Source: Streptosporangium saharense (GTDB lineage Bacteria; Actinomycetota; Actinomycetes; Streptosporangiales; Streptosporangiaceae). From it: a DNA stretch of 64,000 nucleotides. The notes below the pieces were generated by a model, which worked only from the letters and a program-made list of their open reading frames with translations, made no database searches and had not been told where the DNA came from. This document shows, piece by piece, positions 1 to 64,000 of the stretch; the stretch's first letter is position 1; each line of letters begins with the position of its first letter. The stretch covers positions 62,001 through 126,000 of the forward strand of contig NZ_JACHJP010000002.1 in the NCBI RefSeq assembly GCF_014203715.1, read 5' to 3'. The translations under genes were made by a program, and so were the position numbers.

Positions 1-1841
1 TCGTACGCGGGTTCGAGGATGAAGGACGGCATGGCCTCGGCGGAGTCGTCGTACAGGGCATCGGGCCTCGTCCGCTCGTTGTCGGTGGGGGAGTCGTACA
101 GGTGGATCCGGCCCCCGGCGAAGGGAACCCGCTCGTCGCCCTCGCGGGCGGTCGCCCCGTCCGGGCCGTCGTCGCTGTTCCAGGTGATGAAGAAGGCACG
201 CAGCGGGGTGTCGTCGTCGAGGTAGCGGCCAGGCCGGTGGAAGCCGCCAAACATGACCCGCCGAAGCCTCGGCTCCGGATCGGGCTCCTCGCCACGGGTG
301 AGGACACGCACCCGGACGGAGTGGTTCGCGTCGTCCCAGAACTTCTCCGGCCCGATCGGCGGCAGTTCCGGCACGCTCCCGGGAGTGACGAACTCGGCGG
401 ACAGCGCGGACTGCCAATCACCGGGGTCGAGGCGCGCTTCCCTGGACCGCCAGTGACCCACGTCCTGCTCGACATGGGGCTTGAGCGTGCGGCGCAGCTC
501 TGCCGGGTCACCCGTGGCCCCGGTGACGAAGGCCGCGAGCCAGCGTTCATTGCCGATCCAGCCCTCGTAGTAGTTGAAGGAGATCGACGGCTCGGGAAAC
601 CGCCGCGCCTCCTGCGGCTCGGGCAGCGGCGGGAACTCCTTCCGCTCCAGCGGTTCCCCGGCCGGGACCTCCCCGCCGAACCGCTTGGCCAGCTTCGCGC
701 CCAGGTCGGCGGGGAGGTGGTGGACGCCGTCGAGGATCGCCCCGGTGTGGTCGGCGAACAGGTCGGCGTGCTTCAGGGTCAGCTCGACCGCGCGGTTGTG
801 CACGCCGAATGATTTGTGCGCGTACGCCGTGGTCAGCGCGGTCACGAAGTCGGCGGCCGCCTCGGGTGTCGCCCGGATCGCCTGGTCGAGCCAGCGCAGG
901 CCCGTGGCGGCGAGCTTGGCCTCGTCCCGGAAGGTGAGCGCGTCGACCGCCTCGACCAGGTCGGCGTGGTCGAGCGGCATCGCCCCATGCACCTGCTCGG
1001 CGGCCAGTTCGGCGACCGTTCCGGGAGCCGTCGGCAACAACCGCAGGTAGTCGCGCAGGCGGGAGGCGGACTCCACCGGCGTGGGGTCGAGGAGCGTGTG
1101 CAGCCGGACGAAGAACCGCAGGTCCTGGGCGTCGCCGCCGCGCAGGAAACGGCTCACGCAACCGTCGAGCGCCTGCTCCCTGGGCAACCCGCGTGCGGCG
1201 GCCAGCCAGCGGGTTGGCCGGGGCTCCAGCCGTTCGTCACGGAGCGCGCGGCCCGCGCCGTCGGCGTCGAAGACACGGGGCAGCAGCGCGGCGGTCAGCG
1301 GGTCGCCGGTCACGCTCGGCGCGGTCAGCCAGGCGGCCACCAGTGGGTCGTGGTCGGGTGGCACCGTACCCGACTCACGCAGCAGCGCCACGGCCAGCGG
1401 CGCGATGCGGTCGGCGGGACGACGTATCCGCTGGACCAGCCGGACCGCGACGTCACGACGCCACTCCCGGGGGCGGGTGGCCGCCACCCGGCACACCTGG
1501 GCGACGTCAAGGGTCTCGGCCCAGCGGCGGTTGACGTCACGGCTGGTCATCCACGTCACCGCCGCCGCCGGGCCGGTGATGACGCCGACACCGGTCAGCA
1601 GCAGCGCACCGGCCAGCCTGTCGAGCAGGTCGCCGACCTCCCAGAAGACCGTCTCCTCGAAGTCGTCGGGGTGATCGGCGCGCACCTGCTCGGTGAGGGC
1701 ACGACGCAGCTCCTTGACGAGGCCGGGTAACCGCCCGCCCAGTTCGGCGCGCTCCTCCTCGGTGAGCGTGACCAGCCGGTCGGCCAGGTGGGTGACCCGG
1801 TTACGGATGACCAGATCGCGGATCTCCGCCCAGAGGGTCAT
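1..1841 (-). CDS. DUF6493-type protein, C-terminus beyond the window
   Basis: The reverse strand is open from an ATG at 1841 to the window edge, giving at least 613 residues starting MTLWAEIRDLVIRNRV. The protein is rich in Leu, Ala and Arg helices typical of HEAT-like repeats, with no recognisable catalytic motif. A GGAGG lies eight bases before the ATG, and the start overlaps the stop of the upstream SWIM gene by four bases (ATGA), so the two are translationally coupled. In actinomycetes a DUF6493 protein commonly accompanies a SWIM zinc-finger protein and a MoxR ATPase/VWA pair. That context is established, but the function is unknown. The remaining partners would lie left of the window. 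The family name is from remembered similarity, not a search. Confidence 0.75.
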   Translation of the reverse strand, partial: MTLWAEIRDLVIRNRVTHLADRLVTLTEEERAELGGRLPGLVKELRRALTEQVRADHPDDFEETVFWEVGDLLDRLAGALLLTGVGVITGPAAAVTWMTSRDVNRRWAETLDVAQVCRVAATRPREWRRDVAVRLVQRIRRPADRIAPLAVALLRESGTVPPDHDPLVAAWLTAPSVTGDPLTAALLPRVFDADGAGRALRDERLEPRPTRWLAAARGLPREQALDGCVSRFLRGGDAQDLRFFVRLHTLLDPTPVESASRLRDYLRLLPTAPGTVAELAAEQVHGAMPLDHADLVEAVDALTFRDEAKLAATGLRWLDQAIRATPEAAADFVTALTTAYAHKSFGVHNRAVELTLKHADLFADHTGAILDGVHHLPADLGAKLAKRFGGEVPAGEPLERKEFPPLPEPQEARRFPEPSISFNYYEGWIGNERWLAAFVTGATGDPAELRRTLKPHVEQDVGHWRSREARLDPGDWQSALSAEFVTPGSVPELPPIGPEKFWDDANHSVRVRVLTRGEEPDPEPRLRRVMFGGFHRPGRYLDDDTPLRAFFITWNSDDGPDGATAREGDERVPFAGGRIHLYDSPTDNERTRPDALYDDSAEAMPSFILEPAY

Positions 1842-3166
1842 CGGGAGACCTCCACTGCGGCACGGGCGACGATCCGGGCGGCCAGCACGTGTTTGCACGG
1901 CCCACGGGAGCCGCGATGGTCCCACCACCACTCGCAGGTGCAGGACCCGTCGGTCAGCGAGACCCGGCGCGCGCCACCCGAGGTCAGGACGGTGGCCAGC
2001 TCACCTTCGAGATGTACGGCTCCCGCCTCGGCGAGCTTGCGCGCCTTGGCCAGCCGTGGGTTGAGCAGGATCACGTTGTCCTTGTCGTAGGGCAGCTCAC
2101 GGTGGAAGTGGGCGGCCTCCGACAGGTCGTAGCCGACCCGCCCGGCGACGCCGAGCTGCGTCAGCGCGGCCCGCACCCGGTCGGCGGGCATGCCCGCGCG
2201 GTCGGCCAGCAGGCCGATCTCGATCTCGGGCTCGAAGTTGAGCAGCATGCCCACCACGTCGGCGTCGTTCTCGACCTCGTCGGTGGCCAGGTCGTCGAGC
2301 ACCGCTCCCTCACCGGAGAAGCCGCGCCAGCGCTCGGGGGAGAGGGTGAGCGTGTAGCGCATACCGGGGAGTTCCAGCTCCCAGGCGCTGGAGGCGGCGT
2401 CGGCCGGGCCGTACATCCGGAGGGACTTCGCGAAGCGCAGCAGCGGCAGGAGGGTGCCGAGCCGGTTGGGGGCGGCCAGCCGTACCGAGCCGGGAACCTG
2501 GCGGTCGAAGACCTTCAGGTCCCTGCCCGCCTGCGCCACCCACACCATTCCCTTCCTGGGCAGTCCGCGCAGGAACCGCACCGCCGCCATACCGGCCAGC
2601 TCACCGCGCTGGTCCATGCCGGAGGCGATGACCTGCACCTCGGCGAAGCCGCGCAACCAGCGCTCGGGCAGCGGCACCTTCTTCTCCACGACCGCGCCGT
2701 CCATCGTGGTCACGACCAGCTCGTCGAGCCCGACCCCCAGGTGCAGTGGGTCACGCGTGCCGATGCGCGCCAGCGCCTCCCGGAGCGGCGCGTTCACGTC
2801 GACGTTGGTGGTGCCCCGGTCGAACACCTCGCCGTCGAGCGCGCCGTTCAGCAGGTCAAGCCGGGCGTACACCCCGCCACAGGCCGAGAACGACTCGAAC
2901 CGCAACCGGTCCCCGTTGCACGTCACCACCGGGTCGCGCACCCAGCCGGGCCGCGCCTGCGGCTGGTGGTAGCGGGCCAGCGCCACGTCGGCGACGCCGA
3001 GCAGGGCCGCGGCGGCGGGGGCGGCCTGGGTCACCACGCCGCTGAAGAACCGGGGCGCCACGGCTGGACCGGACAGGGCCCGGCCGCCGGAGGTCGCCAG
3101 TCCGAGGCGACCGTCGACGAGGGAGGAGGGCGCGGCGTACGTGTACGCCTGCGTCGCTGAAGTCAT
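1838..3166 (-). CDS. SWIM zinc-finger family protein
   Basis: This 442-residue protein carries a C-terminal SWIM zinc finger: Cys409-x-Cys411, then Cys424-x-His426, inside GSCTCEWWW...GPCKHVLAA. SWIM domains bind zinc and are thought to mediate DNA or protein contacts. The upstream 400 residues are the usual uncharacterised part of the actinobacterial family. The ATG at 3166 has no Shine-Dalgarno, but a TAGTGT -10 box sits seven bases upstream (3174-3179, reverse strand), so the message is probably leaderless. It is the first gene of an operon with the DUF6493 gene. The biochemical role is unknown. Confidence 0.85.
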   Translation of the reverse strand: MTSATQAYTYAAPSSLVDGRLGLATSGGRALSGPAVAPRFFSGVVTQAAPAAAALLGVADVALARYHQPQARPGWVRDPVVTCNGDRLRFESFSACGGVYARLDLLNGALDGEVFDRGTTNVDVNAPLREALARIGTRDPLHLGVGLDELVVTTMDGAVVEKKVPLPERWLRGFAEVQVIASGMDQRGELAGMAAVRFLRGLPRKGMVWVAQAGRDLKVFDRQVPGSVRLAAPNRLGTLLPLLRFAKSLRMYGPADAASSAWELELPGMRYTLTLSPERWRGFSGEGAVLDDLATDEVENDADVVGMLLNFEPEIEIGLLADRAGMPADRVRAALTQLGVAGRVGYDLSEAAHFHRELPYDKDNVILLNPRLAKARKLAEAGAVHLEGELATVLTSGGARRVSLTDGSCTCEWWWDHRGSRGPCKHVLAARIVARAAVEVSR

Positions 3167-3334
3167 GGCCGGGACACTAGATCACCCCACCGACAACCCA
3201 GCGCCGACAGAACGCGCACGCCACCGGAACTCGTCCGATGACCGTTATGGAGACTTCCTGACATCCGGCTGTGCCGCTCGCCGTACGACGACCACTTCAC
3301 GCGGAACTTCCGGCACGGGCGGCGAGCCCCCTGA

Positions 3335-4072
3335 TCAGCGTGGGGTGAGGACGCAGAACTCGTTGCCCTCCGGGTCGGCGAGGACCGTCCACGGGGCGTC
3401 GCCCTGGCCGAGGTCGATATCGGTGGCGCCGAGGGTTCGCAGCCGGTCCGCCTCCGCCGCCTGGTCGTCACCGGCGTACGGCCGGAGGTCGAGATGGACG
3501 CGGTTCTTCACGGTCTTCACACCGGGGGTGCGGAGGAACTCGAGATACGGGCCGACCCCCTTGGCGGAGCGCAGCACCGCGTGGTCGTCGGTGACCTCGT
3601 GCGAGGTCCAGTCCATCGCCTCGCCCCAGAACCGCGCCATGACCCGCGGATTCACGCAGTCGACCACCACCGCGGCGATCGGCCCGGTGTCCCGGTAGAC
3701 GGGCCGAGGCTCCAGCACGCAGAACTCGTTACCTTCCGGGTCGGCGAGAACCGTCCAGGGAACGTCGCCCTGGCCCACGTCGACGGGCGTCGCGCCAAGC
3801 TCCTGGAGCCGCGCGACCAGGTCCGCCTGGTGGGCCGCGGAGGTGGTGGCGAGGTCGATGTGCACGCGGTTCTTCACAGTCTTGGGCTCCGGAACGGCGA
3901 CGACGTCGATGTAGAGGACGGTGGGGTCGGGATAGGTGAGGCCCACGGGCACGACATTGGTCACGCCGGGCCCCTCGCTTTCCACACTCCAACCGAGTGC
4001 CTCCGCCCAGAACCCACCGACCACGGAGTCATCCCGGGCGTCCATCGCAATCTGCACAAGCCGTATCGCCAT
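3335..4072 (-). CDS. Two-domain VOC (glyoxalase-like) protein
   Basis: The 245-residue product is two tandem copies of about 120 residues. Each ends in the same block (GQGD.PWTVLADPEGNEFCVL), a glyoxalase/bleomycin-resistance (VOC) fold signature. The repeats share NRVHLDL/NRVHIDLA strands and the Glu of the EFCVL strand that usually contributes metal or substrate binding. Two modules make one paired-barrel domain, so the gene is a complete single-chain VOC protein. The ATG at 4072 (MAIRLVQIAM) is preferred over the in-frame start at 4168 because it begins the fold and has an AGGA-containing leader. Substrate is not predictable; relatives include antibiotic-binding and dioxygenase-like proteins. 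Confidence 0.85.
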   Translation of the reverse strand: MAIRLVQIAMDARDDSVVGGFWAEALGWSVESEGPGVTNVVPVGLTYPDPTVLYIDVVAVPEPKTVKNRVHIDLATTSAAHQADLVARLQELGATPVDVGQGDVPWTVLADPEGNEFCVLEPRPVYRDTGPIAAVVVDCVNPRVMARFWGEAMDWTSHEVTDDHAVLRSAKGVGPYLEFLRTPGVKTVKNRVHLDLRPYAGDDQAAEADRLRTLGATDIDLGQGDAPWTVLADPEGNEFCVLTPR

Positions 4073-4385
4073 GCCGCCGATCCTACGTTCGCGCGGACGA
4101 GGGACCGCCGGTCTCGCTTTTCCTTGGTTACGGCCCCGCGGAAACAAACAGGCCGCGGAAACGGACAAACCATTTCCCGGGATGCGGATATTTCGCCATT
4201 TTTGCCAATAAAGTGCTTATATTTCTCATTGTTCACTTAACAATAAGCAAGGGTGATCTAAGGATATAAACTGGCGCTGTTCCTGGTCTGAGGGTCTTCG
4301 CCGTGTACGGCGGGCCCGAAAGCCCCGGTCGCCTGCACGACGCGCGCGTACATCCGAGCTCACGGACGGCGAGAGGCAGGTGGGA
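4073..4385. other. AT-rich intergenic region before the P450 gene
   Basis: This 313-base gap separates the divergent VOC and P450 genes. Bases about 4180-4275 are strikingly AT-rich compared with the rest of the window and contain a 6-bp inverted repeat (4228-4244) and a GATATAAAC stretch near 4263. It probably holds the promoter and a regulator site for the P450-precursor unit. I see no convincing open frame in it. Confidence 0.6.
4228..4244. promoter_or_regulatory. Inverted repeat, candidate operator of the P450 locus
   Basis: ATTGTT (4228-4233) and AACAAT (4239-4244) form a perfect inverted repeat around CACTT, in the AT-rich part of the promoter region. No regulator gene is adjacent, so the binding protein is unknown. 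Short palindromes occur by chance in AT-rich DNA, hence the moderate confidence. Confidence 0.35.
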
Positions 4386-5564
4386 ATGGCCACGGGTGTC
4401 GAGCCGTACCGGATCACCACGGGTGGGGCGGCGCGATGGTATCGCCGGGATCCGCTGGGGTTCGTCGAGTGGGCGGCCCGCGAGCGGGGTCCGGTGTTCC
4501 GGCTCCCCGACGACGGGTCGCTGTGCGTGGCCGACCCGGTGGAGGCCCAGCGGGTGCTGCACGACGCCGAGGGCAACTACGATGAGGTGTCCGACTTCTT
4601 CCATGTTCGCGGTGGCCTGCTGGGGCCGAGGGCGACGCAGGTCGCGATCGGTAGGGCGGCGCGTACGACGTTGCGCGCCCACCTGGCCGCACGTCGCGAG
4701 CGGCTGCCCGCCATCGTTGCGAAGCTGGGAGAGGTCAGTGAGTGGCCTTCGGCCGGGCGCGCCGCCGCCTACCGCTTCCTCGCCGAGGCGCTGCTGCGCC
4801 CGGACACCCCGCCGGCGCTGCGGGAGCTGATGACGCTGGTGGTACGGCGCGGCGTCCTGATCCGTTCCGGTGGCCCGCTGGCCCGCACGGGGCAACGGGC
4901 GCTGTGGGCGCGCGTGGTCCGGGCGGTCGCCGGTGAGGTGCGCGCCCGGCGAGCCGACCCACGGCCCGGCCAACCCGGCGACCTGCTGGACGCCGTCCTC
5001 GGCGCAACCCCGCCCGATACGCCCGCCGCGCAGGTCGCCCAGGTGTACCTGCTGCTGTTCCGTACCTCGGTGGCGCCGGTCGGCCACGTCGTCGCCTGGG
5101 CGCTGCTCGCCGCCACGGCCGACGGCGTCGATCTCACGACGGTGCCCGCGGAGTCGGCCGTACGGGAGTCGCTGCGGCTGTGGCCGGTGGCGTGGCTGAT
5201 GGGCCGTCCGGTGCTGCGCGCCCATCAGATCGGTGACGTACGGCTGGAGCCGGGGGAGAGCGTGTCGGTCTGCGCCTACCTGCTGCACCGTGAGGAGCGG
5301 CACTGGCCGCGAGCCACCCGGTTCCGGCCAGATCGGTGGGACAGCCCCGGCCCCCGCGGCCCCTACCTGCCCTTCGGCGGCGGTCCGTTTGCCTGCGCCG
5401 GTGCCTCCGTCGCCCAGAGCCTGGCCACCGACCTGCTCGCCGCCGTGACCGACGGCGCCCGGCTGGAGGTGGACGGTGGCCAGGGACGCCCACATGTCGC
5501 GGGCATCATCACCCCTCCCGCCTTCCGGCTGCGCCGTACCCCCACGAGCCAGAAGAGGAGGTGA
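4386..5564 (+). CDS. Cytochrome P450, probable RiPP-modifying enzyme
   Basis: A 392-residue cytosolic cytochrome P450. The heme-binding loop FGGGPFACAG places the thiolate ligand at Cys337. The K-helix ExxR motif is Glu261-x-x-Arg264 in RESLRLWP, and an FRPDRW segment follows. The I-helix region reads LLFRTSVAPVGHVVAW (about residues 223-238) and lacks the usual AGxDT oxygen-activation motif. This divergence is seen in some P450s with unusual substrates. The ATG at 4386 has AGGCAGG five bases upstream; an in-frame GTG at 4380 overlaps that site. The stop is five bases before a 21-codon gene ending AWRIW, and no ferredoxin gene is present. This layout matches atropopeptide (tryptorubin-like) loci, where one P450 cross-links aromatic residues of a tiny precursor. 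Substrate assignment is inferred. Confidence 0.9.
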   Translation: MATGVEPYRITTGGAARWYRRDPLGFVEWAARERGPVFRLPDDGSLCVADPVEAQRVLHDAEGNYDEVSDFFHVRGGLLGPRATQVAIGRAARTTLRAHLAARRERLPAIVAKLGEVSEWPSAGRAAAYRFLAEALLRPDTPPALRELMTLVVRRGVLIRSGGPLARTGQRALWARVVRAVAGEVRARRADPRPGQPGDLLDAVLGATPPDTPAAQVAQVYLLLFRTSVAPVGHVVAWALLAATADGVDLTTVPAESAVRESLRLWPVAWLMGRPVLRAHQIGDVRLEPGESVSVCAYLLHREERHWPRATRFRPDRWDSPGPRGPYLPFGGGPFACAGASVAQSLATDLLAAVTDGARLEVDGGQGRPHVAGIITPPAFRLRRTPTSQKRR

Positions 5565-5569
5565 ACTCC

Positions 5570-5635
5570 ATGAGGAAGCTGATGCGCCGGGTTACCGGCC
5601 GCCGGGTCAACCGGCAGGCGTGGCGAATCTGGTAG
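5570..5635 (+). CDS. Short basic precursor peptide ending AWRIW (atropopeptide-like)
   Basis: A 21-codon gene that begins MRKLMRRVTG and ends QAWRIW before a TAG. AGGAGG (5556-5561) overlaps the end of the P450 gene and lies eight bases before the ATG, an ideal ribosome site, so translation is very likely. The first 16 residues are strongly basic (Lys/Arg) and would be the leader. The last five, AWRIW, parallel the tryptorubin A core AWYIWY (A-W-x-I-W), whose aromatic side chains are joined by a P450. Here the central Tyr is Arg and the final Tyr is absent, so only the two Trp could be joined to each other or to the backbone. A strong hairpin follows. Maturation would also need an unlinked protease. 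The core assignment is an inference from one motif. Confidence 0.8.
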   Translation: MRKLMRRVTGRRVNRQAWRIW

Positions 5636-5643
5636 GTTCTTCC

Positions 5644-5702
<59 letters not shown>

Positions 5703-5797
5703 GCCCCCGACGGTATGGCAGACGGCTGAACAGGCCGGGCCGCGCGTCGCCGCCGTGTGGACCCCTGAGACGATGCGGCCATGGTGAGGCGGTCGCG

Positions 5798-6652
5798 TTG
5801 AGTCCATCGTCAGAGGCGGGTTCGCTCCCCGCCGACAGTCACGTGCACAGTGAATGGTCGTGGGACGCGCTGGCCGGGTCCATGGAGGAGACCTGCGCGC
5901 GGGCCGTCGAGATCGGGCTGCCGTCGCTGGCCTTCACCGAGCACGCCGACTTCGCGGCCTGGGTCCTCCGGGAGGGCGACGAGATTCCCGACGGGTGGCA
6001 ACACCTGCTGGACGGCCGGGTGCTGACCCCGCCCGAACTGGATCTCGACGGCTACCAGGAGTGCCTGCGGCGCTGCCGCGACCGGTTTCCCGAGCTGCGG
6101 ATCCTGTCGGGCGTCGAGCTGAGCGAGCCGCACCGGCACGACCGCCGGGCCGGTGAGCTGCTGGTTTCGGGGGAGTTCGACCGGGTGCTCGCCTCCGTGC
6201 ACTCCCTGCCGACCGAGAGCGGGGGCGTCGACACCTCCGCCCTCTACCGGGACCGACCGGCCGCGGCGGTGGTGCGCGGCTACCTGGCCGAGGCGTTGCT
6301 CATGATCGAGCGGTTCGACGACTTCGAGATCCTCGCCCACATCGACTATCCGGTCCGGTACTGGCCCGCCGACGCCGAACCCTACGATCCCACGGCGTTC
6401 GAGGACGACTACCGCGTGGTCCTGCGGGCTCTCGCGGGCGCCGGGAAGGCGTTGGAGATCAACACCAGGGTGCCCCTGCATCCGCTGGTCGTGCGCTGGT
6501 GGCGTCAGGAAGGCGGCCAGGCCATCACCTTCGCCAGCGACGCGCACGACCCCGTTTCGCTGGCCCACGGTTTCTCCGAGGCGAGGGAGATGGCCGAAGC
6601 CTACGGATTCCGGTCGGGAAAGCATCCGGCCGACCTGTGGAGACGACGCTGA
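5798..6652 (+). CDS. PHP-domain phosphatase, histidinol-phosphatase-like
   Basis: A 284-residue metal-dependent phosphoesterase of the PHP superfamily. The first metal motif is DSHVHSEWSWDA near residues 13-24, a second conserved block is FTEHADF, and the C-terminal FASDAHDP supplies the last metal ligands. This arrangement resembles HisK-type histidinol-phosphate phosphatases, but many actinobacterial PHP proteins of this size have unknown substrates, and no his gene is adjacent. The start is a TTG at 5798 with GAGGCGG upstream; no better in-frame start precedes the HxH motif. It converges directly on the DHFR-like gene with no gap. Confidence 0.85.
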   Translation: MSPSSEAGSLPADSHVHSEWSWDALAGSMEETCARAVEIGLPSLAFTEHADFAAWVLREGDEIPDGWQHLLDGRVLTPPELDLDGYQECLRRCRDRFPELRILSGVELSEPHRHDRRAGELLVSGEFDRVLASVHSLPTESGGVDTSALYRDRPAAAVVRGYLAEALLMIERFDDFEILAHIDYPVRYWPADAEPYDPTAFEDDYRVVLRALAGAGKALEINTRVPLHPLVVRWWRQEGGQAITFASDAHDPVSLAHGFSEAREMAEAYGFRSGKHPADLWRRR

Positions 6653-7219
6653 TCACCCGGGTACACGGTCGTACCGCGTCACCACCACCTGCGAATCACA
6701 GGTACGTGACTCGACCAGCCGCAGGCCGAGCCGCTCGTCGCGCGGGACGAACAGCGGACGGCCACCGCCCAGCACGACCGGGTGCACCGCGATGTGGTAC
6801 TCGTCGACCAGACCGAGGCCGGTGAGCGCGGCGGCCAGGCCGGAGCCGCCGGTGAGCAGCAGGTCCCTGCCGTCCTGCCGCTTGAGCTCGGTGACCTGCT
6901 CGGCGAGGTCGTCGCCGATGACCCGGGTGGCCCAGTCGGTCTCCTTCAGCGTCCTCGAGAAGACGATCTTCGGCGTGTTCCGCCAGCGGGGGGCGAACTT
7001 CAGGACGTGCGGGTGGTCCGACATCGACTCGGCGTTCGGCCAGAAGGCCACCATGCCCTCCCATACGCCGCGGCCGTACAGGAAGGTGTCAGAACGGTCG
7101 CTCAGCTCCTCGGAGTACGCCGACAGCTCCTCGCCCATCAAGGGCCAGTCGAACTCACCGTTCGGACCGTCGATATGGCCGTCGATCGAGGTGTGCACCC
7201 AGAAGATGATCCTGCGCAT
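6653..7219 (-). CDS. Dihydrofolate reductase / RibD-C family protein
   Basis: A 188-residue cytosolic NADPH-dependent reductase-fold protein. It begins MRRIIFWVHTSIDGHIDGPNG, contains FLYGRGVWEGM (the Y-G-R-x-T/V-x-E motif of the RibD C-terminal family), and has the C-terminal LLTGGSGLAAALTGLGLVDEYHI block with its Gly-rich NADPH loop. Such stand-alone proteins are common in actinomycetes. They are not the essential folate enzyme, and the substrate is unknown. AAGGA lies upstream of the ATG at 7219. Its stop abuts the PHP stop. Confidence 0.85.
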   Translation of the reverse strand: MRRIIFWVHTSIDGHIDGPNGEFDWPLMGEELSAYSEELSDRSDTFLYGRGVWEGMVAFWPNAESMSDHPHVLKFAPRWRNTPKIVFSRTLKETDWATRVIGDDLAEQVTELKRQDGRDLLLTGGSGLAAALTGLGLVDEYHIAVHPVVLGGGRPLFVPRDERLGLRLVESRTCDSQVVVTRYDRVPG

Positions 7220-7422
7220 TTCCGGTTCCTGTCCTTCTCGCTTTCACACGGATCGTTCATGGGCCAGCATGCCGGACGGTGGAGTCCGCCTCTGCTGACG
7301 GACGACCCGAACCTGACAACTTCGGACGCCTCCCATGGCGACTTTGGTTGCTTACGCGAGGTTCCTGAGCAGGCTACGATCGCCGGTCGCGGTTACGGCC
7401 AAGCAGGACCGAAGGGAGACCG

Positions 7423-7857
7423 ATGACGGACAAGGTCGTCAGGGAGAAGGTGCTGTGTTACGTCGTCCGTGACGGGCGACTGCTGGTCTTCCGGCACACC
7501 GACCACGGCGACGAGGAGGTCGGAATCCAGGTCCCCGCGGGAAGCGTCAAACCGGGGGAGAGGCCGGAGGAGGCCGCCCTTCGCGAGGCCCGCGAGGAGA
7601 CGGGGTTCACCCGGTTCGGGATCGTCAGGAAGCTGGGCGAGGTCACCTACGACATCAGCCCCTACCGGTTCGAGATCCAGCACCGCCACGTCTTCCACCT
7701 GGAGCTCACCGAGCCCACCCCGGAGCGATGGGCCAGCCAGGAGCTCCATGACGGCGAACAGGAACCCACCAATTTCGAGTGTTTCTGGATCCCGCTGGAA
7801 ACCGCCCACGTCCTCCAGTCCGGCCAGGGCGCCCTGCTCGGGGCGCTCTTCGACTGA
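7423..7857 (+). CDS. NUDIX hydrolase
   Basis: A 144-residue NUDIX hydrolase that would cleave a nucleoside diphosphate linked to another moiety. The Nudix box (Gx5Ex7REUxEExGU) is visible: GSVKPGERPEEAALREAREETGF near residues 39-61, with the REAREE metal-binding glutamates intact. AAGGGAG eight bases before the ATG fixes the start. It is monocistronic, between the divergent DHFR-like gene and the DUF4184 gene. The substrate cannot be told from sequence. Confidence 0.9.
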   Translation: MTDKVVREKVLCYVVRDGRLLVFRHTDHGDEEVGIQVPAGSVKPGERPEEAALREAREETGFTRFGIVRKLGEVTYDISPYRFEIQHRHVFHLELTEPTPERWASQELHDGEQEPTNFECFWIPLETAHVLQSGQGALLGALFD

Positions 7858-8015
7858 CCGCACGACCACCGCCCGGTTCGTGTGGGGGAGATCGGCGTTC
7901 GCGCCGGGTGGGTCAAACCGCGGAAGAGCCGCTTGCCCCGGTCCGTCACGCCGTACACCCACCGGCCAATTGCCGTGGACCGACCTGACCCGCGTTGCCG
8001 GTATTGTGCACTTTT

Positions 8016-8741
8016 GTGCCTTTTACCCTTATTCATCCTGTCGTTGCGGTGCCGCTGCGCCGTTTCCTGCCGCCGACGGCGCTGGCTGCGGGGGCGATGA
8101 TTCCTGACTTTCCCTACTTCGTTCCCTACGGGCTCGGTGGTGTGATCGCTCCGGTGGGCGTGCCCTGGTGGCAACTGCTCGACGCCGGATACACCCACCG
8201 GGTACAGGCGAGTTCGCTGGCCGTCGATGTGGTGTTCGCGCTGGTGCTCGCGGGGGTGATCACGGTGTGCGCCGCTCCGGCCCGCGCCCTGCTGCCCCAG
8301 GCGCTGGCCCGCAGGATGGGGCGTCGTGGCCGGGCACGGGCGGCACACTGGGCGTGGTGGCCGGTGGCCGCCGCCGTCGGGGTCGCCACCCACCTGGCGT
8401 GGGATCGCCTGGTGGACGAGTGGCTGGTCGCCGCCGGTGACCTGACGCTGATGGAGGAGGAGGGGGTGTACCTGGTGGGATCGCTGATCACGCTGGCGGC
8501 ACTTGGCTCGGCCTGCTGGTGGCTGTGGCGCAGGCCGCTGAGCGAGCCGGTGCCCCAACCGGCCCTGGGCGTACGGCTGGGCCTGCTGGCGGCGATGGGC
8601 GTGGTGGCGGTCACGCTGATCGCGACGCTGGGCGCCGGGCTGGTGGTGCGCTCGCTGGTGACACTGACGATCGACGCGGCCGTGCTGGTCCTGCTGGCCT
8701 ACGCCGTCTGGTTCCATCACAGGCGGCGTGAAATACGTTGA
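8016..8741 (+). CDS. DUF4184 family membrane protein
   Basis: A 241-residue integral membrane protein with the family's opening MPFTLIHPVVAVPLRR and PDFPYF motif, followed by about five hydrophobic helices (around residues 70-90, 110-130, 155-172, 185-205 and 208-228). The conserved His, Asp and Arg at the N-terminus recall membrane-bound metal-dependent hydrolases (YdjM-like), but activity is unproven. The GTG at 8016 is chosen because it starts the conserved motif and lies eight bases after a TATTGT -10 box, suggesting a leaderless message. The longer frame from 7995 adds residues not typical of the family. Confidence 0.8.
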   Translation: MPFTLIHPVVAVPLRRFLPPTALAAGAMIPDFPYFVPYGLGGVIAPVGVPWWQLLDAGYTHRVQASSLAVDVVFALVLAGVITVCAAPARALLPQALARRMGRRGRARAAHWAWWPVAAAVGVATHLAWDRLVDEWLVAAGDLTLMEEEGVYLVGSLITLAALGSACWWLWRRPLSEPVPQPALGVRLGLLAAMGVVAVTLIATLGAGLVVRSLVTLTIDAAVLVLLAYAVWFHHRRREIR

Positions 8742-8750
8742 ACAGGCCAT

Positions 8751-9410
8751 ATGTGGGCAATCATGATGAGCCCCATGGACCTCCTCTCCGTTCTGCCCAC
8801 CTTCGTCCTCGCCGTCGTGCTGATCTCCGCCTCCCCGGGCCCGGCGATGGCGTTGATCCTGCGCCGCGCGGCCCTGCGTGGTTTCTCCGGCGCGGTGCCC
8901 ACGGTTCTGGGCCTGGAGGCTGGCCTGTACGTGTGGGCGCTGCTCGCCGCGACCGGGATCACCGCCCTGGTCGCCGCCTCGGAGATGGCCTTCCTGGTCC
9001 TGCGCGTGGTGGGCGCGGGCTTCCTGCTCTACCTCGGCTTCAAGGCGTGGCGTACGGCATGGCGCGGCGTGGTGATCGAGGATGCTGAGAAGCCCGAGCC
9101 GGGCTCCTCGTCCTGGTGGAGGGCGTTCGGTGAGGGGGCGGTGGTGATGCTGGCCAATCCGAAGATCGCCGCCTTCATGATCGCGTTCTATCCCCAGTTC
9201 GTCCCCGCCGACCGGCCCCTGTTCGCCACGACCGCGCTGCTCGCCGCGGTCCAGGTGGCCATCGAGATCATCCTGTATCTGGCGCTGGCGGCCGTGGTCG
9301 GACGGGCCGGTGCGTGGTTCCGCCGCCCGGCGATCCGCCGCCGCCTGGAAGCGATCAGCGGCACGGTCCTCATCACCCTGGGCCTGAGAATGGCCGTCGA
9401 GAGCCGCTGA
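8751..9410 (+). CDS. LysE-family amino-acid exporter
   Basis: A LysE/RhtB-type translocator of 219 residues with six predicted hydrophobic segments. The hallmark ISASPGPAMALI near the N-terminus contains the family's PGP motif. These proteins export amino acids or small metabolites using the proton gradient. Several in-frame ATGs compete (8751, 8763, 8766, 8775). The one at 8775 (MDLLSVLP) matches the usual family N-terminus, and none has a clear Shine-Dalgarno. No LysG-type regulator is adjacent. Confidence 0.9.
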   Translation: MWAIMMSPMDLLSVLPTFVLAVVLISASPGPAMALILRRAALRGFSGAVPTVLGLEAGLYVWALLAATGITALVAASEMAFLVLRVVGAGFLLYLGFKAWRTAWRGVVIEDAEKPEPGSSSWWRAFGEGAVVMLANPKIAAFMIAFYPQFVPADRPLFATTALLAAVQVAIEIILYLALAAVVGRAGAWFRRPAIRRRLEAISGTVLITLGLRMAVESR

Positions 9411-9493
9411 CACCCGTCTGCGCCTCCTCGGCGAGCTGAGGATATGCCGTACGGCAGATGCCCCGACGCGGCTCTTCGGGTGAGATTTCTTCC

Positions 9494-10945
9494 GTGAGAA
9501 CCTTCAGGAGGGTGCTGGCCGCTCTCGCACTGGGCACGACGATGGTCGCCGCACCCCAGACTTCGGGTCAGACCCTGAGATGGGCCGAGTGCGGGGACGG
9601 CATGCAGTGCGCCGACCTCACCGTCCCTATCGACTGGAAGCGGCCAGACGGCCAGAAGACCCGGGTGAACCTCGCCAGGATGCCCGCGCGTGATCCCTCA
9701 CGGAGCCTGGGCCCGCTCGTGGTCAACACGGGTGGCGGCGGGGCGACCATCCAGGACGTGCGGTCCATGCCCGCGGTGGTGTCGGAGCTGACCACCTGGT
9801 TCGACGTGATCCTGGTCAATGCGAGGAGCGCGGTCAGCCGGAGCGACAACGCGATCGTGGAGTGCGCGAGGCGACCTCCCGACCTCACCGGCCTGATCCT
9901 GCGTCCCGGCGAGAAGAGTTGGCGCGCGCACGCGCGGGCGAACGCCGCCTACGACGCCTCCTGCCGTACGGCCATGGGCACCGCCTACGCGGGCCTGACC
10001 TCCTGGCAGGTGGCCCACGACCTGGAGGCGGTGCGCTCCGCGCTCGGTGAGCGGAGGCTGCGCTACCTCGGCAACTCCTACGGCACCGTGCACGGCCAGG
10101 CCTACCTGGAGCTGTTCCCCGACAGGGTCGGCCGGATGGTGCTGGACGGGGTCGCCGACCACACCTGGACGTCGCTGGAACGCTGGCTGCTGGACAACGC
10201 GCTCACCGAGGAGCGGCAGTTCAGCCGCTTCCGCGACTGGTGCGCGGCCGGGTGCGCGCTGGGCGGCGACGACGCGATCGAGGTGTTCGACGATCTCCTC
10301 GCCCGCGCCAGGCGGACGCCTCTGCCCGCCGGGAACCGTACGGTGAACGAGCGGGAGTTCCTCGTCGCCGTGCGAGAGGGGCTCACCCCGCCCGCCTGGC
10401 CGAGACTGGCCTCGGCGCTGCGCGAGGCGGCCGACGGCGACGCCACGGCCCTGGCGCGGTTGCTGCCCCCGGCCGCCGAGGGCCCCGGATACCCCCACCG
10501 GGCACTGATGTGCCACGACTTCATGCCGCAGGTGCCCGACTACCTCGACTTCCTGGCCGTCGAGTCGCGTCTGCGCGCTGCCGCGCCACGGATCGGCTGG
10601 ATCCAGGGCCGCTACCAGGTCGCCCGCTGCCTGGGCGTGAGGGCGGACCCCTCCTACCCGCCGCATCCGCCGCGGGTGCGGAACGTGCCGCCCGTGCTGG
10701 TCTCCATCGGCGACACCGACGACAACACGCCCAACCTCGCCGCCGAGCACATGGCCGCGCAACTGCCCGGGGCACGCGTGGTCAGGCACGGTGACGGGCA
10801 CGCCGCCTACCTCATGCAGGGAGCCTCCGGGCTCGACACCACCTGCCTGCGCCGGTACGTCCACGACTATCTGACCACCGGGACGCTCCCGCCTTCCGAG
10901 GCACGCTGCCCCGGCGACCTGATAGCCAGGATCCCCCGATCATGA
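9494..10945 (+). CDS. Exported alpha/beta hydrolase, TAP-like (tripeptidyl aminopeptidase type)
   Basis: About 483 residues. The N-terminus (MRTFRRVLAALALG...MVAAPQTSGQ) is a signal peptide, so the enzyme acts outside the cell. The mature part has the alpha/beta-hydrolase nucleophile elbow GNSYGTVHG, then a helical cap and a C-terminal TAP-like segment with SIGDTDDNTP (Asp) and GDGHAAYL (His), completing the triad. This is the layout of secreted mycelial prolyl/tripeptidyl aminopeptidases. The GTG at 9494 directly precedes the signal peptide; an ATG at 9458 would add 12 unlikely residues. The stop overlaps the next kinase gene by ATGA, so the hydrolase may be controlled together with that two-component pair. 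Confidence 0.85.
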   Translation: MRTFRRVLAALALGTTMVAAPQTSGQTLRWAECGDGMQCADLTVPIDWKRPDGQKTRVNLARMPARDPSRSLGPLVVNTGGGGATIQDVRSMPAVVSELTTWFDVILVNARSAVSRSDNAIVECARRPPDLTGLILRPGEKSWRAHARANAAYDASCRTAMGTAYAGLTSWQVAHDLEAVRSALGERRLRYLGNSYGTVHGQAYLELFPDRVGRMVLDGVADHTWTSLERWLLDNALTEERQFSRFRDWCAAGCALGGDDAIEVFDDLLARARRTPLPAGNRTVNEREFLVAVREGLTPPAWPRLASALREAADGDATALARLLPPAAEGPGYPHRALMCHDFMPQVPDYLDFLAVESRLRAAAPRIGWIQGRYQVARCLGVRADPSYPPHPPRVRNVPPVLVSIGDTDDNTPNLAAEHMAAQLPGARVVRHGDGHAAYLMQGASGLDTTCLRRYVHDYLTTGTLPPSEARCPGDLIARIPRS

Positions 10946-12069
10946 CCGGATCATGGCGGGCGCTGCCGGTGATCGTCCGGGATGCCGCACTGGCGGCGAC
11001 GACGGCGCTGGTAACGCTGGGAGTGCCGCTGCTGACCAGCGTGCTCGCCGACTCCGATAGCGGGTTCACGCCGGTGTGGGGCCTGCTGGTCTGCGCGGTG
11101 TGCGCGCCGCTGGCCGTACGCCGCCGCCTGCCGCTGACGGCGGCCCTGGCCTCGGGTGCCGTCGTCCTGCTCGCGATCATGCTCGGTCAGCCGCCGGTCG
11201 GCGCCTGGGTCACGGTGGCCGCCTTCGGTTCGGCCGCCTACCACCGTGACCGGGGACGCCCGATGACCGCGGTGACCGTGACCTGCTGGCTGGTCGCGCT
11301 CGACCTCATGCTCGACGGGACGCCGCCGTATCTGTCCCGGCTGGCCATGTCGGTGTCCGCGGGGCTCGCCCCGGTCGCGCTCGGCCATGCCCTGCGCCTG
11401 CGTCACGACAGGGCCCGGCACCTCGCCCTTGTCGAGCGGGCTGAGGAACGCGCCCGGATCGCCCGCGATGTGCACGACGTGGTGGGCCACCACCTCAGCG
11501 CGATCCGATTACAGGCCGTGGGGGCGCGGCGAGGCACCGCCGAGGACGCCGACCGCGCGCTGGAGACGATCGCCGAGATCTCCGCGACCGCGCTCGGGGA
11601 GACCCGGCGGCTGCTCGGCCTGCTCCGCGACGAGGACGGCGGCACCGATCTCGGCGCGCTGGCCGCCCGCCTGTCGCGGCAGGGGCTGCGGGTGCGGCTG
11701 GACGGCGATCTTCTGCTGAGGGGTGTTTCCCCGCAGGTCAGAAATGGGGTCTATCGGATCGTGCAGGAGTCGCTGACCAACGTGATGCGGCACTCCGGGG
11801 TCTCGCACGCCACGGTGCGGGTTGGCAGGAGCTCCGGGGCCGTATCGGTCGTCGTGGAGGACGACGGCCGGGCGCTTCCCGCCGATCCTGACGTGGCGTG
11901 GGGGAGTGGCGTGCGCGGGATGCGCGAGCGAGCCGTACTGCTCGGTGGCACGCTCAGCGCCGGGCCGTACGATCCGCACGGTTGGCGGGTGGCCGCGAGC
12001 CTGCCGCTGGACGGAACCCGTGAGGCAGCGACCGTGGGACGTCGTGACGTGGAAGGAGCGCGCCGGTGA
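10942..12069 (+). CDS. Sensor histidine kinase, NarL/DesK type
   Basis: A 375-residue membrane histidine kinase. The N-terminal 150 residues form four to five hydrophobic helices with little extracellular sequence, suggesting sensing within the membrane. A HisKA_3 dimerisation segment follows with the phosphoacceptor His in ERARIARDVHDVVGHHL, then a compact HATPase (NVMRHSG; VVEDDGR; GSGVRGMRERA). It overlaps the hydrolase upstream (ATGA) and the response regulator downstream (GTGA), so the three genes are one translational unit. The signal is unknown. Confidence 0.93.
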   Translation: MTGSWRALPVIVRDAALAATTALVTLGVPLLTSVLADSDSGFTPVWGLLVCAVCAPLAVRRRLPLTAALASGAVVLLAIMLGQPPVGAWVTVAAFGSAAYHRDRGRPMTAVTVTCWLVALDLMLDGTPPYLSRLAMSVSAGLAPVALGHALRLRHDRARHLALVERAEERARIARDVHDVVGHHLSAIRLQAVGARRGTAEDADRALETIAEISATALGETRRLLGLLRDEDGGTDLGALAARLSRQGLRVRLDGDLLLRGVSPQVRNGVYRIVQESLTNVMRHSGVSHATVRVGRSSGAVSVVVEDDGRALPADPDVAWGSGVRGMRERAVLLGGTLSAGPYDPHGWRVAASLPLDGTREAATVGRRDVEGARR

Positions 12070-12725
12070 GCATCCGGGTGATCGTTGCCGATGACCAGGT
12101 GTCGACCAGGGAGGGCCTGCGGATGCTCCTGTCGTCCGAGCCAGGTCTGGAGGTCGTGGCGATGGCGTCGGACGGATTCGAGGTGGTCGAGATGGCCAGG
12201 CGGCACCGGCCCGACGTGGTGCTCACCGACATCTGCATGCCGCGTATGGACGGCTTGGCCGCGATCCGTGGTCTGCTCGCCCTCGATTCCGCACCGGCCG
12301 TGGTGGCGTTGACCACGTTCGACCTGGACGACTACCTGTTCGGTGCCCTGCAGGCGGGGGCCGTGGGGTTTCTCCTGAAGGAGAGCGATCCCGGGCTGAT
12401 TCTCGACGCGGTACGGGTCGCCCACGAGGGGCAGGGATTGGTGGATCCGCAGGTGACCCCGCGTCTGCTGCATCGCTTCGCGGCCACCTCGCCGCGTCCG
12501 GTGACGGAGGAGCTTGCCACCCTGACGCCGCGTGAGACCGACGTGCTGCGTCATCTGGCCGGTGGGGACAGCAACGCCGAGATCGCCCGGAGGCTGGTCA
12601 TCTCACCCGGCACGGTCAAGATCCATATCGAGCGGATCCTGGCCAAGCTCGGGTTGCGGACGCGGGTGCAGGCCGCCGTCTACGCCCACCGGCACGGGGT
12701 GGTCACCTGGGAGGATCCCCGGTGA
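12066..12725 (+). CDS. LuxR/NarL-type response regulator
   Basis: A 219-residue response regulator. The receiver has the acidic pair Asp9-Asp10, the phosphoacceptor Asp55 in DVVLTDICMPRMDG, and a conserved Lys in FLLKESD. A C-terminal LuxR helix-turn-helix follows (LTPRETDVLRHLAGGDSNAEIARRL). It is the partner of the overlapping kinase. Its 3' end overlaps the converging WYL regulator gene by 23 bases. Confidence 0.93.
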   Translation: MSIRVIVADDQVSTREGLRMLLSSEPGLEVVAMASDGFEVVEMARRHRPDVVLTDICMPRMDGLAAIRGLLALDSAPAVVALTTFDLDDYLFGALQAGAVGFLLKESDPGLILDAVRVAHEGQGLVDPQVTPRLLHRFAATSPRPVTEELATLTPRETDVLRHLAGGDSNAEIARRLVISPGTVKIHIERILAKLGLRTRVQAAVYAHRHGVVTWEDPR

Positions 12726-13659
12726 GCTGGGAGCGGGTGACGGCCTTGGTGAGGGAGGTGACGTGTTCGGCGAGGGCGGTGATCAGGGCGGGTGGGGTTC
12801 TGACGGTGAAGGGCCAGGGGAGGCCGGTGAGGACGCGGGCCATGGCCGGTAGGTCCTCCACTCCGCTGACCAGGAGCACCCCGCCCTCGGGGCACGGATA
12901 CAGGTCGCCGAAGGTGGTGGGCAGGCGGTCGCGGGCGGTCTCCAGGTCGGTGTCGAGCCACACCTCAGTGCGGTGGGTCCAGGCGCCGAGGGTCAACGTG
13001 CGCAGGACGTGATCGACGGGGTCGAACCCCTCGGGAGGGGTGAACCGGCCGGGTAGTTCCGCGGCGCCGCCGACCCGGTCCAGGCGGTAGACGCGGACGG
13101 TGTCGCGCAGGTGGTCGTGGCCGACCAGATACCAGCGGCGCGCGTGCACGACGAGTCCGTAGGGGTCTACCTCGCGTGCGCCACGGGTGTGCTCGATCCG
13201 TACGGTGTGACGCGCGTGGACGGCCGCCGCCAGCGTCAGCACCAGTTGCGGTTCCGGCGTCAGCGGGCCCGTCGTCGCGGAGGTCGCGGCGACCAGTACG
13301 GCGACGCGCCTGCGGAGCGGCGGGGACATGACGCGGTTGAGCTTGACCAGCACCCGGTCGGACGGGCCCGGCTCGCCGACCGGTTCGTGCCCGCCGGTTG
13401 CCAGTGCCGTGGCGACGGCGACCGCCTCGTCGTCGGTGAGCATCAGGGGCGGCAGGCGCACGCCGTGCGCGAGCCGGTAGCCGCCGTAGCGCCCACGGAC
13501 CGACTCGACGGGAATGTCCATGTCGCGCAGGGCCGTGACGTACCGGCGGACGGCGCGGGTGTCGGTCTCCAGGCGCCGGGCCAGTTCGTCGGCGGAGACC
13601 AGGCCGCGGTCCTGGAGGATCTCCAGCAGCGCCAGGACACGGGTCGCCGGACGGGACAT
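12703..13659 (-). CDS. WYL-domain transcriptional regulator (YafY family)
   Basis: A 318-residue one-component regulator. The N-terminus is a winged helix (MSRPATRVLALLEILQ...LARRLETDTRAVRRYV), and the middle contains the WYL domain (RRWYLVGHDHLRDTVRVYRLDRV) that binds nucleic acid or small ligands. The ATG at 13659 follows a near-consensus promoter whose -10 TAGAAT ends seven bases upstream, so the transcript is leaderless; the longer frame from 13695 would start inside that promoter. It diverges from an alpha/beta hydrolase, its likely target. Confidence 0.9.
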   Translation of the reverse strand: MSRPATRVLALLEILQDRGLVSADELARRLETDTRAVRRYVTALRDMDIPVESVRGRYGGYRLAHGVRLPPLMLTDDEAVAVATALATGGHEPVGEPGPSDRVLVKLNRVMSPPLRRRVAVLVAATSATTGPLTPEPQLVLTLAAAVHARHTVRIEHTRGAREVDPYGLVVHARRWYLVGHDHLRDTVRVYRLDRVGGAAELPGRFTPPEGFDPVDHVLRTLTLGAWTHRTEVWLDTDLETARDRLPTTFGDLYPCPEGGVLLVSGVEDLPAMARVLTGLPWPFTVRTPPALITALAEHVTSLTKAVTRSQLTGDPPR

Positions 13660-13666
13660 GGTCCCG

Positions 13667-13695
13667 ATTCTAATAAGGGCAGAAAACGTCCACAA
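13667..13695 (-). promoter_or_regulatory. Promoter of the WYL regulator gene
   Basis: On the reverse strand TTGTGG (13695-13690) and TAGAAT (13672-13667) are separated by 17 bases, and the ATG begins seven bases after the -10. This is a well-matched housekeeping-sigma promoter for a leaderless message. Confidence 0.7.
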
Positions 13696-13746
13696 TCCGG
13701 CCTAGCGTTGCGGTCAGTAGGAGATCGACCGAAAGGAGTCGGCCAG

Positions 13747-14445
13747 GTGTCGACCATCGTTCTTGTCGGCGGTATGTTCCTTGGCGCGTGGGCCTGGGAG
13801 CGGGTCACGCCGTCACTGACCGCTCACGGCCACCGGGTTCATCCACTGACACTCACCGGACTCGGTGACCGCGCGCATCTGGGCTCACCCGCCACGACGC
13901 TCACCACGCACGCCCGCGACATCACGGCGGCGATCGAGTACGGCGGGCTGAACGAGGTGGTGCTCGTGGCGCACTCCTACGCCGGAGCCCCGGCCACGGT
14001 CGCCGCCAACGCGATTCCCGAGCGGATCGCCCAGGTCGTCTACGTCGCCGCGTCCCTGCCGGAGCCGGGCAGGAGCCTGTTCGACATCACCCCCGCGTTT
14101 ATCGTCGAGGCCATCATGGCGACCGTGCGGGACGGGCTGATCCCGGTGATGAGTGATGAGATCATCGACGCCAACCTCGGCGAGCACGGGCTCACCCCCG
14201 AGGACCGCGCGTGGTTGCGCGCCCGTGGCGTCGGCCACCCGATCGGCACCTACCAGGATCCGGCGCCGGACGACCTCGACGCGGTGCGGAAACTACCGCG
14301 CACCTACATCACCTGCACGGGAGACCCCGGAGACCAGCCCGACCTGCCCGGACACGACATGGTCGCCCTGGACTCCGGACACTGGCCGATGATCACCAGG
14401 CCGGTCGAGCTTGCCCGGGTGCTGGACGAGGCGGACCGGTCGTGA
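13747..14445 (+). CDS. Alpha/beta-fold hydrolase
   Basis: A 232-residue cytosolic hydrolase starting MSTIVLVGGMFLGAWAWE. The nucleophile elbow is VAHSYAGAP (Ser near residue 79), and the C-terminal ALDSGHWP supplies the catalytic His. The group resembles salicylate-esterase/HNL-like plant-type hydrolases common in actinomycetes. The GTG start has AAGGAG nine bases upstream; the longer open frame from 13111 is only antisense to the WYL gene. It diverges from the WYL regulator, which probably controls it. Confidence 0.88.
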   Translation: MSTIVLVGGMFLGAWAWERVTPSLTAHGHRVHPLTLTGLGDRAHLGSPATTLTTHARDITAAIEYGGLNEVVLVAHSYAGAPATVAANAIPERIAQVVYVAASLPEPGRSLFDITPAFIVEAIMATVRDGLIPVMSDEIIDANLGEHGLTPEDRAWLRARGVGHPIGTYQDPAPDDLDAVRKLPRTYITCTGDPGDQPDLPGHDMVALDSGHWPMITRPVELARVLDEADRS

Positions 14446-14676
14446 CGCGTCCTTTCTGACCGCCCAGCCAGGACCCGGTTCACCCGTCCCCTGCCCGGGG
14501 CCGGGCGCGGCGGCATGGGGTCCTCGTAGGCGTGGACGGTCTGGTCAGGGTCGGAGTGGGCGACGACGGCGCCGGTACGGTTTCGACCTGCGGGAACACG
14601 GCTGGGGAACCACCGCGATGGGCCGATGAGCGGAATGCGTTTGCCCACTGCTGCGGCGTCGCCGTACCGTGCGGAT
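14446..14676. other. Intergenic gap without recognised genes
   Basis: These 231 bases separate the alpha/beta hydrolase from the mycothiol-dependent-type protein. A short GC hairpin-like sequence (GCCCGG near 14489) could act as a weak terminator. TACCGT at 14664-14669 is a plausible -10 for the next gene. I see no other feature. Confidence 0.4.
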
Positions 14677-15333
14677 GTGGATCTTTTCTCACAGACCTGG
14701 ACGGCGTTGCGTACGGCGGTCGCCGGGCTGGCGGATGAGGACTTCGCGCGGCCGTCGGGTTGTGCGGGATGGCTTGTGCGGGATCTGGTGTGTCACCTGG
14801 TCATCGACGCCCAGGATGTCCTGATCACCCTCGTGACGCCCGCCGAGTCGGAGCCGACCCGTGACGCGGTGACCTACTGGAACGTCGCCACGGAGCCGCC
14901 GACCGGTGACGATCCGCTCGACGCGCTCATTGTCCGCCTGGCCGCCGCCTACGAGGAGCCGCGGCTGCTGACGTTCCACCTCGACGACGTCGGTTCGGCG
15001 GCCGGTCGCGCCGCCGTACTGGCCGATCCCGATCTGCGGGTCGAGACCCAGGGGCAGGTTCTCACCGCGGGGGACTACCTGTCCGCATACGTCCTGGAGT
15101 GGACGTTGCACCACCTCGACCTGGTCGCGCACCTCCCGCACGTGGCGGGGCCACCCGCGGAGGGGCTCGCCAGAACCCGCGAGATGCTGGAGAAGATCGC
15201 CGGGACCGCGTTCCCCACGTCCTTCTCCGATGCGGACGCGCTGCTGGTCGGCACCGGGCGCCGCGCTCCGACCAGCGCGGAACGGGCCGAGCTGGGGGAG
15301 TTGGCGGCGAGAATCCCGTTCGTCCTCGGCTGA
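14677..15333 (+). CDS. Maleylpyruvate-isomerase-type mycothiol-dependent protein
   Basis: A 218-residue protein with the DinB-like four-helix fold of mycothiol-dependent metalloenzymes: FSQTWTALRTAVAGL, CAGWLVRDLVCHLV (first metal-ligand His) and EWTLHHLDLVAHLP (second His region). Known relatives use mycothiol as cofactor for isomerisation or thiol transfer; the exact reaction is not predictable. The GTG at 14677 lies seven bases after TACCGT and fits a leaderless start; an in-frame ATG at 14626 lacks any ribosome site. It is monocistronic. Confidence 0.8.
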   Translation: MDLFSQTWTALRTAVAGLADEDFARPSGCAGWLVRDLVCHLVIDAQDVLITLVTPAESEPTRDAVTYWNVATEPPTGDDPLDALIVRLAAAYEEPRLLTFHLDDVGSAAGRAAVLADPDLRVETQGQVLTAGDYLSAYVLEWTLHHLDLVAHLPHVAGPPAEGLARTREMLEKIAGTAFPTSFSDADALLVGTGRRAPTSAERAELGELAARIPFVLG

Positions 15334-15503
15334 CCTGGCCGTCAGACCGGTCGGCTTCAGGTCCGGGTTCGCCTGCCGTACCCCGGGGAGTTGGGGAGGC
15401 GCACAGCGGCGTCAACGCAACCGCCGCAGGACCGCGACCGGTCACGGCTCACCGCCCTGAGTGCGGCGCGAGCAACGCCCGCTTCAAACCAGCCGGGCGG
15501 TGA

Positions 15504-15548
15504 GCCCCGGGTTCCGCAGGCTCAGGGTGAGTCCGCGGAACCCGGGGC
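15504..15548. terminator. Perfect 14-bp hairpin after the CotH gene
   Basis: GCCCCGGGTTCCGC (15504-15517) pairs perfectly with GCGGAACCCGGGGC (15535-15548) around a 17-base loop. It starts six bases after the CotH stop codon (reverse strand) and can also end forward transcription from 15333. Confidence 0.85.
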
Positions 15549-15553
15549 GGGTG

Positions 15554-17161
15554 TCACACGCCGCTGATCGCCTTGTCGGAGCTCAGTGCCTCGGCCCTGG
15601 TCCGCAGGAACGTGCGCAGCGTCTGCGCCTCGGTCTCGACCTTGGCGGCGTCGGCCCCGGCGTTCAGCTTGTAGGAGGCGACGAGGTCGTCGAGCAGGCC
15701 GGTGGCGGCGCCGTTCTTGAGCAGTTTGGTGTAGAGGGCGCGGTACTGCTCCTCGTAGACCTTCTTGAACGTGGCGTTCTTGAGGAACTTCTCCTTCAGC
15801 GGGTGACCCATGCGCGGCATACCGCCGCCACCGGGAGGCCCCTGCCCCATGTCGCCGGGTGGGGGAAAGCCCTGCGGCATCTGGGGTGCCTGACCCTGCT
15901 GCCCGGGTTGTGCCTGCGGGTTCTGCTGGGGAGGTCCCTGACCGAAGCTCATCCTGATCGTGTCGTGGATGCCGCTCTTGGCGTCGCCGTTGAAGGCGAG
16001 GTTGAGGTCCCAGGTGATGACCGTGAACTTCTTGGTGCCCAGGTCGTACCACAGGTAGTAGTTGCGCCCGGGTCCCGCCATGTCGTCGAAGTTGACCATG
16101 AAGTTCTGCAGGACCGCGTAGCGGGCGAACGACTCCACGTCCAGCCGGTCGCCGAGGCCCGCGGCGAACTCGGCGTCCGAGGCCTTGCTCACCCAACTGA
16201 TCAGGTCGATGACCGGCTGCATGTCCCTTCCACCGACCTTGTTGATCTGCTTGAAGTCGGTGGTGTACCCGGTCTGGTCCTCGCCCTTGTACTCGAAGGA
16301 GCTCGTGGCCAGCGACTTGTACAGTACGCCGTCGCCGAGCTCCTCCGCGTAGCCCTCGTCGAGGTACTGCACCAGCAGGCGCGGTTTCGAGGGGCGGCCG
16401 TTGACCGAGAAGGAGCTGTAGGCCGCGCGCTGGGTCGGCTCACCCGAGGCGCCGACCACCGAGATGCCCAGCGCCTCGTTCAGCATCGTCGTCGAGCCCA
16501 TCGCGGCAGGCCGTACCGCCACCTGGCTGTGGCCCTGGTAGCGGCGGCCCTCGACGAACTCGTCGAAGCTGATCAGCCACGGCAGGTTCTCCGGCTCCTC
16601 ACCCTTGAGGGACGCGCCGAACAGGCCTCCCGGAGGGCCACCGAACATGCCACCTCCAGGCGGTCCGCCGTCGCCCCGGGGCTGCCCGTTGCCGGGCGGT
16701 TTGAACCCGTCAGGGAACCCGCCGGGGAAGCCCCCGGGCCGTCGGCCGCCACCGGGGAAGTTCCGCTGCTTGGTCTGGCCCTTCCAGGTCAGCCCCATCA
16801 GGGTGGAGTTGCCCTTGAGCCGGATGCCCACGCTGGGAATCGTGGTGCCGTCGACGACCAGGTCGGCCTCGACGTACTTCTTCTCGTCGTCCTTGAAGTA
16901 CTCGCCCAGCATGTCCGCGTAGGCGGCGTCGGTGAAGGTGAGCTTCACCTCGTGCGCCACGGAGGTGTCGAACAGGTCCTTGGTGCCGGTCAGGTTCGTG
17001 ATGACGGTCTTGGCTTCTGCGGCCTGGACGGTCGTGACGTACGGACGGATCGTCCCGCTGCCGAACACGCCCCAGCAGGCGACCAGGAACGCCACGCACA
17101 GCACGACCAGTTTCCAGTTGTGCCGGAGGCTGACCGGGATGCGGTGCCTGAGCTGTGTCAT
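15554..17161 (-). CDS. CotH-kinase family surface protein
   Basis: A 535-residue protein with one N-terminal membrane anchor (about residues 17-36, LVVLCVAFLVACWGVFG) and a large outer domain. The CotH fold is recognised from AEVKLTF-type strands, VGIRLKGNSTL near residue 111 and the kinase-like YYLWYDLG...FTVITWDLN block, where the Asp-Leu-Asn would bind ATP/metal. Two long Gly/Pro-rich segments interrupt it (about residues 135-185 and 415-460), absent from spore-coat CotH. It is the last gene of an operon with DUF4956 and VTC-type genes, a recurring bacterial trio. Bacterial CotH phosphorylates spore-coat proteins; the substrate here is unknown. Confidence 0.88.
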   Translation of the reverse strand: MTQLRHRIPVSLRHNWKLVVLCVAFLVACWGVFGSGTIRPYVTTVQAAEAKTVITNLTGTKDLFDTSVAHEVKLTFTDAAYADMLGEYFKDDEKKYVEADLVVDGTTIPSVGIRLKGNSTLMGLTWKGQTKQRNFPGGGRRPGGFPGGFPDGFKPPGNGQPRGDGGPPGGGMFGGPPGGLFGASLKGEEPENLPWLISFDEFVEGRRYQGHSQVAVRPAAMGSTTMLNEALGISVVGASGEPTQRAAYSSFSVNGRPSKPRLLVQYLDEGYAEELGDGVLYKSLATSSFEYKGEDQTGYTTDFKQINKVGGRDMQPVIDLISWVSKASDAEFAAGLGDRLDVESFARYAVLQNFMVNFDDMAGPGRNYYLWYDLGTKKFTVITWDLNLAFNGDAKSGIHDTIRMSFGQGPPQQNPQAQPGQQGQAPQMPQGFPPPGDMGQGPPGGGGMPRMGHPLKEKFLKNATFKKVYEEQYRALYTKLLKNGAATGLLDDLVASYKLNAGADAAKVETEAQTLRTFLRTRAEALSSDKAISGV

Positions 17162-17168
17162 ACCGGGC

Positions 17169-17846
17169 CTACAGATCCGTCTGGTCGTACCCGGTCAGGA
17201 CCGTGACCGACTGGCCGTGGTTGCGCTCGCGCAGCCCGGCGATGAGGTCCGCGGGCTCACTGCCCTTCTTGATCTTGACGGTGTACATCAGCTCGGTGAG
17301 AGCGCCGCCGCGGATCGACTCCATGCTGACCAGCTCGAACTCGTCGGTGTGCCGGACCAGCACGTCCTGGATCACGGCGGTGAGGTCCTCGTCCGCGGGC
17401 ACCTGCACCTTGACCACCTGGCGGCGCACGTTCAGCTGGAACCAGTTGAACCTGCTCATGACCATGATGATCAGTGAGATCGCGACCCCGGCCACGATGG
17501 CCAGCAGGTAGAAGCGGGTGCCGACGGCCATGCCGACGCCCATCACCAGGAAGATGAACCCGACGTCGCGCGTCTCCTTGATGGCGTTGCGGAACCGTAC
17601 CACCGAAAGGGCGCCGACCAGCGCGAACGCGCGGGCGATGTTCGATCCGACGACCAGCATGATCAACGAGATCAGCATGCCGAGGATGACCAGCGTCTGG
17701 ACGTAGGACTGGCTGTAGGACACGTTGCGGTGCGTGGCCCGGTACACCCAGCCGATCATCGCGCTGAGCACGAACGACAGCGCCATCGCGATCGCGATGT
17801 CGGCCACGCTGAACGTGCCGGAAAGATCCTGGAAGGGGAGATCCAT
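17169..17846 (-). CDS. DUF4956 membrane protein
   Basis: A 225-residue protein with about four N-terminal membrane helices (residues about 14-32, 48-65, 66-85, 92-130) followed by a soluble domain. The loop ALSVVRFRNAIKETRDVGFIF is the conserved DUF4956 signature and sits between helices. It lies seven bases from CotH and six from the VTC-type gene, so all three are probably co-transcribed. The conserved basic loop plus the VTC-type partner suggests a polyanion channel or assembly role, but no function is established. Confidence 0.88.
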   Translation of the reverse strand: MDLPFQDLSGTFSVADIAIAMALSFVLSAMIGWVYRATHRNVSYSQSYVQTLVILGMLISLIMLVVGSNIARAFALVGALSVVRFRNAIKETRDVGFIFLVMGVGMAVGTRFYLLAIVAGVAISLIIMVMSRFNWFQLNVRRQVVKVQVPADEDLTAVIQDVLVRHTDEFELVSMESIRGGALTELMYTVKIKKGSEPADLIAGLRERNHGQSVTVLTGYDQTDL

Positions 17847-17852
17847 GGGGGG

Positions 17853-18746
17853 TCAGGCCTCCGAGAGGACGGTCGACCGGTGGTGGTCGAGGTCGTGGTC
17901 GGGAACGTGGAAAACCGAGCGCGGGGCCAGCCCGTAGGCCTCCACGCTCTGGCAGTACTTGGAGACGCGCGCCACCTGCAGGTTCCGCTTGGCGGTCAGG
18001 TCGGTCAGCCAGTACGGCACGCGCTCGTTGGCCTTGACCTCCACGATCGACATGCTCGCCGGGACGATGAGGCGGTTCTCCGCGTCGGCGCCGAGGTGGA
18101 AGTCGCGGTCACGGCCGCGGATGCGCTGGTCGAAGGTGACGCGCAGGCCCACGTCGGCGTCGCGGCCCACGTAGGCGTGGCGCTGGTAGCCGGTCATCGC
18201 GGTGGTCCTCAGGTCGAGGCGCAGGACCAGGTCGAGCACCTCTTCGAGGAAGGCCCGCTGGGAGGGGTCGTGCTCGACCATCCGCCGCCCGTCGCACAGC
18301 AGCAGCGCGTCCCGGTACGGCAGGCGCACCCGGCGTTTCTGGGTGACCCGGTTGACCCGCTGCTTGATCTCGACGAAGACCGGGGTGTCGTCGTTCACGG
18401 TCGAGCGGTCGCCGTAGTGGCGGATCCGCAGCTTCCTGCGGAACTTCAGCCCCTCGATCTTCTCCCAGTAGAACCGGAGCTGCCGGGTGTCGTAGTAGGA
18501 GCTCCAGATGCCGTAGCCCTTTTCGCCGCTGTGGCGGTCGCGGTCGAGCCGCTGTTCGATCTCCTGCCTGAGCTCGGCGGCGACGGCCGTGCTCACGAGG
18601 TATTTGATCTCGTACCGGTTGAAGGCGTGAAACCTGCTCGGTGCCCGCAGCCGGTGGCCTTCCTCACCGTTCACCTCCGCCTCAGAAAGCGGCTGGTCAC
18701 TGTCGTGAGCTGCGGAGACGGTCTTCTTGCGGAACCTTTGCAGCAT
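17853..18746 (-). CDS. VTC-domain (polyphosphate polymerase-like) protein
   Basis: A 297-residue protein with the triphosphate-tunnel VTC fold: FNRYEIKYLV at the start of the barrel (E-x-K), FVEIKQRVNRVTQKRRVRLPY in the middle, and SIVEVKANERVPYWL near the end. Alternating acidic and basic strands are what coordinate triphosphate and metal in yeast Vtc4, which makes polyphosphate. Enzyme activity of the bacterial form is inferred. The ATG at 18746 has a perfect GAAAGGAGGAAC leader; the longer frame from 18770 would place the start before the ribosome site. It is the first gene of the VTC-DUF4956-CotH operon. Confidence 0.88.
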   Translation of the reverse strand: MLQRFRKKTVSAAHDSDQPLSEAEVNGEEGHRLRAPSRFHAFNRYEIKYLVSTAVAAELRQEIEQRLDRDRHSGEKGYGIWSSYYDTRQLRFYWEKIEGLKFRRKLRIRHYGDRSTVNDDTPVFVEIKQRVNRVTQKRRVRLPYRDALLLCDGRRMVEHDPSQRAFLEEVLDLVLRLDLRTTAMTGYQRHAYVGRDADVGLRVTFDQRIRGRDRDFHLGADAENRLIVPASMSIVEVKANERVPYWLTDLTAKRNLQVARVSKYCQSVEAYGLAPRSVFHVPDHDLDHHRSTVLSEA

Positions 18747-18836
18747 GTTCCTCCTTTCGTCAGCACACATCTGACAGTACGAAGCTGGGAATAATGTGTG
18801 AACTGCGGCTGACGTGAAGGTGAACAGATGGCGCGC

Positions 18837-20284
18837 TCAGCCGTCCCGGGGCTGGTGGAACGGCAGGAGCACGCGGAAGACGGTTCCGCTGCCGGGGGCG
18901 CTCGTCACCTCGATCCGGCCGCCGTGCGCCCCCACGAGTGCCGCCGCGATGGCCAGTCCGAGCCCGGTCCCGCCGCTGCCGCGGGAGCGGCCGGCGTCAG
19001 CGCGGTAGAACCGGTCGAACACGTGCGGCAGGTGCCTAGGATCGATGCCCTGCCCCTCGTCACGCACCTCGACCAGCGCGGCCCTGGTGTGCGGGACGGG
19101 TCCGGAACCGGCGTGCACGGTTCCCGGGACGGGAAGCCCGGCGACCGCCCGTGAGCCGACCCGGACGTGCACCTCCGCGCCCTGGTTCGTGTGCGTCACG
19201 GCGTTGCCGACCAGGTTGGCGATGACCTGGTGCAGCCGGTGTTCGTCGCCCAGCACGAACACCGGTTCCTCGGAGACGACCAGCCGGATCGACCGTCCAC
19301 GGTCGCGGGCCCTGGCGGCGTGGACCACGTCCCCGGCCAGCACGTGCAGGTCCACGATGCTGGGTTCGAGCGCGGGTTCCCGGTCCAGGCGGGCCAGCAG
19401 CAGCATGTCCTCGACGAGGACGCTCATGCGTTCGGCCTCGCCCTCGATCCTGCGCAGCAGCCGCTCGGCCACCGGGTCCCTGTCGCCCTGGCCGTGGTGG
19501 TAGAGCTCGGCGAAGCCCCGGATGGAGGTGAGCGGGGTGCGCAGTTCGTGGGAGGCGTCGGCCACGAAGTGACGCAGCCGCCGCTCCGAGCGCTCGTACT
19601 CGCGCAGCGCGGTCGCCAGGCGCTCCAGCATGGTGTTGAGCGCGAGGCCGAGCCGTCCCGTCTCGGTGCCCGGATCGACGTCGCCCACCCTGCGGTCGAT
19701 GTCCCCGCCCGAGATGGCCTGCGCCGTACGCTCCATCCGGGTCAGCGGGCGCAGGCCGAGCCGTACCACCGCGAGGGCCAGGGCACCGAGCAGCAGCAAC
19801 ACCAGGACGCCGACGGCCGCCTCGATTCCCAGGAGCTGGCGGACGGTCGCCCGGTTGGGTTCGAGCGACATCGAGACCGCCATCCTGGTGCCGCTGGGCA
19901 GGACCCTCAGCAGCACGCGCCACTGCCCCGACCCCGTCCTGGCGGGCACGGTGACGGGTCCCGGCGGGATCGTGGAGATCGTCTCGACGGGGATGGCCGG
20001 TCCGTCGGAGATGTCGGCCGGCAGGCTGAGCAGCAGGGACCCGGAGGGGTCGTAAAGGGCGATCCTGAACTGCGTCGGAAGCTGCACGGCCCCCTCCGCC
20101 GGTGGGGGAGGGGGGAGCGGGTGCCTGCTGAAGGTGGTCACCACCTCGGTCAGCTGGGTGTCCATCCTGGACTGCAGCGAGTGTTCCAGGAGCAGCACGC
20201 TCGCGGTGGCGAAGGCCCCGAGGCCGAGCGCGCACAGGCCGAGCAGCGCGGCCAGCAGCCGGTGCCGCAGGGACCGGACCGCTC

Positions 20285-20288
<4 letters not shown>
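18837..20288 (-). CDS. Sensor histidine kinase, OmpR/EnvZ type
   Basis: A 483-residue membrane kinase. A first helix near residues 10-32 and a second near 150-172 flank an outer sensor loop rich in Pro (PLPPPPPAEG), followed by HAMP (LTRMERTAQAISGGDIDRRVG), HisKA with the phosphoacceptor His in FVADASHELRTPL, and HATPase (NLVGNAV; DEGQGID; GGTGLGLAIA). The GTG at 20288 overlaps the response-regulator stop (GTGA) and starts just before the first helix. It sits directly upstream of the VTC operon on the same strand, which may be its regulon. Confidence 0.92.
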
Positions 20289-21007
<719 letters not shown>

Positions 21008-21032
21008 GATGAGAAAACCGTGAGCGGGGGTG

Positions 21033-21797
21033 TCAGGTGCCGATGAGGACCGCGTCGATGAGGCCGCCGCACAGGTTTCCCTGCCGGGCGGCGGTGCCGA
21101 TCGCGCGTACCACGGTCATCAGGTCCCGGTCCGAGCTCCGGCCGATTCCCAGCAGCCCGGCGTAGAGCCGGATCGCGCCGGAGGCGGACACGATCCGCAG
21201 CCAGCCCTGGTCGACGACGATCGGGGCGTCGGCCGCGACGATCAACGGTCCCCTGCCGGGTTCCGCGCTGTCGCAGGTGATCGTCGCCCGCAGCAGGCGC
21301 GGGCGCTCTCCCGGGGTGATGACCGCCCGCCAGCCCCGGACCGGGGTGAGGTCGTCGATGTCGTGGAGGCTCAGCAGCGGCAGGCCGTGACGCAGGAACG
21401 CCGCCAGGTAGGCGTTGGCCGGGGCCTCGGCCTTCTCCACGTCGGGGAACATCGGCTCCATCAGCAGCCCGGCGGCCACCGGTCCCTCGTCGTCGGCGGA
21501 CACAGTGGGGATCAGGCGCATGCGTTCCATCATCGCGGCGAGGTCGAAGACCACCTCGCTGTCGGTGACGGTCGAGGGGGCGCAGGCGGCGTGGGCGAAG
21601 AGGACGTTGAAGATCGTGCCGTCGCCCGGGGTGGGATGCCGTACGACCAGGACGCTGACCGGCTCGGCGTCGGCGTCGGCCTGCCCCTCGCAGGTCACGC
21701 ACTGGGTGACCCCGGGGTCGGGGCCGGTCCGCAACGCGTTGACCTTCTCCGCCGTCAGGACCAACGCGACCTCGTCACTGATCCGGATGTCCCGCAT
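21033..21797 (-). CDS. Conserved hypothetical protein
   Basis: A 254-residue soluble protein I do not recognise. Its N-terminus carries a Cys pair (TQCVTCEG), and the middle contains a Leu-rich segment and a WRAVITPGERPRLLRATITCD strand region. There is no signal peptide or membrane helix. The start is placed at the ATG at 21797, which follows TACCGT by six bases (leaderless pattern); the frame opens upstream to 21833 without a ribosome site. It ends 26 bases upstream of the response regulator gene but has its own promoter. Confidence 0.6.
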   Translation of the reverse strand: MRDIRISDEVALVLTAEKVNALRTGPDPGVTQCVTCEGQADADAEPVSVLVVRHPTPGDGTIFNVLFAHAACAPSTVTDSEVVFDLAAMMERMRLIPTVSADDEGPVAAGLLMEPMFPDVEKAEAPANAYLAAFLRHGLPLLSLHDIDDLTPVRGWRAVITPGERPRLLRATITCDSAEPGRGPLIVAADAPIVVDQGWLRIVSASGAIRLYAGLLGIGRSSDRDLMTVVRAIGTAARQGNLCGGLIDAVLIGT

Positions 21798-21839
21798 GCT
21801 TGAACGGTACGATGCCAGGCGATCACCTGCCACCCCCCG

Positions 21840-22736
21840 TCAGCCGAAGGCGGTGCGGGCCCAGGTGGCGAAGCCGGTCATGGTCAGGCCGAACGCGTGC
21901 GCGTGCTCCGGGCGGGCCGCCTGGCCGATCACGTTGATCCGTTCCTGCGTGTTGACCATCATGGGCGGAAGCCCCCGCGCGACGGCCTGCTCACCGGACA
22001 GGACAGGAGCCTCCACCGTACGGCCGAGCACGCCGGACAGGACCTCGGCGATCTCGGTCATCGTCAGGAGGTCACCGGCCAGTTCGATGTCGGCGCCGGT
22101 GAACCTCACCGGGTCGGCGAAGGCGGCGGCTGCCGTCGCGCCGATGTCCCGCACCGCCACCAGCGACAGCTTCGTGTCCCTCGCGAACGCCGTGACGAAC
22201 CCGTGCTCCGGCCAGTCGCCGAACATGTGGGACCAGCCGAGCAGGTTCTCCATGAAGGTGGCGGGCTTGAGGACCGTCCAGTGGGGGAATCCCGCGGTGC
22301 GCACGAGGTCGTCGAGGCGGGCCTTGCTCGCCCAGTAGTGACGGCTCCACTCGTCGGGCGTCCAGCCGGGCACGGCCTGGTCGGGGTCTCCGGCGCCGGA
22401 GACCGAGGTGTGCACGAACTGCGTCACCCCGGCGGCCTTCGCGGCCTCGACGAGGTTGCGGCCACGGGTCACCTCGCCGTCGGTCATGAGGGCTGTGAGG
22501 TCCGGGGTCTGCACCGAGAACACCCCCCGGACCCCGGCCGTCGCGGGCTCCAGGGACGCGGGGTCGTCGAGGTCGCCGCGGACCGGTTCGGCGCCGAGTG
22601 CCCGGACGGCCCTTGCGGCCTCCGACTCCGGGTCGCGGACGAGGATCCGTACGGGCGTCCCGGCGGCGAGGAGGGCCCGCGCCACGGCGCCGCCCTGCTT
22701 GCCGGTCGCGCCGGTGACGAGTATGGGTTCGGGCAC
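21840..22736 (-). CDS. NmrA-like NAD(P)-binding protein
   Basis: A 298-residue atypical short-chain dehydrogenase. It starts MPEPILVTGATGKQGGAVA, the NAD(P)-binding GxxGxxG motif, followed by VRDPES-type phosphate contacts typical of NADPH sensing. These proteins act as quinone reductases or redox sensors; no canonical catalytic YxxxK is evident. The GTG at 22736 has GGAGG six bases before it. It diverges from a TetR gene through two matching palindromes, so repression by that TetR is very likely. Confidence 0.88.
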   Translation of the reverse strand: MPEPILVTGATGKQGGAVARALLAAGTPVRILVRDPESEAARAVRALGAEPVRGDLDDPASLEPATAGVRGVFSVQTPDLTALMTDGEVTRGRNLVEAAKAAGVTQFVHTSVSGAGDPDQAVPGWTPDEWSRHYWASKARLDDLVRTAGFPHWTVLKPATFMENLLGWSHMFGDWPEHGFVTAFARDTKLSLVAVRDIGATAAAAFADPVRFTGADIELAGDLLTMTEIAEVLSGVLGRTVEAPVLSGEQAVARGLPPMMVNTQERINVIGQAARPEHAHAFGLTMTGFATWARTAFG

Positions 22737-22756
22737 GTCAGGCCTCCACGGATAAG

Positions 22757-22771
22757 TGGGGTGGCACCCCA
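22757..22771. promoter_or_regulatory. Operator 1 of the NmrA/TetR divergent promoter
   Basis: A perfect palindrome of the form TGGGG-N5-CCCCA lies 21 bases upstream of the NmrA-like start. Its longer half AAGTGGGGTGG (22754-22764) is the exact reverse complement of the second site's right half. Confidence 0.7.
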
Positions 22772-22794
22772 TTTTGGTCTCTCAAGGTACGATA

Positions 22795-22809
22795 TGGGGG
22801 ACCACCCCA
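22795..22809. promoter_or_regulatory. Operator 2 of the NmrA/TetR divergent promoter
   Basis: A second TGGGG-N5-CCCCA palindrome, centred 38 bases from operator 1. It covers the upstream in-frame ATG of the TetR gene, so binding would block TetR expression as well (autorepression). Confidence 0.7.
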
Positions 22810-22829
22810 CTTGGCAAGCGGGAGATACG

Positions 22830-23396
22830 GTGTTGGAACGGCCGAAACGCGCGGACGCGCGGCGCAACCACGACCGGATCCTGGCCGCGGCCCAGGTCGC
22901 CGTCGCCAGAGACGGCGCCGACGCCTCGCTTGAGGAGATCGCCCGGCAGGCCGGGGTCGGCTCCGCGACGCTGCACCGGCACTTCCCCTCCCGCCTGGCG
23001 CTGCTGGAAGCGGTGTTCCTCGACCGCGTCGAGACACTGTGCTCCCAGGCCCGCGAGCTGGCCGCGGACCCCGACCCCGGGGCCGCGCTCGTCACCTGGC
23101 TCAGGGCCATCGGCGCCTACGCCGCCAACGTGCGCGGCCTCGCCGCGTCACTGCTGCGGAGCGCCTGCGAGCTCGACCACGCGGAGCGGAGCGTGACCTG
23201 CCACGGGAAGGTCAGCGACGCCGGTGAGGAACTGCTGTCCCGTGCCCGGCAGGCGGGCGCCGTACGGCCTGACGTGTCGGTCGGTGACCTGCTCACCCTG
23301 GTCAACGCCCTCTCGCTGGCGACCGAACGGCATCCCGACCCGTGCGCCGAGACCGACCGCCTGCTCCTGCTCGCCCTTGAGGGGATCGGCCCCTGA
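22830..23396 (+). CDS. TetR-family regulator
   Basis: A 188-residue TetR repressor. The N-terminal helix-turn-helix is clear: ADARRNHDRILAAAQVAVARDG followed by IARQAGVGSATLHRHFPSR. The C-terminal helices would bind ligand. The GTG at 22830 follows GGGAGA and is preferred; an ATG at 22794 overlaps operator 2. It diverges from the NmrA-like reductase, its probable target, which suggests sensing of an electrophile or quinone, but the ligand is unknown. Confidence 0.9.
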   Translation: MLERPKRADARRNHDRILAAAQVAVARDGADASLEEIARQAGVGSATLHRHFPSRLALLEAVFLDRVETLCSQARELAADPDPGAALVTWLRAIGAYAANVRGLAASLLRSACELDHAERSVTCHGKVSDAGEELLSRARQAGAVRPDVSVGDLLTLVNALSLATERHPDPCAETDRLLLLALEGIGP

Positions 23397-23505
23397 GACT
23401 TGGCCGGTCCCACGAACCGCCACGCCGTCCACGGTGGAAGCCGACGAACGCCGTCCCCTCCGCCGTGCCTATGCTCGTCCGGGACGAGGCCGATGACCAG
23501 AGGGG

Positions 23506-24897
23506 ATGCCGGTGTCGAAACTGGACGGGATCAACGCGTGGCTGCGGCACCGGCTGCCGGACCTGCTCGCCGAGAGCGGGGTTCCCGGGGCGGCGGTGGC
23601 GGTGTCCGCGGGGGACGAGGCGATCGACGTCGCGGCCGGGACGCTGAACACGGTCACCGGCGTCGAGGCCACGGCCGACTCCCTCTTCCAGATCGGCTCG
23701 ATCACCAAGGTGCTGACCGCGACGCTGGCCATGCGGCTGGTCGACGAGGGCAGGCTGGATCTCGACGCTCCGGTGCGGACCTACCTTCCCGAGTTCCGGG
23801 TCGCCGACGAGCGGGCGGCGGAGCGGATCACCGTACGGCAGTTGCTGTGTCATGTCTCGGGGTTCGAGGGGGACATCTTCACCGACACCGGCAAGGGTGA
23901 CGACTGCGTCGAGAAGTACGTGGACGTCCTGCGTGAGGTGCCTCAGCTGTTCGAGCCGGGGGAGATGTTCTCCTACAACAACGCCGGATACTGCGTGCTG
24001 GGGCGGATCGTCGAGGTGCTTCGGGGGGAGCCGTTCGACGTCTGCATGAGGACGCGCCTGTTCACACCGCTCGGGATGACCCACGCCGCCAACGACCCCT
24101 ACGAGGCGATCGTCCACCGTACGGCGGTCGGGCACATCGAGCGGACGCCGGGCGGCCCGCTCGAACCGAGCCCCGTGTGGGCGATGACGCGCTCGAACGC
24201 CCCCGCGGGGTCGATGCTCGCGATGCGCGCCCGCGACCTGCTGGCCTTCGCCCGGATGCACCTGGCCGACGGTCTCGGCCCGGACGGCGCCCGCGTGCTG
24301 AGCCGGGAGAGCGTCAGGGCCATGCGGCGGCCCCAGGTCACCCAGCCCGACATCGCCCAGGGCGTGGCCTGGGGTCTGGGGTGGGAGCTCTTCGACCTGT
24401 CCGGTGACACGGTCTTCGGCCACGACGGCAACACCATCGGTCAGTCGGCGTTCCTGCGCGTGGTGCCGGGCCGTGACGTGGCGGTGGCGGTCCTCACCAA
24501 CGGCGGCCTCTCGCGCCGGGTGTACGCCGAGGTGGCGGGCCGGGTGCTCAACGACCTCGCGGGCGTCGAGCTGCCCGCGCGGCCGGTGCCCGACCCGGCC
24601 GCGACCCCCCGGGACGCCTCCCGCTACGTCGGCACCTACGTGTCGAGCACCTCGGAGACCACGGTGAGCCAGGACGCGCGGGGACGGCTGTGGCTGGAAC
24701 GCGTCCCCGTCGGCGTCTTCGCCGACCTGGACGAGGCACCGTACCGGACGGAACTGGTCGCCTGGCGCGGAGACTCGCTGATCCCGGTCGAGCCCGAGCG
24801 CGGTGTCCACGCCCCGCTCGCCTTCCTCGGCGACGACGGGCGGGGGCACACCCTCTACCTGCACACCGGCCGGGCCGACCGGCGCCGGTCACCGTGA
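23506..24897 (+). CDS. Serine hydrolase, class C beta-lactamase fold
   Basis: A 463-residue beta-lactamase-related hydrolase. Ser65-x-x-Lys68 is in GSITKVLT, the Tyr-Asn motif is in FSYNNAGYCVLG, and a C-terminal FGHDGNT takes the place of the KTG triad. The last 100 residues form an extra lipocalin-like domain. No signal peptide is visible, so it is cytosolic or uses another route; this group mostly contains esterases and D-amino peptidases rather than antibiotic-resistance enzymes. AGAGGGG precedes the ATG. It converges on and overlaps the next gene by nine bases. Confidence 0.88.
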   Translation: MPVSKLDGINAWLRHRLPDLLAESGVPGAAVAVSAGDEAIDVAAGTLNTVTGVEATADSLFQIGSITKVLTATLAMRLVDEGRLDLDAPVRTYLPEFRVADERAAERITVRQLLCHVSGFEGDIFTDTGKGDDCVEKYVDVLREVPQLFEPGEMFSYNNAGYCVLGRIVEVLRGEPFDVCMRTRLFTPLGMTHAANDPYEAIVHRTAVGHIERTPGGPLEPSPVWAMTRSNAPAGSMLAMRARDLLAFARMHLADGLGPDGARVLSRESVRAMRRPQVTQPDIAQGVAWGLGWELFDLSGDTVFGHDGNTIGQSAFLRVVPGRDVAVAVLTNGGLSRRVYAEVAGRVLNDLAGVELPARPVPDPAATPRDASRYVGTYVSSTSETTVSQDARGRLWLERVPVGVFADLDEAPYRTELVAWRGDSLIPVEPERGVHAPLAFLGDDGRGHTLYLHTGRADRRRSP

Positions 24898-25326
24898 CAT
24901 CGGTCGCGGGTTCCTCCACAGCAGCGCGACCGCCAGGAGAGCCGCCAGCCAGGGAGCCATCCCGGCCCAGCCCAGCACCGGTGGCAGCCCGGTGTCGCCG
25001 GAGGTGTCCCTGGTGAGCAGCCCCACCAGCCCGACACTCACCCCCAGCACGGACATCACGGTCACCGCGGGACGGGCCCACCGCCTGCCCGTCCTGACGG
25101 CCCAGGTCGTCCAGAGCCAGGCGGCGACGCCGAGCGCGCCGACGACCGACAGCAGCACCAGGTAGGTGGTGACGGCCGCGTCGATCCGCTCTTGGGTGTA
25201 GGCGGGATAACCGGCCCGCACGTGGTCGGCCAGCAACTGGGTGGTGTACGGCACGGCCGCCGCGACGAGGGTGAGTCCGAGGCCCACGTACATCGCCGCG
25301 ACGGCCCGTCGCTCGTTCGGTTTCAC
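24889..25326 (-). CDS. Small four-helix membrane protein, unknown
   Basis: A 145-residue protein with four predicted membrane helices (about residues 8-28, 50-72, 84-104, 115-135) and short charged loops, unlike any family I can name. The ATG overlaps the stop of the upstream hydrolase gene (ATGA), so it is co-translated and may help that enzyme's localisation. That link is inferred from position only. Confidence 0.75.
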   Translation of the reverse strand: MKPNERRAVAAMYVGLGLTLVAAAVPYTTQLLADHVRAGYPAYTQERIDAAVTTYLVLLSVVGALGVAAWLWTTWAVRTGRRWARPAVTVMSVLGVSVGLVGLLTRDTSGDTGLPPVLGWAGMAPWLAALLAVALLWRNPRPMSR

Positions 25327-26255
25327 AGGGCCTCTCCAAGGAAGGTGAGGATCTCCGCTCGCGCGGCCTCGGCCTGCGGCGCCATCCCCGGCACGCTGAG
25401 GAACGCGTGCCCGGCGCCCGGGTATTCGGCGAGCCGTACGGACGTCCCGGCAGCGCGCAGCCGTTCGGCGTAGCGACGGCCGTGGTCGGCGATCGGGTCG
25501 TGGGTCGGCACGATCACGAGCGCCGGGGCCAGCCCGCCCAGGTCGTCGGCCTGCAGCGGAGACAGCGCGCGCGGGTCGCTCCCGGGTGGTACGGCGAGCC
25601 GCTGGAACAGCCGCAGTTGCGGCAGGGCGAGGGCCGGGGTGTGGGCGTGCTCGGTGATCGAGGTGTGGTCGAACATCGTCCCGGTCACGTCCACGGCGGG
25701 GTTGACCAGCACCTGAGCCCGCAGCCGCAGGCCGGTCTCCCTGGCCCTGATCGCCGCCAGCGCGCTGACCAGCCCGCCGCAGCTCTCGCCGAACACGGCC
25801 ACCCGCGCCGGATCGACGCCCCAGCGCGCGGCGTGCCGTACCACGTGGTCGAGCACGTCCCAGCCGTCCTCGACGGCCGCGGACAGCGGGGTCTTCTGGC
25901 TGAGGAGGCGGTGTTCGACCGAGACGACGAGCGCGGGCAGGTGGGCGGCGAGGCGGCTGTTGACCCAGTCGCTCTGCGCCGCCGTACCGACGAAGCCGCC
26001 GCCGTGCACATGGAGCACGAGCGGCAGGTCGCCTCCTGCCGAGGGGCGGTGGACCCGGACCGGGAGCTCGCGGCCGGGCAGCGCCACCTTCTCCCAGCCG
26101 ATCTCGGCGCCGGGGTCCGGCTCTCCGGTGATGGGCCGCAGCGCCTCCGAGGCCCGGAAGCGGTTCTCCGCCTCCTGGTAGGCGGCCAGCTCCTCGGCCG
26201 TCATCGTCTCCCAGTCCGGCTCCGGCGGACGTCCCGTGAGGATGGACTCGCTCAT
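25323..26255 (-). CDS. HSL-type alpha/beta hydrolase (esterase)
   Basis: A 310-residue cytosolic esterase of the hormone-sensitive-lipase group. The oxyanion HGGG is in LVLHVHGGGFVG, the nucleophile Ser in FGESCGGLVS, the acid in PTHDPIADHG and the His in GAGHAFLS. It would hydrolyse short acyl esters. The first gene of a two-gene operon with a small membrane protein, it diverges from a TetR gene across a 68-base region holding an imperfect palindrome, so the TetR probably regulates it. Confidence 0.9.
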   Translation of the reverse strand: MSESILTGRPPEPDWETMTAEELAAYQEAENRFRASEALRPITGEPDPGAEIGWEKVALPGRELPVRVHRPSAGGDLPLVLHVHGGGFVGTAAQSDWVNSRLAAHLPALVVSVEHRLLSQKTPLSAAVEDGWDVLDHVVRHAARWGVDPARVAVFGESCGGLVSALAAIRARETGLRLRAQVLVNPAVDVTGTMFDHTSITEHAHTPALALPQLRLFQRLAVPPGSDPRALSPLQADDLGGLAPALVIVPTHDPIADHGRRYAERLRAAGTSVRLAEYPGAGHAFLSVPGMAPQAEAARAEILTFLGEAL

Positions 26256-26272
26256 GACTTCTCCTTGGTTTC

Positions 26273-26302
26273 GCTACTTCAGGTTTCGATACCTAAGGTA
26301 GC
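26273..26302. promoter_or_regulatory. Imperfect palindrome between esterase and TetR genes
   Basis: GCTACTTCAGG (26273-26283) and CCTAAGGTAGC (26292-26302) match in 9 of 11 positions as an inverted repeat, overlapping direct GGTTTCG repeats. It lies between both starts and is the likely binding site of the adjacent TetR protein. Confidence 0.55.
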
Positions 26303-26323
26303 GCAAAACGGTATCGTGTGCGC

Positions 26324-26881
26324 ATGACTTCCAGACCGCCCGGCCGTCCGCGTACCGGCCTCAACGACGTGGTCTTCGCCGCCACGCTCAGCACCGTCCA
26401 CGAGCTGGGCTACGCGCGCGCCACCGTCGATCGCATCGCCGCCGCGGCCGGGATCGCCAAGACGACGATCTACCGCCGCTGGCCGTCGAAGGGCGCGCTG
26501 ATCGTGGACTGCCTGCTCGACGCCTTCGGGCCGGTGCCGCTGGAGGGCGCGGGGCGGGCCGAGCTGATGTCGTCGGCCATCCACTGGATCGTGGCGAAGA
26601 TCGGTGAACCCGGGGTCGGCGACGCCTTCGCCGGTGTGTTCAGCGACGCCGTCAGCGACCCGGCCCTGCGCGAGATCCTGTCCACCCGGCTGCAGGACCC
26701 CTACCGGATCGCGCTCCAGGAGGCGCTCGGCGAGCCGGAGGCGCGGGTCCTGTTCTTCATCGACGTCGTCGTCGGAACCCTGCTCCACCGGATGGGCATG
26801 ACCGGCGAGCCGATGGCCGCCGCCGACGTCACCGCCCTGACCGGGATGGTCCTGTCGCACTTCGCCGACGACACGGCCTGA
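26324..26881 (+). CDS. TetR-family regulator
   Basis: A 185-residue TetR repressor. It begins MTSRPPGRPRTGLNDVVF, with the helix-turn-helix VDRIAAAAGIAKTTIYRRWPSKGALI. The ATG at 26324 is six bases after a TATCGT -10 box, giving a leaderless message, so the shorter of the two in-frame starts is used. It diverges from the esterase operon and most likely controls it and itself. The ligand is unknown. Confidence 0.9.
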   Translation: MTSRPPGRPRTGLNDVVFAATLSTVHELGYARATVDRIAAAAGIAKTTIYRRWPSKGALIVDCLLDAFGPVPLEGAGRAELMSSAIHWIVAKIGEPGVGDAFAGVFSDAVSDPALREILSTRLQDPYRIALQEALGEPEARVLFFIDVVVGTLLHRMGMTGEPMAAADVTALTGMVLSHFADDTA

Positions 26882-26897
26882 CCGTTTTCACTGTGCT

Positions 26898-26919
26898 AAG
26901 TTGGCCGTATGACCAACTT
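26898..26919. promoter_or_regulatory. Palindromic operator covering a TetR start codon
   Basis: AAGTTGG (26898-26904) and CCAACTT (26913-26919) form a perfect inverted repeat that spans the ATG at 26909. TAAGTT in its left arm is also the probable -10. Binding here would block transcription and translation together, an autorepression site. Confidence 0.65.
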
Positions 26920-27502
26920 GGCCGATCGACCAAACTCGGCGCGAGGCGACCGGCGCCGCGAACAGCTGGTGGAGACCGGCATCGCGCTCCTGGACGAGCA
27001 GGGCTGGCCCGGCGTCACCACGCGCGCCGTGGCCGAGCGCGCGGGAACCAATCCCGGCCTGATCCACTACCACTTCGGTGGCCTGCCCGGCCTGCACGCG
27101 GCGATCTTCCGGCGGGCCACCGACCTCGTCGTCAACCCGCTCGTCGAGGAGTTTCTCGGCGCCGACGACGAGCGGGCCGCGCTCGCCGCGCTCGCGGACC
27201 TGCTGCCCCGTACGGCGGGCGAGGGGCCGACCCGGCTGGCCGCGGAGCTGATCGTCGGAGCGACCCGCGACCCGGCCCTGGGCGCGGTGCTGCGCGACGA
27301 ACTGCGCCAGGCCCGCGAGCGGATCGCCGACCGCCTGGGCCGGTCGCACCCCGACTGGCCGCCCGCCCGGTCGATCGGGATCACCACCCTGGTCGTCGCC
27401 GCGATCGACGGACTGATGCTGCACTACATGATCGACGGCGAGCTTCCCGTTGCCGAGGTGCTGGCCGTGGCCGAGCAACTACTGCCGGGGGAGGACGGAT
27501 GA
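26909..27502 (+). CDS. TetR-family regulator of the monooxygenase operon
   Basis: A 197-residue TetR protein. The helix-turn-helix is RAVAERAGTNPGLIHYHFGGLPGL near residues 35-58. The ATG is inside a palindrome and six bases after a TAAGTT -10 box. Its stop overlaps the start of the FAD monooxygenase gene (ATGA), so the repressor and its two enzyme genes are one operon, an arrangement typical of self-regulated detoxification modules. Confidence 0.9.
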   Translation: MTNLADRPNSARGDRRREQLVETGIALLDEQGWPGVTTRAVAERAGTNPGLIHYHFGGLPGLHAAIFRRATDLVVNPLVEEFLGADDERAALAALADLLPRTAGEGPTRLAAELIVGATRDPALGAVLRDELRQARERIADRLGRSHPDWPPARSIGITTLVVAAIDGLMLHYMIDGELPVAEVLAVAEQLLPGEDG

Positions 27503-28683
27503 GGGTCCTCATCAGCGGGGCCGGGATCGCCGGGCTCACGCTGGCGTACTGGCTGCGGCACCGTGGCATCGAGTCCGTCGTGGTGGAACGCGCGCCACAC
27601 GGTCGCCTTGGCGGGTACGGGGTCGACTTCTTCGGCACCGGATACGACGTGGCCACCCGCATGGGCATCCTCGACCGGCTGACCCCGCACCGGCTGCCGG
27701 TCGACGCCGTCGAGTTCGTGGACGCCTCAGGGAGTTCCCAGGCCAGTCTGACGCCGGAGCTGCTGGAGCGGGTCATCCGGGGACCGCACCTGCCGCTGAT
27801 GCACACCACGCTGGAAGGCGCCCTGCTCGACGCCGTCGCCACCGAGGTGGAGATCCGCTTCGGGGAGAGCATCGCCGAGGTCCGCGACACCGGCACGGCC
27901 GTCGAGGTCGGCTTCACGGGCGGAGGCAGGGAGCGGTTCGACCTGCTGGTGGGGGCCGACGGCATCCACTCGCGGACCCGGGAGCTCGTCTTCGGCCACG
28001 AGAGGCGGTTCGTCCGTCACCTCGGCTGCCGCCTGGCCTCCTACCCGGTGACCGACCGCTACGGCTGGGGCCGGGTGCGCGCCCACTACACCGAGCCGGG
28101 ACGCCAGGTCGTCGTCTATCCCGGTGGGGAACCCGGCCGCCTGGTCACCCTGCTGCTGTTCCGCTCGCCGTACGGCGAGAGTGTCCCGCGTGAGCGGCGC
28201 CCGGACCTGCTGCGGGCGCGCTTCGACGGCGCGGGCTGGATCACGCCGTCGTTGCTGGACGACGCCCCCGAGGGGAAGTCCATCTTCATGGACGCGATGG
28301 CCCAGGTCGTGATGCCCACCTGGCATCGGGGCCGGGTCGCCCTGGTCGGCGACGCGTGCGGCTGCATGACCATGCTCTCGGCCCAGGGCGTGTCCATGGC
28401 GATGGCCGGGGCGTACGTGCTGGCCGAGGCGCTGGCCTCCGAGCCCGGCCACGAGAGCGCCTTCGCCCGCTACCAGGAACGGATGCGACCCCAGGTACGG
28501 CGTCGCCAGCGCAACGCGCTGCTGTTCGCCCGGATGCTGCTGCCCGTCACCCGAGCCGGGCTGACGACCCAGAGCCTGACCAACCGGCTCATCACCCGTC
28601 GCCCGTTCGCGCCCGTCCTGCGCCGGCAGTTCGGCGCGGACAGCTTTCTGCCCCCGGCCACCGCCGGACCCGAAAGAGGTTGA
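27499..28683 (+). CDS. FAD-dependent monooxygenase
   Basis: A 394-residue class A flavoprotein monooxygenase. The dinucleotide fold GAGIAGLTLAYWLRHRG opens the protein, the DG motif is GADGIHSRTR, and the FAD-ribityl motif is GRVALVGDACGCMT. It would hydroxylate an aromatic or quinone substrate using NAD(P)H. The ATG overlaps the TetR stop, and the longer open frame from 26893 is an artefact. It is co-transcribed with a F420-type reductase. TetX-like tetracycline oxygenases share this fold, but specificity cannot be called. Confidence 0.9.
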   Translation: MRVLISGAGIAGLTLAYWLRHRGIESVVVERAPHGRLGGYGVDFFGTGYDVATRMGILDRLTPHRLPVDAVEFVDASGSSQASLTPELLERVIRGPHLPLMHTTLEGALLDAVATEVEIRFGESIAEVRDTGTAVEVGFTGGGRERFDLLVGADGIHSRTRELVFGHERRFVRHLGCRLASYPVTDRYGWGRVRAHYTEPGRQVVVYPGGEPGRLVTLLLFRSPYGESVPRERRPDLLRARFDGAGWITPSLLDDAPEGKSIFMDAMAQVVMPTWHRGRVALVGDACGCMTMLSAQGVSMAMAGAYVLAEALASEPGHESAFARYQERMRPQVRRRQRNALLFARMLLPVTRAGLTTQSLTNRLITRRPFAPVLRRQFGADSFLPPATAGPERG

Positions 28684-28686
28684 ACC

Positions 28687-29163
28687 ATGGAGATCGTCAA
28701 CAGGCCCGCCCCGCCGACCGGGCTGCGCCGCAGGCTGTGGCGGCTGCCCATCCTGCTGTACCGGGCGGGCCTGGGGCCGCTGATGGGCCACCGCGTCATG
28801 CTGCTCACCCACACCGGACGGGTCTCGGGCCGTCGCCGCCAGGCCGTCATCGAGGTCGTCCATCACGACGAGCACGGCTACGTCGCGGCATCGGGGTTCG
28901 GCGTCAAGGCCGACTGGTACCGCAACGTCATGGCCACTCCCGAGGTGACGATCCAGGTCGGCGGCCGTGTCCTTCGGGTGACGGCCACCCCCGTCGAGAC
29001 CGAGGCGGGTGCCGAGATCATGGCGAGGTACGCGCCCCGCCATCCCGCCGCGGCCCGTCGGCTCTGCAAGATCATGGGCTTCGTCGTCGACGGCGGCCAG
29101 GATGACTACCGCGAGGTGGGCAGACACATCCCCTTCGTCCGCTTCACCGGCGCCCGGTCGTGA
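28687..29163 (+). CDS. Deazaflavin (F420)-dependent nitroreductase-family protein
   Basis: A 158-residue member of the Ddn-type split-barrel family that binds deazaflavin F420: HRVMLLTHTGRVSGRRRQAVIEV, then the central VKADWYRNVMATPEVTIQVGG with the hallmark WYRN. These enzymes reduce quinones and nitro compounds. Only three bases separate it from the monooxygenase, so the two probably act on the same class of redox-active compound (inference). No signal peptide is visible. Confidence 0.88.
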   Translation: MEIVNRPAPPTGLRRRLWRLPILLYRAGLGPLMGHRVMLLTHTGRVSGRRRQAVIEVVHHDEHGYVAASGFGVKADWYRNVMATPEVTIQVGGRVLRVTATPVETEAGAEIMARYAPRHPAAARRLCKIMGFVVDGGQDDYREVGRHIPFVRFTGARS

Positions 29164-29174
29164 GCCGGTCCTTC

Positions 29175-29864
29175 TCAGAGTGCCGGGTCCAGGGAGCCGA
29201 GGTAGGTGTCCAGGGCGGCGGCGCCCGTGAGCATGGCGCGACCCCGGGCGGACAGGCGGTCCTGCCACTCGCGCAGCGTCGACTCCAGCGGGGCGACGCC
29301 TCCCGCGGAGCGGACCTGGGCGATCAGCGGGGCGATCCGCTCCAGCGGGTAGCCGCCCCGCCTGAGCTGGTGGGCAAGCCGTACGTCCCGCACGTCGGCG
29401 GCGTCGTAGACCCGGTAGCCCGTCCGCGGGTCGCGACGTGGCTGGACCAGCCCGGCGTCCTCCCATTTGCGCAGGGTCGCGGGGCGGACGCCAAGCCTTC
29501 CGGCCAGAGGACCGATGAACGTGTGGCCGCGCTCCTGCGGCACGGGCGCCAGGTCGCCGAGCGCGACCTCGACGGCCTGGAGGGTGCGGCGGTCGTCGAG
29601 AAGCTGGGCGTGGCTCTCGTCGATGAGCCGTAGCGCGTCCTCGACGGCACCCCGGTTGACCGCCTGCATGATCGACGTCGCCGTCTGGTGACCGTACCCG
29701 CGCACGAGTGCGAGGAAGGCGCGCAGGGCCCACGCGTGCAGCGGCGTGTAGACGCGGTAGCCGTGGACGGTCCGTTCCGCGACGGGCAGGATGCCGTCGT
29801 CCTCGTAGTTCCTGATCGCCTGGGTGGACAGCCCGTGCTCACGCGCCAGATCCACAGGTCTCAT
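29175..29864 (-). CDS. MerR-type regulator with two HTH domains (TioE family)
   Basis: A 229-residue regulator with two MerR-like DNA-binding domains in one chain: an N-terminal one (RPVDLAREHGLSTQAIRNYEDDG) and a second (LAGRLGVRPATLRKWEDAGLVQPRRDP) beginning near residue 120. Normal MerR proteins have one and dimerise. TioE, from the thiocoraline cluster, has this doubled layout. It diverges from an erythromycin-esterase homologue, its likely target. The ATG at 29864 has no strong ribosome site. Confidence 0.85.
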   Translation of the reverse strand: MRPVDLAREHGLSTQAIRNYEDDGILPVAERTVHGYRVYTPLHAWALRAFLALVRGYGHQTATSIMQAVNRGAVEDALRLIDESHAQLLDDRRTLQAVEVALGDLAPVPQERGHTFIGPLAGRLGVRPATLRKWEDAGLVQPRRDPRTGYRVYDAADVRDVRLAHQLRRGGYPLERIAPLIAQVRSAGGVAPLESTLREWQDRLSARGRAMLTGAAALDTYLGSLDPAL

Positions 29865-29923
29865 AGGTTTGAAAGTCCATCGCGTCAGACATGGGAATTT
29901 CCGTGAAAAGTTTACACCGAATG

Positions 29924-29941
29924 TTCAACGATACCGTTGAA
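29924..29941. promoter_or_regulatory. Palindrome over the esterase-homologue promoter
   Basis: TTCAACG (29924-29930) and CGTTGAA (29935-29941) form a perfect inverted repeat with a four-base spacer. It covers the TACCGT -10 and ends three bases before the start at 29945. It is the best candidate for the double-HTH MerR site. Confidence 0.6.
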
Positions 29942-29944
29942 TCC

Positions 29945-31111
29945 ATGAACATCAAGGACATGGCCCGGCCGCTCGACGGCGTGGGCGTCTCGGCGTTCCT
30001 CGGCTCACTTCCCGCCAGGCCCCTGCTGCTCGCCCTGGGCGAGGCCAGGCACTTCGTGGGGGAGCTGGGCGAGCTGCGCAACGAGATCTTCCGGCACCTG
30101 GTCGAGCACGAGGGCTACCGGTCGTTCGCCATCGAGAGCGACTGCCTCATGGGCCTGGTGGTGGACGAGTACGTCACGACGGGCGCGGGCACGCTCGACG
30201 ACGTCATGGAACGCGGCTTCAGCCACAATTTCGGCGCGTCTCCCGCCAACCGTGAGCTGGTGCGCTGGATGCGCGCCCACAACGAGAAGCACGAGGACAA
30301 GCTCCGGTTCTTCGGGTTCGACGGCCCGCTGGAGTACTGGGCGGCGAGTCCCCGCCAGGCCCTCACCGCCCTGCACGCCCTGCTCGACGGCCCGCTTCCC
30401 TGCACCCTGGAGACCCTCGACGCGCTGCTCGGCCTGGACGAACGGTGGTCGAACGAGGCCGCGGCCATGGATCCGTCCCGGTCGATCGGCCGTTCCGAGG
30501 AGGCCAGGCGGCTGCGGCTGCTCACCGACGACCTGGTGACGCTGCTCGACACCCAACTGCCGGGGCTGGGCGCGGAGGACAGGACGCGGGCCGCGTTGTA
30601 CGGTCGCACCGCCGTCGGCCTGCTGCGCTACCACCACGGGATGGCCGACACCTCCCCTGACCGGTGGGCCCGCCTGTCGGCCCTGCGGGACGCGATGATG
30701 GCCGCCAACCTGCGTGCCATCGCCGAGTACGGCCCGGCCCTGGTCTTCGGGCACAACCTCCACCTGCAGCGGAACCGGAGCCTCATGGCGTTCGGCCCGG
30801 ACGGCGACCAGACGCTGGAGTGGTGGAGCGCGGGGGCTCTCGTCGCGACGCGGCTGGGCGACCGGTACGCCTTCCTGGCCTCGGCCCTCGGCACGGTCGG
30901 CGACGACGTCCCGCCCCCGGACACCGTAGAGGGCGCCCTGTCCACGCTGCCGTGGAAGAACTCCCTCATCGACGCCCGCCACCTGGCCGAGGCCGTCCCG
31001 GCCCCCACCCCGCGTGTCTCCGGCGACTTCCGCTACTTCCCCCTGGACCCGGCCCGGCTCACCACGATCGACGGCGTCGCCTTCCTCGGGGAGGCCACCG
31101 ACCTGGGCTGA
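29945..31111 (+). CDS. Erythromycin-esterase family protein
   Basis: A 388-residue homologue of EreA/EreB-type enzymes, which open macrolide rings, though most family members have unknown substrates. The conserved ALGEARHFVGE (Glu and His of the active site), FAIESDC and FGFDGPLEYW are present. The ATG at 29945 follows TACCGT by seven bases; an ATG at 29891 is in frame but would place the promoter palindrome inside the gene. It diverges from the TioE-type regulator and abuts a kinase-fold gene. Macrolide resistance is possible but unproven. Confidence 0.85.
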   Translation: MNIKDMARPLDGVGVSAFLGSLPARPLLLALGEARHFVGELGELRNEIFRHLVEHEGYRSFAIESDCLMGLVVDEYVTTGAGTLDDVMERGFSHNFGASPANRELVRWMRAHNEKHEDKLRFFGFDGPLEYWAASPRQALTALHALLDGPLPCTLETLDALLGLDERWSNEAAAMDPSRSIGRSEEARRLRLLTDDLVTLLDTQLPGLGAEDRTRAALYGRTAVGLLRYHHGMADTSPDRWARLSALRDAMMAANLRAIAEYGPALVFGHNLHLQRNRSLMAFGPDGDQTLEWWSAGALVATRLGDRYAFLASALGTVGDDVPPPDTVEGALSTLPWKNSLIDARHLAEAVPAPTPRVSGDFRYFPLDPARLTTIDGVAFLGEATDLG

Positions 31112-31112
31112 C

Positions 31113-31973
31113 TCAGGGGAGAAGCACCTGGTCGAGGACGTGGTCGCCGACGGCCGCCATGCCGGGGTTGTCGGCGGAGTGGACGGCCAGGGCGGTGCCC
31201 ACGGCGAGGGCCCAGCCCCGGGCGCGTCCCCAGGTCACCTCGTCGGCGTCCACCCGTGACCGGAAGACCTCGCGCGCGTCCTCGTCGAACACCAACCACG
31301 CGGCGGCGAGATCGGTGGCGGGATCGCCGCCGGTGAGATCGCCGAAGTCCAGGACGGCCGCCAGGTCCTCCCCGTCGAGCAGGAGGTTTCCCGGGTGCGG
31401 ATCGCCGTGGAGCCAGAGCGCGGGCCCCCGCCAGTCCGGGAGGGCGACCAGTTCCTCCCAGAGGGGGAGAAGCTCGGCCGATCGGGAAACGGACGGCAGG
31501 CGTCGCCGTACCGCCTCGTCGCGGGCGGCGAGCGGGACGCCCCGGACGGGGTTGCGCGGCGCGTCAGGCGGTGCGGGCCGGTGGAGGTCCGTCATGAAGT
31601 CGGCAAGCGGGACGGCGATTCCGGAACGGTCGGACGGCGGCACCTCGGCGGCCGTGCGACCTTCGAACCAGGGCGCGATCGTCCACGGCCACGGGTAACC
31701 CTCGCCGGGCACGCCGGTCCTGACGGGCACGGGCAGCGCGACCCCGACGTAACCGGCCAGGACCGGCAGCCAGCGTTGCTCGTTGACGATGAGATCCACG
31801 GCCACCCGACGGCGCGGCAGCCGTACGGACAGATCCGTCCCCAGGCGGTAGATGACGTTGTCCCACCCGTTGGCGACGAGGGTGAGCGGCCCCGCCAACT
31901 CCGGATGCTGCCGACGAACCAGCCGGTCAACCAGGTCGCCGTCGATGCCGACCTCCATCGCGGGGGTGTTCAT
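31113..31973 (-). CDS. Aminoglycoside phosphotransferase-family kinase
   Basis: A 286-residue small-molecule kinase with the APH fold. The catalytic Brenner motif is LHGDPHPGNLLLD (Asp and Asn), and the metal-binding DFGD is in AVLDFGDLTGGDPATD. Relatives phosphorylate aminoglycosides, macrolides or metabolites. The ATG at 31973 is six bases after TATCGT, giving a leaderless start. It converges on the erythromycin-esterase homologue, with stops two bases apart. Resistance function is inferred only from family. Confidence 0.88.
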   Translation of the reverse strand: MNTPAMEVGIDGDLVDRLVRRQHPELAGPLTLVANGWDNVIYRLGTDLSVRLPRRRVAVDLIVNEQRWLPVLAGYVGVALPVPVRTGVPGEGYPWPWTIAPWFEGRTAAEVPPSDRSGIAVPLADFMTDLHRPAPPDAPRNPVRGVPLAARDEAVRRRLPSVSRSAELLPLWEELVALPDWRGPALWLHGDPHPGNLLLDGEDLAAVLDFGDLTGGDPATDLAAAWLVFDEDAREVFRSRVDADEVTWGRARGWALAVGTALAVHSADNPGMAAVGDHVLDQVLLP

Positions 31974-32088
31974 GGCGCGACGATACGGGAAAACCGGTTG
32001 ATCCTTCCTTCGGTGTTCGCCTAGGTTGCCCGGGACCCGTCGTAGTGAGGACAGAGGACAAAGACCGCGTGACGCCGCCTGCTCTTCA

Positions 32089-32207
32089 GATCTGACACGT
32101 TCTTCCGCTCACCCGTAGCCGACGTTCCCGTCGGTTCCGCCGGGCTGCCCTCGCGCGCCCGGTCGTACGGCGTCTGAGGTCGCGCGTAATCGGCCTCGTG
32201 TCAGATC
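32089..32207. repeat. Widely spaced 11-bp inverted repeat before the DUF1062 gene
   Basis: GATCTGACACG (32089-32099) recurs as its exact complement CGTGTCAGATC (32197-32207), 97 bases apart in the 244-base gap upstream of the DUF1062 gene. It could be two regulator sites or a long stem enclosing a structured leader. The rest of the gap shows nothing else clear. Confidence 0.5.
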
Positions 32208-32217
32208 CAGAGAGATC

Positions 32218-32796
32218 ATGTCTTCACAACCTCATATCGTGCTGCCCTGGGTCGTTCGCCGGACCAGGTTGCCGCTGCTGTCGCTGCGGTGCGTGGGCTG
32301 CCCCTCGGAGTCGGCAACCACCGGCGAGGGCAGGTTCCGCGTCAACGCCAACGGCAAGCTGCTGGACGTGTGGCTGCTGGTCCGCTGCGTGTCCTGCGAC
32401 CGGACGAGCAAGCTCACCGTGCACGAGCGGGCGCCGGTCAGGTCCTTCGATCCGGCCGAGCTCCACGGCTACGGCGTCAACGATCCGGGGCTGGTGGCGT
32501 CCAGGCTGCTGGATCCGTTGTTCGCCCGGCGTAACCGGTTCGCCCTGGACTGGACGGGGGCCTGGCGGCTGGACACCCCGTCGCCATGGCTCGACGAGCC
32601 GTGGCCGGTCCGGGTGGAGGTCGTCTTCGAGGACCCGGTGCCGGTGCGTCCGGAACGGCTCATCGCACGGGGGCTCGGCCTCAGCAGGAACGAGGTGCTG
32701 CGCCGGGTCAAGTGCGACGTTCCGCTGCGCCGTACGACGAACACCGGGTTCACCTTCACCGTGATGGCCACGGACCCCGGCTCTCAGCCCCGTTGA
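32218..32796 (+). CDS. DUF1062 domain protein
   Basis: A 192-residue soluble protein with two Cys-x-x-Cys pairs (LRCVGCPS and VRCVSCDRTSKLTVHER) that form the zinc-ribbon-like N-terminal half of DUF1062. A basic C-terminal region (ARGLGLSRNEVLRRVKC) resembles a helix-turn-helix/S4-like nucleic-acid contact. Function is unknown. A weak GAGAGA lies upstream of the ATG. Its 3' end overlaps the converging MarR gene by 13 bases. Confidence 0.8.
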   Translation: MSSQPHIVLPWVVRRTRLPLLSLRCVGCPSESATTGEGRFRVNANGKLLDVWLLVRCVSCDRTSKLTVHERAPVRSFDPAELHGYGVNDPGLVASRLLDPLFARRNRFALDWTGAWRLDTPSPWLDEPWPVRVEVVFEDPVPVRPERLIARGLGLSRNEVLRRVKCDVPLRRTTNTGFTFTVMATDPGSQPR

Positions 32797-33239
32797 TGGT
32801 GGGCGAGAAGTTGGGTGAGCAGGTGGGTCAGGGTCTGTCTGTCCTCGGACGTGAGCGGTGCGAGCAGGTCCTCCTGGACCCTGTCGAGGGTCTGCTCAAG
32901 GCGGCGCAGGTGCCGTTCGCCCGCCGTGGTGATGGTCACCAGGTTGCGCCTTCTGTCGTCCGGGTCCGGGGTCCGTTCGACGAGACCCTGCCCCGCCAGC
33001 TCGTTGATCGTTGCCACGATGTCGCTGCGGTCCATGTTGCACCGGCGGCCGAGTTCGGCCTGGCTGGCCACGCCGAACTGCTCCAGCGCGACCAGGACGC
33101 GGTAGTGGTATCCGCGCGCGCCCATCTCGCCGAAGCCGTCGGACGCCAGCCGGTGGGCGTGCACCGCGAGCTGGGTGATCAGCCAGCTCGGCTTCGCGGT
33201 GAGGCGTGCGGGTGTCTTCTCCACGACAGCACCATACAT
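32784..33239 (-). CDS. MarR-family regulator
   Basis: A 151-residue MarR protein. The winged helix is recognised in FGVASQAELGRRCNMDRSDIVATINELAGQGLVERTPDPDDRRRNLVTIT, including the wing Asp-Arg. MarR dimers repress divergent genes and release on binding phenolic ligands. The start is set at the ATG at 33239; the frame extends to 33278 through the operator region and is unlikely. It diverges from a SnoaL-like/epoxide-hydrolase pair with three palindromic sites between them. Confidence 0.9.
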   Translation of the reverse strand: MYGAVVEKTPARLTAKPSWLITQLAVHAHRLASDGFGEMGARGYHYRVLVALEQFGVASQAELGRRCNMDRSDIVATINELAGQGLVERTPDPDDRRRNLVTITTAGERHLRRLEQTLDRVQEDLLAPLTSEDRQTLTHLLTQLLAHHQRG

Positions 33240-33241
33240 CG

Positions 33242-33254
33242 TTGGCGTTGCCAA
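33242..33254. promoter_or_regulatory. MarR-type operator site 1
   Basis: TTGGCGTTGCCAA is a perfect TTGG-N5-CCAA palindrome three bases upstream of the MarR start. It is the first of three sites with this pattern in 56 bases. Confidence 0.7.
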
Positions 33255-33269
33255 TGAATCTGTATATAG

Positions 33270-33282
33270 TTGGCGCAACCAA
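33270..33282. promoter_or_regulatory. MarR-type operator site 2
   Basis: TTGGCGCAACCAA repeats the TTGG-N5-CCAA pattern 28 bases from site 1, next to the AT-rich TGTATATAG that probably serves as a -10 region. Confidence 0.7.
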
Positions 33283-33284
33283 TG

Positions 33285-33297
33285 TTGGAGTCACCAA
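33285..33297. promoter_or_regulatory. MarR-type operator site 3
   Basis: TTGGAGTCACCAA is the third TTGG-N5-CCAA palindrome, 15 bases from site 2 and just before the ribosome site of the SnoaL-like gene. Confidence 0.7.
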
Positions 33298-33310
33298 CGA
33301 AAGGAACGCC

Positions 33311-33724
33311 ATGTCCACGGACACCCTGGTCGCCGACCGCATCGAGATCGCCGACCTGTTCACCCGCCTCGCGCGTCTGCTCGACGAGGGGAGCTGGGAG
33401 GACGCGGGCACCGTCTACACCGACGATGTGGCGGTGCACTCGCCACGCGGGGGCGAACTCCGCGGCCTCGACGAGGTCGTCGGCTTCATGCGGCGGGGAG
33501 AGGTCGAGGGGCAGCGCAGCCAGCACACGACCACCGACCTGCTGGTGAACGTCGACGGTGACCAGGCGACCGCCTCGGCGAACTCGCTCGTGTACTACTA
33601 CCGCGACGGCCAGGCCCCCCACTTCACCGGCGGCCTGCGAATGACCTCCACCGTGGTGCGGACGTCGGCGGGCTGGCGGTTCCGCGAGGTGCGGATCACG
33701 CCCGCCTGGACACGCGAGAACTGA
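33311..33724 (+). CDS. SnoaL-like (nuclear transport factor 2 fold) protein
   Basis: A 137-residue single-domain protein of the SnoaL/NTF2 cone fold, beginning MSTDTLVADRIEIADLFTRLARLLDEG and ending in the RFREVRITPAW strand. Such proteins act as small isomerases, cyclases or ligand carriers. The ATG at 33311 has AAGGA seven to eight bases upstream. It is the first gene of a two-gene unit with an epoxide hydrolase under the MarR sites, suggesting joint action on a xenobiotic or secondary metabolite. Confidence 0.85.
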   Translation: MSTDTLVADRIEIADLFTRLARLLDEGSWEDAGTVYTDDVAVHSPRGGELRGLDEVVGFMRRGEVEGQRSQHTTTDLLVNVDGDQATASANSLVYYYRDGQAPHFTGGLRMTSTVVRTSAGWRFREVRITPAWTREN

Positions 33725-33757
33725 CGTCGTCGAACGAATCCCTCCGGAGCGAAGACC

Positions 33758-34855
33758 ATGATCAAGCCATTCCGCATCGACATTCCCCAGGCTGACCTCG
33801 ACGACCTGGCCGACCGGCTTCGCCGTACTCGATGGCCCAACGAGGTCGCCGACGCCGGGTGGGACTACGGCTTCCCGCTGGCGCGGCTCAGGGAACTGGC
33901 CGAACACTGGCGCACCGGCTACGACTGGCGCGAGCACGAGGCCGAGCTCAACGAGCTTCCGCACTTCACCACCGAGATCGACGGGCAGAACATCCACTTC
34001 GTCCATGTCCGCTGCGCGAAGCCGGACGCGCTCGCGCTGGTCCTCACCCACGGCTGGCCCGGCTCGTTCCTGGAGTTCCTCGACGTGATCGAGCCGCTGT
34101 CGCGTGACTTCCACCTGGTGATCCCGTCCATCCCGGGGTACGGCTTCTCCGGGCCGACCCACGAACGCGGCTGGGACATCGTCCGGATCGCCCGGGCCTG
34201 GGCCGAGCTGATGCGCCGCCTCGGATACGAGCGCTACGGCGCGCAGGGGGGTGACTTCGGCTCGGGCATCTCGATGGCGCTCGGTTCGGTGGCTCCCGAG
34301 CACATCGTCGGGGTGCACGTCAACTACCTGCCGACCCGGCCGGTCCCGGACGAGGGCATCGAACTGACCGAGGTGGAGGAGGCCCGGCTGGACAAGGTCC
34401 GGCACCTGATGGCGAACCGCCCGCCGTACCAGGCCCTGCAGGCTCTCACCCCGCAGACCATCGGCTACGCGCTGACGGATTCGCCGGTCGGTCAGCTCGT
34501 CTGGATCGCCGAGCGCTTCGCGCAGTGGACGGACCCCCGCTCGCGGATCAGCGACGACCGGCTGCTCACCAACGTCTCGCTCTACTGGCTGACCGCCACC
34601 GCGGCCTCCTCGGCGCGGTTGCACCACGACGCTCCACGGCGGGTCGAGCCGTGCCCGGTGCCGGTCGGGGTCGCGGTGTTCGCGCACGACATCACCCAGT
34701 CGGTACGGCCACTGGCCGAGCGGCTGTACGACATCGGGCACTGGTCGGAGTTCGAGCGGGGCGGTCACTTCGCCGCGATGGAGGTGCCGGACCTGCTCGC
34801 GGAGGACATCCGGACCTTCTTCCTCAAACACGACAATTCGGTCGCTGATCACTGA
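33758..34855 (+). CDS. Epoxide hydrolase (EHN-type alpha/beta hydrolase)
   Basis: A 365-residue epoxide hydrolase of the microsomal type. The N-terminal EHN domain is MIKPFRIDIPQADLDDLADRLRRTRWP, the oxyanion HGWPGS follows, and the nucleophile Asp is in AQGGDFGSGIS. A C-terminal His in RGGHFAAME completes the triad. It opens epoxides to diols in the cytosol. It is 33 bases downstream of the SnoaL-like gene and probably shares its MarR-controlled promoter. Confidence 0.9.
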   Translation: MIKPFRIDIPQADLDDLADRLRRTRWPNEVADAGWDYGFPLARLRELAEHWRTGYDWREHEAELNELPHFTTEIDGQNIHFVHVRCAKPDALALVLTHGWPGSFLEFLDVIEPLSRDFHLVIPSIPGYGFSGPTHERGWDIVRIARAWAELMRRLGYERYGAQGGDFGSGISMALGSVAPEHIVGVHVNYLPTRPVPDEGIELTEVEEARLDKVRHLMANRPPYQALQALTPQTIGYALTDSPVGQLVWIAERFAQWTDPRSRISDDRLLTNVSLYWLTATAASSARLHHDAPRRVEPCPVPVGVAVFAHDITQSVRPLAERLYDIGHWSEFERGGHFAAMEVPDLLAEDIRTFFLKHDNSVADH

Positions 34856-34894
34856 TCGGCGTTATCGGCACGGGCCGGGTGAAGAGGAGGCGTC

Positions 34895-37264
34895 TCAGAC
34901 CGGGCTCAGGTGGAACGCCTGGGCGAGGGCCTGTCCGGTGAAGGAGTCGCGGTCGACGGCCAGGTCGGCCGGGGTGCCCTGGAAGACCACCCGGCCGCCC
35001 GCGTCACCGGCGCCGGGGCCGATGTCGATCACATGGTCGGCGTGCGCGACGACCCGCAGGTCGTGCTCGACAACGACGAGTGTGGCGCCGTCGTCGACCA
35101 GCTCGTCGAAGAGGGTGAGCAGCCGGTCCACGTCGGTGCCGTGCAGTCCGGTCGTCGGCTCGTCCAGGATGATGCGCTGGTCACGTCCCCCGCCGACCTC
35201 CCCGAGGTGCTTGGCGAGCAGCAACCGCTGTTTCTCCCCGCCGGACATGGTGTCCATGGGCTGTCCTACGGTGAGGTAGCCAAGGCCGACGCGCTCCATC
35301 CACCCGAGGCGGGCGACGATGTCGGCGTGGTCGGCGAACAGCTCGACGAGCGTGGCCGGGGGAGAGTCCAGGACGTCGGCGATGGTCGCCCCGTTGACAC
35401 GCGTGGCCAGGGCCTGGGGGTTGAACCGCGATCCCTCGCAGACGTCGCAGGGGGTGAAGACGTCGTCGAGGAAGGCCAGCTCGGTGGTGATGAACCCTCG
35501 GCCCCGGCACACCGGGCACGCGCCCTTGGAGTTGAAGCTGTACCACGCGGGGGCGAGCCCGGACTCGGCGGCGAAGATCCTGCGGACCTGTTCCGCGAGG
35601 CCGAGCTGGCTCAGCGGCGTGGAGCGTCCGCCGCCCTGCAGCGGGTCCTGGCCGACCACGACGAAGTCCCGGTGCTGTTCGGGCAGTTCACAGGTGACCA
35701 GGGAACTCTTGCCCGATCCGGCCACGCCGGTGACGACGGTGAGCCGCCGCAGGGGAACGGCGACGTCGAAGCCCCGGAGGTTGTGGGCACGCGCGTTCCG
35801 GATCATGACGTGGCCGTGGTCGGGGCGGATCGTGGCGCGCGGCGCCAGCGGCTCGCGCAGGGCCCGCGCGGTCGGCGTGTCGGTGCGCAGCAGCTCGGCG
35901 GACGTCCCCTCGAACAGGATCTGGCCGCCCTGGCGTCCGGCGGCCGGTCCCAGGTCGATGATGTGGTCGGCGAGCGCGATGACCTGCGGGTGGTGCTCGA
36001 CCACCAGCACCGTGTTCGCGGCGTCGCGCAGCCGCAGGAGCAGCTCGGTCAGCCGCCTGACGTCGTGCGGGTGCAGGCCGCTGCTCGGCTCGTCGAAGAC
36101 GTAGGTCACCGAGCTGAGCGGGCTGCCGAGATAACGGATGATCTTCACCCGCTGCGCCTCCCCGCCCGACAGCGTCGAGGAGACCCGGTCCAGGGTGAGG
36201 TAGCCGAGCCCGACGGAACGCAGCGCCTCAAGCCGTCTGCGGGCCTCCGACAGGGCGGGGGCGACCCGGGGATCACGCAGGTCGGCGAGCAGGTCATGGA
36301 GCCGGTCGACCGAAAGCGCCATCCAGTCGGCGATGGAGCGTCCGCCGATCAGGCTCGCCAGGGCGGCCTGGCTCAGCCGCGCTCCCTTGCACAGGGGGCA
36401 CGTCTGGGTGGTGATCACCCGGTGCATCGCCTCCTCGGTCTCCCTGGACTTCGACCGGGGCGGGTTGCGGATGTAGACGTCGCGCAGGCGGGTCACGACG
36501 CCGTCGAACTTCGCCGTCTTGGGGAAGCGCGGATCGGGGTCGGGCAGCTTCATCTGGTCGGCGAACAGGAAGTCCCGCATCTCCTGCTCCGTGTAGTCGC
36601 GCAGCGGCTTGGACCTGTCGAACAGGCCGCTGTAGGCGAAGCGCTTCCACCGGTAGGTGCCGGGCCGGAAGGCGGGGAACCGTACCGGACCCTCGTCGAT
36701 GGTTCTGTCCAGGTCGAGCAGGGCGTCGAGATCGACGTCCTGGACCACGCCGAGCCCCTCGCAGTCCGGGCACATCCCGCTCGGGTCGTTGAAGGAGTAG
36801 GCGGGGGAGTATCCGGCGGACGGCTCGCCGACGCGCGAGAAGACCAGCCGCAGCAGCGGGGCGATGTCGGTCGCCGTCGCCACCGTGGAGCGCGCGTTCC
36901 CGGTGAAGCGGCGCTGGTCGATCAGGACGGTGAACGTCAGGCCGTCGATCCGCTGCACGTCGGGCTGGGCGGTGTGCGGCAGCCGGTTGCGGACGAACGA
37001 CGGATAGGAGTCGTTGACCAGCCGCTGCGCCTCGGCCGCGACCGTGTCCAGGGCCAGCGACGACTTGCCGGAACCGGACACGCCGGTGAAGACCGTCAGC
37101 GCCTCCTTGGGGATCTCCACGCACACGTCACGCAGGTTGTGCGTCGCGGCCTTCTCGACGACGATCCACCGGCCACGCCCACCGTTTCGCATGTCTTCTC
37201 CCACACCCCGCCCATGCCCCGGCCGGACGCCCGTCACCCCCTCGGGCATCCCATGGTCGGTCAT
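34895..37264 (-). CDS. Compact UvrA-like ABC ATPase
   Basis: A 789-residue UvrA paralogue with two ABC cassettes: Walker A TGVSGSGKSSLA near residue 57 and VTGVAGSGKSSL in the second half, and signatures LSGGEAQR and MSGGEKQR. Zinc-type Cys pairs are seen in CPDCEGLG, CPLCKGAR, CPVCRGRG and CDVCEGSR. It is about 150 residues shorter than true UvrA and lacks most of the UvrB-binding insertion. Such paralogues are linked to drug self-resistance (DrrC-like) and to damage tolerance. The ATG at 37264 overlaps the ECF41 sigma stop; an alternative ATG at 37192 has GGGAGAAGAC upstream. Confidence 0.88.
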   Translation of the reverse strand: MTDHGMPEGVTGVRPGHGRGVGEDMRNGGRGRWIVVEKAATHNLRDVCVEIPKEALTVFTGVSGSGKSSLALDTVAAEAQRLVNDSYPSFVRNRLPHTAQPDVQRIDGLTFTVLIDQRRFTGNARSTVATATDIAPLLRLVFSRVGEPSAGYSPAYSFNDPSGMCPDCEGLGVVQDVDLDALLDLDRTIDEGPVRFPAFRPGTYRWKRFAYSGLFDRSKPLRDYTEQEMRDFLFADQMKLPDPDPRFPKTAKFDGVVTRLRDVYIRNPPRSKSRETEEAMHRVITTQTCPLCKGARLSQAALASLIGGRSIADWMALSVDRLHDLLADLRDPRVAPALSEARRRLEALRSVGLGYLTLDRVSSTLSGGEAQRVKIIRYLGSPLSSVTYVFDEPSSGLHPHDVRRLTELLLRLRDAANTVLVVEHHPQVIALADHIIDLGPAAGRQGGQILFEGTSAELLRTDTPTARALREPLAPRATIRPDHGHVMIRNARAHNLRGFDVAVPLRRLTVVTGVAGSGKSSLVTCELPEQHRDFVVVGQDPLQGGGRSTPLSQLGLAEQVRRIFAAESGLAPAWYSFNSKGACPVCRGRGFITTELAFLDDVFTPCDVCEGSRFNPQALATRVNGATIADVLDSPPATLVELFADHADIVARLGWMERVGLGYLTVGQPMDTMSGGEKQRLLLAKHLGEVGGGRDQRIILDEPTTGLHGTDVDRLLTLFDELVDDGATLVVVEHDLRVVAHADHVIDIGPGAGDAGGRVVFQGTPADLAVDRDSFTGQALAQAFHLSPV

Positions 37265-38193
37265 TTCCCTGGTAGTCGTGCCACGTCGGACACCGGACCG
37301 AGATGGTGAAGCTTGTCGGGATTGACCACCGAGTGAATCGCCAGGACCCGGCCTTCGGCGATGTCGAGCCCCAGCACACCGGCCACCCGTCCTTCGGCGT
37401 CGTGCATCACGACCCCCGGCCCGCCGTTGATCCAGGCGGGGCGGAGGGAGAGGCCGAACATCCGGAGCCTGCGGAGTCCGGTGACGAGCATCCGCGCGAC
37501 GCGCCGTGGCTCGGTGGCCGGTCTTCCGATCGAACGCGCCCTGCCGCCGCCGTCCCCGTGGAGCACCACGTCGGGCGCGAGCATGTCGAGCAGCGCGTCC
37601 ATGTCGCCGCCCTCCGCGGCCTCGAAGAACCTGCGGGCGAGCTCCTCGCCCCGCGCCCGCCGCGCCGCAGGGGCCTCGCCTCTCCGGGTTCGCCCTCCCT
37701 CGGCGACACGCCGCCTGGCGCGCGTGAGGATCTGACGGCAGTTCGCCTCGGACTTGCCGGTGATCCTCGCCACGTCCGCGTGGCCGTACCCGAACACCTC
37801 GCGCAGCATGAACACCGCCCGCTCGACGGGGGAGAGGGACTCAAGCAGCACGAGGAAGGCCATCGACAGCGCGTCGGCCAGCTCGGCGTGCTCGGCGGGT
37901 CCCGGCCTCTCCGCCGACACGACGACCGGCTCGGGCAGCCAGTCTCCCACGTACGTCTCCCGCCGCACCCGGGCCGAACGCAGGTGGTCGATGCCCAGGC
38001 GCGTCACCGCCGTCGCCATGTACGCCTTCGGATCGGCGATCACGGTTCCCGCCAGCCGTGCCCTGGTCAGGCCGAGGAAGGCGTCCTGCACGATGTCCTC
38101 GGCGTCGCCCACGGACCCGGTCATCCCGTAGGCGATGGAGAACAGCAGCGGCCGGTAACCGTCCGCGCCCGTCTCGTCCTGCTTCCCGGACAC
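37261..38193 (-). CDS. sigJ: ECF41-type sigma factor (SigJ-like)
   Basis: A 310-residue ECF sigma factor with a C-terminal SnoaL-like extension. Sigma-2 reads AYGMTGSVGDAEDIVQDAFLG and sigma-4 VFGYGHADVARITGKSEANCRQIL. The ECF41 hallmarks WLPEP (linker) and NPDKL (C-terminal domain) are both present; in this group the extension itself regulates activity, replacing an anti-sigma factor. GGGAGGGG precedes the GTG at 38193. It overlaps the UvrA-like gene by ATGA, and an ECF41-type promoter lies upstream, so it is probably autoregulated. Confidence 0.92.
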   Translation of the reverse strand: MSGKQDETGADGYRPLLFSIAYGMTGSVGDAEDIVQDAFLGLTRARLAGTVIADPKAYMATAVTRLGIDHLRSARVRRETYVGDWLPEPVVVSAERPGPAEHAELADALSMAFLVLLESLSPVERAVFMLREVFGYGHADVARITGKSEANCRQILTRARRRVAEGGRTRRGEAPAARRARGEELARRFFEAAEGGDMDALLDMLAPDVVLHGDGGGRARSIGRPATEPRRVARMLVTGLRRLRMFGLSLRPAWINGGPGVVMHDAEGRVAGVLGLDIAEGRVLAIHSVVNPDKLHHLGPVSDVARLPGK

Positions 38194-38258
38194 GGCGCCC
38201 CTCCCGTTTCATGCCGGTTCGTGTACGGCGCGCGGCGGCGCCCCCTGTCACACTCTCA

Positions 38259-38285
38259 GACGGCTTACCTCCTTCGGTTGTGACA
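38259..38285 (-). promoter_or_regulatory. ECF41-type promoter upstream of the sigma gene
   Basis: On the reverse strand TGTCACA (38285-38279) and CGTC (38262-38259) are exactly 16 bases apart, the published ECF41 -35/-10 pattern. The -10 is 65 bases before the sigma GTG, indicating autoactivation. Confidence 0.8.
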
Positions 38286-38359
38286 TGGTGTGACCTGTCT
38301 CACCGGGATCCCCGGCGTTCTCGCGCGGGGATCCCGTGGACGGCTCATCCGGGGTCGCG

Positions 38360-38884
38360 TCAGGGCTCGACGAGACCGACCGCGAAGGAGTAGTCGTCCA
38401 GCGTGAACTGGCTGATGCCGCTTATGCGCAGGGCCTGCACCCGGACGGTGTAGGTCCCGGGGCCGAGGGGGAGGGAGAAACGCTCAAGGGCGTGCGCCTC
38501 CTCAAGGCCGCCGGGGGTGTCGAACCTGTAGTCCGTGCTCGTGACCGGCTGCAGGTCGATGGTCGTCCCGGCGGAGTTGACCGCGATGATCTTTACGGAG
38601 CACCACGCGCTGGGGTCGCCGACGCAGATGGACTCGGCGGTGAACCGGGCGTTGAGGAACCGCGTCGTCCCCGCGGGCACGGTGACGTTGACGGCGGCCG
38701 TGGGGACGTTCCCCCAGGCCCCGACCGTCGAGACGGTCCAGGGGCTGCTCTCCCCGGTGAAGAACTGGGTGCTGGTCTGGGTGCCGTTCTGGGAGCTGGG
38801 TACGGCGTTGGCGGCCGTGACCGTCAACGCGAGAACGCCGGACAGCGCCGCCGCGACGAACGCGGTCCTGGTGAATCTGGCCAA
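38360..38884 (-). CDS. Secreted protein of unknown function
   Basis: A 174-residue exported protein. From the TTG at 38884 it begins with a signal peptide (ARFTRTAFVAAALSGVLALTVTAANA, cleavage after ANA) followed by a beta-rich domain with two Cys (ICVGDPSAWCSVK) that may form a disulfide. The TTG is chosen because AGAGAGGACC lies just upstream; the frame opens to 38959 but those residues are not signal-like. The fold resembles carbohydrate-binding jelly rolls, a weak impression only. Monocistronic. Confidence 0.65.
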   Translation of the reverse strand: MARFTRTAFVAAALSGVLALTVTAANAVPSSQNGTQTSTQFFTGESSPWTVSTVGAWGNVPTAAVNVTVPAGTTRFLNARFTAESICVGDPSAWCSVKIIAVNSAGTTIDLQPVTSTDYRFDTPGGLEEAHALERFSLPLGPGTYTVRVQALRISGISQFTLDDYSFAVGLVEP

Positions 38885-39025
38885 CGGGGGTCCTCTCTGC
38901 TCGCTGCTTTCTGCCCGTGCCGAGCCGTACGGCCCGCGACAGGTCGTTGCGGGAACCACGCTGACGAGGACGAAGCGGCTGGTGAAGCCCCGGCCGAATT
39001 ATCCGTACAAGTCCGGACAAGGGGC

Positions 39026-39823
39026 TCAGGGGATGAAGGCGCGGATCCGCTCGGCGATCACCTTCGGCGCGTTCAGGTCGGGGGCGTTGTGGTCGAGCCC
39101 GGGCAGGATCACTTGCTGGGCGCCGGGGATCACCTCCGCCAGCAGCGGCAGCACACCGGTGAGGTAGCCGGGCGTCCTCTCGCCTCCCAGCAGCAGCGTC
39201 GGGGAGGCGATGCCCGCGTATCTGGAGCCGTCTGAGTCGAGCCGGGCGATCTCCCCGATCTCGGCGGGAGTCGTCGCCATCATCGCTCGCGCGTCGCGTC
39301 CCTCGGCCCCGCTCAGCAGCATGAACGCCAGCGCGTGGAACACCGGCATCGGCGCGTTCCCCACGGGAGCGAGGCGGGTGTGCTTGAGGAAGGTCGCCAT
39401 CGCCGCGACCTTCCTGCCCCCGCGCAGCAGGTGGGTGAAGGACGGCAGCCAGTGGGCGTCGAACGACCCTCCGATGCTCACGCCCGGCTCGTAGACCATC
39501 AGTGCGGCCACCTTCCTCCGCAGCCCGAGATGGAGGGCGGCCAGGCCGCCGTAGCTGTGCCCGAAGACCAGGCTCGAGCCGGTGTGCTCCATGACGGCGA
39601 TCACGTCGTCCACCTCGGACTCGATGCCGTAGCCCGGTCCCTGCGGCCCGCTCCGGCCGCGTCCCCGCCGCTCGACGACATGCACCGGGTAGGTGTCCGA
39701 AAGCTCCCGGGCCAGGGCTCCGTAGTGGCGGGCGCGCCGGTTGTTGCCGGGGACCACCACCAGCCCGGGGCCGTTCCCCTGACTGAGGAACTCGATCGCC
39801 GTCCCGTCCTTCGAGGTCACCAT
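39026..39823 (-). CDS. Alpha/beta-fold hydrolase
   Basis: A 265-residue cytosolic hydrolase. The nucleophile is in VFGHSYGGLAAL, preceded by RRGRGRSG, and the C-terminal PGLDHNAPD provides the catalytic His. It belongs to the large esterase/epoxide-type group without a predictable substrate. It diverges from a TetR gene with a TGTAC-G-GTACA palindrome between them, so it is probably that repressor's target. Confidence 0.88.
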   Translation of the reverse strand: MVTSKDGTAIEFLSQGNGPGLVVVPGNNRRARHYGALARELSDTYPVHVVERRGRGRSGPQGPGYGIESEVDDVIAVMEHTGSSLVFGHSYGGLAALHLGLRRKVAALMVYEPGVSIGGSFDAHWLPSFTHLLRGGRKVAAMATFLKHTRLAPVGNAPMPVFHALAFMLLSGAEGRDARAMMATTPAEIGEIARLDSDGSRYAGIASPTLLLGGERTPGYLTGVLPLLAEVIPGAQQVILPGLDHNAPDLNAPKVIAERIRAFIP

Positions 39824-39883
39824 GTCATCCGCCCCGTCCCGCGCGCGTTGCCGCCCGTGAACCGGGGCGACTAGGATACGAAG

Positions 39884-39894
39884 TGTACGGTACA
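39884..39894. promoter_or_regulatory. Palindrome between hydrolase and TetR genes
   Basis: TGTACGGTACA is a perfect 5-bp inverted repeat around one G, located 22 bases before the TetR start and 61 before the hydrolase start. It is a candidate TetR operator, though short. Confidence 0.5.
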
Positions 39895-39915
39895 GTCTCG
39901 TTCGGTTGGATAGAC

Positions 39916-40497
39916 ATGGTCAGAGGCATTGCGCGCGAACAGGCGATCCTGACGGCGACGATCGAGTTGCTCGGGGAGATCGGCTACCAGGCGCTGACGA
40001 TGGACGCGGTGGCCCAGCGGGCGCGCGCCAGCAAGCAGACCATCTACCGCCGCTGGCGGGGCAAGCCGGAGCTCGTCAAGGCCGCGCTCGACGCCCGCGA
40101 CGCCGAGCACGTCACCGCGATCCCCTCGACCGGCACCCTGCGGGGCGACCTGCTGGCCGCGCTGGACACGCTGTGCGCCCAGGCCGACGACCGATACCTG
40201 ACCATGATGACCGGGCTGATCCACGCCATGCGGACCGACGCCGACCTGGCCGAAATCCTGCGCTCGCACGTGGCGGACGAGGACCAGGGGCCGTTCCCGA
40301 CGATCGTGGAACGTGCCGTCGCCCGGGGCGAGGTGCCCGTGCGCACATCGACCACACTGGCCCACCAGGTGGCCGAGGGTCAGGTCATCCGCCGGATGGT
40401 CCTGGGCCAGCCGCTCGACCACGACTTCCTGACCGGCCTGGTGGACGACCTGCTCGTGCCCCTGCTGACCCGGTCCTTCCCCGAGGACGAGCCGTAA
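39916..40497 (+). CDS. TetR-family regulator
   Basis: A 193-residue TetR protein beginning MVRGIAREQAILTATIELLGEIG, with the helix-turn-helix MDAVAQRARASKQTIYRRWRGKPEL. The C-terminal part resembles the TetR_C_16 type. The ATG at 39916 starts the domain; an upstream in-frame ATG at 39883 overlaps the palindrome. It probably represses the divergent alpha/beta hydrolase. Confidence 0.88.
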   Translation: MVRGIAREQAILTATIELLGEIGYQALTMDAVAQRARASKQTIYRRWRGKPELVKAALDARDAEHVTAIPSTGTLRGDLLAALDTLCAQADDRYLTMMTGLIHAMRTDADLAEILRSHVADEDQGPFPTIVERAVARGEVPVRTSTTLAHQVAEGQVIRRMVLGQPLDHDFLTGLVDDLLVPLLTRSFPEDEP

Positions 40498-40619
40498 GCC
40501 GGAGCTTCACCAAGATCACTTATGGTGTTCACCCCGCGTTCCCGCCCAGGTTGGCCGGTATGAAGATCATGTCTGGGTTTTGGTCAGACCGTAATGATCG
40601 ACGAGGGGAATGACGGATC

Positions 40620-41084
40620 ATGCGAACGCGTTCGGTGGCGGCCAGGGCCGCCGTTGTGGTGTCGGCGGCGAGTGCCCTGCTCACCCTGGCACAACCGGCC
40701 CAGGCCGCCACCAATCCGTACACGCCGGAAGGGGTGTGCGGCTCCGGCTACCGGGTCGTCGACTCACGGCCGTTGGAGCACCGGACACTGTCCAACACCG
40801 GTGGCCGGGTCTACCTCCTCTACAACAGCTCGAACGGCTACAACTGCGCGGTCACGATCAAGGGGGTCGCGGTCGGGAAGCAGACGGGCACCGAGGTGAC
40901 ACTGCTGGTGCGGACCAGTGGCGACAACTCCACCCGGTACTCCAACGGGGGCGACTTCAAGTACTACGCGGGGCCGGTGCGGGCGCGCGCCGCCGGTAAG
41001 TGCGTCGAGGTCTTCGGCCACACCTTCTCGACCACCTCAAGCAACAGCTACTACGCGATCATCCCGTGGGGACACTGCGGCTAG
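40620..41084 (+). CDS. SapA-like spore-associated secreted protein
   Basis: A 154-residue exported protein. The signal peptide is MRTRSVAARAAVVVSAASALL...AQAA (cleavage near residue 30). The mature part (NPYTPEGVCGSGYRVVD...VYLLYNS) with four Cys matches the spore-associated protein A family of streptomycetes, small proteins found on spores and aerial hyphae. Their role is unknown. GGGGAA lies upstream of the ATG, and an inverted repeat (GTCTG/CAGAC, 40571-40589) sits in the promoter region. A hairpin follows the stop. Confidence 0.8.
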   Translation: MRTRSVAARAAVVVSAASALLTLAQPAQAATNPYTPEGVCGSGYRVVDSRPLEHRTLSNTGGRVYLLYNSSNGYNCAVTIKGVAVGKQTGTEVTLLVRTSGDNSTRYSNGGDFKYYAGPVRARAAGKCVEVFGHTFSTTSSNSYYAIIPWGHCG

Positions 41085-41093
41085 CGATCTCGC

Positions 41094-41122
41094 GGCGGCG
41101 GGGCGCATGCCGCCTCGCCGCC
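41094..41122. terminator. Bidirectional hairpin between SapA-like and LysR genes
   Basis: GGCGGCGGGGCG pairs with CGCCTCGCCGCC over 12 bp, with one G-U pair, around a CATGC loop. It lies between the two convergent stops (41084 and 41143). Confidence 0.75.
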
Positions 41123-41142
41123 TGTCACTCCCGTTGCTCCCG

Positions 41143-42078
41143 TTACTCCCGGGCCGGACGGAGCACCTGGCGTACGGCGCCACGCAGCCACCGGTGGGCT
41201 CCGTCAGCATTGTGACGTGGGTGCCATGCCATGCCGATCGTCACCGGGGGCAGCGGCAGCGGGATCTCCAGCAGCCGCAGTCCCAGCGCGTGCGCCGCGT
41301 CACTGAGGGGTGAGGGGGGCTCGCCCGGCAGGGCGGTCGGCACCAGGCAGACCACGTCTCCGGCCGCGGCCAGCACCATCGTCGCCAGATGACCGGGCAG
41401 GACGGCGCTGACTCGTCTGCTGAGCCCTCGCTCGGCCAGGGCCACGTCCAGCGGGCCGGTGAAGCGTCCCCGGCGGCTGACCGCCACGTGCTCGGCCGCG
41501 GCCAGCCTGGCGGGCGTCAGGGTTCCCTCGGTGAGCGGGTGCCCAGCTCTGACGCCGATCGCCATCCGCAGCGTGACCAGTTCCTCGACCCGTGTCTCCG
41601 GATCGACGTGGTCGATGGCCCCGATCTCCAGGTCGATCCGGCCCTCGCGCAACGCGGGGCCCGCCTCCCACTCCTCGGCCAGCACGCGCAGCGAGACACC
41701 CGGCGCCCTCCGTCTGGCCAAGCCAAGCAGACCCGGGGCCAGTGCCGTACCGACCAGATCCGAGGCCTGGACGGTGAAGGTGCGCCGCAGCACCGCCGGG
41801 TCGATCCCGCCGCTCGGGGTGAGCAACGCCTCCAGCCGACGCACCACCGCGGCTGCCTCGTCCCGCAGCGCCTCGGCGCGGGGGGTGGGCACCATCGCCT
41901 GCCCCGCCCGCACCAGCAGCGGATCCTGGAGCACCCGGCGCAACCTGGCGAGGGTACGGCTCATCGCCGCGGGGGAGGTGTGCAGCCGCGCGGCGGCACG
42001 GGTGACGCTCTGCTCGGTCAGCAGGGCGTCGAGGGCGACGGCGAGGTTGGCGTCGAGGGTCGGGAATGGGCTGCTCAC
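41143..42078 (-). CDS. LysR-family regulator
   Basis: A 311-residue LysR protein. The N-terminal winged helix is LDANLAVALDALLTEQSVTRAAARLHTSPAAMSRTLARLRRVLQDPLLVR, with a substrate-binding domain after residue 90. The GTG at 42078 starts the usual family N-terminus; the longer frame to 42453 crosses the neighbouring gene. It diverges from the NmrA-like gene and likely controls it through the CATTG/CAATG repeats in the gap. Confidence 0.9.
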   Translation of the reverse strand: MSSPFPTLDANLAVALDALLTEQSVTRAAARLHTSPAAMSRTLARLRRVLQDPLLVRAGQAMVPTPRAEALRDEAAAVVRRLEALLTPSGGIDPAVLRRTFTVQASDLVGTALAPGLLGLARRRAPGVSLRVLAEEWEAGPALREGRIDLEIGAIDHVDPETRVEELVTLRMAIGVRAGHPLTEGTLTPARLAAAEHVAVSRRGRFTGPLDVALAERGLSRRVSAVLPGHLATMVLAAAGDVVCLVPTALPGEPPSPLSDAAHALGLRLLEIPLPLPPVTIGMAWHPRHNADGAHRWLRGAVRQVLRPARE

Positions 42079-42098
42079 CAGCGTAATTCCGTTTCGGG

Positions 42099-42134
42099 CA
42101 ATGATTGGATGCTGAAGTTCCCATTGTGGCAATG
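42099..42134. promoter_or_regulatory. Candidate LysR binding region
   Basis: CAATGATTG (42099-42107) and CATTG-TGG-CAATG (42122-42134) are two short palindromes with shared half-sites, 25 bases apart, in the divergent promoter. LysR tetramers typically bind such paired sites. Confidence 0.45.
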
Positions 42135-42193
42135 CGGCGTGGGTCCGCACCATCGGGAGGCCGTACCGATTCGACACAGACCGCGAGGTTCTC

Positions 42194-43096
42194 ATGATTG
42201 TCATCACCGCCCCCACCGGGAACATCGGCAGGCGGCTGCTGTCGCTGCTCGTCGAACAGGGGGAGGAACTGCGCGTCGTGGTCCGCGACCCCGCCCGGCT
42301 CCCCGAGGCCGTGCGTGAACGGGTCGAGGTGATCACCGGCTCGCACGGCGACGCCGCGACCGTCGAGCGCGCCTTCACCGGGGCCGACGCCGTTTTCTGG
42401 CTGGTGCCACCGGACGCCTCGACCACGCCGGAGGAGACGTTCAGCGGCTTCACCCGCCCGGCCGCGCGGGCGTTCGCCGCTCACAGTGTCGGCCATGTCG
42501 TCGGCGTCTCCGCGCTCGGCCGCGGCACCCCGCAGGCCGCCCAGGCCGGGCTGGTCACCGCCTCCCTGGCCATGGACGACCTGATCGCCGGTTCCGGTGT
42601 CGCCTACCGTGCTCTGACCTGCCCGTCCTTCTTCGAGAACCTGCTGGAGGAGGCCGACTCGATCCGCGAGAACGGCGTCTTCACCGACACCGTCGCCGCG
42701 GACCGTCCGGCCCCGCTGGTGGCCGTCGCCGACATCGCCGCGGCGGCGGCCAAGCTGCTGCTGGACCGCTCCTGGACCGGCGTCGGCGGTGTTCCGGTGC
42801 TCGGCCCGCAGGACCTGTCGCCCAACGACCTGGCCCGCATCATGAGCGAGGAGCTGGGCCGTCCGGTCCGCTACCGGCGTCAGTCGCTCGACGAGCTGCG
42901 GTCCACCCTGCTGGGGTACGGCCTCAACGCGGCGTTCGTCGAGGGCGTCGTGGACATGAAGCGTGCCAAGGACCAGGGCCTGGACGCGGGCGTCGACCGT
43001 TCGCCGCAGCCGGGAGCCACCGGATTCGCGCGGTGGTACGCCGAAACCCTCAGGCCCGCCGTCCTCGCCACACCGGAGGCTGCCGATGCCCGCTGA
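42194..43096 (+). CDS. NmrA-like NAD(P)-binding reductase
   Basis: A 300-residue protein with an N-terminal dinucleotide fold ([24 protein letters not shown] motif) and NmrA-type C-terminal helices. Such proteins act as NADPH-dependent quinone reductases or sensors. It is divergent from the LysR gene, a common actinomycete pairing. Its 3' end overlaps the darcynin-like gene by 11 bases, so the two are co-translated. Confidence 0.88.
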
Positions 43097-43445
43097 CGGA
43101 ACCAGGGTCACCGCGTTCATGCTGGTCAAGACGACGCCCGAGTGGCTCGCGATGACCGTGGCCGAACGCGTCCTGGCCTTCACCACCCAGGTCGTCCCGG
43201 TCATCGAGGCCCGCGCCCACGGCGTCCGCTCCCGCTTCTACGACACGGAGTTCTACTCGGCGCGGGTCACCGACGTCTGGGTCTGGGAGGCGGATGACCA
43301 CGACGCCTACCGGCTGCTGATCGACGCGCTGCGCGAAACCCCCTTCTGGGACCGCTACTTCCACGTCGTGGACCTGCTCGTGGGGATCGAGAACGGCTAC
43401 GCCCGCACCTACGACCTGGAGCCAGTGGCCACCCTCACCACCTGA
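43086..43445 (+). CDS. Darcynin-like protein
   Basis: A 119-residue soluble protein matching the small darcynin family: [24 protein letters not shown], then [26 protein letters not shown] and [20 protein letters not shown]. The ferredoxin-like fold with conserved Tyr and Asp suggests an EthD/dabb-like monooxygenase or binding protein, but no reaction is known. It overlaps the NmrA-like gene and probably helps it. Confidence 0.7.
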
Positions 43446-43503
43446 CGGCGGTCCACCTGTACATGCGCTTGAGTATATATATGCTGTCGTGTATGTTCGG
43501 GGT

Positions 43504-43827
43504 GTGGTCAACAGCGTGCAACTGCGAATGACGGCGATCTCGGAGCCGAACCGGTTCCGGATCGTCGAGTTGCTCAGGGACGGCCCGCGCTCTGTGGGTG
43601 ACATCGTCGAGGCGCTGAGCCTGGGCCAACCGCAGGTGTCCCGGCATCTGCGACTGCTGTCCGAGGCGGGCGTGGTCGAGGTCACCAAGCGGGCACAGCA
43701 GCGGATCTACCGGCTGCACCCGGACGCGATGCGTGAGCTGAGCGACTGGGCGCAGGGGTTCGCCGTCCTGTGGTCGGAGCGGATGGATCGCCTCGGCGCC
43801 TTTCTCGACGACACGGCCGATCAATGA
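43504..43827 (+). CDS. ArsR-type winged-helix regulator
   Basis: A 107-residue single-domain repressor: SEPNRFRIVELLRDGPRSVGDIVEALSLGQPQVSRHLRLLSEAGVVEV, with no metal-binding Cys motif. It belongs to the subgroup found next to SRPBCC (AHSA1) genes. The GTG at 43504 is six bases after TATGTT in a markedly AT-rich stretch (TATATATAT), so it is probably leaderless. Its stop overlaps an in-frame ATG of the SRPBCC gene. Confidence 0.88.
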   Translation: MVNSVQLRMTAISEPNRFRIVELLRDGPRSVGDIVEALSLGQPQVSRHLRLLSEAGVVEVTKRAQQRIYRLHPDAMRELSDWAQGFAVLWSERMDRLGAFLDDTADQ

Positions 43828-43838
43828 GGAGCGTGAAC

Positions 43839-45170
43839 ATGTCCCCGGACACCGAGGACGGGATCGTGGTCGACAGGTCGACCAACACCCTCCACATCAG
43901 CCGCACCTACACCGCCCAGGTCGAGCGTGTGTGGTGGGCCTGGACGGACGCCGAGGCGATCACCCGCTGGTGGGGGCCGCGGGGGTGGGCCGCGACCGTG
44001 CACGAGATGGACGTGCGGCCGGGAGGACGCTGGCGCTTCGAGATCGCACCGGCGGACGGCTCGGCCGCGCCGGTGCGCAGCATCGCCACCTACACCACCG
44101 TCGTCGATCGTCGCGAGCTCGCCTACGACGACGTGTTCGCCGACGCGGCGTGGCGGCCCGACGGCACGGACACCTTCCCGACCTCGGTCACCTTCACCTC
44201 CACCGGCACCGGCTGCGTCGTCTCCGTCGCCGCGAGCTTCCCCGACGGCCAGGCACTGCGACGGGCCGTCGAACTCCAGATGGCCGACGGCTACGCCGAA
44301 GCCCTCGACCGGCTCGGCGGCCTGCTGGACGGGCCATCAACCAACGAAGGAGAAACGAGCGTGTCCGAGCTTTCCACCGTCACCTCCGCGGACGGCACCA
44401 CGATCGCGTACAGGAAGACCGGGTCCGGCCCGGCCATCATCGTGATCAGCAACGTCGCCGAGGACCACACCGGCGTCGCGGGCGTGGCCGAGGCGTTGTC
44501 CAGGGACTTCACCGTGATCAGCTTCGACCGGCGCGGCCGCGGGGCCAGCAGCGATCCGCAGCCCTACGATCCGGCGCGCGAGATCGAGGACATCGCGGCG
44601 CTCATCGAGGTCGCGGGCGGCTCCGCGGCCCTGACCAGCGGTTCCGGCGGGTGTGGGCTGACCCTGGACGCGGCGAGCGCGCTGGGTGACAGGGTCACGG
44701 GACTCTACCTGTACGAGCCGCCGTTCATCGTCGACGGCTCCAGGTCCCCGGCGCCCGCCGACTACGTCGAACACCAGAAGGCCCTGGTCGCGGCGGGGAA
44801 GCGTAGCGAAGCCGTCGAATACTTCATGACCGAGATGATCGGTGTCCCGGCCGAGTACATCCCGGCGATGAAGCAGGACCCCTCCTGGGAGGCCATGGTC
44901 AAGTACGCCCACACCTACGCCTACGACGGCCAGATCATGCGTGGGCTCCAGGACGGCAGGCCACTGCCCACCGACCGCTGGTCGATCAAGGCGCCGATCG
45001 CGGTGGCCGTCGGTGAGAACGGCGAGGCCTTCATCCGCGTCGGCGCCCAGGCGCTGGCCGCGATCCTGCCGAACGTGACCGTGCTGACGCTCGCCGACCA
45101 GGATCACTCCGCCTTCTGGATGGCCCCCGAGCCGGTCGCGGACCAGGCCCGCACGTTCCTGCTCGGCTGA
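43839..45170 (+). CDS. Fused SRPBCC (AHSA1) domain and alpha/beta hydrolase
   Basis: One 443-residue frame holds two normally separate proteins. Residues about 20-160 are an AHSA1-type SRPBCC ligand-binding domain (RTYTAQVERVWWAWTDAEAITRWWGP). Residues about 180-443 are an alpha/beta hydrolase (FDRRGRGASS; GSGGCGLTLD at the nucleophile elbow, where the expected Ser reads Cys or lies one residue away; QDHSAFW at the His). Between them an intact AAGGAG and a GTG (44347-44363) remain from a separate gene start, so the hydrolase may also be made alone. The ATG at 43839 has GAGGAG upstream. It is in an operon with the ArsR gene. Confidence 0.8.
   Translation: MSPDTEDGIVVDRSTNTLHISRTYTAQVERVWWAWTDAEAITRWWGPRGWAATVHEMDVRPGGRWRFEIAPADGSAAPVRSIATYTTVVDRRELAYDDVFADAAWRPDGTDTFPTSVTFTSTGTGCVVSVAASFPDGQALRRAVELQMADGYAEALDRLGGLLDGPSTNEGETSVSELSTVTSADGTTIAYRKTGSGPAIIVISNVAEDHTGVAGVAEALSRDFTVISFDRRGRGASSDPQPYDPAREIEDIAALIEVAGGSAALTSGSGGCGLTLDAASALGDRVTGLYLYEPPFIVDGSRSPAPADYVEHQKALVAAGKRSEAVEYFMTEMIGVPAEYIPAMKQDPSWEAMVKYAHTYAYDGQIMRGLQDGRPLPTDRWSIKAPIAVAVGENGEAFIRVGAQALAAILPNVTVLTLADQDHSAFWMAPEPVADQARTFLLG
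44347..44363 (+). promoter_or_regulatory. Internal ribosome site and GTG inside the fused gene
   Basis: AAGGAG (44347-44352) lies eight bases before an in-frame GTG (44361-44363) exactly at the domain boundary. It marks where a separate hydrolase gene once began and may still allow internal initiation. Confidence 0.6.
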
Positions 45171-45206
45171 CGGTTTTCGGGACGGTACGGCGTGCGGTGC
45201 GTCGAC

Positions 45207-45239
45207 CGGGCAGACGGCCCCTGTCATGCCGTCTGCCCG
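45207..45239. terminator. Perfect 12-bp hairpin between convergent genes
   Basis: CGGGCAGACGGC pairs perfectly with GCCGTCTGCCCG around a nine-base loop, between the stops at 45170 and 45248. It would end transcription from both sides. Confidence 0.85.
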
Positions 45240-45247
45240 CGCCCCCG

Positions 45248-46246
45248 CTACTCCACGGCCGGCGGCCTGTCGACGACGCCGACCTTCAACTGCGCGCTCG
45301 ACGACACCACGCTCCCCACCGGCGCACCGGCCAGCTCCGCGTCCACGACCACCCCCCGGCGGCCGAGATAGTCGTAGGTCTTCCGGTCGAAGACGTACTC
45401 CTCCCTGACCCCGTTGGGTGAGACCATCGCCGCGGCTATGCCCTCGCGTCCCGCGGCGTCCTGCGCCTCCTTCACCGTCACCACCCCGGGAATCGTGGCC
45501 GCCGCGCGGAAGAGCGCGGCCCGCTGCGCGGCGGGCAGATAGGACTCGTCGAGCAACCCACCGACCCGGTTCCACGCCTCGTAGTCCTGCAGCCCGTCGT
45601 TGGGCACCCGCGTGTAGAGGTGCCTGCGCATGCCTTCGGTGTCGGTCGGCAGCTTGCTGACATAGGCGTAGTCGTTGCGCAGGAATTCGGCGCGGTCATC
45701 GAAGTCGGCCGCACGTTCCGGACGGCCGGGCCTGCCCACCAGCGCCTGCTCCGCTCGTGCGGCCGACGGGAGCGGGTGCCCCGGATACGGCAACGGCGCC
45801 AGAAGCTCCTCCCGCAGGACCCCCTTGACCGCGCTGCCTTCGACCGGCAGCCAGATCGTGCGCCTGGAGCGCGACAGCCAGATCTCCCCGTCCTCTTCGG
45901 AGGTGTCCATGCTCTGTGACTCATAGACGAGGAACTGGCCGGGCCTGGGACGCAGCTCCGGACGGCTGCCGGCATGCTCGGCCGCCCGCGACAGCACCTC
46001 CACGGCCGCGACCGTGCGGATCAGCGGCGGGGGCGGCGCCGGGGCGGGCCGGCTCTGGACGAGGAAGACCGCCGCTCCCACCGCGGCGGCGAGACCTCCC
46101 GCCAGGGCGGCGCGCAGTCCGAGGCGGCGGAGGTCGGGGCGGGCCGGCGCCGACATGCCGGCCATCAGGCGTTCCGCCTCGGCCCGCAGGTCCTCCTGCG
46201 CGGGGACCTCGGAACGGAAGTCGTTGAGCTGGACCAGCTCATCCAT
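45248..46246 (-). CDS. CU044_5270-type membrane protein, partner of ECF sigma
   Basis: A 332-residue protein with an N-terminal cytosolic part, one membrane helix (ALAGGLAAAVGAAVFLV, about residues 46-64) and an outer domain after a Pro-rich linker (SRPAPAPPPPL). It matches the CU044_5270 family, regularly encoded after ECF sigma genes in Streptosporangiales. The topology is that of an anti-sigma/sensor protein, though no zinc-binding HxxxCxxC motif is present. AGGAGG precedes the ATG, which overlaps the end of the sigma gene by eight bases. Confidence 0.8.
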   Translation of the reverse strand: MDELVQLNDFRSEVPAQEDLRAEAERLMAGMSAPARPDLRRLGLRAALAGGLAAAVGAAVFLVQSRPAPAPPPPLIRTVAAVEVLSRAAEHAGSRPELRPRPGQFLVYESQSMDTSEEDGEIWLSRSRRTIWLPVEGSAVKGVLREELLAPLPYPGHPLPSAARAEQALVGRPGRPERAADFDDRAEFLRNDYAYVSKLPTDTEGMRRHLYTRVPNDGLQDYEAWNRVGGLLDESYLPAAQRAALFRAAATIPGVVTVKEAQDAAGREGIAAAMVSPNGVREEYVFDRKTYDYLGRRGVVVDAELAGAPVGSVVSSSAQLKVGVVDRPPAVE

Positions 46247-46829
46247 GGCGAACCTCCTCGTTGACGAGTGCTGTGGGGTCGGCCCCGCCCAGTTCCTCGC
46301 GGATTTTGGCGCGGGCCCGGTTGACGCGCGAGCGAACCGTTCCGACGCGGATGCCGAGCGCCTCGGCGGTTTCGGTGTAGGTGAGGCCGCCCCAGGTCAC
46401 CAGGAGCAGCACGTCGCGATGTCCGGCAGGCAGCGCGACAAGTGCGGCGGCCAGGTTTCGCTGTACGGCCTGCGCGCTCAGCCGTTCGTCGCTGCGCGAG
46501 GTGAAGGGTTCGGTGACCGGGTCCACACCGGTGCGAGCCAGCAGGTTCAACTGTCTGGCCTCGGTGCGCTTGTGGCGGCCGACGAGGTTGGTGGCGATGC
46601 CGTACAACCAGGGCAGGGCGCTGTGTCTGGCCAGGTCGTAGCGGCCGCGCTGGCGGAAGGCGGTGAGAAAGGTCTCCGCCACCACGTCCTCGGCGTCGTC
46701 GAGCCCGAGGCGACGGATGACGAATCTCTTGATCTCAGGCGCGTGTCTGCGGAAGATCTCCGCGAACACCTCGGGCTCCTGCCGGGACCGCGCGATGACG
46801 GCGGAATCGGCGGGGCTCGTTTCTGACAT
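46239..46829 (-). CDS. ECF sigma factor
   Basis: A 196-residue sigma factor of the extracytoplasmic-function class. Region 2 is RHAPEIKRFVIRRLGLDDAEDVVAETFLTAF, and region 4 is LPAGHRDVLLLVTWGGLTYTETAEALGIRVGTVRSRVNRARAKI. It lacks the long C-terminal extension of ECF41. It is translationally coupled to the CU044_5270-type gene, which probably controls it at the membrane. I found no clear autoregulated ECF promoter in the 98-base upstream gap. Confidence 0.92.
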   Translation of the reverse strand: MSETSPADSAVIARSRQEPEVFAEIFRRHAPEIKRFVIRRLGLDDAEDVVAETFLTAFRQRGRYDLARHSALPWLYGIATNLVGRHKRTEARQLNLLARTGVDPVTEPFTSRSDERLSAQAVQRNLAAALVALPAGHRDVLLLVTWGGLTYTETAEALGIRVGTVRSRVNRARAKIREELGGADPTALVNEEVRHG

Positions 46830-46927
46830 GCTCTGGCCTCTCGGCTCACGGATGGAACGCCCCTACTTGCCCGCCCGCGGCCGATCGGTTCCCGCCACCG
46901 GGTCCGGGACTGGGAAGCCGTCCGTGG

Positions 46928-47596
46928 TCAGTCTTGGCCGGGGCCCGGTACGACCAGGCGGCCCTCGTAGGCCGCGATCACGGCCTGTACCCGGTCCCGC
47001 AGGCCGAGTTTGGTGAGGATGTTGCTGACGTGGGTCTTCACGGTGTGCTCGCTGAGGACCATCGAGGCGGCGATCTCGGCGTTGGACTGACCCAGGGCGA
47101 TCATCCGCAGGGTCTCCCGCTCCCGGGCGGTCAGCACGCCGAGCTCTCTGGCCGGGGGCTTCGCGGCCGGGACCCGGGAGGTGAACTCGGCGATCAGCTT
47201 GCGGGTGACCGAGGGGGCCAGCAGCGACTCACCGGCCGCCACCACCCGTACGGCGTGCACGAGGTCGTCCCGCCGTACGTCCTTGAGCAGGAACCCGCTC
47301 GCACCCGCCCGCAGCGCCTCGAACACGTAGTCGTCGAGGTCGAACGTGGTCAGCATGAGCACCCGGCACGCCGTCTCGGCCGAGACGATCCCGGCCGCCT
47401 CGATGCCGTCCATCCTGGGCATCCGGATGTCGAGCAGCAGCACGTCCGGCTGGTGCGCGCGGGCCGCCTCGACGGCCTCGATCCCGTCCCCGGCCTCGGC
47501 GACGACCTCGATGTCGGGCTGGGCTTCGAGGATCATGCCGAATCCGGCCCGGACGAGTTCCTGGTCGTCGGCGATGACGACGCGCAGCCCGCTCAT
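46928..47596 (-). CDS. LuxR/NarL-type response regulator
   Basis: A 222-residue regulator with receiver residues Asp10-Asp11, phosphoacceptor Asp56 (DVLLLDIRMPRMDG), the conserved Lys in FLLKDVR and a LuxR helix-turn-helix (LTARERETLRMIALGQSNAEIAASM). Its ATG overlaps the stop of the kinase gene (ATGA). Output genes may include the membrane protein upstream of the kinase, by proximity only. Confidence 0.93.
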   Translation of the reverse strand: MSGLRVVIADDQELVRAGFGMILEAQPDIEVVAEAGDGIEAVEAARAHQPDVLLLDIRMPRMDGIEAAGIVSAETACRVLMLTTFDLDDYVFEALRAGASGFLLKDVRRDDLVHAVRVVAAGESLLAPSVTRKLIAEFTSRVPAAKPPARELGVLTARERETLRMIALGQSNAEIAASMVLSEHTVKTHVSNILTKLGLRDRVQAVIAAYEGRLVVPGPGQD

Positions 47597-48723
47597 GCCG
47601 CCGCCCCGAGGGGCAGCCGGACGAGGACCTCGAAGCCGGGTCCGTCGGAGCGCGGTCCCGCGGAGGCGGTGCCGTGGCAGGCGGCGGCGCGCTCGCGGAT
47701 GCCGATCAGGCCGTTGCCGCCGTGGGGAAGCGCGTGCGGGGCCCTCCCGCCGTCGTCGGTGATGCGGATCATGAGTTCGTCGTCCTGCCAGTCGAATCGG
47801 ATGTCGGCGCGGGTGGCGCCGGAGTGCTTGACGATGTTGGTGAGTGCCTCCTGGGTCACCCGGTAGGCTGCGACGTCGACGTCGCCGGGGAGCGGGACGG
47901 GGGTGCCGGTGACGGTGTAGTTCACGGCCAGCCCGGGACCCGCGACCTGGTCGGCCAGACCGGGCAGGTCGGCGAGCGTGGGCTGCGGCGCGCGCAGGCC
48001 CTCGCCCTCCTTGAGCACTCCGAGCAGCCTACGGAGCTGCGTCATCGCGTCGCGCCCCGAGGCGGCGATCGCGTCGAACGTGGCCTCGGCACGGTCGGGA
48101 TCGCTGCGCACCACGACCGGCCCGGCCTCGGCCTGGACGACCATGAGACTGACCGCGTGGGCCAGGATGTCGTGCATGTCCCTGGCGATGCGCGCCCGCT
48201 CGCGTTCCGCGGCCCGCTCCGCCTCGATCTGCCGTTCGCGCTGGAGCTGGGCGGCCCGCTCCTCCAGCGCGGCGGCGTGGCTGCGGGAGACGGCCGCGGC
48301 CCGGCCGACGGCGTAGGCGGCGACGAACAGCACGACGCCGCGCACAGCCGTGTCGGACGATCCGGTGAACGCGAGCCCGCCCACGGTGGCCACGGCCAGC
48401 GCGAGGACACGTGTCCACCGGGAGGCGTAGGCGGCGGCGGAGTACATCGCCACCAGCGCGCCGTACCAGATGGGCTGTGAGGCGACCCGGTCGGACAGGT
48501 CGTAGAGGGCGATGGCGCCGAGGGTGGCCATGAGCGCGACCACCGGTGCGCGCCGCCGCCACAGCAGGGGTACGGCCGCCGCGACCACGACGGCGTATCC
48601 CCACCAACTCCATGATCTCGTGCTGGACAGGAGTGGCCAGAGCTGGGCCGTCAGGACGAGCGCGACGAGCGCCAGGTCCAGCCAACGTGCCGGGATGGCA
48701 CGCAGCCGATCAAAAAGGGGCAT
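47593..48723 (-). CDS. Sensor histidine kinase, NarL/DesK type
   Basis: A 376-residue kinase with five to six N-terminal membrane helices and almost no outer loop. A coiled coil (HAAALEERAAQLQRERQIEAERAAE) leads to HisKA_3 with the phosphoacceptor in RARIARDMHDILAHAVSL. The HATPase has NIVKHSG and NGLIGIRERA. The ATG at 48723 begins just before the first helix; longer frames are antisense artefacts. It sits between its regulator and a membrane-protein gene 20 bases upstream. Confidence 0.92.
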   Translation of the reverse strand: MPLFDRLRAIPARWLDLALVALVLTAQLWPLLSSTRSWSWWGYAVVVAAAVPLLWRRRAPVVALMATLGAIALYDLSDRVASQPIWYGALVAMYSAAAYASRWTRVLALAVATVGGLAFTGSSDTAVRGVVLFVAAYAVGRAAAVSRSHAAALEERAAQLQRERQIEAERAAERERARIARDMHDILAHAVSLMVVQAEAGPVVVRSDPDRAEATFDAIAASGRDAMTQLRRLLGVLKEGEGLRAPQPTLADLPGLADQVAGPGLAVNYTVTGTPVPLPGDVDVAAYRVTQEALTNIVKHSGATRADIRFDWQDDELMIRITDDGGRAPHALPHGGNGLIGIRERAAACHGTASAGPRSDGPGFEVLVRLPLGAAA

Positions 48724-48743
48724 GAACCGGCATTCTCCACCCA

Positions 48744-49358
48744 TTACACGGAGACCGGTACGGCGGGCTCGACCACGCGGTGCCGGCCGTCGGCCAGCCG
48801 GGAGGCGCGGGACACCCGGGCCAGCGTCAGGAAGGAGATCAGCAGGAAGGCGGCGCCCAGCGGCATGAGGTCCTTCTCCACGAACGGCACCAGGACGTCG
48901 GCGATCACCAGGACGGGCGTCCACGCCTTGACGCGACGCTGGATCGCGAGATGGAGGACGAGGCCGATCTGGGCGACGAAGAACAGCAGCGGCCCGAAGT
49001 CGTAGATCACCTGCTGCACTCCGGGAACTGCCTGGACCTCGTCGAACAACACGCCCATCGCGGCGTGGTCGGCTGACTGGAACCCCACGATGATGTCGAT
49101 GGCGAACTGGGCGATCAGCGTGGCGATACCGATATATCCGGCGGAGGCCAGCCCGGTGGCCAGGCGTCCGCGACCGGCCAGCCTCCGCATCTCATGAAAT
49201 GTCATGGCGAAGAACACCAAGGCACTAATGAAGGCCAGGTGCCCGGTGGTCCAGGCGAGCCCGGGGCCACGGCTGCCGTCCAGGCCGTCCAGGATGCGGA
49301 TCACGCCGTAGGTGAAGGTGAGGACCGGGGCGGCGACGAAGGCGATACGGAAGTTCAT
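48744..49358 (-). CDS. Membrane protein of unknown function
   Basis: A 204-residue protein with about six predicted membrane helices (beginning MNFRIAFVAAPVLTFTYGVIRILDG). I do not recognise the family. AAGGAG eight bases before the ATG at 49358 fixes the start; the longer frame to 50006 is antisense to the permease. It lies 20 bases upstream of the kinase gene on the same strand and may serve as an accessory sensor. Confidence 0.8.
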   Translation of the reverse strand: MNFRIAFVAAPVLTFTYGVIRILDGLDGSRGPGLAWTTGHLAFISALVFFAMTFHEMRRLAGRGRLATGLASAGYIGIATLIAQFAIDIIVGFQSADHAAMGVLFDEVQAVPGVQQVIYDFGPLLFFVAQIGLVLHLAIQRRVKAWTPVLVIADVLVPFVEKDLMPLGAAFLLISFLTLARVSRASRLADGRHRVVEPAVPVSV

Positions 49359-49443
49359 CTCGTTGACTCCTTGGTGGTGATGACCTCCCCAATCCTGCTT
49401 TTTCACGACCGCGCGGACATCGCCGACGCGAGCGAACTCCCAC

Positions 49444-49461
49444 CTCCCTCTTGAGAGGGAG
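49444..49461 (-). terminator. Hairpin after the FtsX-type permease gene
   Basis: CTCCCTC pairs with GAGGGAG around TTGA, 43 bases past the permease stop (reverse strand), in the 146-base gap before the next gene. The tight loop suits a terminator; no T tract is present. Confidence 0.6.
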
Positions 49462-49504
49462 CCGTCAAGCAACATCCGGCACCGCACGGAGCGGATCGAG
49501 GCGG

Positions 49505-51301
49505 TCAGGCCGTTTCCGCGCTGAGGGTCCGTGCCACGGGACGGCGAGCCGCCAGGCGGGCGGGCAGGGCGGTGAGCGCCGCCGTCACCAGGAGAGTCGC
49601 GAGGAGGACGCCGAGCAGCCAGAGGGAGGGAGGTCCCACCGAGTTCCTGGCGGCGAAGAGCGAGAGCAGGCCGACGCCCAGCGGGACGCCGATGACGGCG
49701 CCGGGCAGCGCGGGCAGGAGCTGGGCGGCGGACAACCCCATGGTGATCTGTCCCGGGGTGGCGCCGAGGGTGCGCGCGATGGCCATGTTCGCCCGGGCCT
49801 CCATGGCGGTGGTCCAGGTGAACGTGAGGGTGTTCACGACGGCGACCGCGATCAGCAGGACGGTGACCGCCACCATCAGCCGACGGTCGTGAACGCCCCG
49901 CAGGTTGGGCAGGACGGAGGAGCCGTCCAGGCCATAGCCCCTCTCCGGCTGGGCGTGGAGAGTGAGCAGGGCGACGATCGCGATCACCGTGGTGGCGGTC
50001 GAGCACGCCTGCAGTACGGCACGGCCCGGCCTGCGGGCGGTCAGCCGCAGCCCGAGCAGGAGCGGCGTGGGCAGCGGCGCGGACAGCGCGGTGAGCCAGG
50101 GGCGGTGCCGGGGCTGACGCGCGGTGGCGGTCAGCGCCGTGACGGTCGCCGTACGCATGGCCCGCAGCGTGGGGCTCAGGGTGGACAGCACCGCCACCGC
50201 CACGGCGAGGACGGTCGCCGCGACAACGGTGGCGCCGCCCAGTCCGGTGGCACCGATCCGGCTGGCGGTCGGGCTGGCCACGGCGGGTACGGCCAGGCGG
50301 GCGATCACCAGTCCCAGCGCGTCACCGGCCAGCGCCAGCGCCAGGTATTCGGTGAGCAGGACGGTGACGATCAGACCCGGGGTGGCGCCGACGGCCTTGA
50401 GCAGCCCGGCCCGGCGTGTCTGCTCGACGGCGCGTCCCGCGGCCAGCGCCGCCACCCCGGTGATGGCCAGGAAGCTGAGCAGCCAGCTGCCGACGACCAG
50501 GATCGGCTGGCTGTTCCTGAGGATGACCATGTCCTGCCTGGCCGTGAACCGCCAGGTGTGGAAGTTCACCCTGAGGGCGGCGATGCGGTGGGTGGTTGGG
50601 AAGGTCTCGATCCTGGCGGGGTCGTGAAGCTTGAGATCCAGTGCCAGGGTCACCGGGAGGTTGTGGGACGACGCCAGGGCCCGGGCGTCTGACGGGGTCA
50701 TCCACGCCAGGCCGCTGTAGTCGCTGGGGCCACCGTACGGGCCGATCTGCGCCGCCCAGGGGTAGATGGGGGTGGCCGCGGTCACGGCGATCCCGACGAC
50801 GGGATATGACCGGCCGGCGATGGTGACGTGGTCGCCGACGCCGACGTTCAGTGCGGTGGCGAAGCCGCGTTCGAGGACCGTGCCGCCTGGGCGCACCCAC
50901 CGCCCCGAGGTCACCAGCGGCCGGTTGACCGCGCCGGGCGTCTCGGCGAAGCCCTGCACCACCACGGGGGACGACGCGGAGCCGCGCGTGGTGAGGTCGG
51001 CGTATACGACGCGGTAGGGGCCGTGGTGGGCGACCACTTCGGGATCGTCCGCCAGCGACGCCAGGGCCGCGGTCACGTCGGGGCCCGTCTCGCCGGAGAG
51101 CGCCACCACGTCCGGCCCGGCGGTGGCCGCGCGGGTCTGCTCGTACAGCGCGTCGCTCGCGCCGCGCAGGGACAGGCCCAGCGCCATCGTGGCCGTGGCC
51201 ACGGTGACCGCGAGCAGGAGCATCGCGGCCTGGATCCTGTGCCGCCGCACGTCGGCCAGCACCAGGCGCACGACGAGCACGAGGGAGCCCATGACGTTCA
51301 C
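49505..51301 (-). CDS. FtsX-type ABC exporter permease
   Basis: A 598-residue permease of the MacB/FtsX type. A first helix (about residues 22-45) is followed by a large outer domain (about 50-260) and then a cluster of helices with FtsX repeats: GRAVEQTRRAGLLKAVGATPGLI and, near the end, EARANMAIARTLGATPGQI. These couple ATP hydrolysis to mechanical work on a substrate outside the membrane, often peptide or lipid release. The ATPase gene overlaps its start by four bases. Under PadR control (see operator). Confidence 0.9.
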   Translation of the reverse strand: MNVMGSLVLVVRLVLADVRRHRIQAAMLLLAVTVATATMALGLSLRGASDALYEQTRAATAGPDVVALSGETGPDVTAALASLADDPEVVAHHGPYRVVYADLTTRGSASSPVVVQGFAETPGAVNRPLVTSGRWVRPGGTVLERGFATALNVGVGDHVTIAGRSYPVVGIAVTAATPIYPWAAQIGPYGGPSDYSGLAWMTPSDARALASSHNLPVTLALDLKLHDPARIETFPTTHRIAALRVNFHTWRFTARQDMVILRNSQPILVVGSWLLSFLAITGVAALAAGRAVEQTRRAGLLKAVGATPGLIVTVLLTEYLALALAGDALGLVIARLAVPAVASPTASRIGATGLGGATVVAATVLAVAVAVLSTLSPTLRAMRTATVTALTATARQPRHRPWLTALSAPLPTPLLLGLRLTARRPGRAVLQACSTATTVIAIVALLTLHAQPERGYGLDGSSVLPNLRGVHDRRLMVAVTVLLIAVAVVNTLTFTWTTAMEARANMAIARTLGATPGQITMGLSAAQLLPALPGAVIGVPLGVGLLSLFAARNSVGPPSLWLLGVLLATLLVTAALTALPARLAARRPVARTLSAETA

Positions 51302-52038
51302 TCCTCCAGCCCGATCAGCCCACCGAGCCCGCGGGTGGGGGAGCCGGTCAGCCAGGTGTCGTCGACGAACATTCCGTCGCGCATCGAGACCAGCCGATCC
51401 GCCGTGGCCGCGACCCGCTCGTCATGCGTGACGATCACGAGGGTCTGTCCCGCGGAACGCAGGTCCTCGAAGATTCTCAGCACGTCGAGGGTCGCGGCGG
51501 TGTCGAGGTTGCCGGTCGGCTCGTCGGCCAGGACGACCAGCGGGTCGTTGGCCAGCGCGCGTGCGACGGCGACCCGCTGACGCTGCCCGCCCGACAGTTG
51601 CGACGGCAGATGCCGGGCGCGCCCTGAGAGCCCGACCTGTTCCAGCAGCAGGCTCGCGCGCCTCCTGGCCTGGCGGCGCGAGCACCCGGCCAGCAGCGCG
51701 GGCAGCTCCACATTCTCGGCCGCCGACAGCTCCTCCACCAGGTGGAAGGCCTGGAAGACGAACCCCACCGACCTGCGCCGCATGCGCGCCAGAGCTCGCT
51801 CGCTCAGCGTGTCGATGCGCCGCCCGGCCATCCACACCTCTCCGCCGGTAGGCCGCTCCAGGCCACCCAGCAGATGCAGCAGGGTGGATTTCCCGCAGCC
51901 GCTGGGCCCCATCACCGCCAGCGTCTGCCCCTGCGGCACTTCCAGGCCGACCTCGTCCACCGCGCGGACCCGGCTCTGCCCCTGACCGTGCGTCTTCACC
52001 AGACCTCGGGCCCGGACCACCGCACCTGACACGTTCAT
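51298..52038 (-). CDS. ABC exporter ATPase (MacB/LolD type)
   Basis: A 246-residue ATPase with Walker A GPSGCGKST (residues 44-52), signature LSGGQRQR, Walker B VVLADEPTGNLD and a switch His in VTHDERV. Pairs with the FtsX-type permease just downstream. The ATG overlaps the PadR stop (ATGA), so regulator, ATPase and permease form one unit. Confidence 0.93.
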   Translation of the reverse strand: MNVSGAVVRARGLVKTHGQGQSRVRAVDEVGLEVPQGQTLAVMGPSGCGKSTLLHLLGGLERPTGGEVWMAGRRIDTLSERALARMRRRSVGFVFQAFHLVEELSAAENVELPALLAGCSRRQARRRASLLLEQVGLSGRARHLPSQLSGGQRQRVAVARALANDPLVVLADEPTGNLDTAATLDVLRIFEDLRSAGQTLVIVTHDERVAATADRLVSMRDGMFVDDTWLTGSPTRGLGGLIGLEE

Positions 52039-52580
52039 CCACCCTCGACTTCGTCGGCCTTCTCGTCGTCGGCCCTGGACCAGGCCCGCTCACAGGCGTC
52101 CAGCCAGCGCAGGTCCGCCCGCAGCCGCAGCACGACCCCTTCCAGCAGCGGCCCGGCGCCCGACCCCTCCGGCTCGGCCAGCATCGCCTGTTGCACCTCA
52201 CGCAGGCGGCGCAGCAACTCACGGCGCTGCGCCGCCACCAGCTCGACCGGGTCGGCCAGCCGGGCCGCCGCGGCGGCGGCGAGCTTGAGGTGGAACTCCG
52301 CCAGGTCGGGTTTGGGCCAGCCCACCTCGGCCAGCCAGGCGGCCACCCGCTGCTGCCCGGCCGGTGTCAGCGCGTAGACCTTGCGCTCCGGCCGTTCGGG
52401 AAGTCCGTCCGCCCGCTCGCAGACGACGAGACCCGCTTTCTCCAACCGGGTCAGGGTCACATAGATCTGACCGGGATTCATCGACTCACCCAGCGGGCCG
52501 AGGCTCTGCCGCAGCCGGGCACGCAGGTGGTACCCGTGTGATGGTTCCTTGGCGAGCATCGCCAGCACCGCGTCCTGCAC
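52035..52580 (-). CDS. PadR-family repressor of the ABC operon
   Basis: A 181-residue PadR regulator. The winged helix is MQDAVLAMLAKEPSHGYHLRARLRQSLGPLGESMNPGQIYVTLTRLEKAGLV, followed by C-terminal helices (ELVAAQRRELLRRLREVQQAM). The GTG at 52580 has GGGGGTGAC upstream. A clean promoter with duplicated sites lies just before it, so it represses its own operon; LmrR-type PadR proteins bind drugs directly, which could be the signal here. Confidence 0.92.
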   Translation of the reverse strand: MQDAVLAMLAKEPSHGYHLRARLRQSLGPLGESMNPGQIYVTLTRLEKAGLVVCERADGLPERPERKVYALTPAGQQRVAAWLAEVGWPKPDLAEFHLKLAAAAAARLADPVELVAAQRRELLRRLREVQQAMLAEPEGSGAGPLLEGVVLRLRADLRWLDACERAWSRADDEKADEVEGG

Positions 52581-52588
52581 GTCACCCC

Positions 52589-52633
52589 CTAACGGTTAGC
52601 CAATAGATAGCGGTTAGCCGTGAGAAGTGTCAA
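52589..52633 (-). promoter_or_regulatory. PadR operon promoter with duplicated operator
   Basis: On the reverse strand TTGACA (52633-52628) is 18 bases from TATCTA (52609-52604). GGCTAACCG occurs twice, at 52619-52611 and 52601-52593, flanking the -10, and CTAACGGTTAG (52589-52599) is a palindrome. The arrangement indicates PadR autorepression. Confidence 0.75.
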
Positions 52634-52659
52634 AACGCTACACCGGCCCGTACGGCGCG

Positions 52660-53856
52660 TCAGCAGGTGGAGGTGGCTTCGACGCGCTCCTCGGCGGGGC
52701 TCGCCGTCGGCGACTGCTCTCTTCCGGTACGGCTGAGCTCGGGCAGGAGGGACGCGACGCCGAGTACGGCCAGCCCGGCGCCCAGCCAGAGGGGAGCCCG
52801 TAGACCGAAGGCGTCGATGGCCAGTCCGCCGACCGAGGAGCCGATGATCACCCCGAGGGTGATGAAGGAGGCGTGGACGGTGTTGACCAGCGGCCCCGGG
52901 TTGCCGGCGCGCTGGACGCGTACGGCCATCGCCGGGTTCATGGTCACTCCGACCAGCCCGACGCCCAGCATGGCGATCACCGCGGGAACGCCGAGGTGGG
53001 CGAACAGCGCGAAACCGGCCAGGAAGACGGTGTTGAGGATCAGCCCGGCCAGCAGGACGCCGATGGTGTGTCTGTCGGCCAGGCGTCCGACGACGTGGTT
53101 CCCGATCACGGTGGCCGCGCCGTACGCGACGAGTAGGAGGGGAACGGCCCCCGAGGAGAATCCGGTGACCCGGGTGAGGATTGGGCTGAGGTAGCTGAAG
53201 GCGGCGAAGGTGGCGCCGATGATGAGGGTGCTGGTCAGCAACGCCAGCCACAGCCTGCCGTTCCTGAAGACCGTCATCTCCCGCCGGAAGTCGTCGCCGC
53301 CGTCCGCGCGCCCGAGCCGGGGAACGCCCGCCATCGTGGCGAGCGCGGCGATGACGGTCAGGGCGCCGACGGCCCAGAAGGCGGCGCGCCAGCCGAACTG
53401 CCCACCGATCAGCGTGGACAGCGGCAGTCCGAGCAGGGTGCCGAGCATCAGTCCGTTCAGGACGACGGCGAGGGCGCGGCCGCGTATCTCCGGGCGGCTC
53501 AGCTGGACCGCCACCGAGATGGCGACTCCGAAGAACGCCTGGGAGGCGACCCCGGTGATGACGCGCGCCACCACCATGATCGAGTAGGAGGGCGCGACCG
53601 CCGCGAGCACGTTGCCCACCAGGAAGATCGCGAACAGCAGCATGAGCGCGGGTTTGGGGCGTATCCGCATCAGGGCGATGGTCATCAGCGGCCCGCCCGC
53701 CGACATGGCCACGGCGAAGGCGGTGATCAGATAGCCGATCTGGGAGATGGTCACGCCGAGTCCGCCCGCCATCTCGGGCATGAGACCACCGACCGCGAAC
53801 TCGCTGGTGACCATGGCGAAGATGCCAATGGCCAGGACGTAGACGGCTCTGGGCAA
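52660..53856 (-). CDS. MFS efflux transporter (DHA1/AraJ type)
   Basis: A 398-residue 12-helix major-facilitator pump. It begins PRAVYVLAIGIFAMVTSEFAVGGLMPEMA, typical of chloramphenicol/sugar efflux AraJ-Cmx proteins, with the motif GLPLSTLIGGQFGWRAAFW in helix 5 (motif C region). The start is TTG at 53856 with AAGGA eight bases before it. A palindrome upstream resembles the one before the neighbouring TetR gene, so that TetR probably represses it. Substrate unknown. Confidence 0.9.
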   Translation of the reverse strand: MPRAVYVLAIGIFAMVTSEFAVGGLMPEMAGGLGVTISQIGYLITAFAVAMSAGGPLMTIALMRIRPKPALMLLFAIFLVGNVLAAVAPSYSIMVVARVITGVASQAFFGVAISVAVQLSRPEIRGRALAVVLNGLMLGTLLGLPLSTLIGGQFGWRAAFWAVGALTVIAALATMAGVPRLGRADGGDDFRREMTVFRNGRLWLALLTSTLIIGATFAAFSYLSPILTRVTGFSSGAVPLLLVAYGAATVIGNHVVGRLADRHTIGVLLAGLILNTVFLAGFALFAHLGVPAVIAMLGVGLVGVTMNPAMAVRVQRAGNPGPLVNTVHASFITLGVIIGSSVGGLAIDAFGLRAPLWLGAGLAVLGVASLLPELSRTGREQSPTASPAEERVEATSTC

Positions 53857-53868
53857 GGGAGTTCCTTT

Positions 53869-53886
53869 TTACATCAATCGGTGCAG
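53869..53886. promoter_or_regulatory. TetR-type site upstream of the MFS gene
   Basis: TTACATC-AATC-GGTGCAG lies 13 bases before the MFS start and is a degenerate copy of the palindrome before the TetR gene (54523-54540). Confidence 0.6.
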
Positions 53887-53910
53887 AATTTGGGCATGAA
53901 AAAGCAGGGG

Positions 53911-54504
53911 TCAGGTCAGGGCGTCCATGGCGGTGGCCGCGATGGCCGCGATGGTGGCGTCGTCGGCACCGCCCTGGGCGGCCACCCGTATCCCGGCGAT
54001 CACGGCGTTGACGAACCTGGCGAGTTCGGCGGGGTCGCGGGTGGAGCCGATGTCGCCATCGCGCTGCCCATCCCTGATGGTGACGCTCAGGCTGACGACC
54101 CGGCGCTCGGTGTCGCGGGCGAGCATCAGGGCGATCTCCGGATCGCGGCCGGCGAGCTCCATCGTGGTGTTGACGGTCAGGCAGCCGAGACCGTGACCGT
54201 CGCGCCTGTTCACCGCCTCCGACCGGAGGATCTTGGCGAACAGCGCGCGGATCCGCTCGATCGCGGGCAGATCGTGATCGTCGAGGATGCGGAGCTGGTC
54301 GGCGGTTGTGGTGTCCATGTAGCGGGTCAGCGCGCGCTTGAACAGCTCGCGCTTGTTGGTGAAGGCGTTGTACACGCTGCTGCGGTCCAGGCCGAGCGCC
54401 TCGCACAGGTCTCTGGTCGAGGTTGACTCATACCCGTTCGCCCAGAAGGTGCGCATCGCGGTGTCCAGGACCCGGTCCTCGTCGAACGATCTCGGCCTCG
54501 CCAT
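53911..54504 (-). CDS. TetR-family repressor of the MFS pump
   Basis: A 197-residue TetR protein: MARPRSFDEDRVLDTAMRTFWANGYESTSTRDLCEALGLDRSSVYNAFTNKREL. The ATG at 54504 is six bases after TAGCGT (leaderless), and an inverted repeat lies over the -35 region, so it controls itself. The MFS gene 54 bases downstream carries a similar site. Such pairs usually respond to the pump's own substrate. Confidence 0.92.
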   Translation of the reverse strand: MARPRSFDEDRVLDTAMRTFWANGYESTSTRDLCEALGLDRSSVYNAFTNKRELFKRALTRYMDTTTADQLRILDDHDLPAIERIRALFAKILRSEAVNRRDGHGLGCLTVNTTMELAGRDPEIALMLARDTERRVVSLSVTIRDGQRDGDIGSTRDPAELARFVNAVIAGIRVAAQGGADDATIAAIAATAMDALT

Positions 54505-54522
54505 ACGAGCACGCTACCCGTT

Positions 54523-54540
54523 TTACACCATCCGGTGCAA
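54523..54540. promoter_or_regulatory. TetR autoregulatory operator
   Basis: TTACACC-ATCC-GGTGCAA is a near-perfect inverted repeat (one mismatch in seven) over the -35/spacer region of the TetR promoter. It also begins exactly at the stop codon of the kinase gene upstream. Confidence 0.7.
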
Positions 54541-55641
54541 TACGGACTGGCTCGGATGGGATCCGGGGGCGAACCGCACGGTGACGGACAGGCCGCCTTC
54601 GGGGCGTGCGATGGCGGTGAGGGTGGCGCGGTGAGCTTGGGTGACGGCGTCGACGATGGCGAGGCCGAGGCCGTAGCCGCCATGGCCGTGACGGTCTGGC
54701 GCCAGTCTCTGGAAGGGCTGGAAGAGACGCTGGATCTGGTCGCCGGGAATCACCGGCCCGCCGTTGGTGACCGTGACGCCGGAGTCCTGGGTGGTGATCT
54801 CCACGTGCCCGCCCGGGTGGTTGTGGCGGATGGCATTGTCGACGAGGTTGGCGACGAGGCTTTCGATCAGCCTCGGGTCCCCGGCCGTCACCGCGGGCGT
54901 CAGGTGTTCGGCGAGATCGATGCCTTTCTCCGCGGCTTGGCGGCGGCGGGAGGCGAGCACGCCTTCGGCGATCTGGGCGAGGTCGAGGGTGTCCCAGCGG
55001 GTGACACCGCGCTCGCCGGTGGCCAGGGCGAGCAGCGCCTGGACGAGCCGCTCCTGGTGTTCACCGAGGGCGAGGGCCTCCTGGCAGGCCGCGCGCAGGG
55101 TGTCGACGTCGGCGTCGGGATCGGCGAGGGCGACCTCAAGGAGAGTGCGCAGACCGGCGAGAGGGGTGCGCAGCTCGTGGGAGGCGTTGGCGACGAAGTG
55201 GCGTTGGGCGTCGAAGGAGCCTTGAAGGCGGGCGAACAGGTCGTCGAGGGTGTGGCCGAGTTCGGTCAACTCGTCCATGGGCTCGCCGAGGTCAAGGCGC
55301 CGGTGGAGGTTTCCCGCGGAGATGATCCTGGCGGTGGCGGTGATGTCGCGCAGCGGGCGTAGGAACCTGCCGGAGACGAACCAGCCGAGGGCCAGGGCGA
55401 CGGGAACCAGCAGGATCAGGGCGACGGCGGATCCCGTGAGGAGCTGGGGCAGGCTGATCCCGGACCCGGTCTCGGCGGTCGCGCCCGACGAGGGGCGACC
55501 CACGGGGGTGGCCGCGTTGATACCGGCGAGCGGGACGGCGACGAACAGGAGCACGAGGACCCCGGCGGCGTAGATGCCCGCCGCGTAGGCGAGCGCGAGC
55601 CGCGTCTGCAGGGACCTCCCGGTGAGCCGCCGACGGGTCAT
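54523..55641 (-). CDS. Sensor histidine kinase, OmpR/EnvZ type
   Basis: A 372-residue kinase. Helices at about residues 14-37 and 66-88 flank a short outer loop; HAMP (LRDITATARIISAGNLHRRLD), HisKA with FVANASHELRTPL and HATPase (LVDNAIRHNH; GGYGLGLAIV) follow. The ATG at 55641 overlaps the response-regulator stop (ATGA), and the longer frame to 55824 is antisense. Target genes may include the permease gene divergent at 56463. Confidence 0.92.
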   Translation of the reverse strand: MTRRRLTGRSLQTRLALAYAAGIYAAGVLVLLFVAVPLAGINAATPVGRPSSGATAETGSGISLPQLLTGSAVALILLVPVALALGWFVSGRFLRPLRDITATARIISAGNLHRRLDLGEPMDELTELGHTLDDLFARLQGSFDAQRHFVANASHELRTPLAGLRTLLEVALADPDADVDTLRAACQEALALGEHQERLVQALLALATGERGVTRWDTLDLAQIAEGVLASRRRQAAEKGIDLAEHLTPAVTAGDPRLIESLVANLVDNAIRHNHPGGHVEITTQDSGVTVTNGGPVIPGDQIQRLFQPFQRLAPDRHGHGGYGLGLAIVDAVTQAHRATLTAIARPEGGLSVTVRFAPGSHPSQSVLHRMV

Positions 55642-56300
55642 GACGGTCCGATGCGGTAGCCGCCTTCGCGGACGGTCTCGATCACGGGCGGGTCCCCGAG
55701 CTTGGCCCGCAGCCGGTGCATGGTGTGCTTGACGGCGCTGCTGAAGGGGTCGGCCGCCTCGTCCCAGACGCGTTCGAGCAGTTCCTCGGCGGAGATGACC
55801 AGGCCGGGTACGGCGAGCAGGCATTCGAGCAGGGCGAACTCCCTGGGACTCAGCTCAAGGCGCCGTCCGGCCCGGAACGCGGTACGGCGGGCCGGATCGA
55901 GGGTGATGTCCCCACATGTCAGGGTCGGTGGCAGCGGCGGGGTGGCGCGGCGGGCCAGGGCACGGACGCGGGCGACCAGTTCGGCGAACGCGAACGGCTT
56001 GGGCAGGTAGTCGTCGGCGCCGAGGCTCAGCCCGTCGACACGGTCCTCGATCGTGCCGGAGGCGGTGAGCATCAGGACGCGGGTCGCACAGCGGCCGTGG
56101 GCGAGCCGTCGGCAGATCTCGTCCCCGTGCACCCCGGGCAGGTCACGGTCGAGGATCACCACGTCGTAGCGGGTGACGGCCAGACGATCGAGGGCGGCGG
56201 TTCCATCCAGGACGACGTCGACGGCCATACCCTCGCGGCGCAGCCCGGTTCCGATGGAGCGGGCGAGGACCTCGAAGTCCTCGACGACGAGGACCCTCAC
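55638..56300 (-). CDS. OmpR-type response regulator
   Basis: A 220-residue regulator with receiver acidic residues Glu7-Asp8, phosphoacceptor Asp51 (DVVILDRDLPGVHG), Lys in DDYLPKPF, and a C-terminal winged helix (LSPREFALLECLLAVPG...SSAVKHTMHRLRAKLG). It is translationally coupled to its kinase and divergent from the orphan permease gene across 162 bases. Confidence 0.92.
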   Translation of the reverse strand: MRVLVVEDFEVLARSIGTGLRREGMAVDVVLDGTAALDRLAVTRYDVVILDRDLPGVHGDEICRRLAHGRCATRVLMLTASGTIEDRVDGLSLGADDYLPKPFAFAELVARVRALARRATPPLPPTLTCGDITLDPARRTAFRAGRRLELSPREFALLECLLAVPGLVISAEELLERVWDEAADPFSSAVKHTMHRLRAKLGDPPVIETVREGGYRIGPS

Positions 56301-56462
56301 CGCCCCTCACCACCGCTCGTCGTGCGGGCGGGGCGGTCGAACCGGCCGCCGGGTCGAGAAGCCATGGGTCAACGATGCCAGACCCCCGGTCGCAGCAGAG
56401 TCGCAGCCGGGTCGCAGCCGCCGCGACCCGGCTGGAACCTGGTGCCGCGTACAACCGTCGGC

Positions 56463-57971
56463 ATGAGTTCATTCACGCCTCACCGATCCGGCCCGCGGGA
56501 CGGCTTCTCCCGGACGCTGCGCGCGGAGTGGACCACGTTCCGCTCCGCGCGGGGCTGGGTGCTCGCCGTGGCGGCCTCCGTGCTGGTCACCGTGTCGCTC
56601 GGGCTGCTGATCGCCGGGGGCGTCCACAGCGCCTGCGTGACCGGGAAGGGCGAGGGCCCCTGCCCCGCGCCCCTGGTGGGACCCGACGGCACAGCGGTAT
56701 CGGACAAGTACTACTTCGTGCACCAGACGCTCAAGGGGAACGGCGGCATCACCGCCCGGGTGTCGGACATGACCGGGCAGATCCGGCTGCCGGACGCCGT
56801 ACCCGGGGTGCGCAACATCAAGGAGGGAGTGGTGCCGTGGGCGAAGGCCGGTCTCCTGGTCAGGCAGAGCCTCGAACAGGGCACACCGTATGCCGCCGTC
56901 ATGCTCACCGGAGATCACGGCGTGCGGATGCAGTACAACTACGTCCACGACGTGCCCGGCGGTCCTCACAACGGCCCGCAGTGGCTCCGGCTGACCAGGT
57001 CGGGCGACACCGTCACCGGCTACGAGTCGGACGACGGCAAAAAGTGGACCGTGGTCGGTACGGCCAGGCTGGCCGGGCTGCCGGAGACGGTGGAGATCGG
57101 GATGTTCGCCACCTCGCCGGGCGCCCTGTGGGACATGGCGCAGGCCTTCGCCCAGGCCACCGCCACCTTCGACCAGATCGAGCCGCAGGGCGCGAACGGC
57201 CCGTGGCGCCGCGACGACGTCGGCGCCGTCATGGAGTCCGACGGCAGAACCCCCCATCACCCGGGCGGCGTCGTCGAGTCCGGCGACAAGCTCATCGTGA
57301 CCGGGAGCGGTGACATCGGGCCCGCCACGGTGGAGGGCGGCCTGCGCGCCGACCTCATGCTGATCGGCGGGGCCGTGGGGCTGATCCCGATGCTCGTGGC
57401 GGCGGTCACGTTCCTCACGACGGGACACCGGCGCGGGCTGGTCGGCCCGTCGGCCGAGCCGCGTCCGGCGCGGGTGCTGGCGGCCAAGGCCGCGGTGGTC
57501 GGCGCGGTCGCGTTCGTGGCGGGGCTGGTGACCTCGGGGGTCGTGGTCCCCGCCGGGCTGGCGATGTTGCGTGCCAACCAGAACCCGATCCAGCCGATCA
57601 CCCCGGGCACCGAACTGCGGGTGATCGTCGGCTACGCGGCGCTGACCTCGGCCGCCGCCGTACTGGCTCTGGGCCTGGCAGCGCTGGTCAGGCGGGCCGT
57701 CGTCGCCGTCGGGCTGGCCGTCGCGCTGGTCGTCGTGCCCTACCTGCTGGCGACCGCGGGGCTGGCGCCGTGGCTGCTGATGATCACTCCCGCCGCCGGG
57801 TTCGCGATCACGCAGAGCGTCCCCACGTTCGCGCACGTGGACGTGGGGCCGTCACTGCTGGGGGGCTACTACCCGCTCCCGCCGTGGGCGGGTCTGGCGG
57901 TGACCTGTGGGTATGCCGCCCTCGCCCTCGGGGCGGCGACTGCCATGTATCGCAGGGGAGCGCCACGTTAG
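56463..57971 (+). CDS. ABC-2-like permease with extracellular lectin-like domain
   Basis: A 502-residue membrane protein. A first helix (about residues 32-54) is followed by about 230 outer residues with the concanavalin-like (DUF1349-type) signature PWAKAGLLVRQSLEQGTPYAAVML...PQWLRLTRSGDTVTGYESDDGKKWTVVG. Five or six helices follow (about residues 298-495). The helices resemble ABC-2/BcrB-type permeases, but no ATPase gene is adjacent. It diverges from the two-component pair at 55638, a common control arrangement for such permeases. The outer domain may bind glycan or lipid. Confidence 0.75.
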   Translation: MSSFTPHRSGPRDGFSRTLRAEWTTFRSARGWVLAVAASVLVTVSLGLLIAGGVHSACVTGKGEGPCPAPLVGPDGTAVSDKYYFVHQTLKGNGGITARVSDMTGQIRLPDAVPGVRNIKEGVVPWAKAGLLVRQSLEQGTPYAAVMLTGDHGVRMQYNYVHDVPGGPHNGPQWLRLTRSGDTVTGYESDDGKKWTVVGTARLAGLPETVEIGMFATSPGALWDMAQAFAQATATFDQIEPQGANGPWRRDDVGAVMESDGRTPHHPGGVVESGDKLIVTGSGDIGPATVEGGLRADLMLIGGAVGLIPMLVAAVTFLTTGHRRGLVGPSAEPRPARVLAAKAAVVGAVAFVAGLVTSGVVVPAGLAMLRANQNPIQPITPGTELRVIVGYAALTSAAAVLALGLAALVRRAVVAVGLAVALVVVPYLLATAGLAPWLLMITPAAGFAITQSVPTFAHVDVGPSLLGGYYPLPPWAGLAVTCGYAALALGAATAMYRRGAPR

Positions 57972-58061
57972 GTTCTGCTCGGCGCCGAAGGTCGCCGCTC
58001 CGCCGTACCCACTGACCGGCTTTCCTGGTCTGCCCCGGGCTGGAGCGGGGCCGTTGGCCGG

Positions 58062-58682
58062 TTAGCTGAGCAGGCCTCGTCGGTAACCCTCGCCGACGGC
58101 GGCGGCGCGGTCGCGGACGCCGAGTTTGTCGTAGATGTGCAGCAGGTGTGTCTTGATGCTGGCCTCGCTGATGAAGAGCTTGGCGGCTGCCTGGCGGTTG
58201 GAGGCGCCGTCGGCGACGAGGGCGAGGACCTGGAGTTCGCGGTCGGTGAGAGCGGCCCTGACCGGTCGGCGGACCTGGCCCATCAGGCGGCCGGCGACGG
58301 AGGGGGACAGGACCGGCTCACCGGCGGCCGCGGCGCGTACGGCGCGCAGGAGTTCGTCGGTGGGGGCGTCCTTGAGGAGGTAGCCGGTCGCACCGGCCTC
58401 GATGGCGGGCAGCACGTCGGAGTCGCCGTCGAAGGTGGTCAGGACGAGGGTCTTGATGCCGGGGTGGGAGTGGCGCAGGGCTCTGATGGCGGTGACGCCG
58501 TCCATTTCTGGCATGCGCAGGTCCATGAGGACGATGTCGACCTCGAGTACGGCGGCGCGCTCGATGCCTTCGCGACCGTTCGCGGCTTCGCCGACGACGT
58601 GGATGTCGGGTTCGGCCTCGAAGGCGGCACGCAGGCCGTCACGGACGATGGGGTGGTCATCGACGATGAGGAGGCGGATCAC
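58062..58682 (-). CDS. LuxR/NarL-type response regulator
   Basis: A 206-residue regulator with Asp8-Asp9, phosphoacceptor Asp54 (DIVLMDLRMPEMDG), Lys in YLLKDAP and a LuxR helix-turn-helix (LTDRELQVLALVADGASNRQAAAKL). It overlaps the kinase gene by four bases. Last gene of an operon with an ABC exporter, so it probably controls that exporter. Confidence 0.92.
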   Translation of the reverse strand: MIRLLIVDDHPIVRDGLRAAFEAEPDIHVVGEAANGREGIERAAVLEVDIVLMDLRMPEMDGVTAIRALRHSHPGIKTLVLTTFDGDSDVLPAIEAGATGYLLKDAPTDELLRAVRAAAAGEPVLSPSVAGRLMGQVRRPVRAALTDRELQVLALVADGASNRQAAAKLFISEASIKTHLLHIYDKLGVRDRAAAVGEGYRRGLLS

Positions 58683-59896
58683 CGGGGGTTTCCTTGGAGC
58701 GCGGGGACGGTGGCGCTGACGGCGGTGCCCTCGCCGGGCGTGCTCTCGATCTCAAGGGAGCCGCCGACGCCACGTAGGCGTTGTCTCATGCTGCTGAGGC
58801 CGAACCCTCTGCCGCCGGGGTCGAGGATGCCGGTGCCGTCGTCGCGGATGTCGAGCAGGACGACGGGGCCGGTGTAGGAGAGGGTCAGACCGGCGCGGGT
58901 GGCGCCCGCGTGCTTGGCGACGTTGGTGAGGGCCTCCTGGGCGACGCGGAAGAGGGTGACCTCGATGGCGGGGCTGAGCGGGACGCGGTCGCCGGTGACC
59001 TCGACGTGCAGGTCGACGCCGGTGGAGCGGGCCCAGCCGCGCGCCAGGGTGGTCATCGCCTCGGGCAGGTGGGCGTCGTCGAGCTGGTGGGGCTGGAGGG
59101 CGGCGACGGAACGGCGGGCCTCGGTGAGGCTGTCGCGGGCCAGGTCGAGGGCGAGCGCGACGTGGGTGTCGGAGTCCTCAACGTCCTCGACGCGCTGGGC
59201 GGCGCGTAGCTGGGTGATGATGCCGGTCAGGCCCTGGGCGAGGGTGTCGTGGATCTCGCGGGCCATGCGCTGGCGTTCGTCGAGGATGCCCGCCTCGTGG
59301 GCCTGGGTGAGGAGCTGGGCGTGCAGGTCGGCGTTCTCCTCCAGGGCGGTCTGCAGGTCGCTGACCGCCTTCTGGTATCTGCGCTGGCGGTCCTCGATCT
59401 TGATTCCGGCGATGGAGCCGCCGCCGATGGCGACGGTCTGCACGGCGATGATCGCCAGGTGGAAGGCGATGAGCTGGAGGGTGGCCCGCGACCAGTCGAG
59501 TGTCGAGCCGTACAGGACGAAGGAGGTGGCGGCGACGGCGGCGAAGGTCCACCTGGAGGGGGCGAAGTGGGTGGCCAGGAAGAAGCCGGAGATGCAGTAG
59601 ATGACGAAGATGGGGTCGTGGAAGGCCAGTAGCGCCGCGGTGGCCAGGACGCCGAGGAAGTGCGCGGTGACCGCCGCCCGTCGCCCGCGCACGGCGGTGG
59701 GCAGGAGGATGCGGGCGCCGAGGATCCAGGTCAGGGCCAGGGCGGTGAGCGCGAGAGTGCGGGGGATCCCGCCCGGGGGTTGCTCGGGGGAGGTCAGGCT
59801 GATGACCAGGGAGGTGGCGAGGGTGAGGAAGGGGACGATCTCGACGACGCGCTCGAAACGCCGTTCCCAGACGGAAGGGGGAAAGGGGTCGTTCAT
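58679..59896 (-). CDS. Sensor histidine kinase, NarL/DesK type
   Basis: A 405-residue kinase with five to six N-terminal helices, a coiled coil (YQKAVSDLQTALEENADLHAQLL), HisKA_3 with the phosphoacceptor in RQRMAREIHDTLAQGLTG, and HATPase (NVAKHAGATRAG; GFGLSSMRQRL). The 20-base gap after the permease gene and four-base overlap with the regulator place it in the ABC operon. These intramembrane kinases often sense envelope stress or the transported compound. Confidence 0.92.
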   Translation of the reverse strand: MNDPFPPSVWERRFERVVEIVPFLTLATSLVISLTSPEQPPGGIPRTLALTALALTWILGARILLPTAVRGRRAAVTAHFLGVLATAALLAFHDPIFVIYCISGFFLATHFAPSRWTFAAVAATSFVLYGSTLDWSRATLQLIAFHLAIIAVQTVAIGGGSIAGIKIEDRQRRYQKAVSDLQTALEENADLHAQLLTQAHEAGILDERQRMAREIHDTLAQGLTGIITQLRAAQRVEDVEDSDTHVALALDLARDSLTEARRSVAALQPHQLDDAHLPEAMTTLARGWARSTGVDLHVEVTGDRVPLSPAIEVTLFRVAQEALTNVAKHAGATRAGLTLSYTGPVVLLDIRDDGTGILDPGGRGFGLSSMRQRLRGVGGSLEIESTPGEGTAVSATVPALQGNPR

Positions 59897-59916
59897 CGTG
59901 GACTTTCCCCTTCATT

Positions 59917-61725
59917 TCACCTGGTAGCCGACGAGGACGAGCTTAGGCGCATCGGAGTCAGGATGGCGTAGCCGTACATCAGCAGCCCGATCGCGATCAT
60001 GAAGATGATGGTCGGCCACTGCCAGACCGGCGGGAGGTAGAGGGCCAGGAACCAGACGCGCTCCTCGACGCCCAGGACCTTCATGACCAGGGGGGCCAGG
60101 CCCTGCGGGAACAGGGGGAGCCAGGCGATGAGGTAGCTGATCGTGACGCCGATGCGGTGGTGGGTGGGGAGATCGGCGGTGGTGGGCTCGCCGGGTTCGG
60201 GGGCCGGGCCGTACTTCATGAGGTTGAGCAGTTCGACCCCGTGGCTCTCCAGCCTGCGGTAGGCGATCCTGCCCAGGCCCCAGGCGCTGAGGACACCGGT
60301 CAGCACGCCGGTGACGACGCCTGCCCAGGGGTTGAGGAGGATGGCGCCTGCCGCGGGCAGGGCGGTGGCGGGGACCGCGAGGAGCACCAGCCAGGCGAGG
60401 CTGGTTTCGGCGGTCTCGTCGGCGCCGGTGCTGAGCGGGTTGCCGCCCCGCCTGTGCGGGTCGGTGCCGGGGACGAGAGAGGTGACGGCGAGCAGGACGA
60501 CGACCCCGGCGCCGCCGCCGAGCAGGGCGGGCAGCAGGCCGAGAACCCACGGCCAGGCCCAGGTCAGGCCGCTGGCGAGGGTACCCGCCAGAGAGAGGGC
60601 GAGCGCGGCGGGGCCGACGACGACCAGCCAGGCGAGCTGACGGCCGCGGACGTCGGCGCGTTCGGCGCCGGGGGTCATGAGGGTGAGCCACAGGGCGGTG
60701 CCGTCGGAGCCGTACAGGTTGGCCGAGGTGGCGGCTCCCATCACGATCGCGATGAGGCCCGTGAACGGAACCATGATCCAAGCGCCGATGGTCACGAGCA
60801 GGAGGGGCATGACGACGGCGAAGGACAGGGCGGTGGCCAGGAGCTGGACGCGGACCAGGTCACGCCCCCAGACGCGCAGTTCCTTCGCGGCCGCGATCCG
60901 GGCTCCACCCGCTGCGGGAAGCGGGCGCGGGGTACCCCGGCGGGGCGGCACTCCGCCCCGCGCGGCCGAGACGACACGGCGCGCGAGCAGACCGGACCAC
61001 GCGGCCAGGAGGAGGGCGATCACGGCGGCGTTGGCCGCGAGGATGGCCAGGGCGAGGAACCAGGGGGCTTCGATGGCGGCCACGCCCCATCCCGACGGCA
61101 GGACGCGGACGAACAGCGGCGACCACGAGGCACCGCCCAGCGCCGCCACCGGGGCCCAGCCGTTGCCGCACAGGGCGATGACGGTTCCGGTCACCACGCC
61201 GACCGCCGCCGCGGTGGCGCGGGACCTGACGAACAGCCCGATCAGGGCCACGACCACCCGGGAGATCATCACCATTGTGACGAGCGTGAGGACCGCCGCC
61301 GCCAGGCCGACGAGCACACCTGCCGGGCCGAAGCGCCAGCCGTACACCGGCAGCGACAGCAGGGCGACGAGGTTGACCGCCGGTGCGGGACCGGCGAAGG
61401 CTCCGGCGAGCAGCGCCGCCGCGATCCGGCCTGGCGTGGCCGGGAGCATGGAGAAGTACTCGGGGCGCAGGGCCTCGCTGCCGCCTCCGACGAAGATGGG
61501 GCCGAAGATCCAGCCGGACAGCCAGACCGCCAGCGTGACCGGCAGGTGGACGGGCCACAGGACGGCGACGGCGATCGTCGCGAGGGCCAGGACCAGTCCG
61601 AGCGAGACGCCGGTGTAGAGGTTGGAGGCGTTGTCACCGCGCAGGGAGTTGCGCATGACCGCGAGGCGCATGCGGATCATGTTCCGTGCCAGTACGGCCT
61701 GGCCGGGGGTCAGGAGGTGAGCCAT
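59917..61725 (-). CDS. ABC exporter permease
   Basis: A 602-residue permease with about a dozen hydrophobic helices spread over the whole chain, beginning MAHLLTPGQAVLARNMIRMRLAVMRNSL. It has no catalytic domain. The ATG at 61725 has GGAGGGG six bases upstream and overlaps the ATPase gene by 16 bases; the longer frame to 62697 is antisense to that ATPase. It is a large actinobacterial ABC-2-like group; the substrate is unknown. Confidence 0.88.
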   Translation of the reverse strand: MAHLLTPGQAVLARNMIRMRLAVMRNSLRGDNASNLYTGVSLGLVLALATIAVAVLWPVHLPVTLAVWLSGWIFGPIFVGGGSEALRPEYFSMLPATPGRIAAALLAGAFAGPAPAVNLVALLSLPVYGWRFGPAGVLVGLAAAVLTLVTMVMISRVVVALIGLFVRSRATAAAVGVVTGTVIALCGNGWAPVAALGGASWSPLFVRVLPSGWGVAAIEAPWFLALAILAANAAVIALLLAAWSGLLARRVVSAARGGVPPRRGTPRPLPAAGGARIAAAKELRVWGRDLVRVQLLATALSFAVVMPLLLVTIGAWIMVPFTGLIAIVMGAATSANLYGSDGTALWLTLMTPGAERADVRGRQLAWLVVVGPAALALSLAGTLASGLTWAWPWVLGLLPALLGGGAGVVVLLAVTSLVPGTDPHRRGGNPLSTGADETAETSLAWLVLLAVPATALPAAGAILLNPWAGVVTGVLTGVLSAWGLGRIAYRRLESHGVELLNLMKYGPAPEPGEPTTADLPTHHRIGVTISYLIAWLPLFPQGLAPLVMKVLGVEERVWFLALYLPPVWQWPTIIFMIAIGLLMYGYAILTPMRLSSSSSATR

Positions 61726-62477
61726 GCCAGCCCCTCCATCCCACCGGTGCGGGCGCCGACGAGGTCGACAAAGGCGTCCTCCAGGGTTCCGGAGCCGCGC
61801 ACGTCGGCCAGCGGCCCGGCGGCCACGACGCGGCCGTCGGAGATGACGCCCACGTGGTCGCAGAGCCGCTCGACGAGGGCCATGACATGGCTGGAGACGA
61901 TCACGGAGCCGCCGCTGTCCACGAACCCGCGCAGGATGGTCCTGATCATGGCCGAGGAGACGGGGTCGACGGCCTCGAAGGGCTCGTCCAGGACGAGCAG
62001 GCGGGGCGCGTGCAGGAGAGCGACGGCCAGGCCGATCTTCTTGCGCATGCCGGTGGAGTACTCGATGACCAGGGTCCGCTCGGCGGAGTCGAGTTCGAGG
62101 ACCCGGAGGAGTTCGTCGGTGCGCTCGGCGACGACGGCGGGCGGCAGGCCGCGCAACTGGCCGAGGTAGGTGAGGACCTCGCGGCCGGTGAGCCGTTCCG
62201 GCATGGCGTTGCCGTCGGGCAGGACGCCGATCAGCGCCTTGGCCTGGACGGGGTCGCGCCAGACGTCGACGCCGAAGATCTCGGCGCTGCCGGCGTCGGG
62301 GCGGAGCAGACCCACGGCCATGGCCAGGGTGGTGGTCTTGCCTGCGCCGTTGGGGCCGACCAGGCCGTAGAAGGAGCCGGCGGGGACCGTGAGGTGGATG
62401 TCGTCGACGGCCACGTGGTCGCCGAAGGCTTTGCGGAGTCCGATGACGCGGAGGGCGGGCTCCCGGTTTTTCGACAT
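61710..62477 (-). CDS. ABC exporter ATPase
   Basis: A 255-residue ATPase with Walker A GPNGAGKTTT (residues 41-50), a variant signature YSTGMRKKIGLA, Walker B LLVLDEPFEAVD and the switch His in VSSHVMAL. This CcmA/BcrA-type sequence fits drug or lipid exporters. It is the first gene of the four-gene operon with permease, kinase and regulator. The ATG at 62477 is 71 bases downstream of a 16-bp palindrome, the likely control site. Confidence 0.92.
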   Translation of the reverse strand: MSKNREPALRVIGLRKAFGDHVAVDDIHLTVPAGSFYGLVGPNGAGKTTTLAMAVGLLRPDAGSAEIFGVDVWRDPVQAKALIGVLPDGNAMPERLTGREVLTYLGQLRGLPPAVVAERTDELLRVLELDSAERTLVIEYSTGMRKKIGLAVALLHAPRLLVLDEPFEAVDPVSSAMIRTILRGFVDSGGSVIVSSHVMALVERLCDHVGVISDGRVVAAGPLADVRGSGTLEDAFVDLVGARTGGMEGLAWLTS

Positions 62478-62548
62478 GCCCCGAGCCTCCCTCGGGAGCG
62501 GGAGGTGGCGGATCGTCCGGGCGGGGAACGGGACGGTGGATTCGGGCA

Positions 62549-62564
62549 TCAACCGATCGGTTGA
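62549..62564. promoter_or_regulatory. 16-bp palindrome upstream of the ABC operon
   Basis: TCAACCGATCGGTTGA is a perfect palindrome 71 bases upstream of the ATPase start. Its form (AACCGATCGGTT) is typical of TetR/GntR-type operators. No such regulator gene is nearby. Confidence 0.65.
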
Positions 62565-62837
62565 CGCGGGCGGGCAACCGCCGGCGCGGTGCCGTGGGCT
62601 TGTGCCCCGGGCGGTGAGCACATGCAGGCGTACGGCCTGGCCGCCGTTCGGACAGGCGCAGGAGCCGGGACAGCAGGTGGGCGGTGCTCTTGGCCACCGA
62701 GCAGGGCGGTGATCTTCGGCGCGGCGCTCATGTCGGCCGCCGTGCGACCCCGGCTGCGATGTACCGGACAACGTGCCGGAGTCGCGCACCGCCCCGGCGG
62801 ACGGTTCTCCTGGTCGCCGCGCCACCATGATCGCTCA

Positions 62838-62868
62838 TGTACGTGATAACGGACCTTTATCACGTACA
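62838..62868. promoter_or_regulatory. 12-bp perfect inverted repeat after the MFS gene
   Basis: TGTACGTGATAA (62838-62849) and TTATCACGTACA (62857-62868) are perfect complements around seven bases, 33 bases beyond the MFS stop. With AT-rich arms and no T tract it looks more like a regulator site than a terminator, but either is possible. Confidence 0.6.
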
Positions 62869-62901
62869 CGCCTTGCCATCGTGGAGCCGTTCGGGCTCAG
62901 A

Positions 62902-64000
62902 TCACCGGCTCGTGTCGGTGTGGATGATGTTGGTGTGGATGATTTCGCGTGGAATGAGACGTAGGGCGGTCGCGGCTGCGATCAGGCACATGCCGATGGC
63001 GATGGCGATGGCTGCGAGGGTGCCCCTGTCGGGGTCTGTCGCGACGACCGCTCCGAGTAGTGCGACCCCGATTACGCCGCCTGTCTGCCGGGCCGTGTTC
63101 AGGGCACTCGATCCCATGTTCTGGTGCCGGTCGGGGGCGAACGTCATGACGGCGAGCGTCTGGGAGGGTGCGGAGAGCCCCATACCGATGGAGAAGACGC
63201 AGAAGCCGGCTGCGATGAGTGGATACGGTGCGAAGGCGACGGTGAGAGGCGCGAGTCCGATGGCCGAGAGGGTCATTCCGGTGGCCAAGCCGGTACGCGG
63301 GCCGAACGCGGTGATGAAACGGGCACCGAGAAAGGTCGAGGCGAGGGTGGCGGCCACGGTCAAGGGGAGGAAGGCCAACCCGGTCTGCAAGGCCGAGTAG
63401 CCACGTAGCTGCTGGAAGTTGAACGTGTAGACGATCAGCATCCCGTAGAGCGTGAAGTTGTACGTCGCACCGCCGAGCAGGCCGGCGAGCACGGGACGCG
63501 CGGCGATGATGGCGGGGGGCAGGAGGACCTGTCGTCCATCTCGCGCCCAGGAATACTGCGCTGTGACGAACACGACGAGGGCCGCGGTGCCGCCCGCGAG
63601 AGCCGTGAGCACGGCGGGGTTGAGCCAGCCTGCGACACTCGACTCGACCAGCGCCCACACCATGGCGGCGAGACCGGCGATCGCGAGGGCCTGCCCGCGG
63701 ATGTCGAACGGCACGCGTTGCAGCGGAACCTCCGCCACATGTCGGGCGACAAGCCAGCCGGTGGCGGCGGCGACCGGGACGTTGAGCAGGAAGATGCTCC
63801 GCCAGCCGAGAGTATCGACCAGCAGTCCACCGATGAACGGGCCGATCACGAAGCCGATACCGCCTACGCTCACCCAGACCGAGACCGCTCTGGTGCGTTC
63901 GGCCGGCACGGTGAAGATGCGGGTGATCAGGGTCAGCGGTGCCGGGGCGAGGAGCGCTGCTCCCAGACCTTGGCAGGCGCGGCCAAGAACGAGCAGGCCC
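62902..64000 (-). CDS. DHA2-type MFS drug transporter, N-terminus beyond the window
   Basis: The reverse strand is open from the stop at 62902 to the window edge, giving 366 residues of a 14-helix multidrug antiporter (EmrB/QacA type). The visible N-terminal end reads GRACQGLGAALLAPAPLTLI, the conserved helix-4 motif, so about 110-130 residues are missing. Motif C-like VSVGGIGFVIGPFIGGLL follows, and about ten more helices complete the chain. An internal GTG at 63909 is not the start. Substrate cannot be predicted; these pumps export cationic dyes and antibiotics. Confidence 0.9.
   Translation of the reverse strand, partial: GLLVLGRACQGLGAALLAPAPLTLITRIFTVPAERTRAVSVWVSVGGIGFVIGPFIGGLLVDTLGWRSIFLLNVPVAAATGWLVARHVAEVPLQRVPFDIRGQALAIAGLAAMVWALVESSVAGWLNPAVLTALAGGTAALVVFVTAQYSWARDGRQVLLPPAIIAARPVLAGLLGGATYNFTLYGMLIVYTFNFQQLRGYSALQTGLAFLPLTVAATLASTFLGARFITAFGPRTGLATGMTLSAIGLAPLTVAFAPYPLIAAGFCVFSIGMGLSAPSQTLAVMTFAPDRHQNMGSSALNTARQTGGVIGVALLGAVVATDPDRGTLAAIAIAIGMCLIAAATALRLIPREIIHTNIIHTDTSR

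Follow-up and report, generated by a model that had tools for sequence, protein, structure and literature searches.

RiPPs modified by a cytochrome P450 are a known kind, and the closest described group is the atropopeptides. These are defined, in the available part of PMC11450843, by a P450 of the class, a KSLK leader motif and a Trp at core position 2. According to the available part of PMC12352619, the atropopeptide P450 ScaB forms a C-N bond between the two Trp of WxxW cores, and almost all engineered variants were cyclised, I25R excepted; these include the F24X series with X = R, i.e., a WRIW core.

Here, we analyse a P450 gene and the 21-codon gene that follows it within a 64,000-nucleotide stretch of Streptosporangium saharense DNA (the window). 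The short gene encodes a peptide ending in AWRIW. With a probability of roughly three in four, we propose that the two genes form a RiPP operon in which the P450 joins the two invariant Trp of the precursor into a ring. We thus read it as a minimal RiPP locus of the P450 type whose product most likely contains a Trp-Trp ring.

Architecture of the locus

The initial annotation described a P450 gene followed after five bases by a 21-codon gene with an AGGAGG, the pair being closed by a strong terminator (Table 1). The two genes and the ribosome-binding site are real, and the short ORF lies downstream of the P450 in all 16 close orthologs, the window included. The five-base spacing is correct for the window but is not general: it occurs in 5 of the 16 loci, and in the other 11 the precursor starts 17 to 64 bases past the P450 stop. 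The motif GGAGGTGA precedes the precursor start codon in every locus, and its TGA is the P450 stop in the same number, 5 of 16. Because this tight overlap is limited to 5/16 loci, translational coupling is not a conserved feature. The precursor start codon is ATG in 14 loci and GTG in two; in L021 it is fixed by an in-frame stop two codons before the ATG.

Table 1. Features of the P450-precursor locus, in window coordinates
Feature	Position	Strand	Remarks
TTGTTCACTTAACAA, imperfect palindrome in an AT-rich stretch upstream of the P450	4229..4243	+	Possible regulatory site (putative function)
Cytochrome P450, proposed peptide macrocyclase	4386..5564	+	Pfam PF00067, 66.3 bits; 15 orthologs at 74-86% identity; start ATG 4386, alternative GTG 4380; stop TGA 5562-5564
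AGGAGG ribosome-binding site of the precursor gene	5556..5561	+	Read directly; 8 bases before the ATG, runs into the P450 stop
RiPP precursor gene, MRKLMRRVTGRRVNRQAWRIW	5570..5635	+	ATG 5570 to TAG 5635, 21 codons, 5 bases past the P450 stop; leader 1-16, probable core AWRIW 17-21; in 16/16 orthologs
GC-rich hairpin, 14 pairs, 3' of the precursor gene	5674..5705	+	Probable transcript end; no T-run

The terminator stands in part. The hairpin is strong (-33.4 kcal/mol) and is the same or similar in 15 of the 16 family loci (not in L015), with paired changes between loci, e.g., GCGCC/GGCGC to GTGCC/GGCAC. However, it has no T-run and is missing from the output of a consensus terminator scan, and the 95 bases around it, taken together, fold only modestly better than shuffles (z -1.73). 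Past the precursor stop, the nine-base unit GGTCGCGCC occurs four times (5647-5682), the last copy being the first hairpin arm. An alignment with 12 other loci shows the extra copies in none of them.

TTCACT is present upstream of the P450 in 13/16 loci (not in L011, L022 and L023), and the TTGTTCACTTAACAA/TTCACT region is possibly a regulator or sigma-factor site. In many loci, TTCACT is followed by a stretch reading TTCCTG.TTTGGTGTCG.

The larger protein contains p450 as the sole domain found by Pfam, and no NCBIfam model reaches its cut-off against it. It retains ExxR and the Cys heme signature. Its I-helix has FRTSVAP in place of the AGHETT of ordinary P450s (L003, for example) and lacks the acid-alcohol pair, an absence that would fit radical coupling over oxygen insertion. 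Structural modelling of the protein from a two-row alignment failed, with a pLDDT of 34.

The P450 and the short ORF are always paired

The P450 was used to search 341 genomes from its bacterial family at 1e-20, with only a few candidates scored per genome, and matches were found in 26 genomes. Close orthologs occur in 16 of these, own genome included, the other fifteen being 74-86% identical to the window P450 (E at most 8.2e-178); the best matches in the remaining 10 genomes range from 8e-21 to 3e-24. The initial annotation had named loss of the short frame beside orthologous P450s as the result that would speak against it; the frame is conserved in 16/16, and its placement downstream of the P450 was borne out in every family locus.

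A DNA pattern for the precursor end was found in 5 of the 16 genomes of the window's own genus and in 9 of the 54 genomes of the genus of N. jabiensis. The genomes with this pattern and those with an orthologous P450 are the same set. Presence of P450 and ORF therefore agrees in 70/70 genomes of the two genera (14 with both, 56 with neither), a co-occurrence with Fisher p 5e-15 when genomes are taken as independent. The occurrence of P450 and precursor is patchy and always paired, and the agreement between genomes, together with the ORF in 16/16 orthologs, argues that the short ORF is not a chance reading frame.

Seventeen loci from 16 genomes were compared, with flanks that mostly span 1.5 kb (6 kb for L008). 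The P450 is present in all 17, and five genes that neighbour it in the window were found in none. Only the pair is thus conserved. The locus has what is looked for in a P450-modified RiPP, namely a conserved adjacent P450 (adjacency in 16/16) and a precursor divided into leader and core.

Precursors vary at one core position

The 16 precursors are invariant or conservative in the leader, invariant at both Trp and hypervariable at one core site. Residues that never change are the two Trp, Lys3, Arg6, Arg7, Val8, Thr9, Arg11, Arg12, Asn14, Arg15, Gln16 and Ala17, and leader codons 9, 11, 12 and 14-16 show zero change even at the DNA level. Position 19, directly after the first Trp, is F in nine loci, H in three, Y in two, W in one and R in one, the window genome. 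Position 20 is I in 15 loci and V in one. Eight of the 16 members encode AWFIW, and a ninth encodes AWFVW. The Arg that the initial annotation placed in the ring is therefore true of the window core, AWRIW, but is no family norm (1/16 genomes). Judged by this alignment, the pattern is that of a leader and a core with one free ring position, as in a RiPP precursor.

Related P450s also precede tiny aromatic peptides

A profile of 12 of the 16 orthologs was searched in 246 genomes of another genus (g70, probably Streptomyces). Ten genomes yielded 11 full-length P450 relatives, with E from 1.6e-136 to 2e-71; the remaining matches start at 6e-27 and include a fragment of the same type in G511. All 11 full-length relatives have a tiny ORF downstream with Trp near its end. 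One of them, L038, comes from another bacterial family; its P450 is 56% identical, and its precursor, MRKFIRRLQDVTAKQAWRIW, keeps the core AWRIW although the leader has diverged. The other ends are YWEPxVWL (two), SWFRAS (one), RRWYWY (four) and FWYLYHHI (three). On an Embleya plasmid, a relative P450 is likewise followed by a tiny peptide ending in IWNPKDPW. Among these 12 wider loci, GGAGGTGA ends in the P450 stop in eight, and RR stands near the peptide start in nine (8/11 in g70, plus Embleya), the three FWYLYHHI peptides being those without it. Wider sampling, of 396 genomes across the phylum (E 1e-20) and of 296 across the class (E 1e-30), added no full-length relative with a similar score; it yielded weaker P450s only, plus the fragment in G511.

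The three FWYLYHHI precursors match NF053510, the NCBIfam model of hyalucidin A precursors (cut-off 35 bits), with 41.3 (L044), 39.5 (L046) and 53.3 bits (L051). The same model had no match up to E 10 for the window peptide, nor did it match MRKLLRRVTGRRINRQAWFIW. In L044, L046 and L051, a further reading frame beginning MTTPQHP.DFL was read by eye downstream of the hyalucidin-type precursor.

We built two P450 trees, the first with 56 rows and the second with 33 of 62 rows. Copies, fragments and unwanted rows were dropped beforehand (L065, L066, L048, L036, L008, L059, L024, L029, L030 and L073), as were L077, L015, L016, L020, L012 and L014. In the first tree, the AWxIW family is supported at 100/98, its grouping with L038 at 100/98, and the grouping of these with the P450s of the RRWYWY loci and their kin at 100/99; at 94/83, this set is joined by the hyalucidin type and by PDB structure 9ULW. 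The window P450 thus groups with other P450s that each have a tiny aromatic peptide gene downstream.

Several further P450 loci have small ORFs nearby. In the same bacterial family, tiny ORFs, for example MTSVKRFLLNVRAAKAGAYWYYW and MTALKKFLRDVRAARTGAYPFYWG, are found close to other P450s (L032 466-537, L026, L024, L027 and L031), and these probably represent further P450 RiPP families. Tiny ORFs ending YWPYH.. or YWYH.. occur near P450s in L049 (725-814), L052 (752-838) and L035 (437-529). The WPYH of such ORFs has a Trp-x-x-His spacing like that of the Trp-His link reported for SroB (PMC11002830). Two tandem small ORFs (MSWFTTGLRALSGEMRARWHGYFVGYG.. and MSWVIRGARALSGELRARRNQYGDRYG..) precede a P450 in two places, one a g70 genome and the other a Streptomyces plasmid (L067 835-1070, and L072). 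M[KR]RAAYRIAAKLRIIDGARLTRPYIYY occurs beside near-identical P450s in four genomes of one genus (L025, L028, L033 and L034, about 1277-1361).

A proposed Trp-Trp ring

In the proposed pathway, the P450 and the 21-residue precursor would be made from one transcript, and the basic leader would dock on the P450. The enzyme would then oxidatively join the side chains of Trp18 and Trp21, giving a WRIW ring with loss of 2 H. By analogy with ScaB, the window P450 should be able to close such a ring. The bond would most likely link C7 of one indole with N1 of the other, the connection reported in cihunamide and in the products of ScaB. General cell peptidases would remove the leader and perhaps Ala17, if processing resembles that of atropopeptides. 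The expected products would be cyclic WRIW, with a computed [M+H]+ of 658.346, or AWRIW at 729.383 (both -2H). A single cross-link is assumed here; in 6 of the 16 members, a Tyr, Trp or His occupies the variable site and could itself react.

A different or additional chemistry is the first alternative, and we regard it as unlikely. The P450 could link Trp to the backbone or to the variable residue, hydroxylate the peptide, or make an indoline-type fusion as in hyalucidin A. Such chemistry would fit the hyalucidin-type loci: no relative with a named product is nearer, their two genes stand in the same order, and their P450s lie close by in the first P450 tree (94/83). Against it, the two Trp are the only invariant aromatic residues, and the variable site is Arg or Phe in 10/16 members, which is ill-suited to the usual Tyr, His or Trp cross-links. 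Furthermore, the window locus has a single P450, and the five neighbour genes do not recur in the compared loci.

Relation to the atropopeptides

A second alternative is that the locus is a genuine atropopeptide locus of the tryptorubin family with a degenerate leader and an inverted gene order. The core speaks for this: AW-x-I-W matches the AWYIW(Y) of tryptorubin, Trp stands at core position 2 in all 16 members when Ala17 is taken as core position 1. The bitryptide xWxxW core is likewise present in 16/16. The leader does not fit, for neither KSLK nor RSLK, ESLK, KSRK, KPLK or PSLK occurs in any of the 16 family precursors.

For comparison, loci ending W[FY]IWY-stop were sought in 220 genomes of the family f3 (probably Streptomycetaceae). 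Seven genomes have one locus each, with 26-residue precursors such as MKILFAIRDASFAKKSLKASAWYIWY followed by the P450; the leader motif is KSLK in five and QSLK in two. These seven controls represent the tryptorubin-like part of the atropopeptides only, ScaB, CihB and ScnB lying outside the comparison. The precursor is upstream of the P450 in 7/7 controls versus downstream in 16/16 family loci. Of the control precursors, two were tested against NF038372, the NCBIfam model of the tryptorubin family (cut-off 33 bits), and scored 47.4 (L076) and 59.6 bits (L079), whereas the window peptide gave no match up to E 10. No NCBIfam model matches the window precursor.

A search of 150 g70 genomes with a KSLK DNA pattern returned 12 matches in 12 genomes; the two loci inspected fall within a long reading frame, and neither showed a P450-like frame. 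A second KSLK DNA pattern had no match in 246 g70 genomes. P450s on plasmids of S. clavuligerus and of two Streptomyces strains were checked as possible atropopeptide loci, and no fitting precursor was seen.

The enzymes give a mixed picture. Identity between the window P450 and the seven tryptorubin-type P450s is 24-26%. Against a profile of the window P450 group, the controls score 72-80 bits versus 492-603 for full-length members, whose high scores are partly by construction since the profile was built from members of that group, the controls and other P450s being outside it. Six other P450s of the window genome score 87, 84, 49, 49, 38 and 32 bits, so that the controls outscore four of them and fall below two, and many P450s from other genomes outscore the controls as well. 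An R...AP motif in the I-helix is common to AWxIW and tryptorubin-type P450s and absent from ordinary P450s; as support for the proposed ring it is weak, because it is also absent in several nearer relatives (L039, L041, L044, L051 and L071). In the first tree, the tryptorubin-type P450s (100/100), on a long branch of 2.06, join the wider group further out, at 100/99. The second tree nests them within that group, where they stand between the hyalucidin type and all other members (90/85). An AU test did not reject a clade of AWxIW and tryptorubin-type P450s alone (p 0.218). The AWxIW enzymes may thus be cousins of the tryptorubin-type P450s, as far as these sequences can place them.

With KSLK absent, no NF038372 match, the precursor downstream and the P450 apparently in another group, the window locus would work like an atropopeptide locus but is not one by the published definition, and we consider true membership improbable. 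From the atropopeptide-type RiPP locus of the initial annotation, what holds is a minimal P450 RiPP with a tryptorubin-like core; membership does not. Since KSLK is absent, recognition of the precursor by its P450 must also differ from that in atropopeptides.

It is highly improbable that the short frame serves coupling or regulation while a small molecule is the substrate of the P450: the tiny size of the frame and the strong conservation of leader codons at the DNA level would fit, but the frame lies downstream of the P450 and before the hairpin, its invariant Trp pair surrounds a hypervariable site, and the tiny aromatic ORFs beside far more diverged P450s, with their hyalucidin matches, point to a substrate.

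Significance

The ring joining Trp18 and Trp21 remains our preferred reading. We suggest tentatively, at somewhat under even odds, that a separate branch of RiPP P450s, with the P450 first, a KSLK-free leader of 16 residues and no follower, reached the AWxIW core of the atropopeptides, so that two enzyme lineages make the same Trp-Trp ring, and that the loci with a P450 and then a tiny aromatic peptide (AWxIW, RWYWY, YWEPxVWL, SWFRAS and IWNPKDPW, with FWYLYHHI as a neighbour) form a RiPP class of their own. The AWxIW family offers a test of whether this ring arose in two enzyme branches. It also offers a leader of just 16 residues and rings that vary naturally at a single site (R, H, F, Y and W).

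This variant, with its gene order, leader, lack of a follower and own enzyme group, was not found in the literature searched, which does not include the main P450-RiPP surveys. The AWxIW family may already be listed in larger surveys such as those of Nam et al. 2023 and He et al. 2023. A literature search on AWxIW-type core strings gave no peptide paper, judged by titles. In the literature searched, a WRIW ring is known only as an engineered ScaB product, going by the available part of PMC12352619. According to the available part of PMC11450843, the AtropoFinder/CoreFinder search asks in round 1 for two neighbouring aromatic residues and in round 2 for KSLK or a listed variant. AWRIW would pass neither rule, and family members with F, Y or W would pass the first. 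Motif-based mining can thus miss the AWxIW-type group.

Comparison with known systems

Biarylitides share P450 cross-linking of aromatic side chains and a minimal locus with the window pair, and differ in having a five-residue precursor encoded by 18 bases, according to the available part of PMC13417212.

The hyalucidin A-type loci are closer. They too have the P450 first and the precursor second, the ribosome-binding site ends in the P450 stop in 3/3, and their P450s are 35-37% identical to that of the window. They differ in a 28-residue precursor ending in FWYLYHHI and in matching NF053510, which the window precursor does not. Hyalucidin A is, by the title of its paper, said to be a benzofuranoindoline made by tandem P450 catalysis.

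Among solved structures, PDB 9ULW is the only one matched below 1e-20 (E 1.3e-42, nearly full length), and a literature search found no paper on it. It is 28% identical to the window P450 and joins the hyalucidin-type branch (100/95), a place that is unsure because of its long branch and unusual composition.

The atropopeptides or bitryptides (tryptorubin A, scabrirubin and cihunamide) differ from the window locus in a precursor of 26 rather than 21 residues, in the KSLK motif, in precursor placement, which is after the P450 in the window, and in the end of the core, where the window precursor has no residue after the second Trp. They resemble it in that a single P450 accompanies a single tiny precursor, with one Trp at core position 2 and another three residues on. 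The likeness would extend to the product of most family members: scabrirubin is cyclic WFIW, the family core AWFIW is alike, and the mass that we computed for WFIW -2H, 649.3133, equals the value calculated in the available part of PMC11450843.
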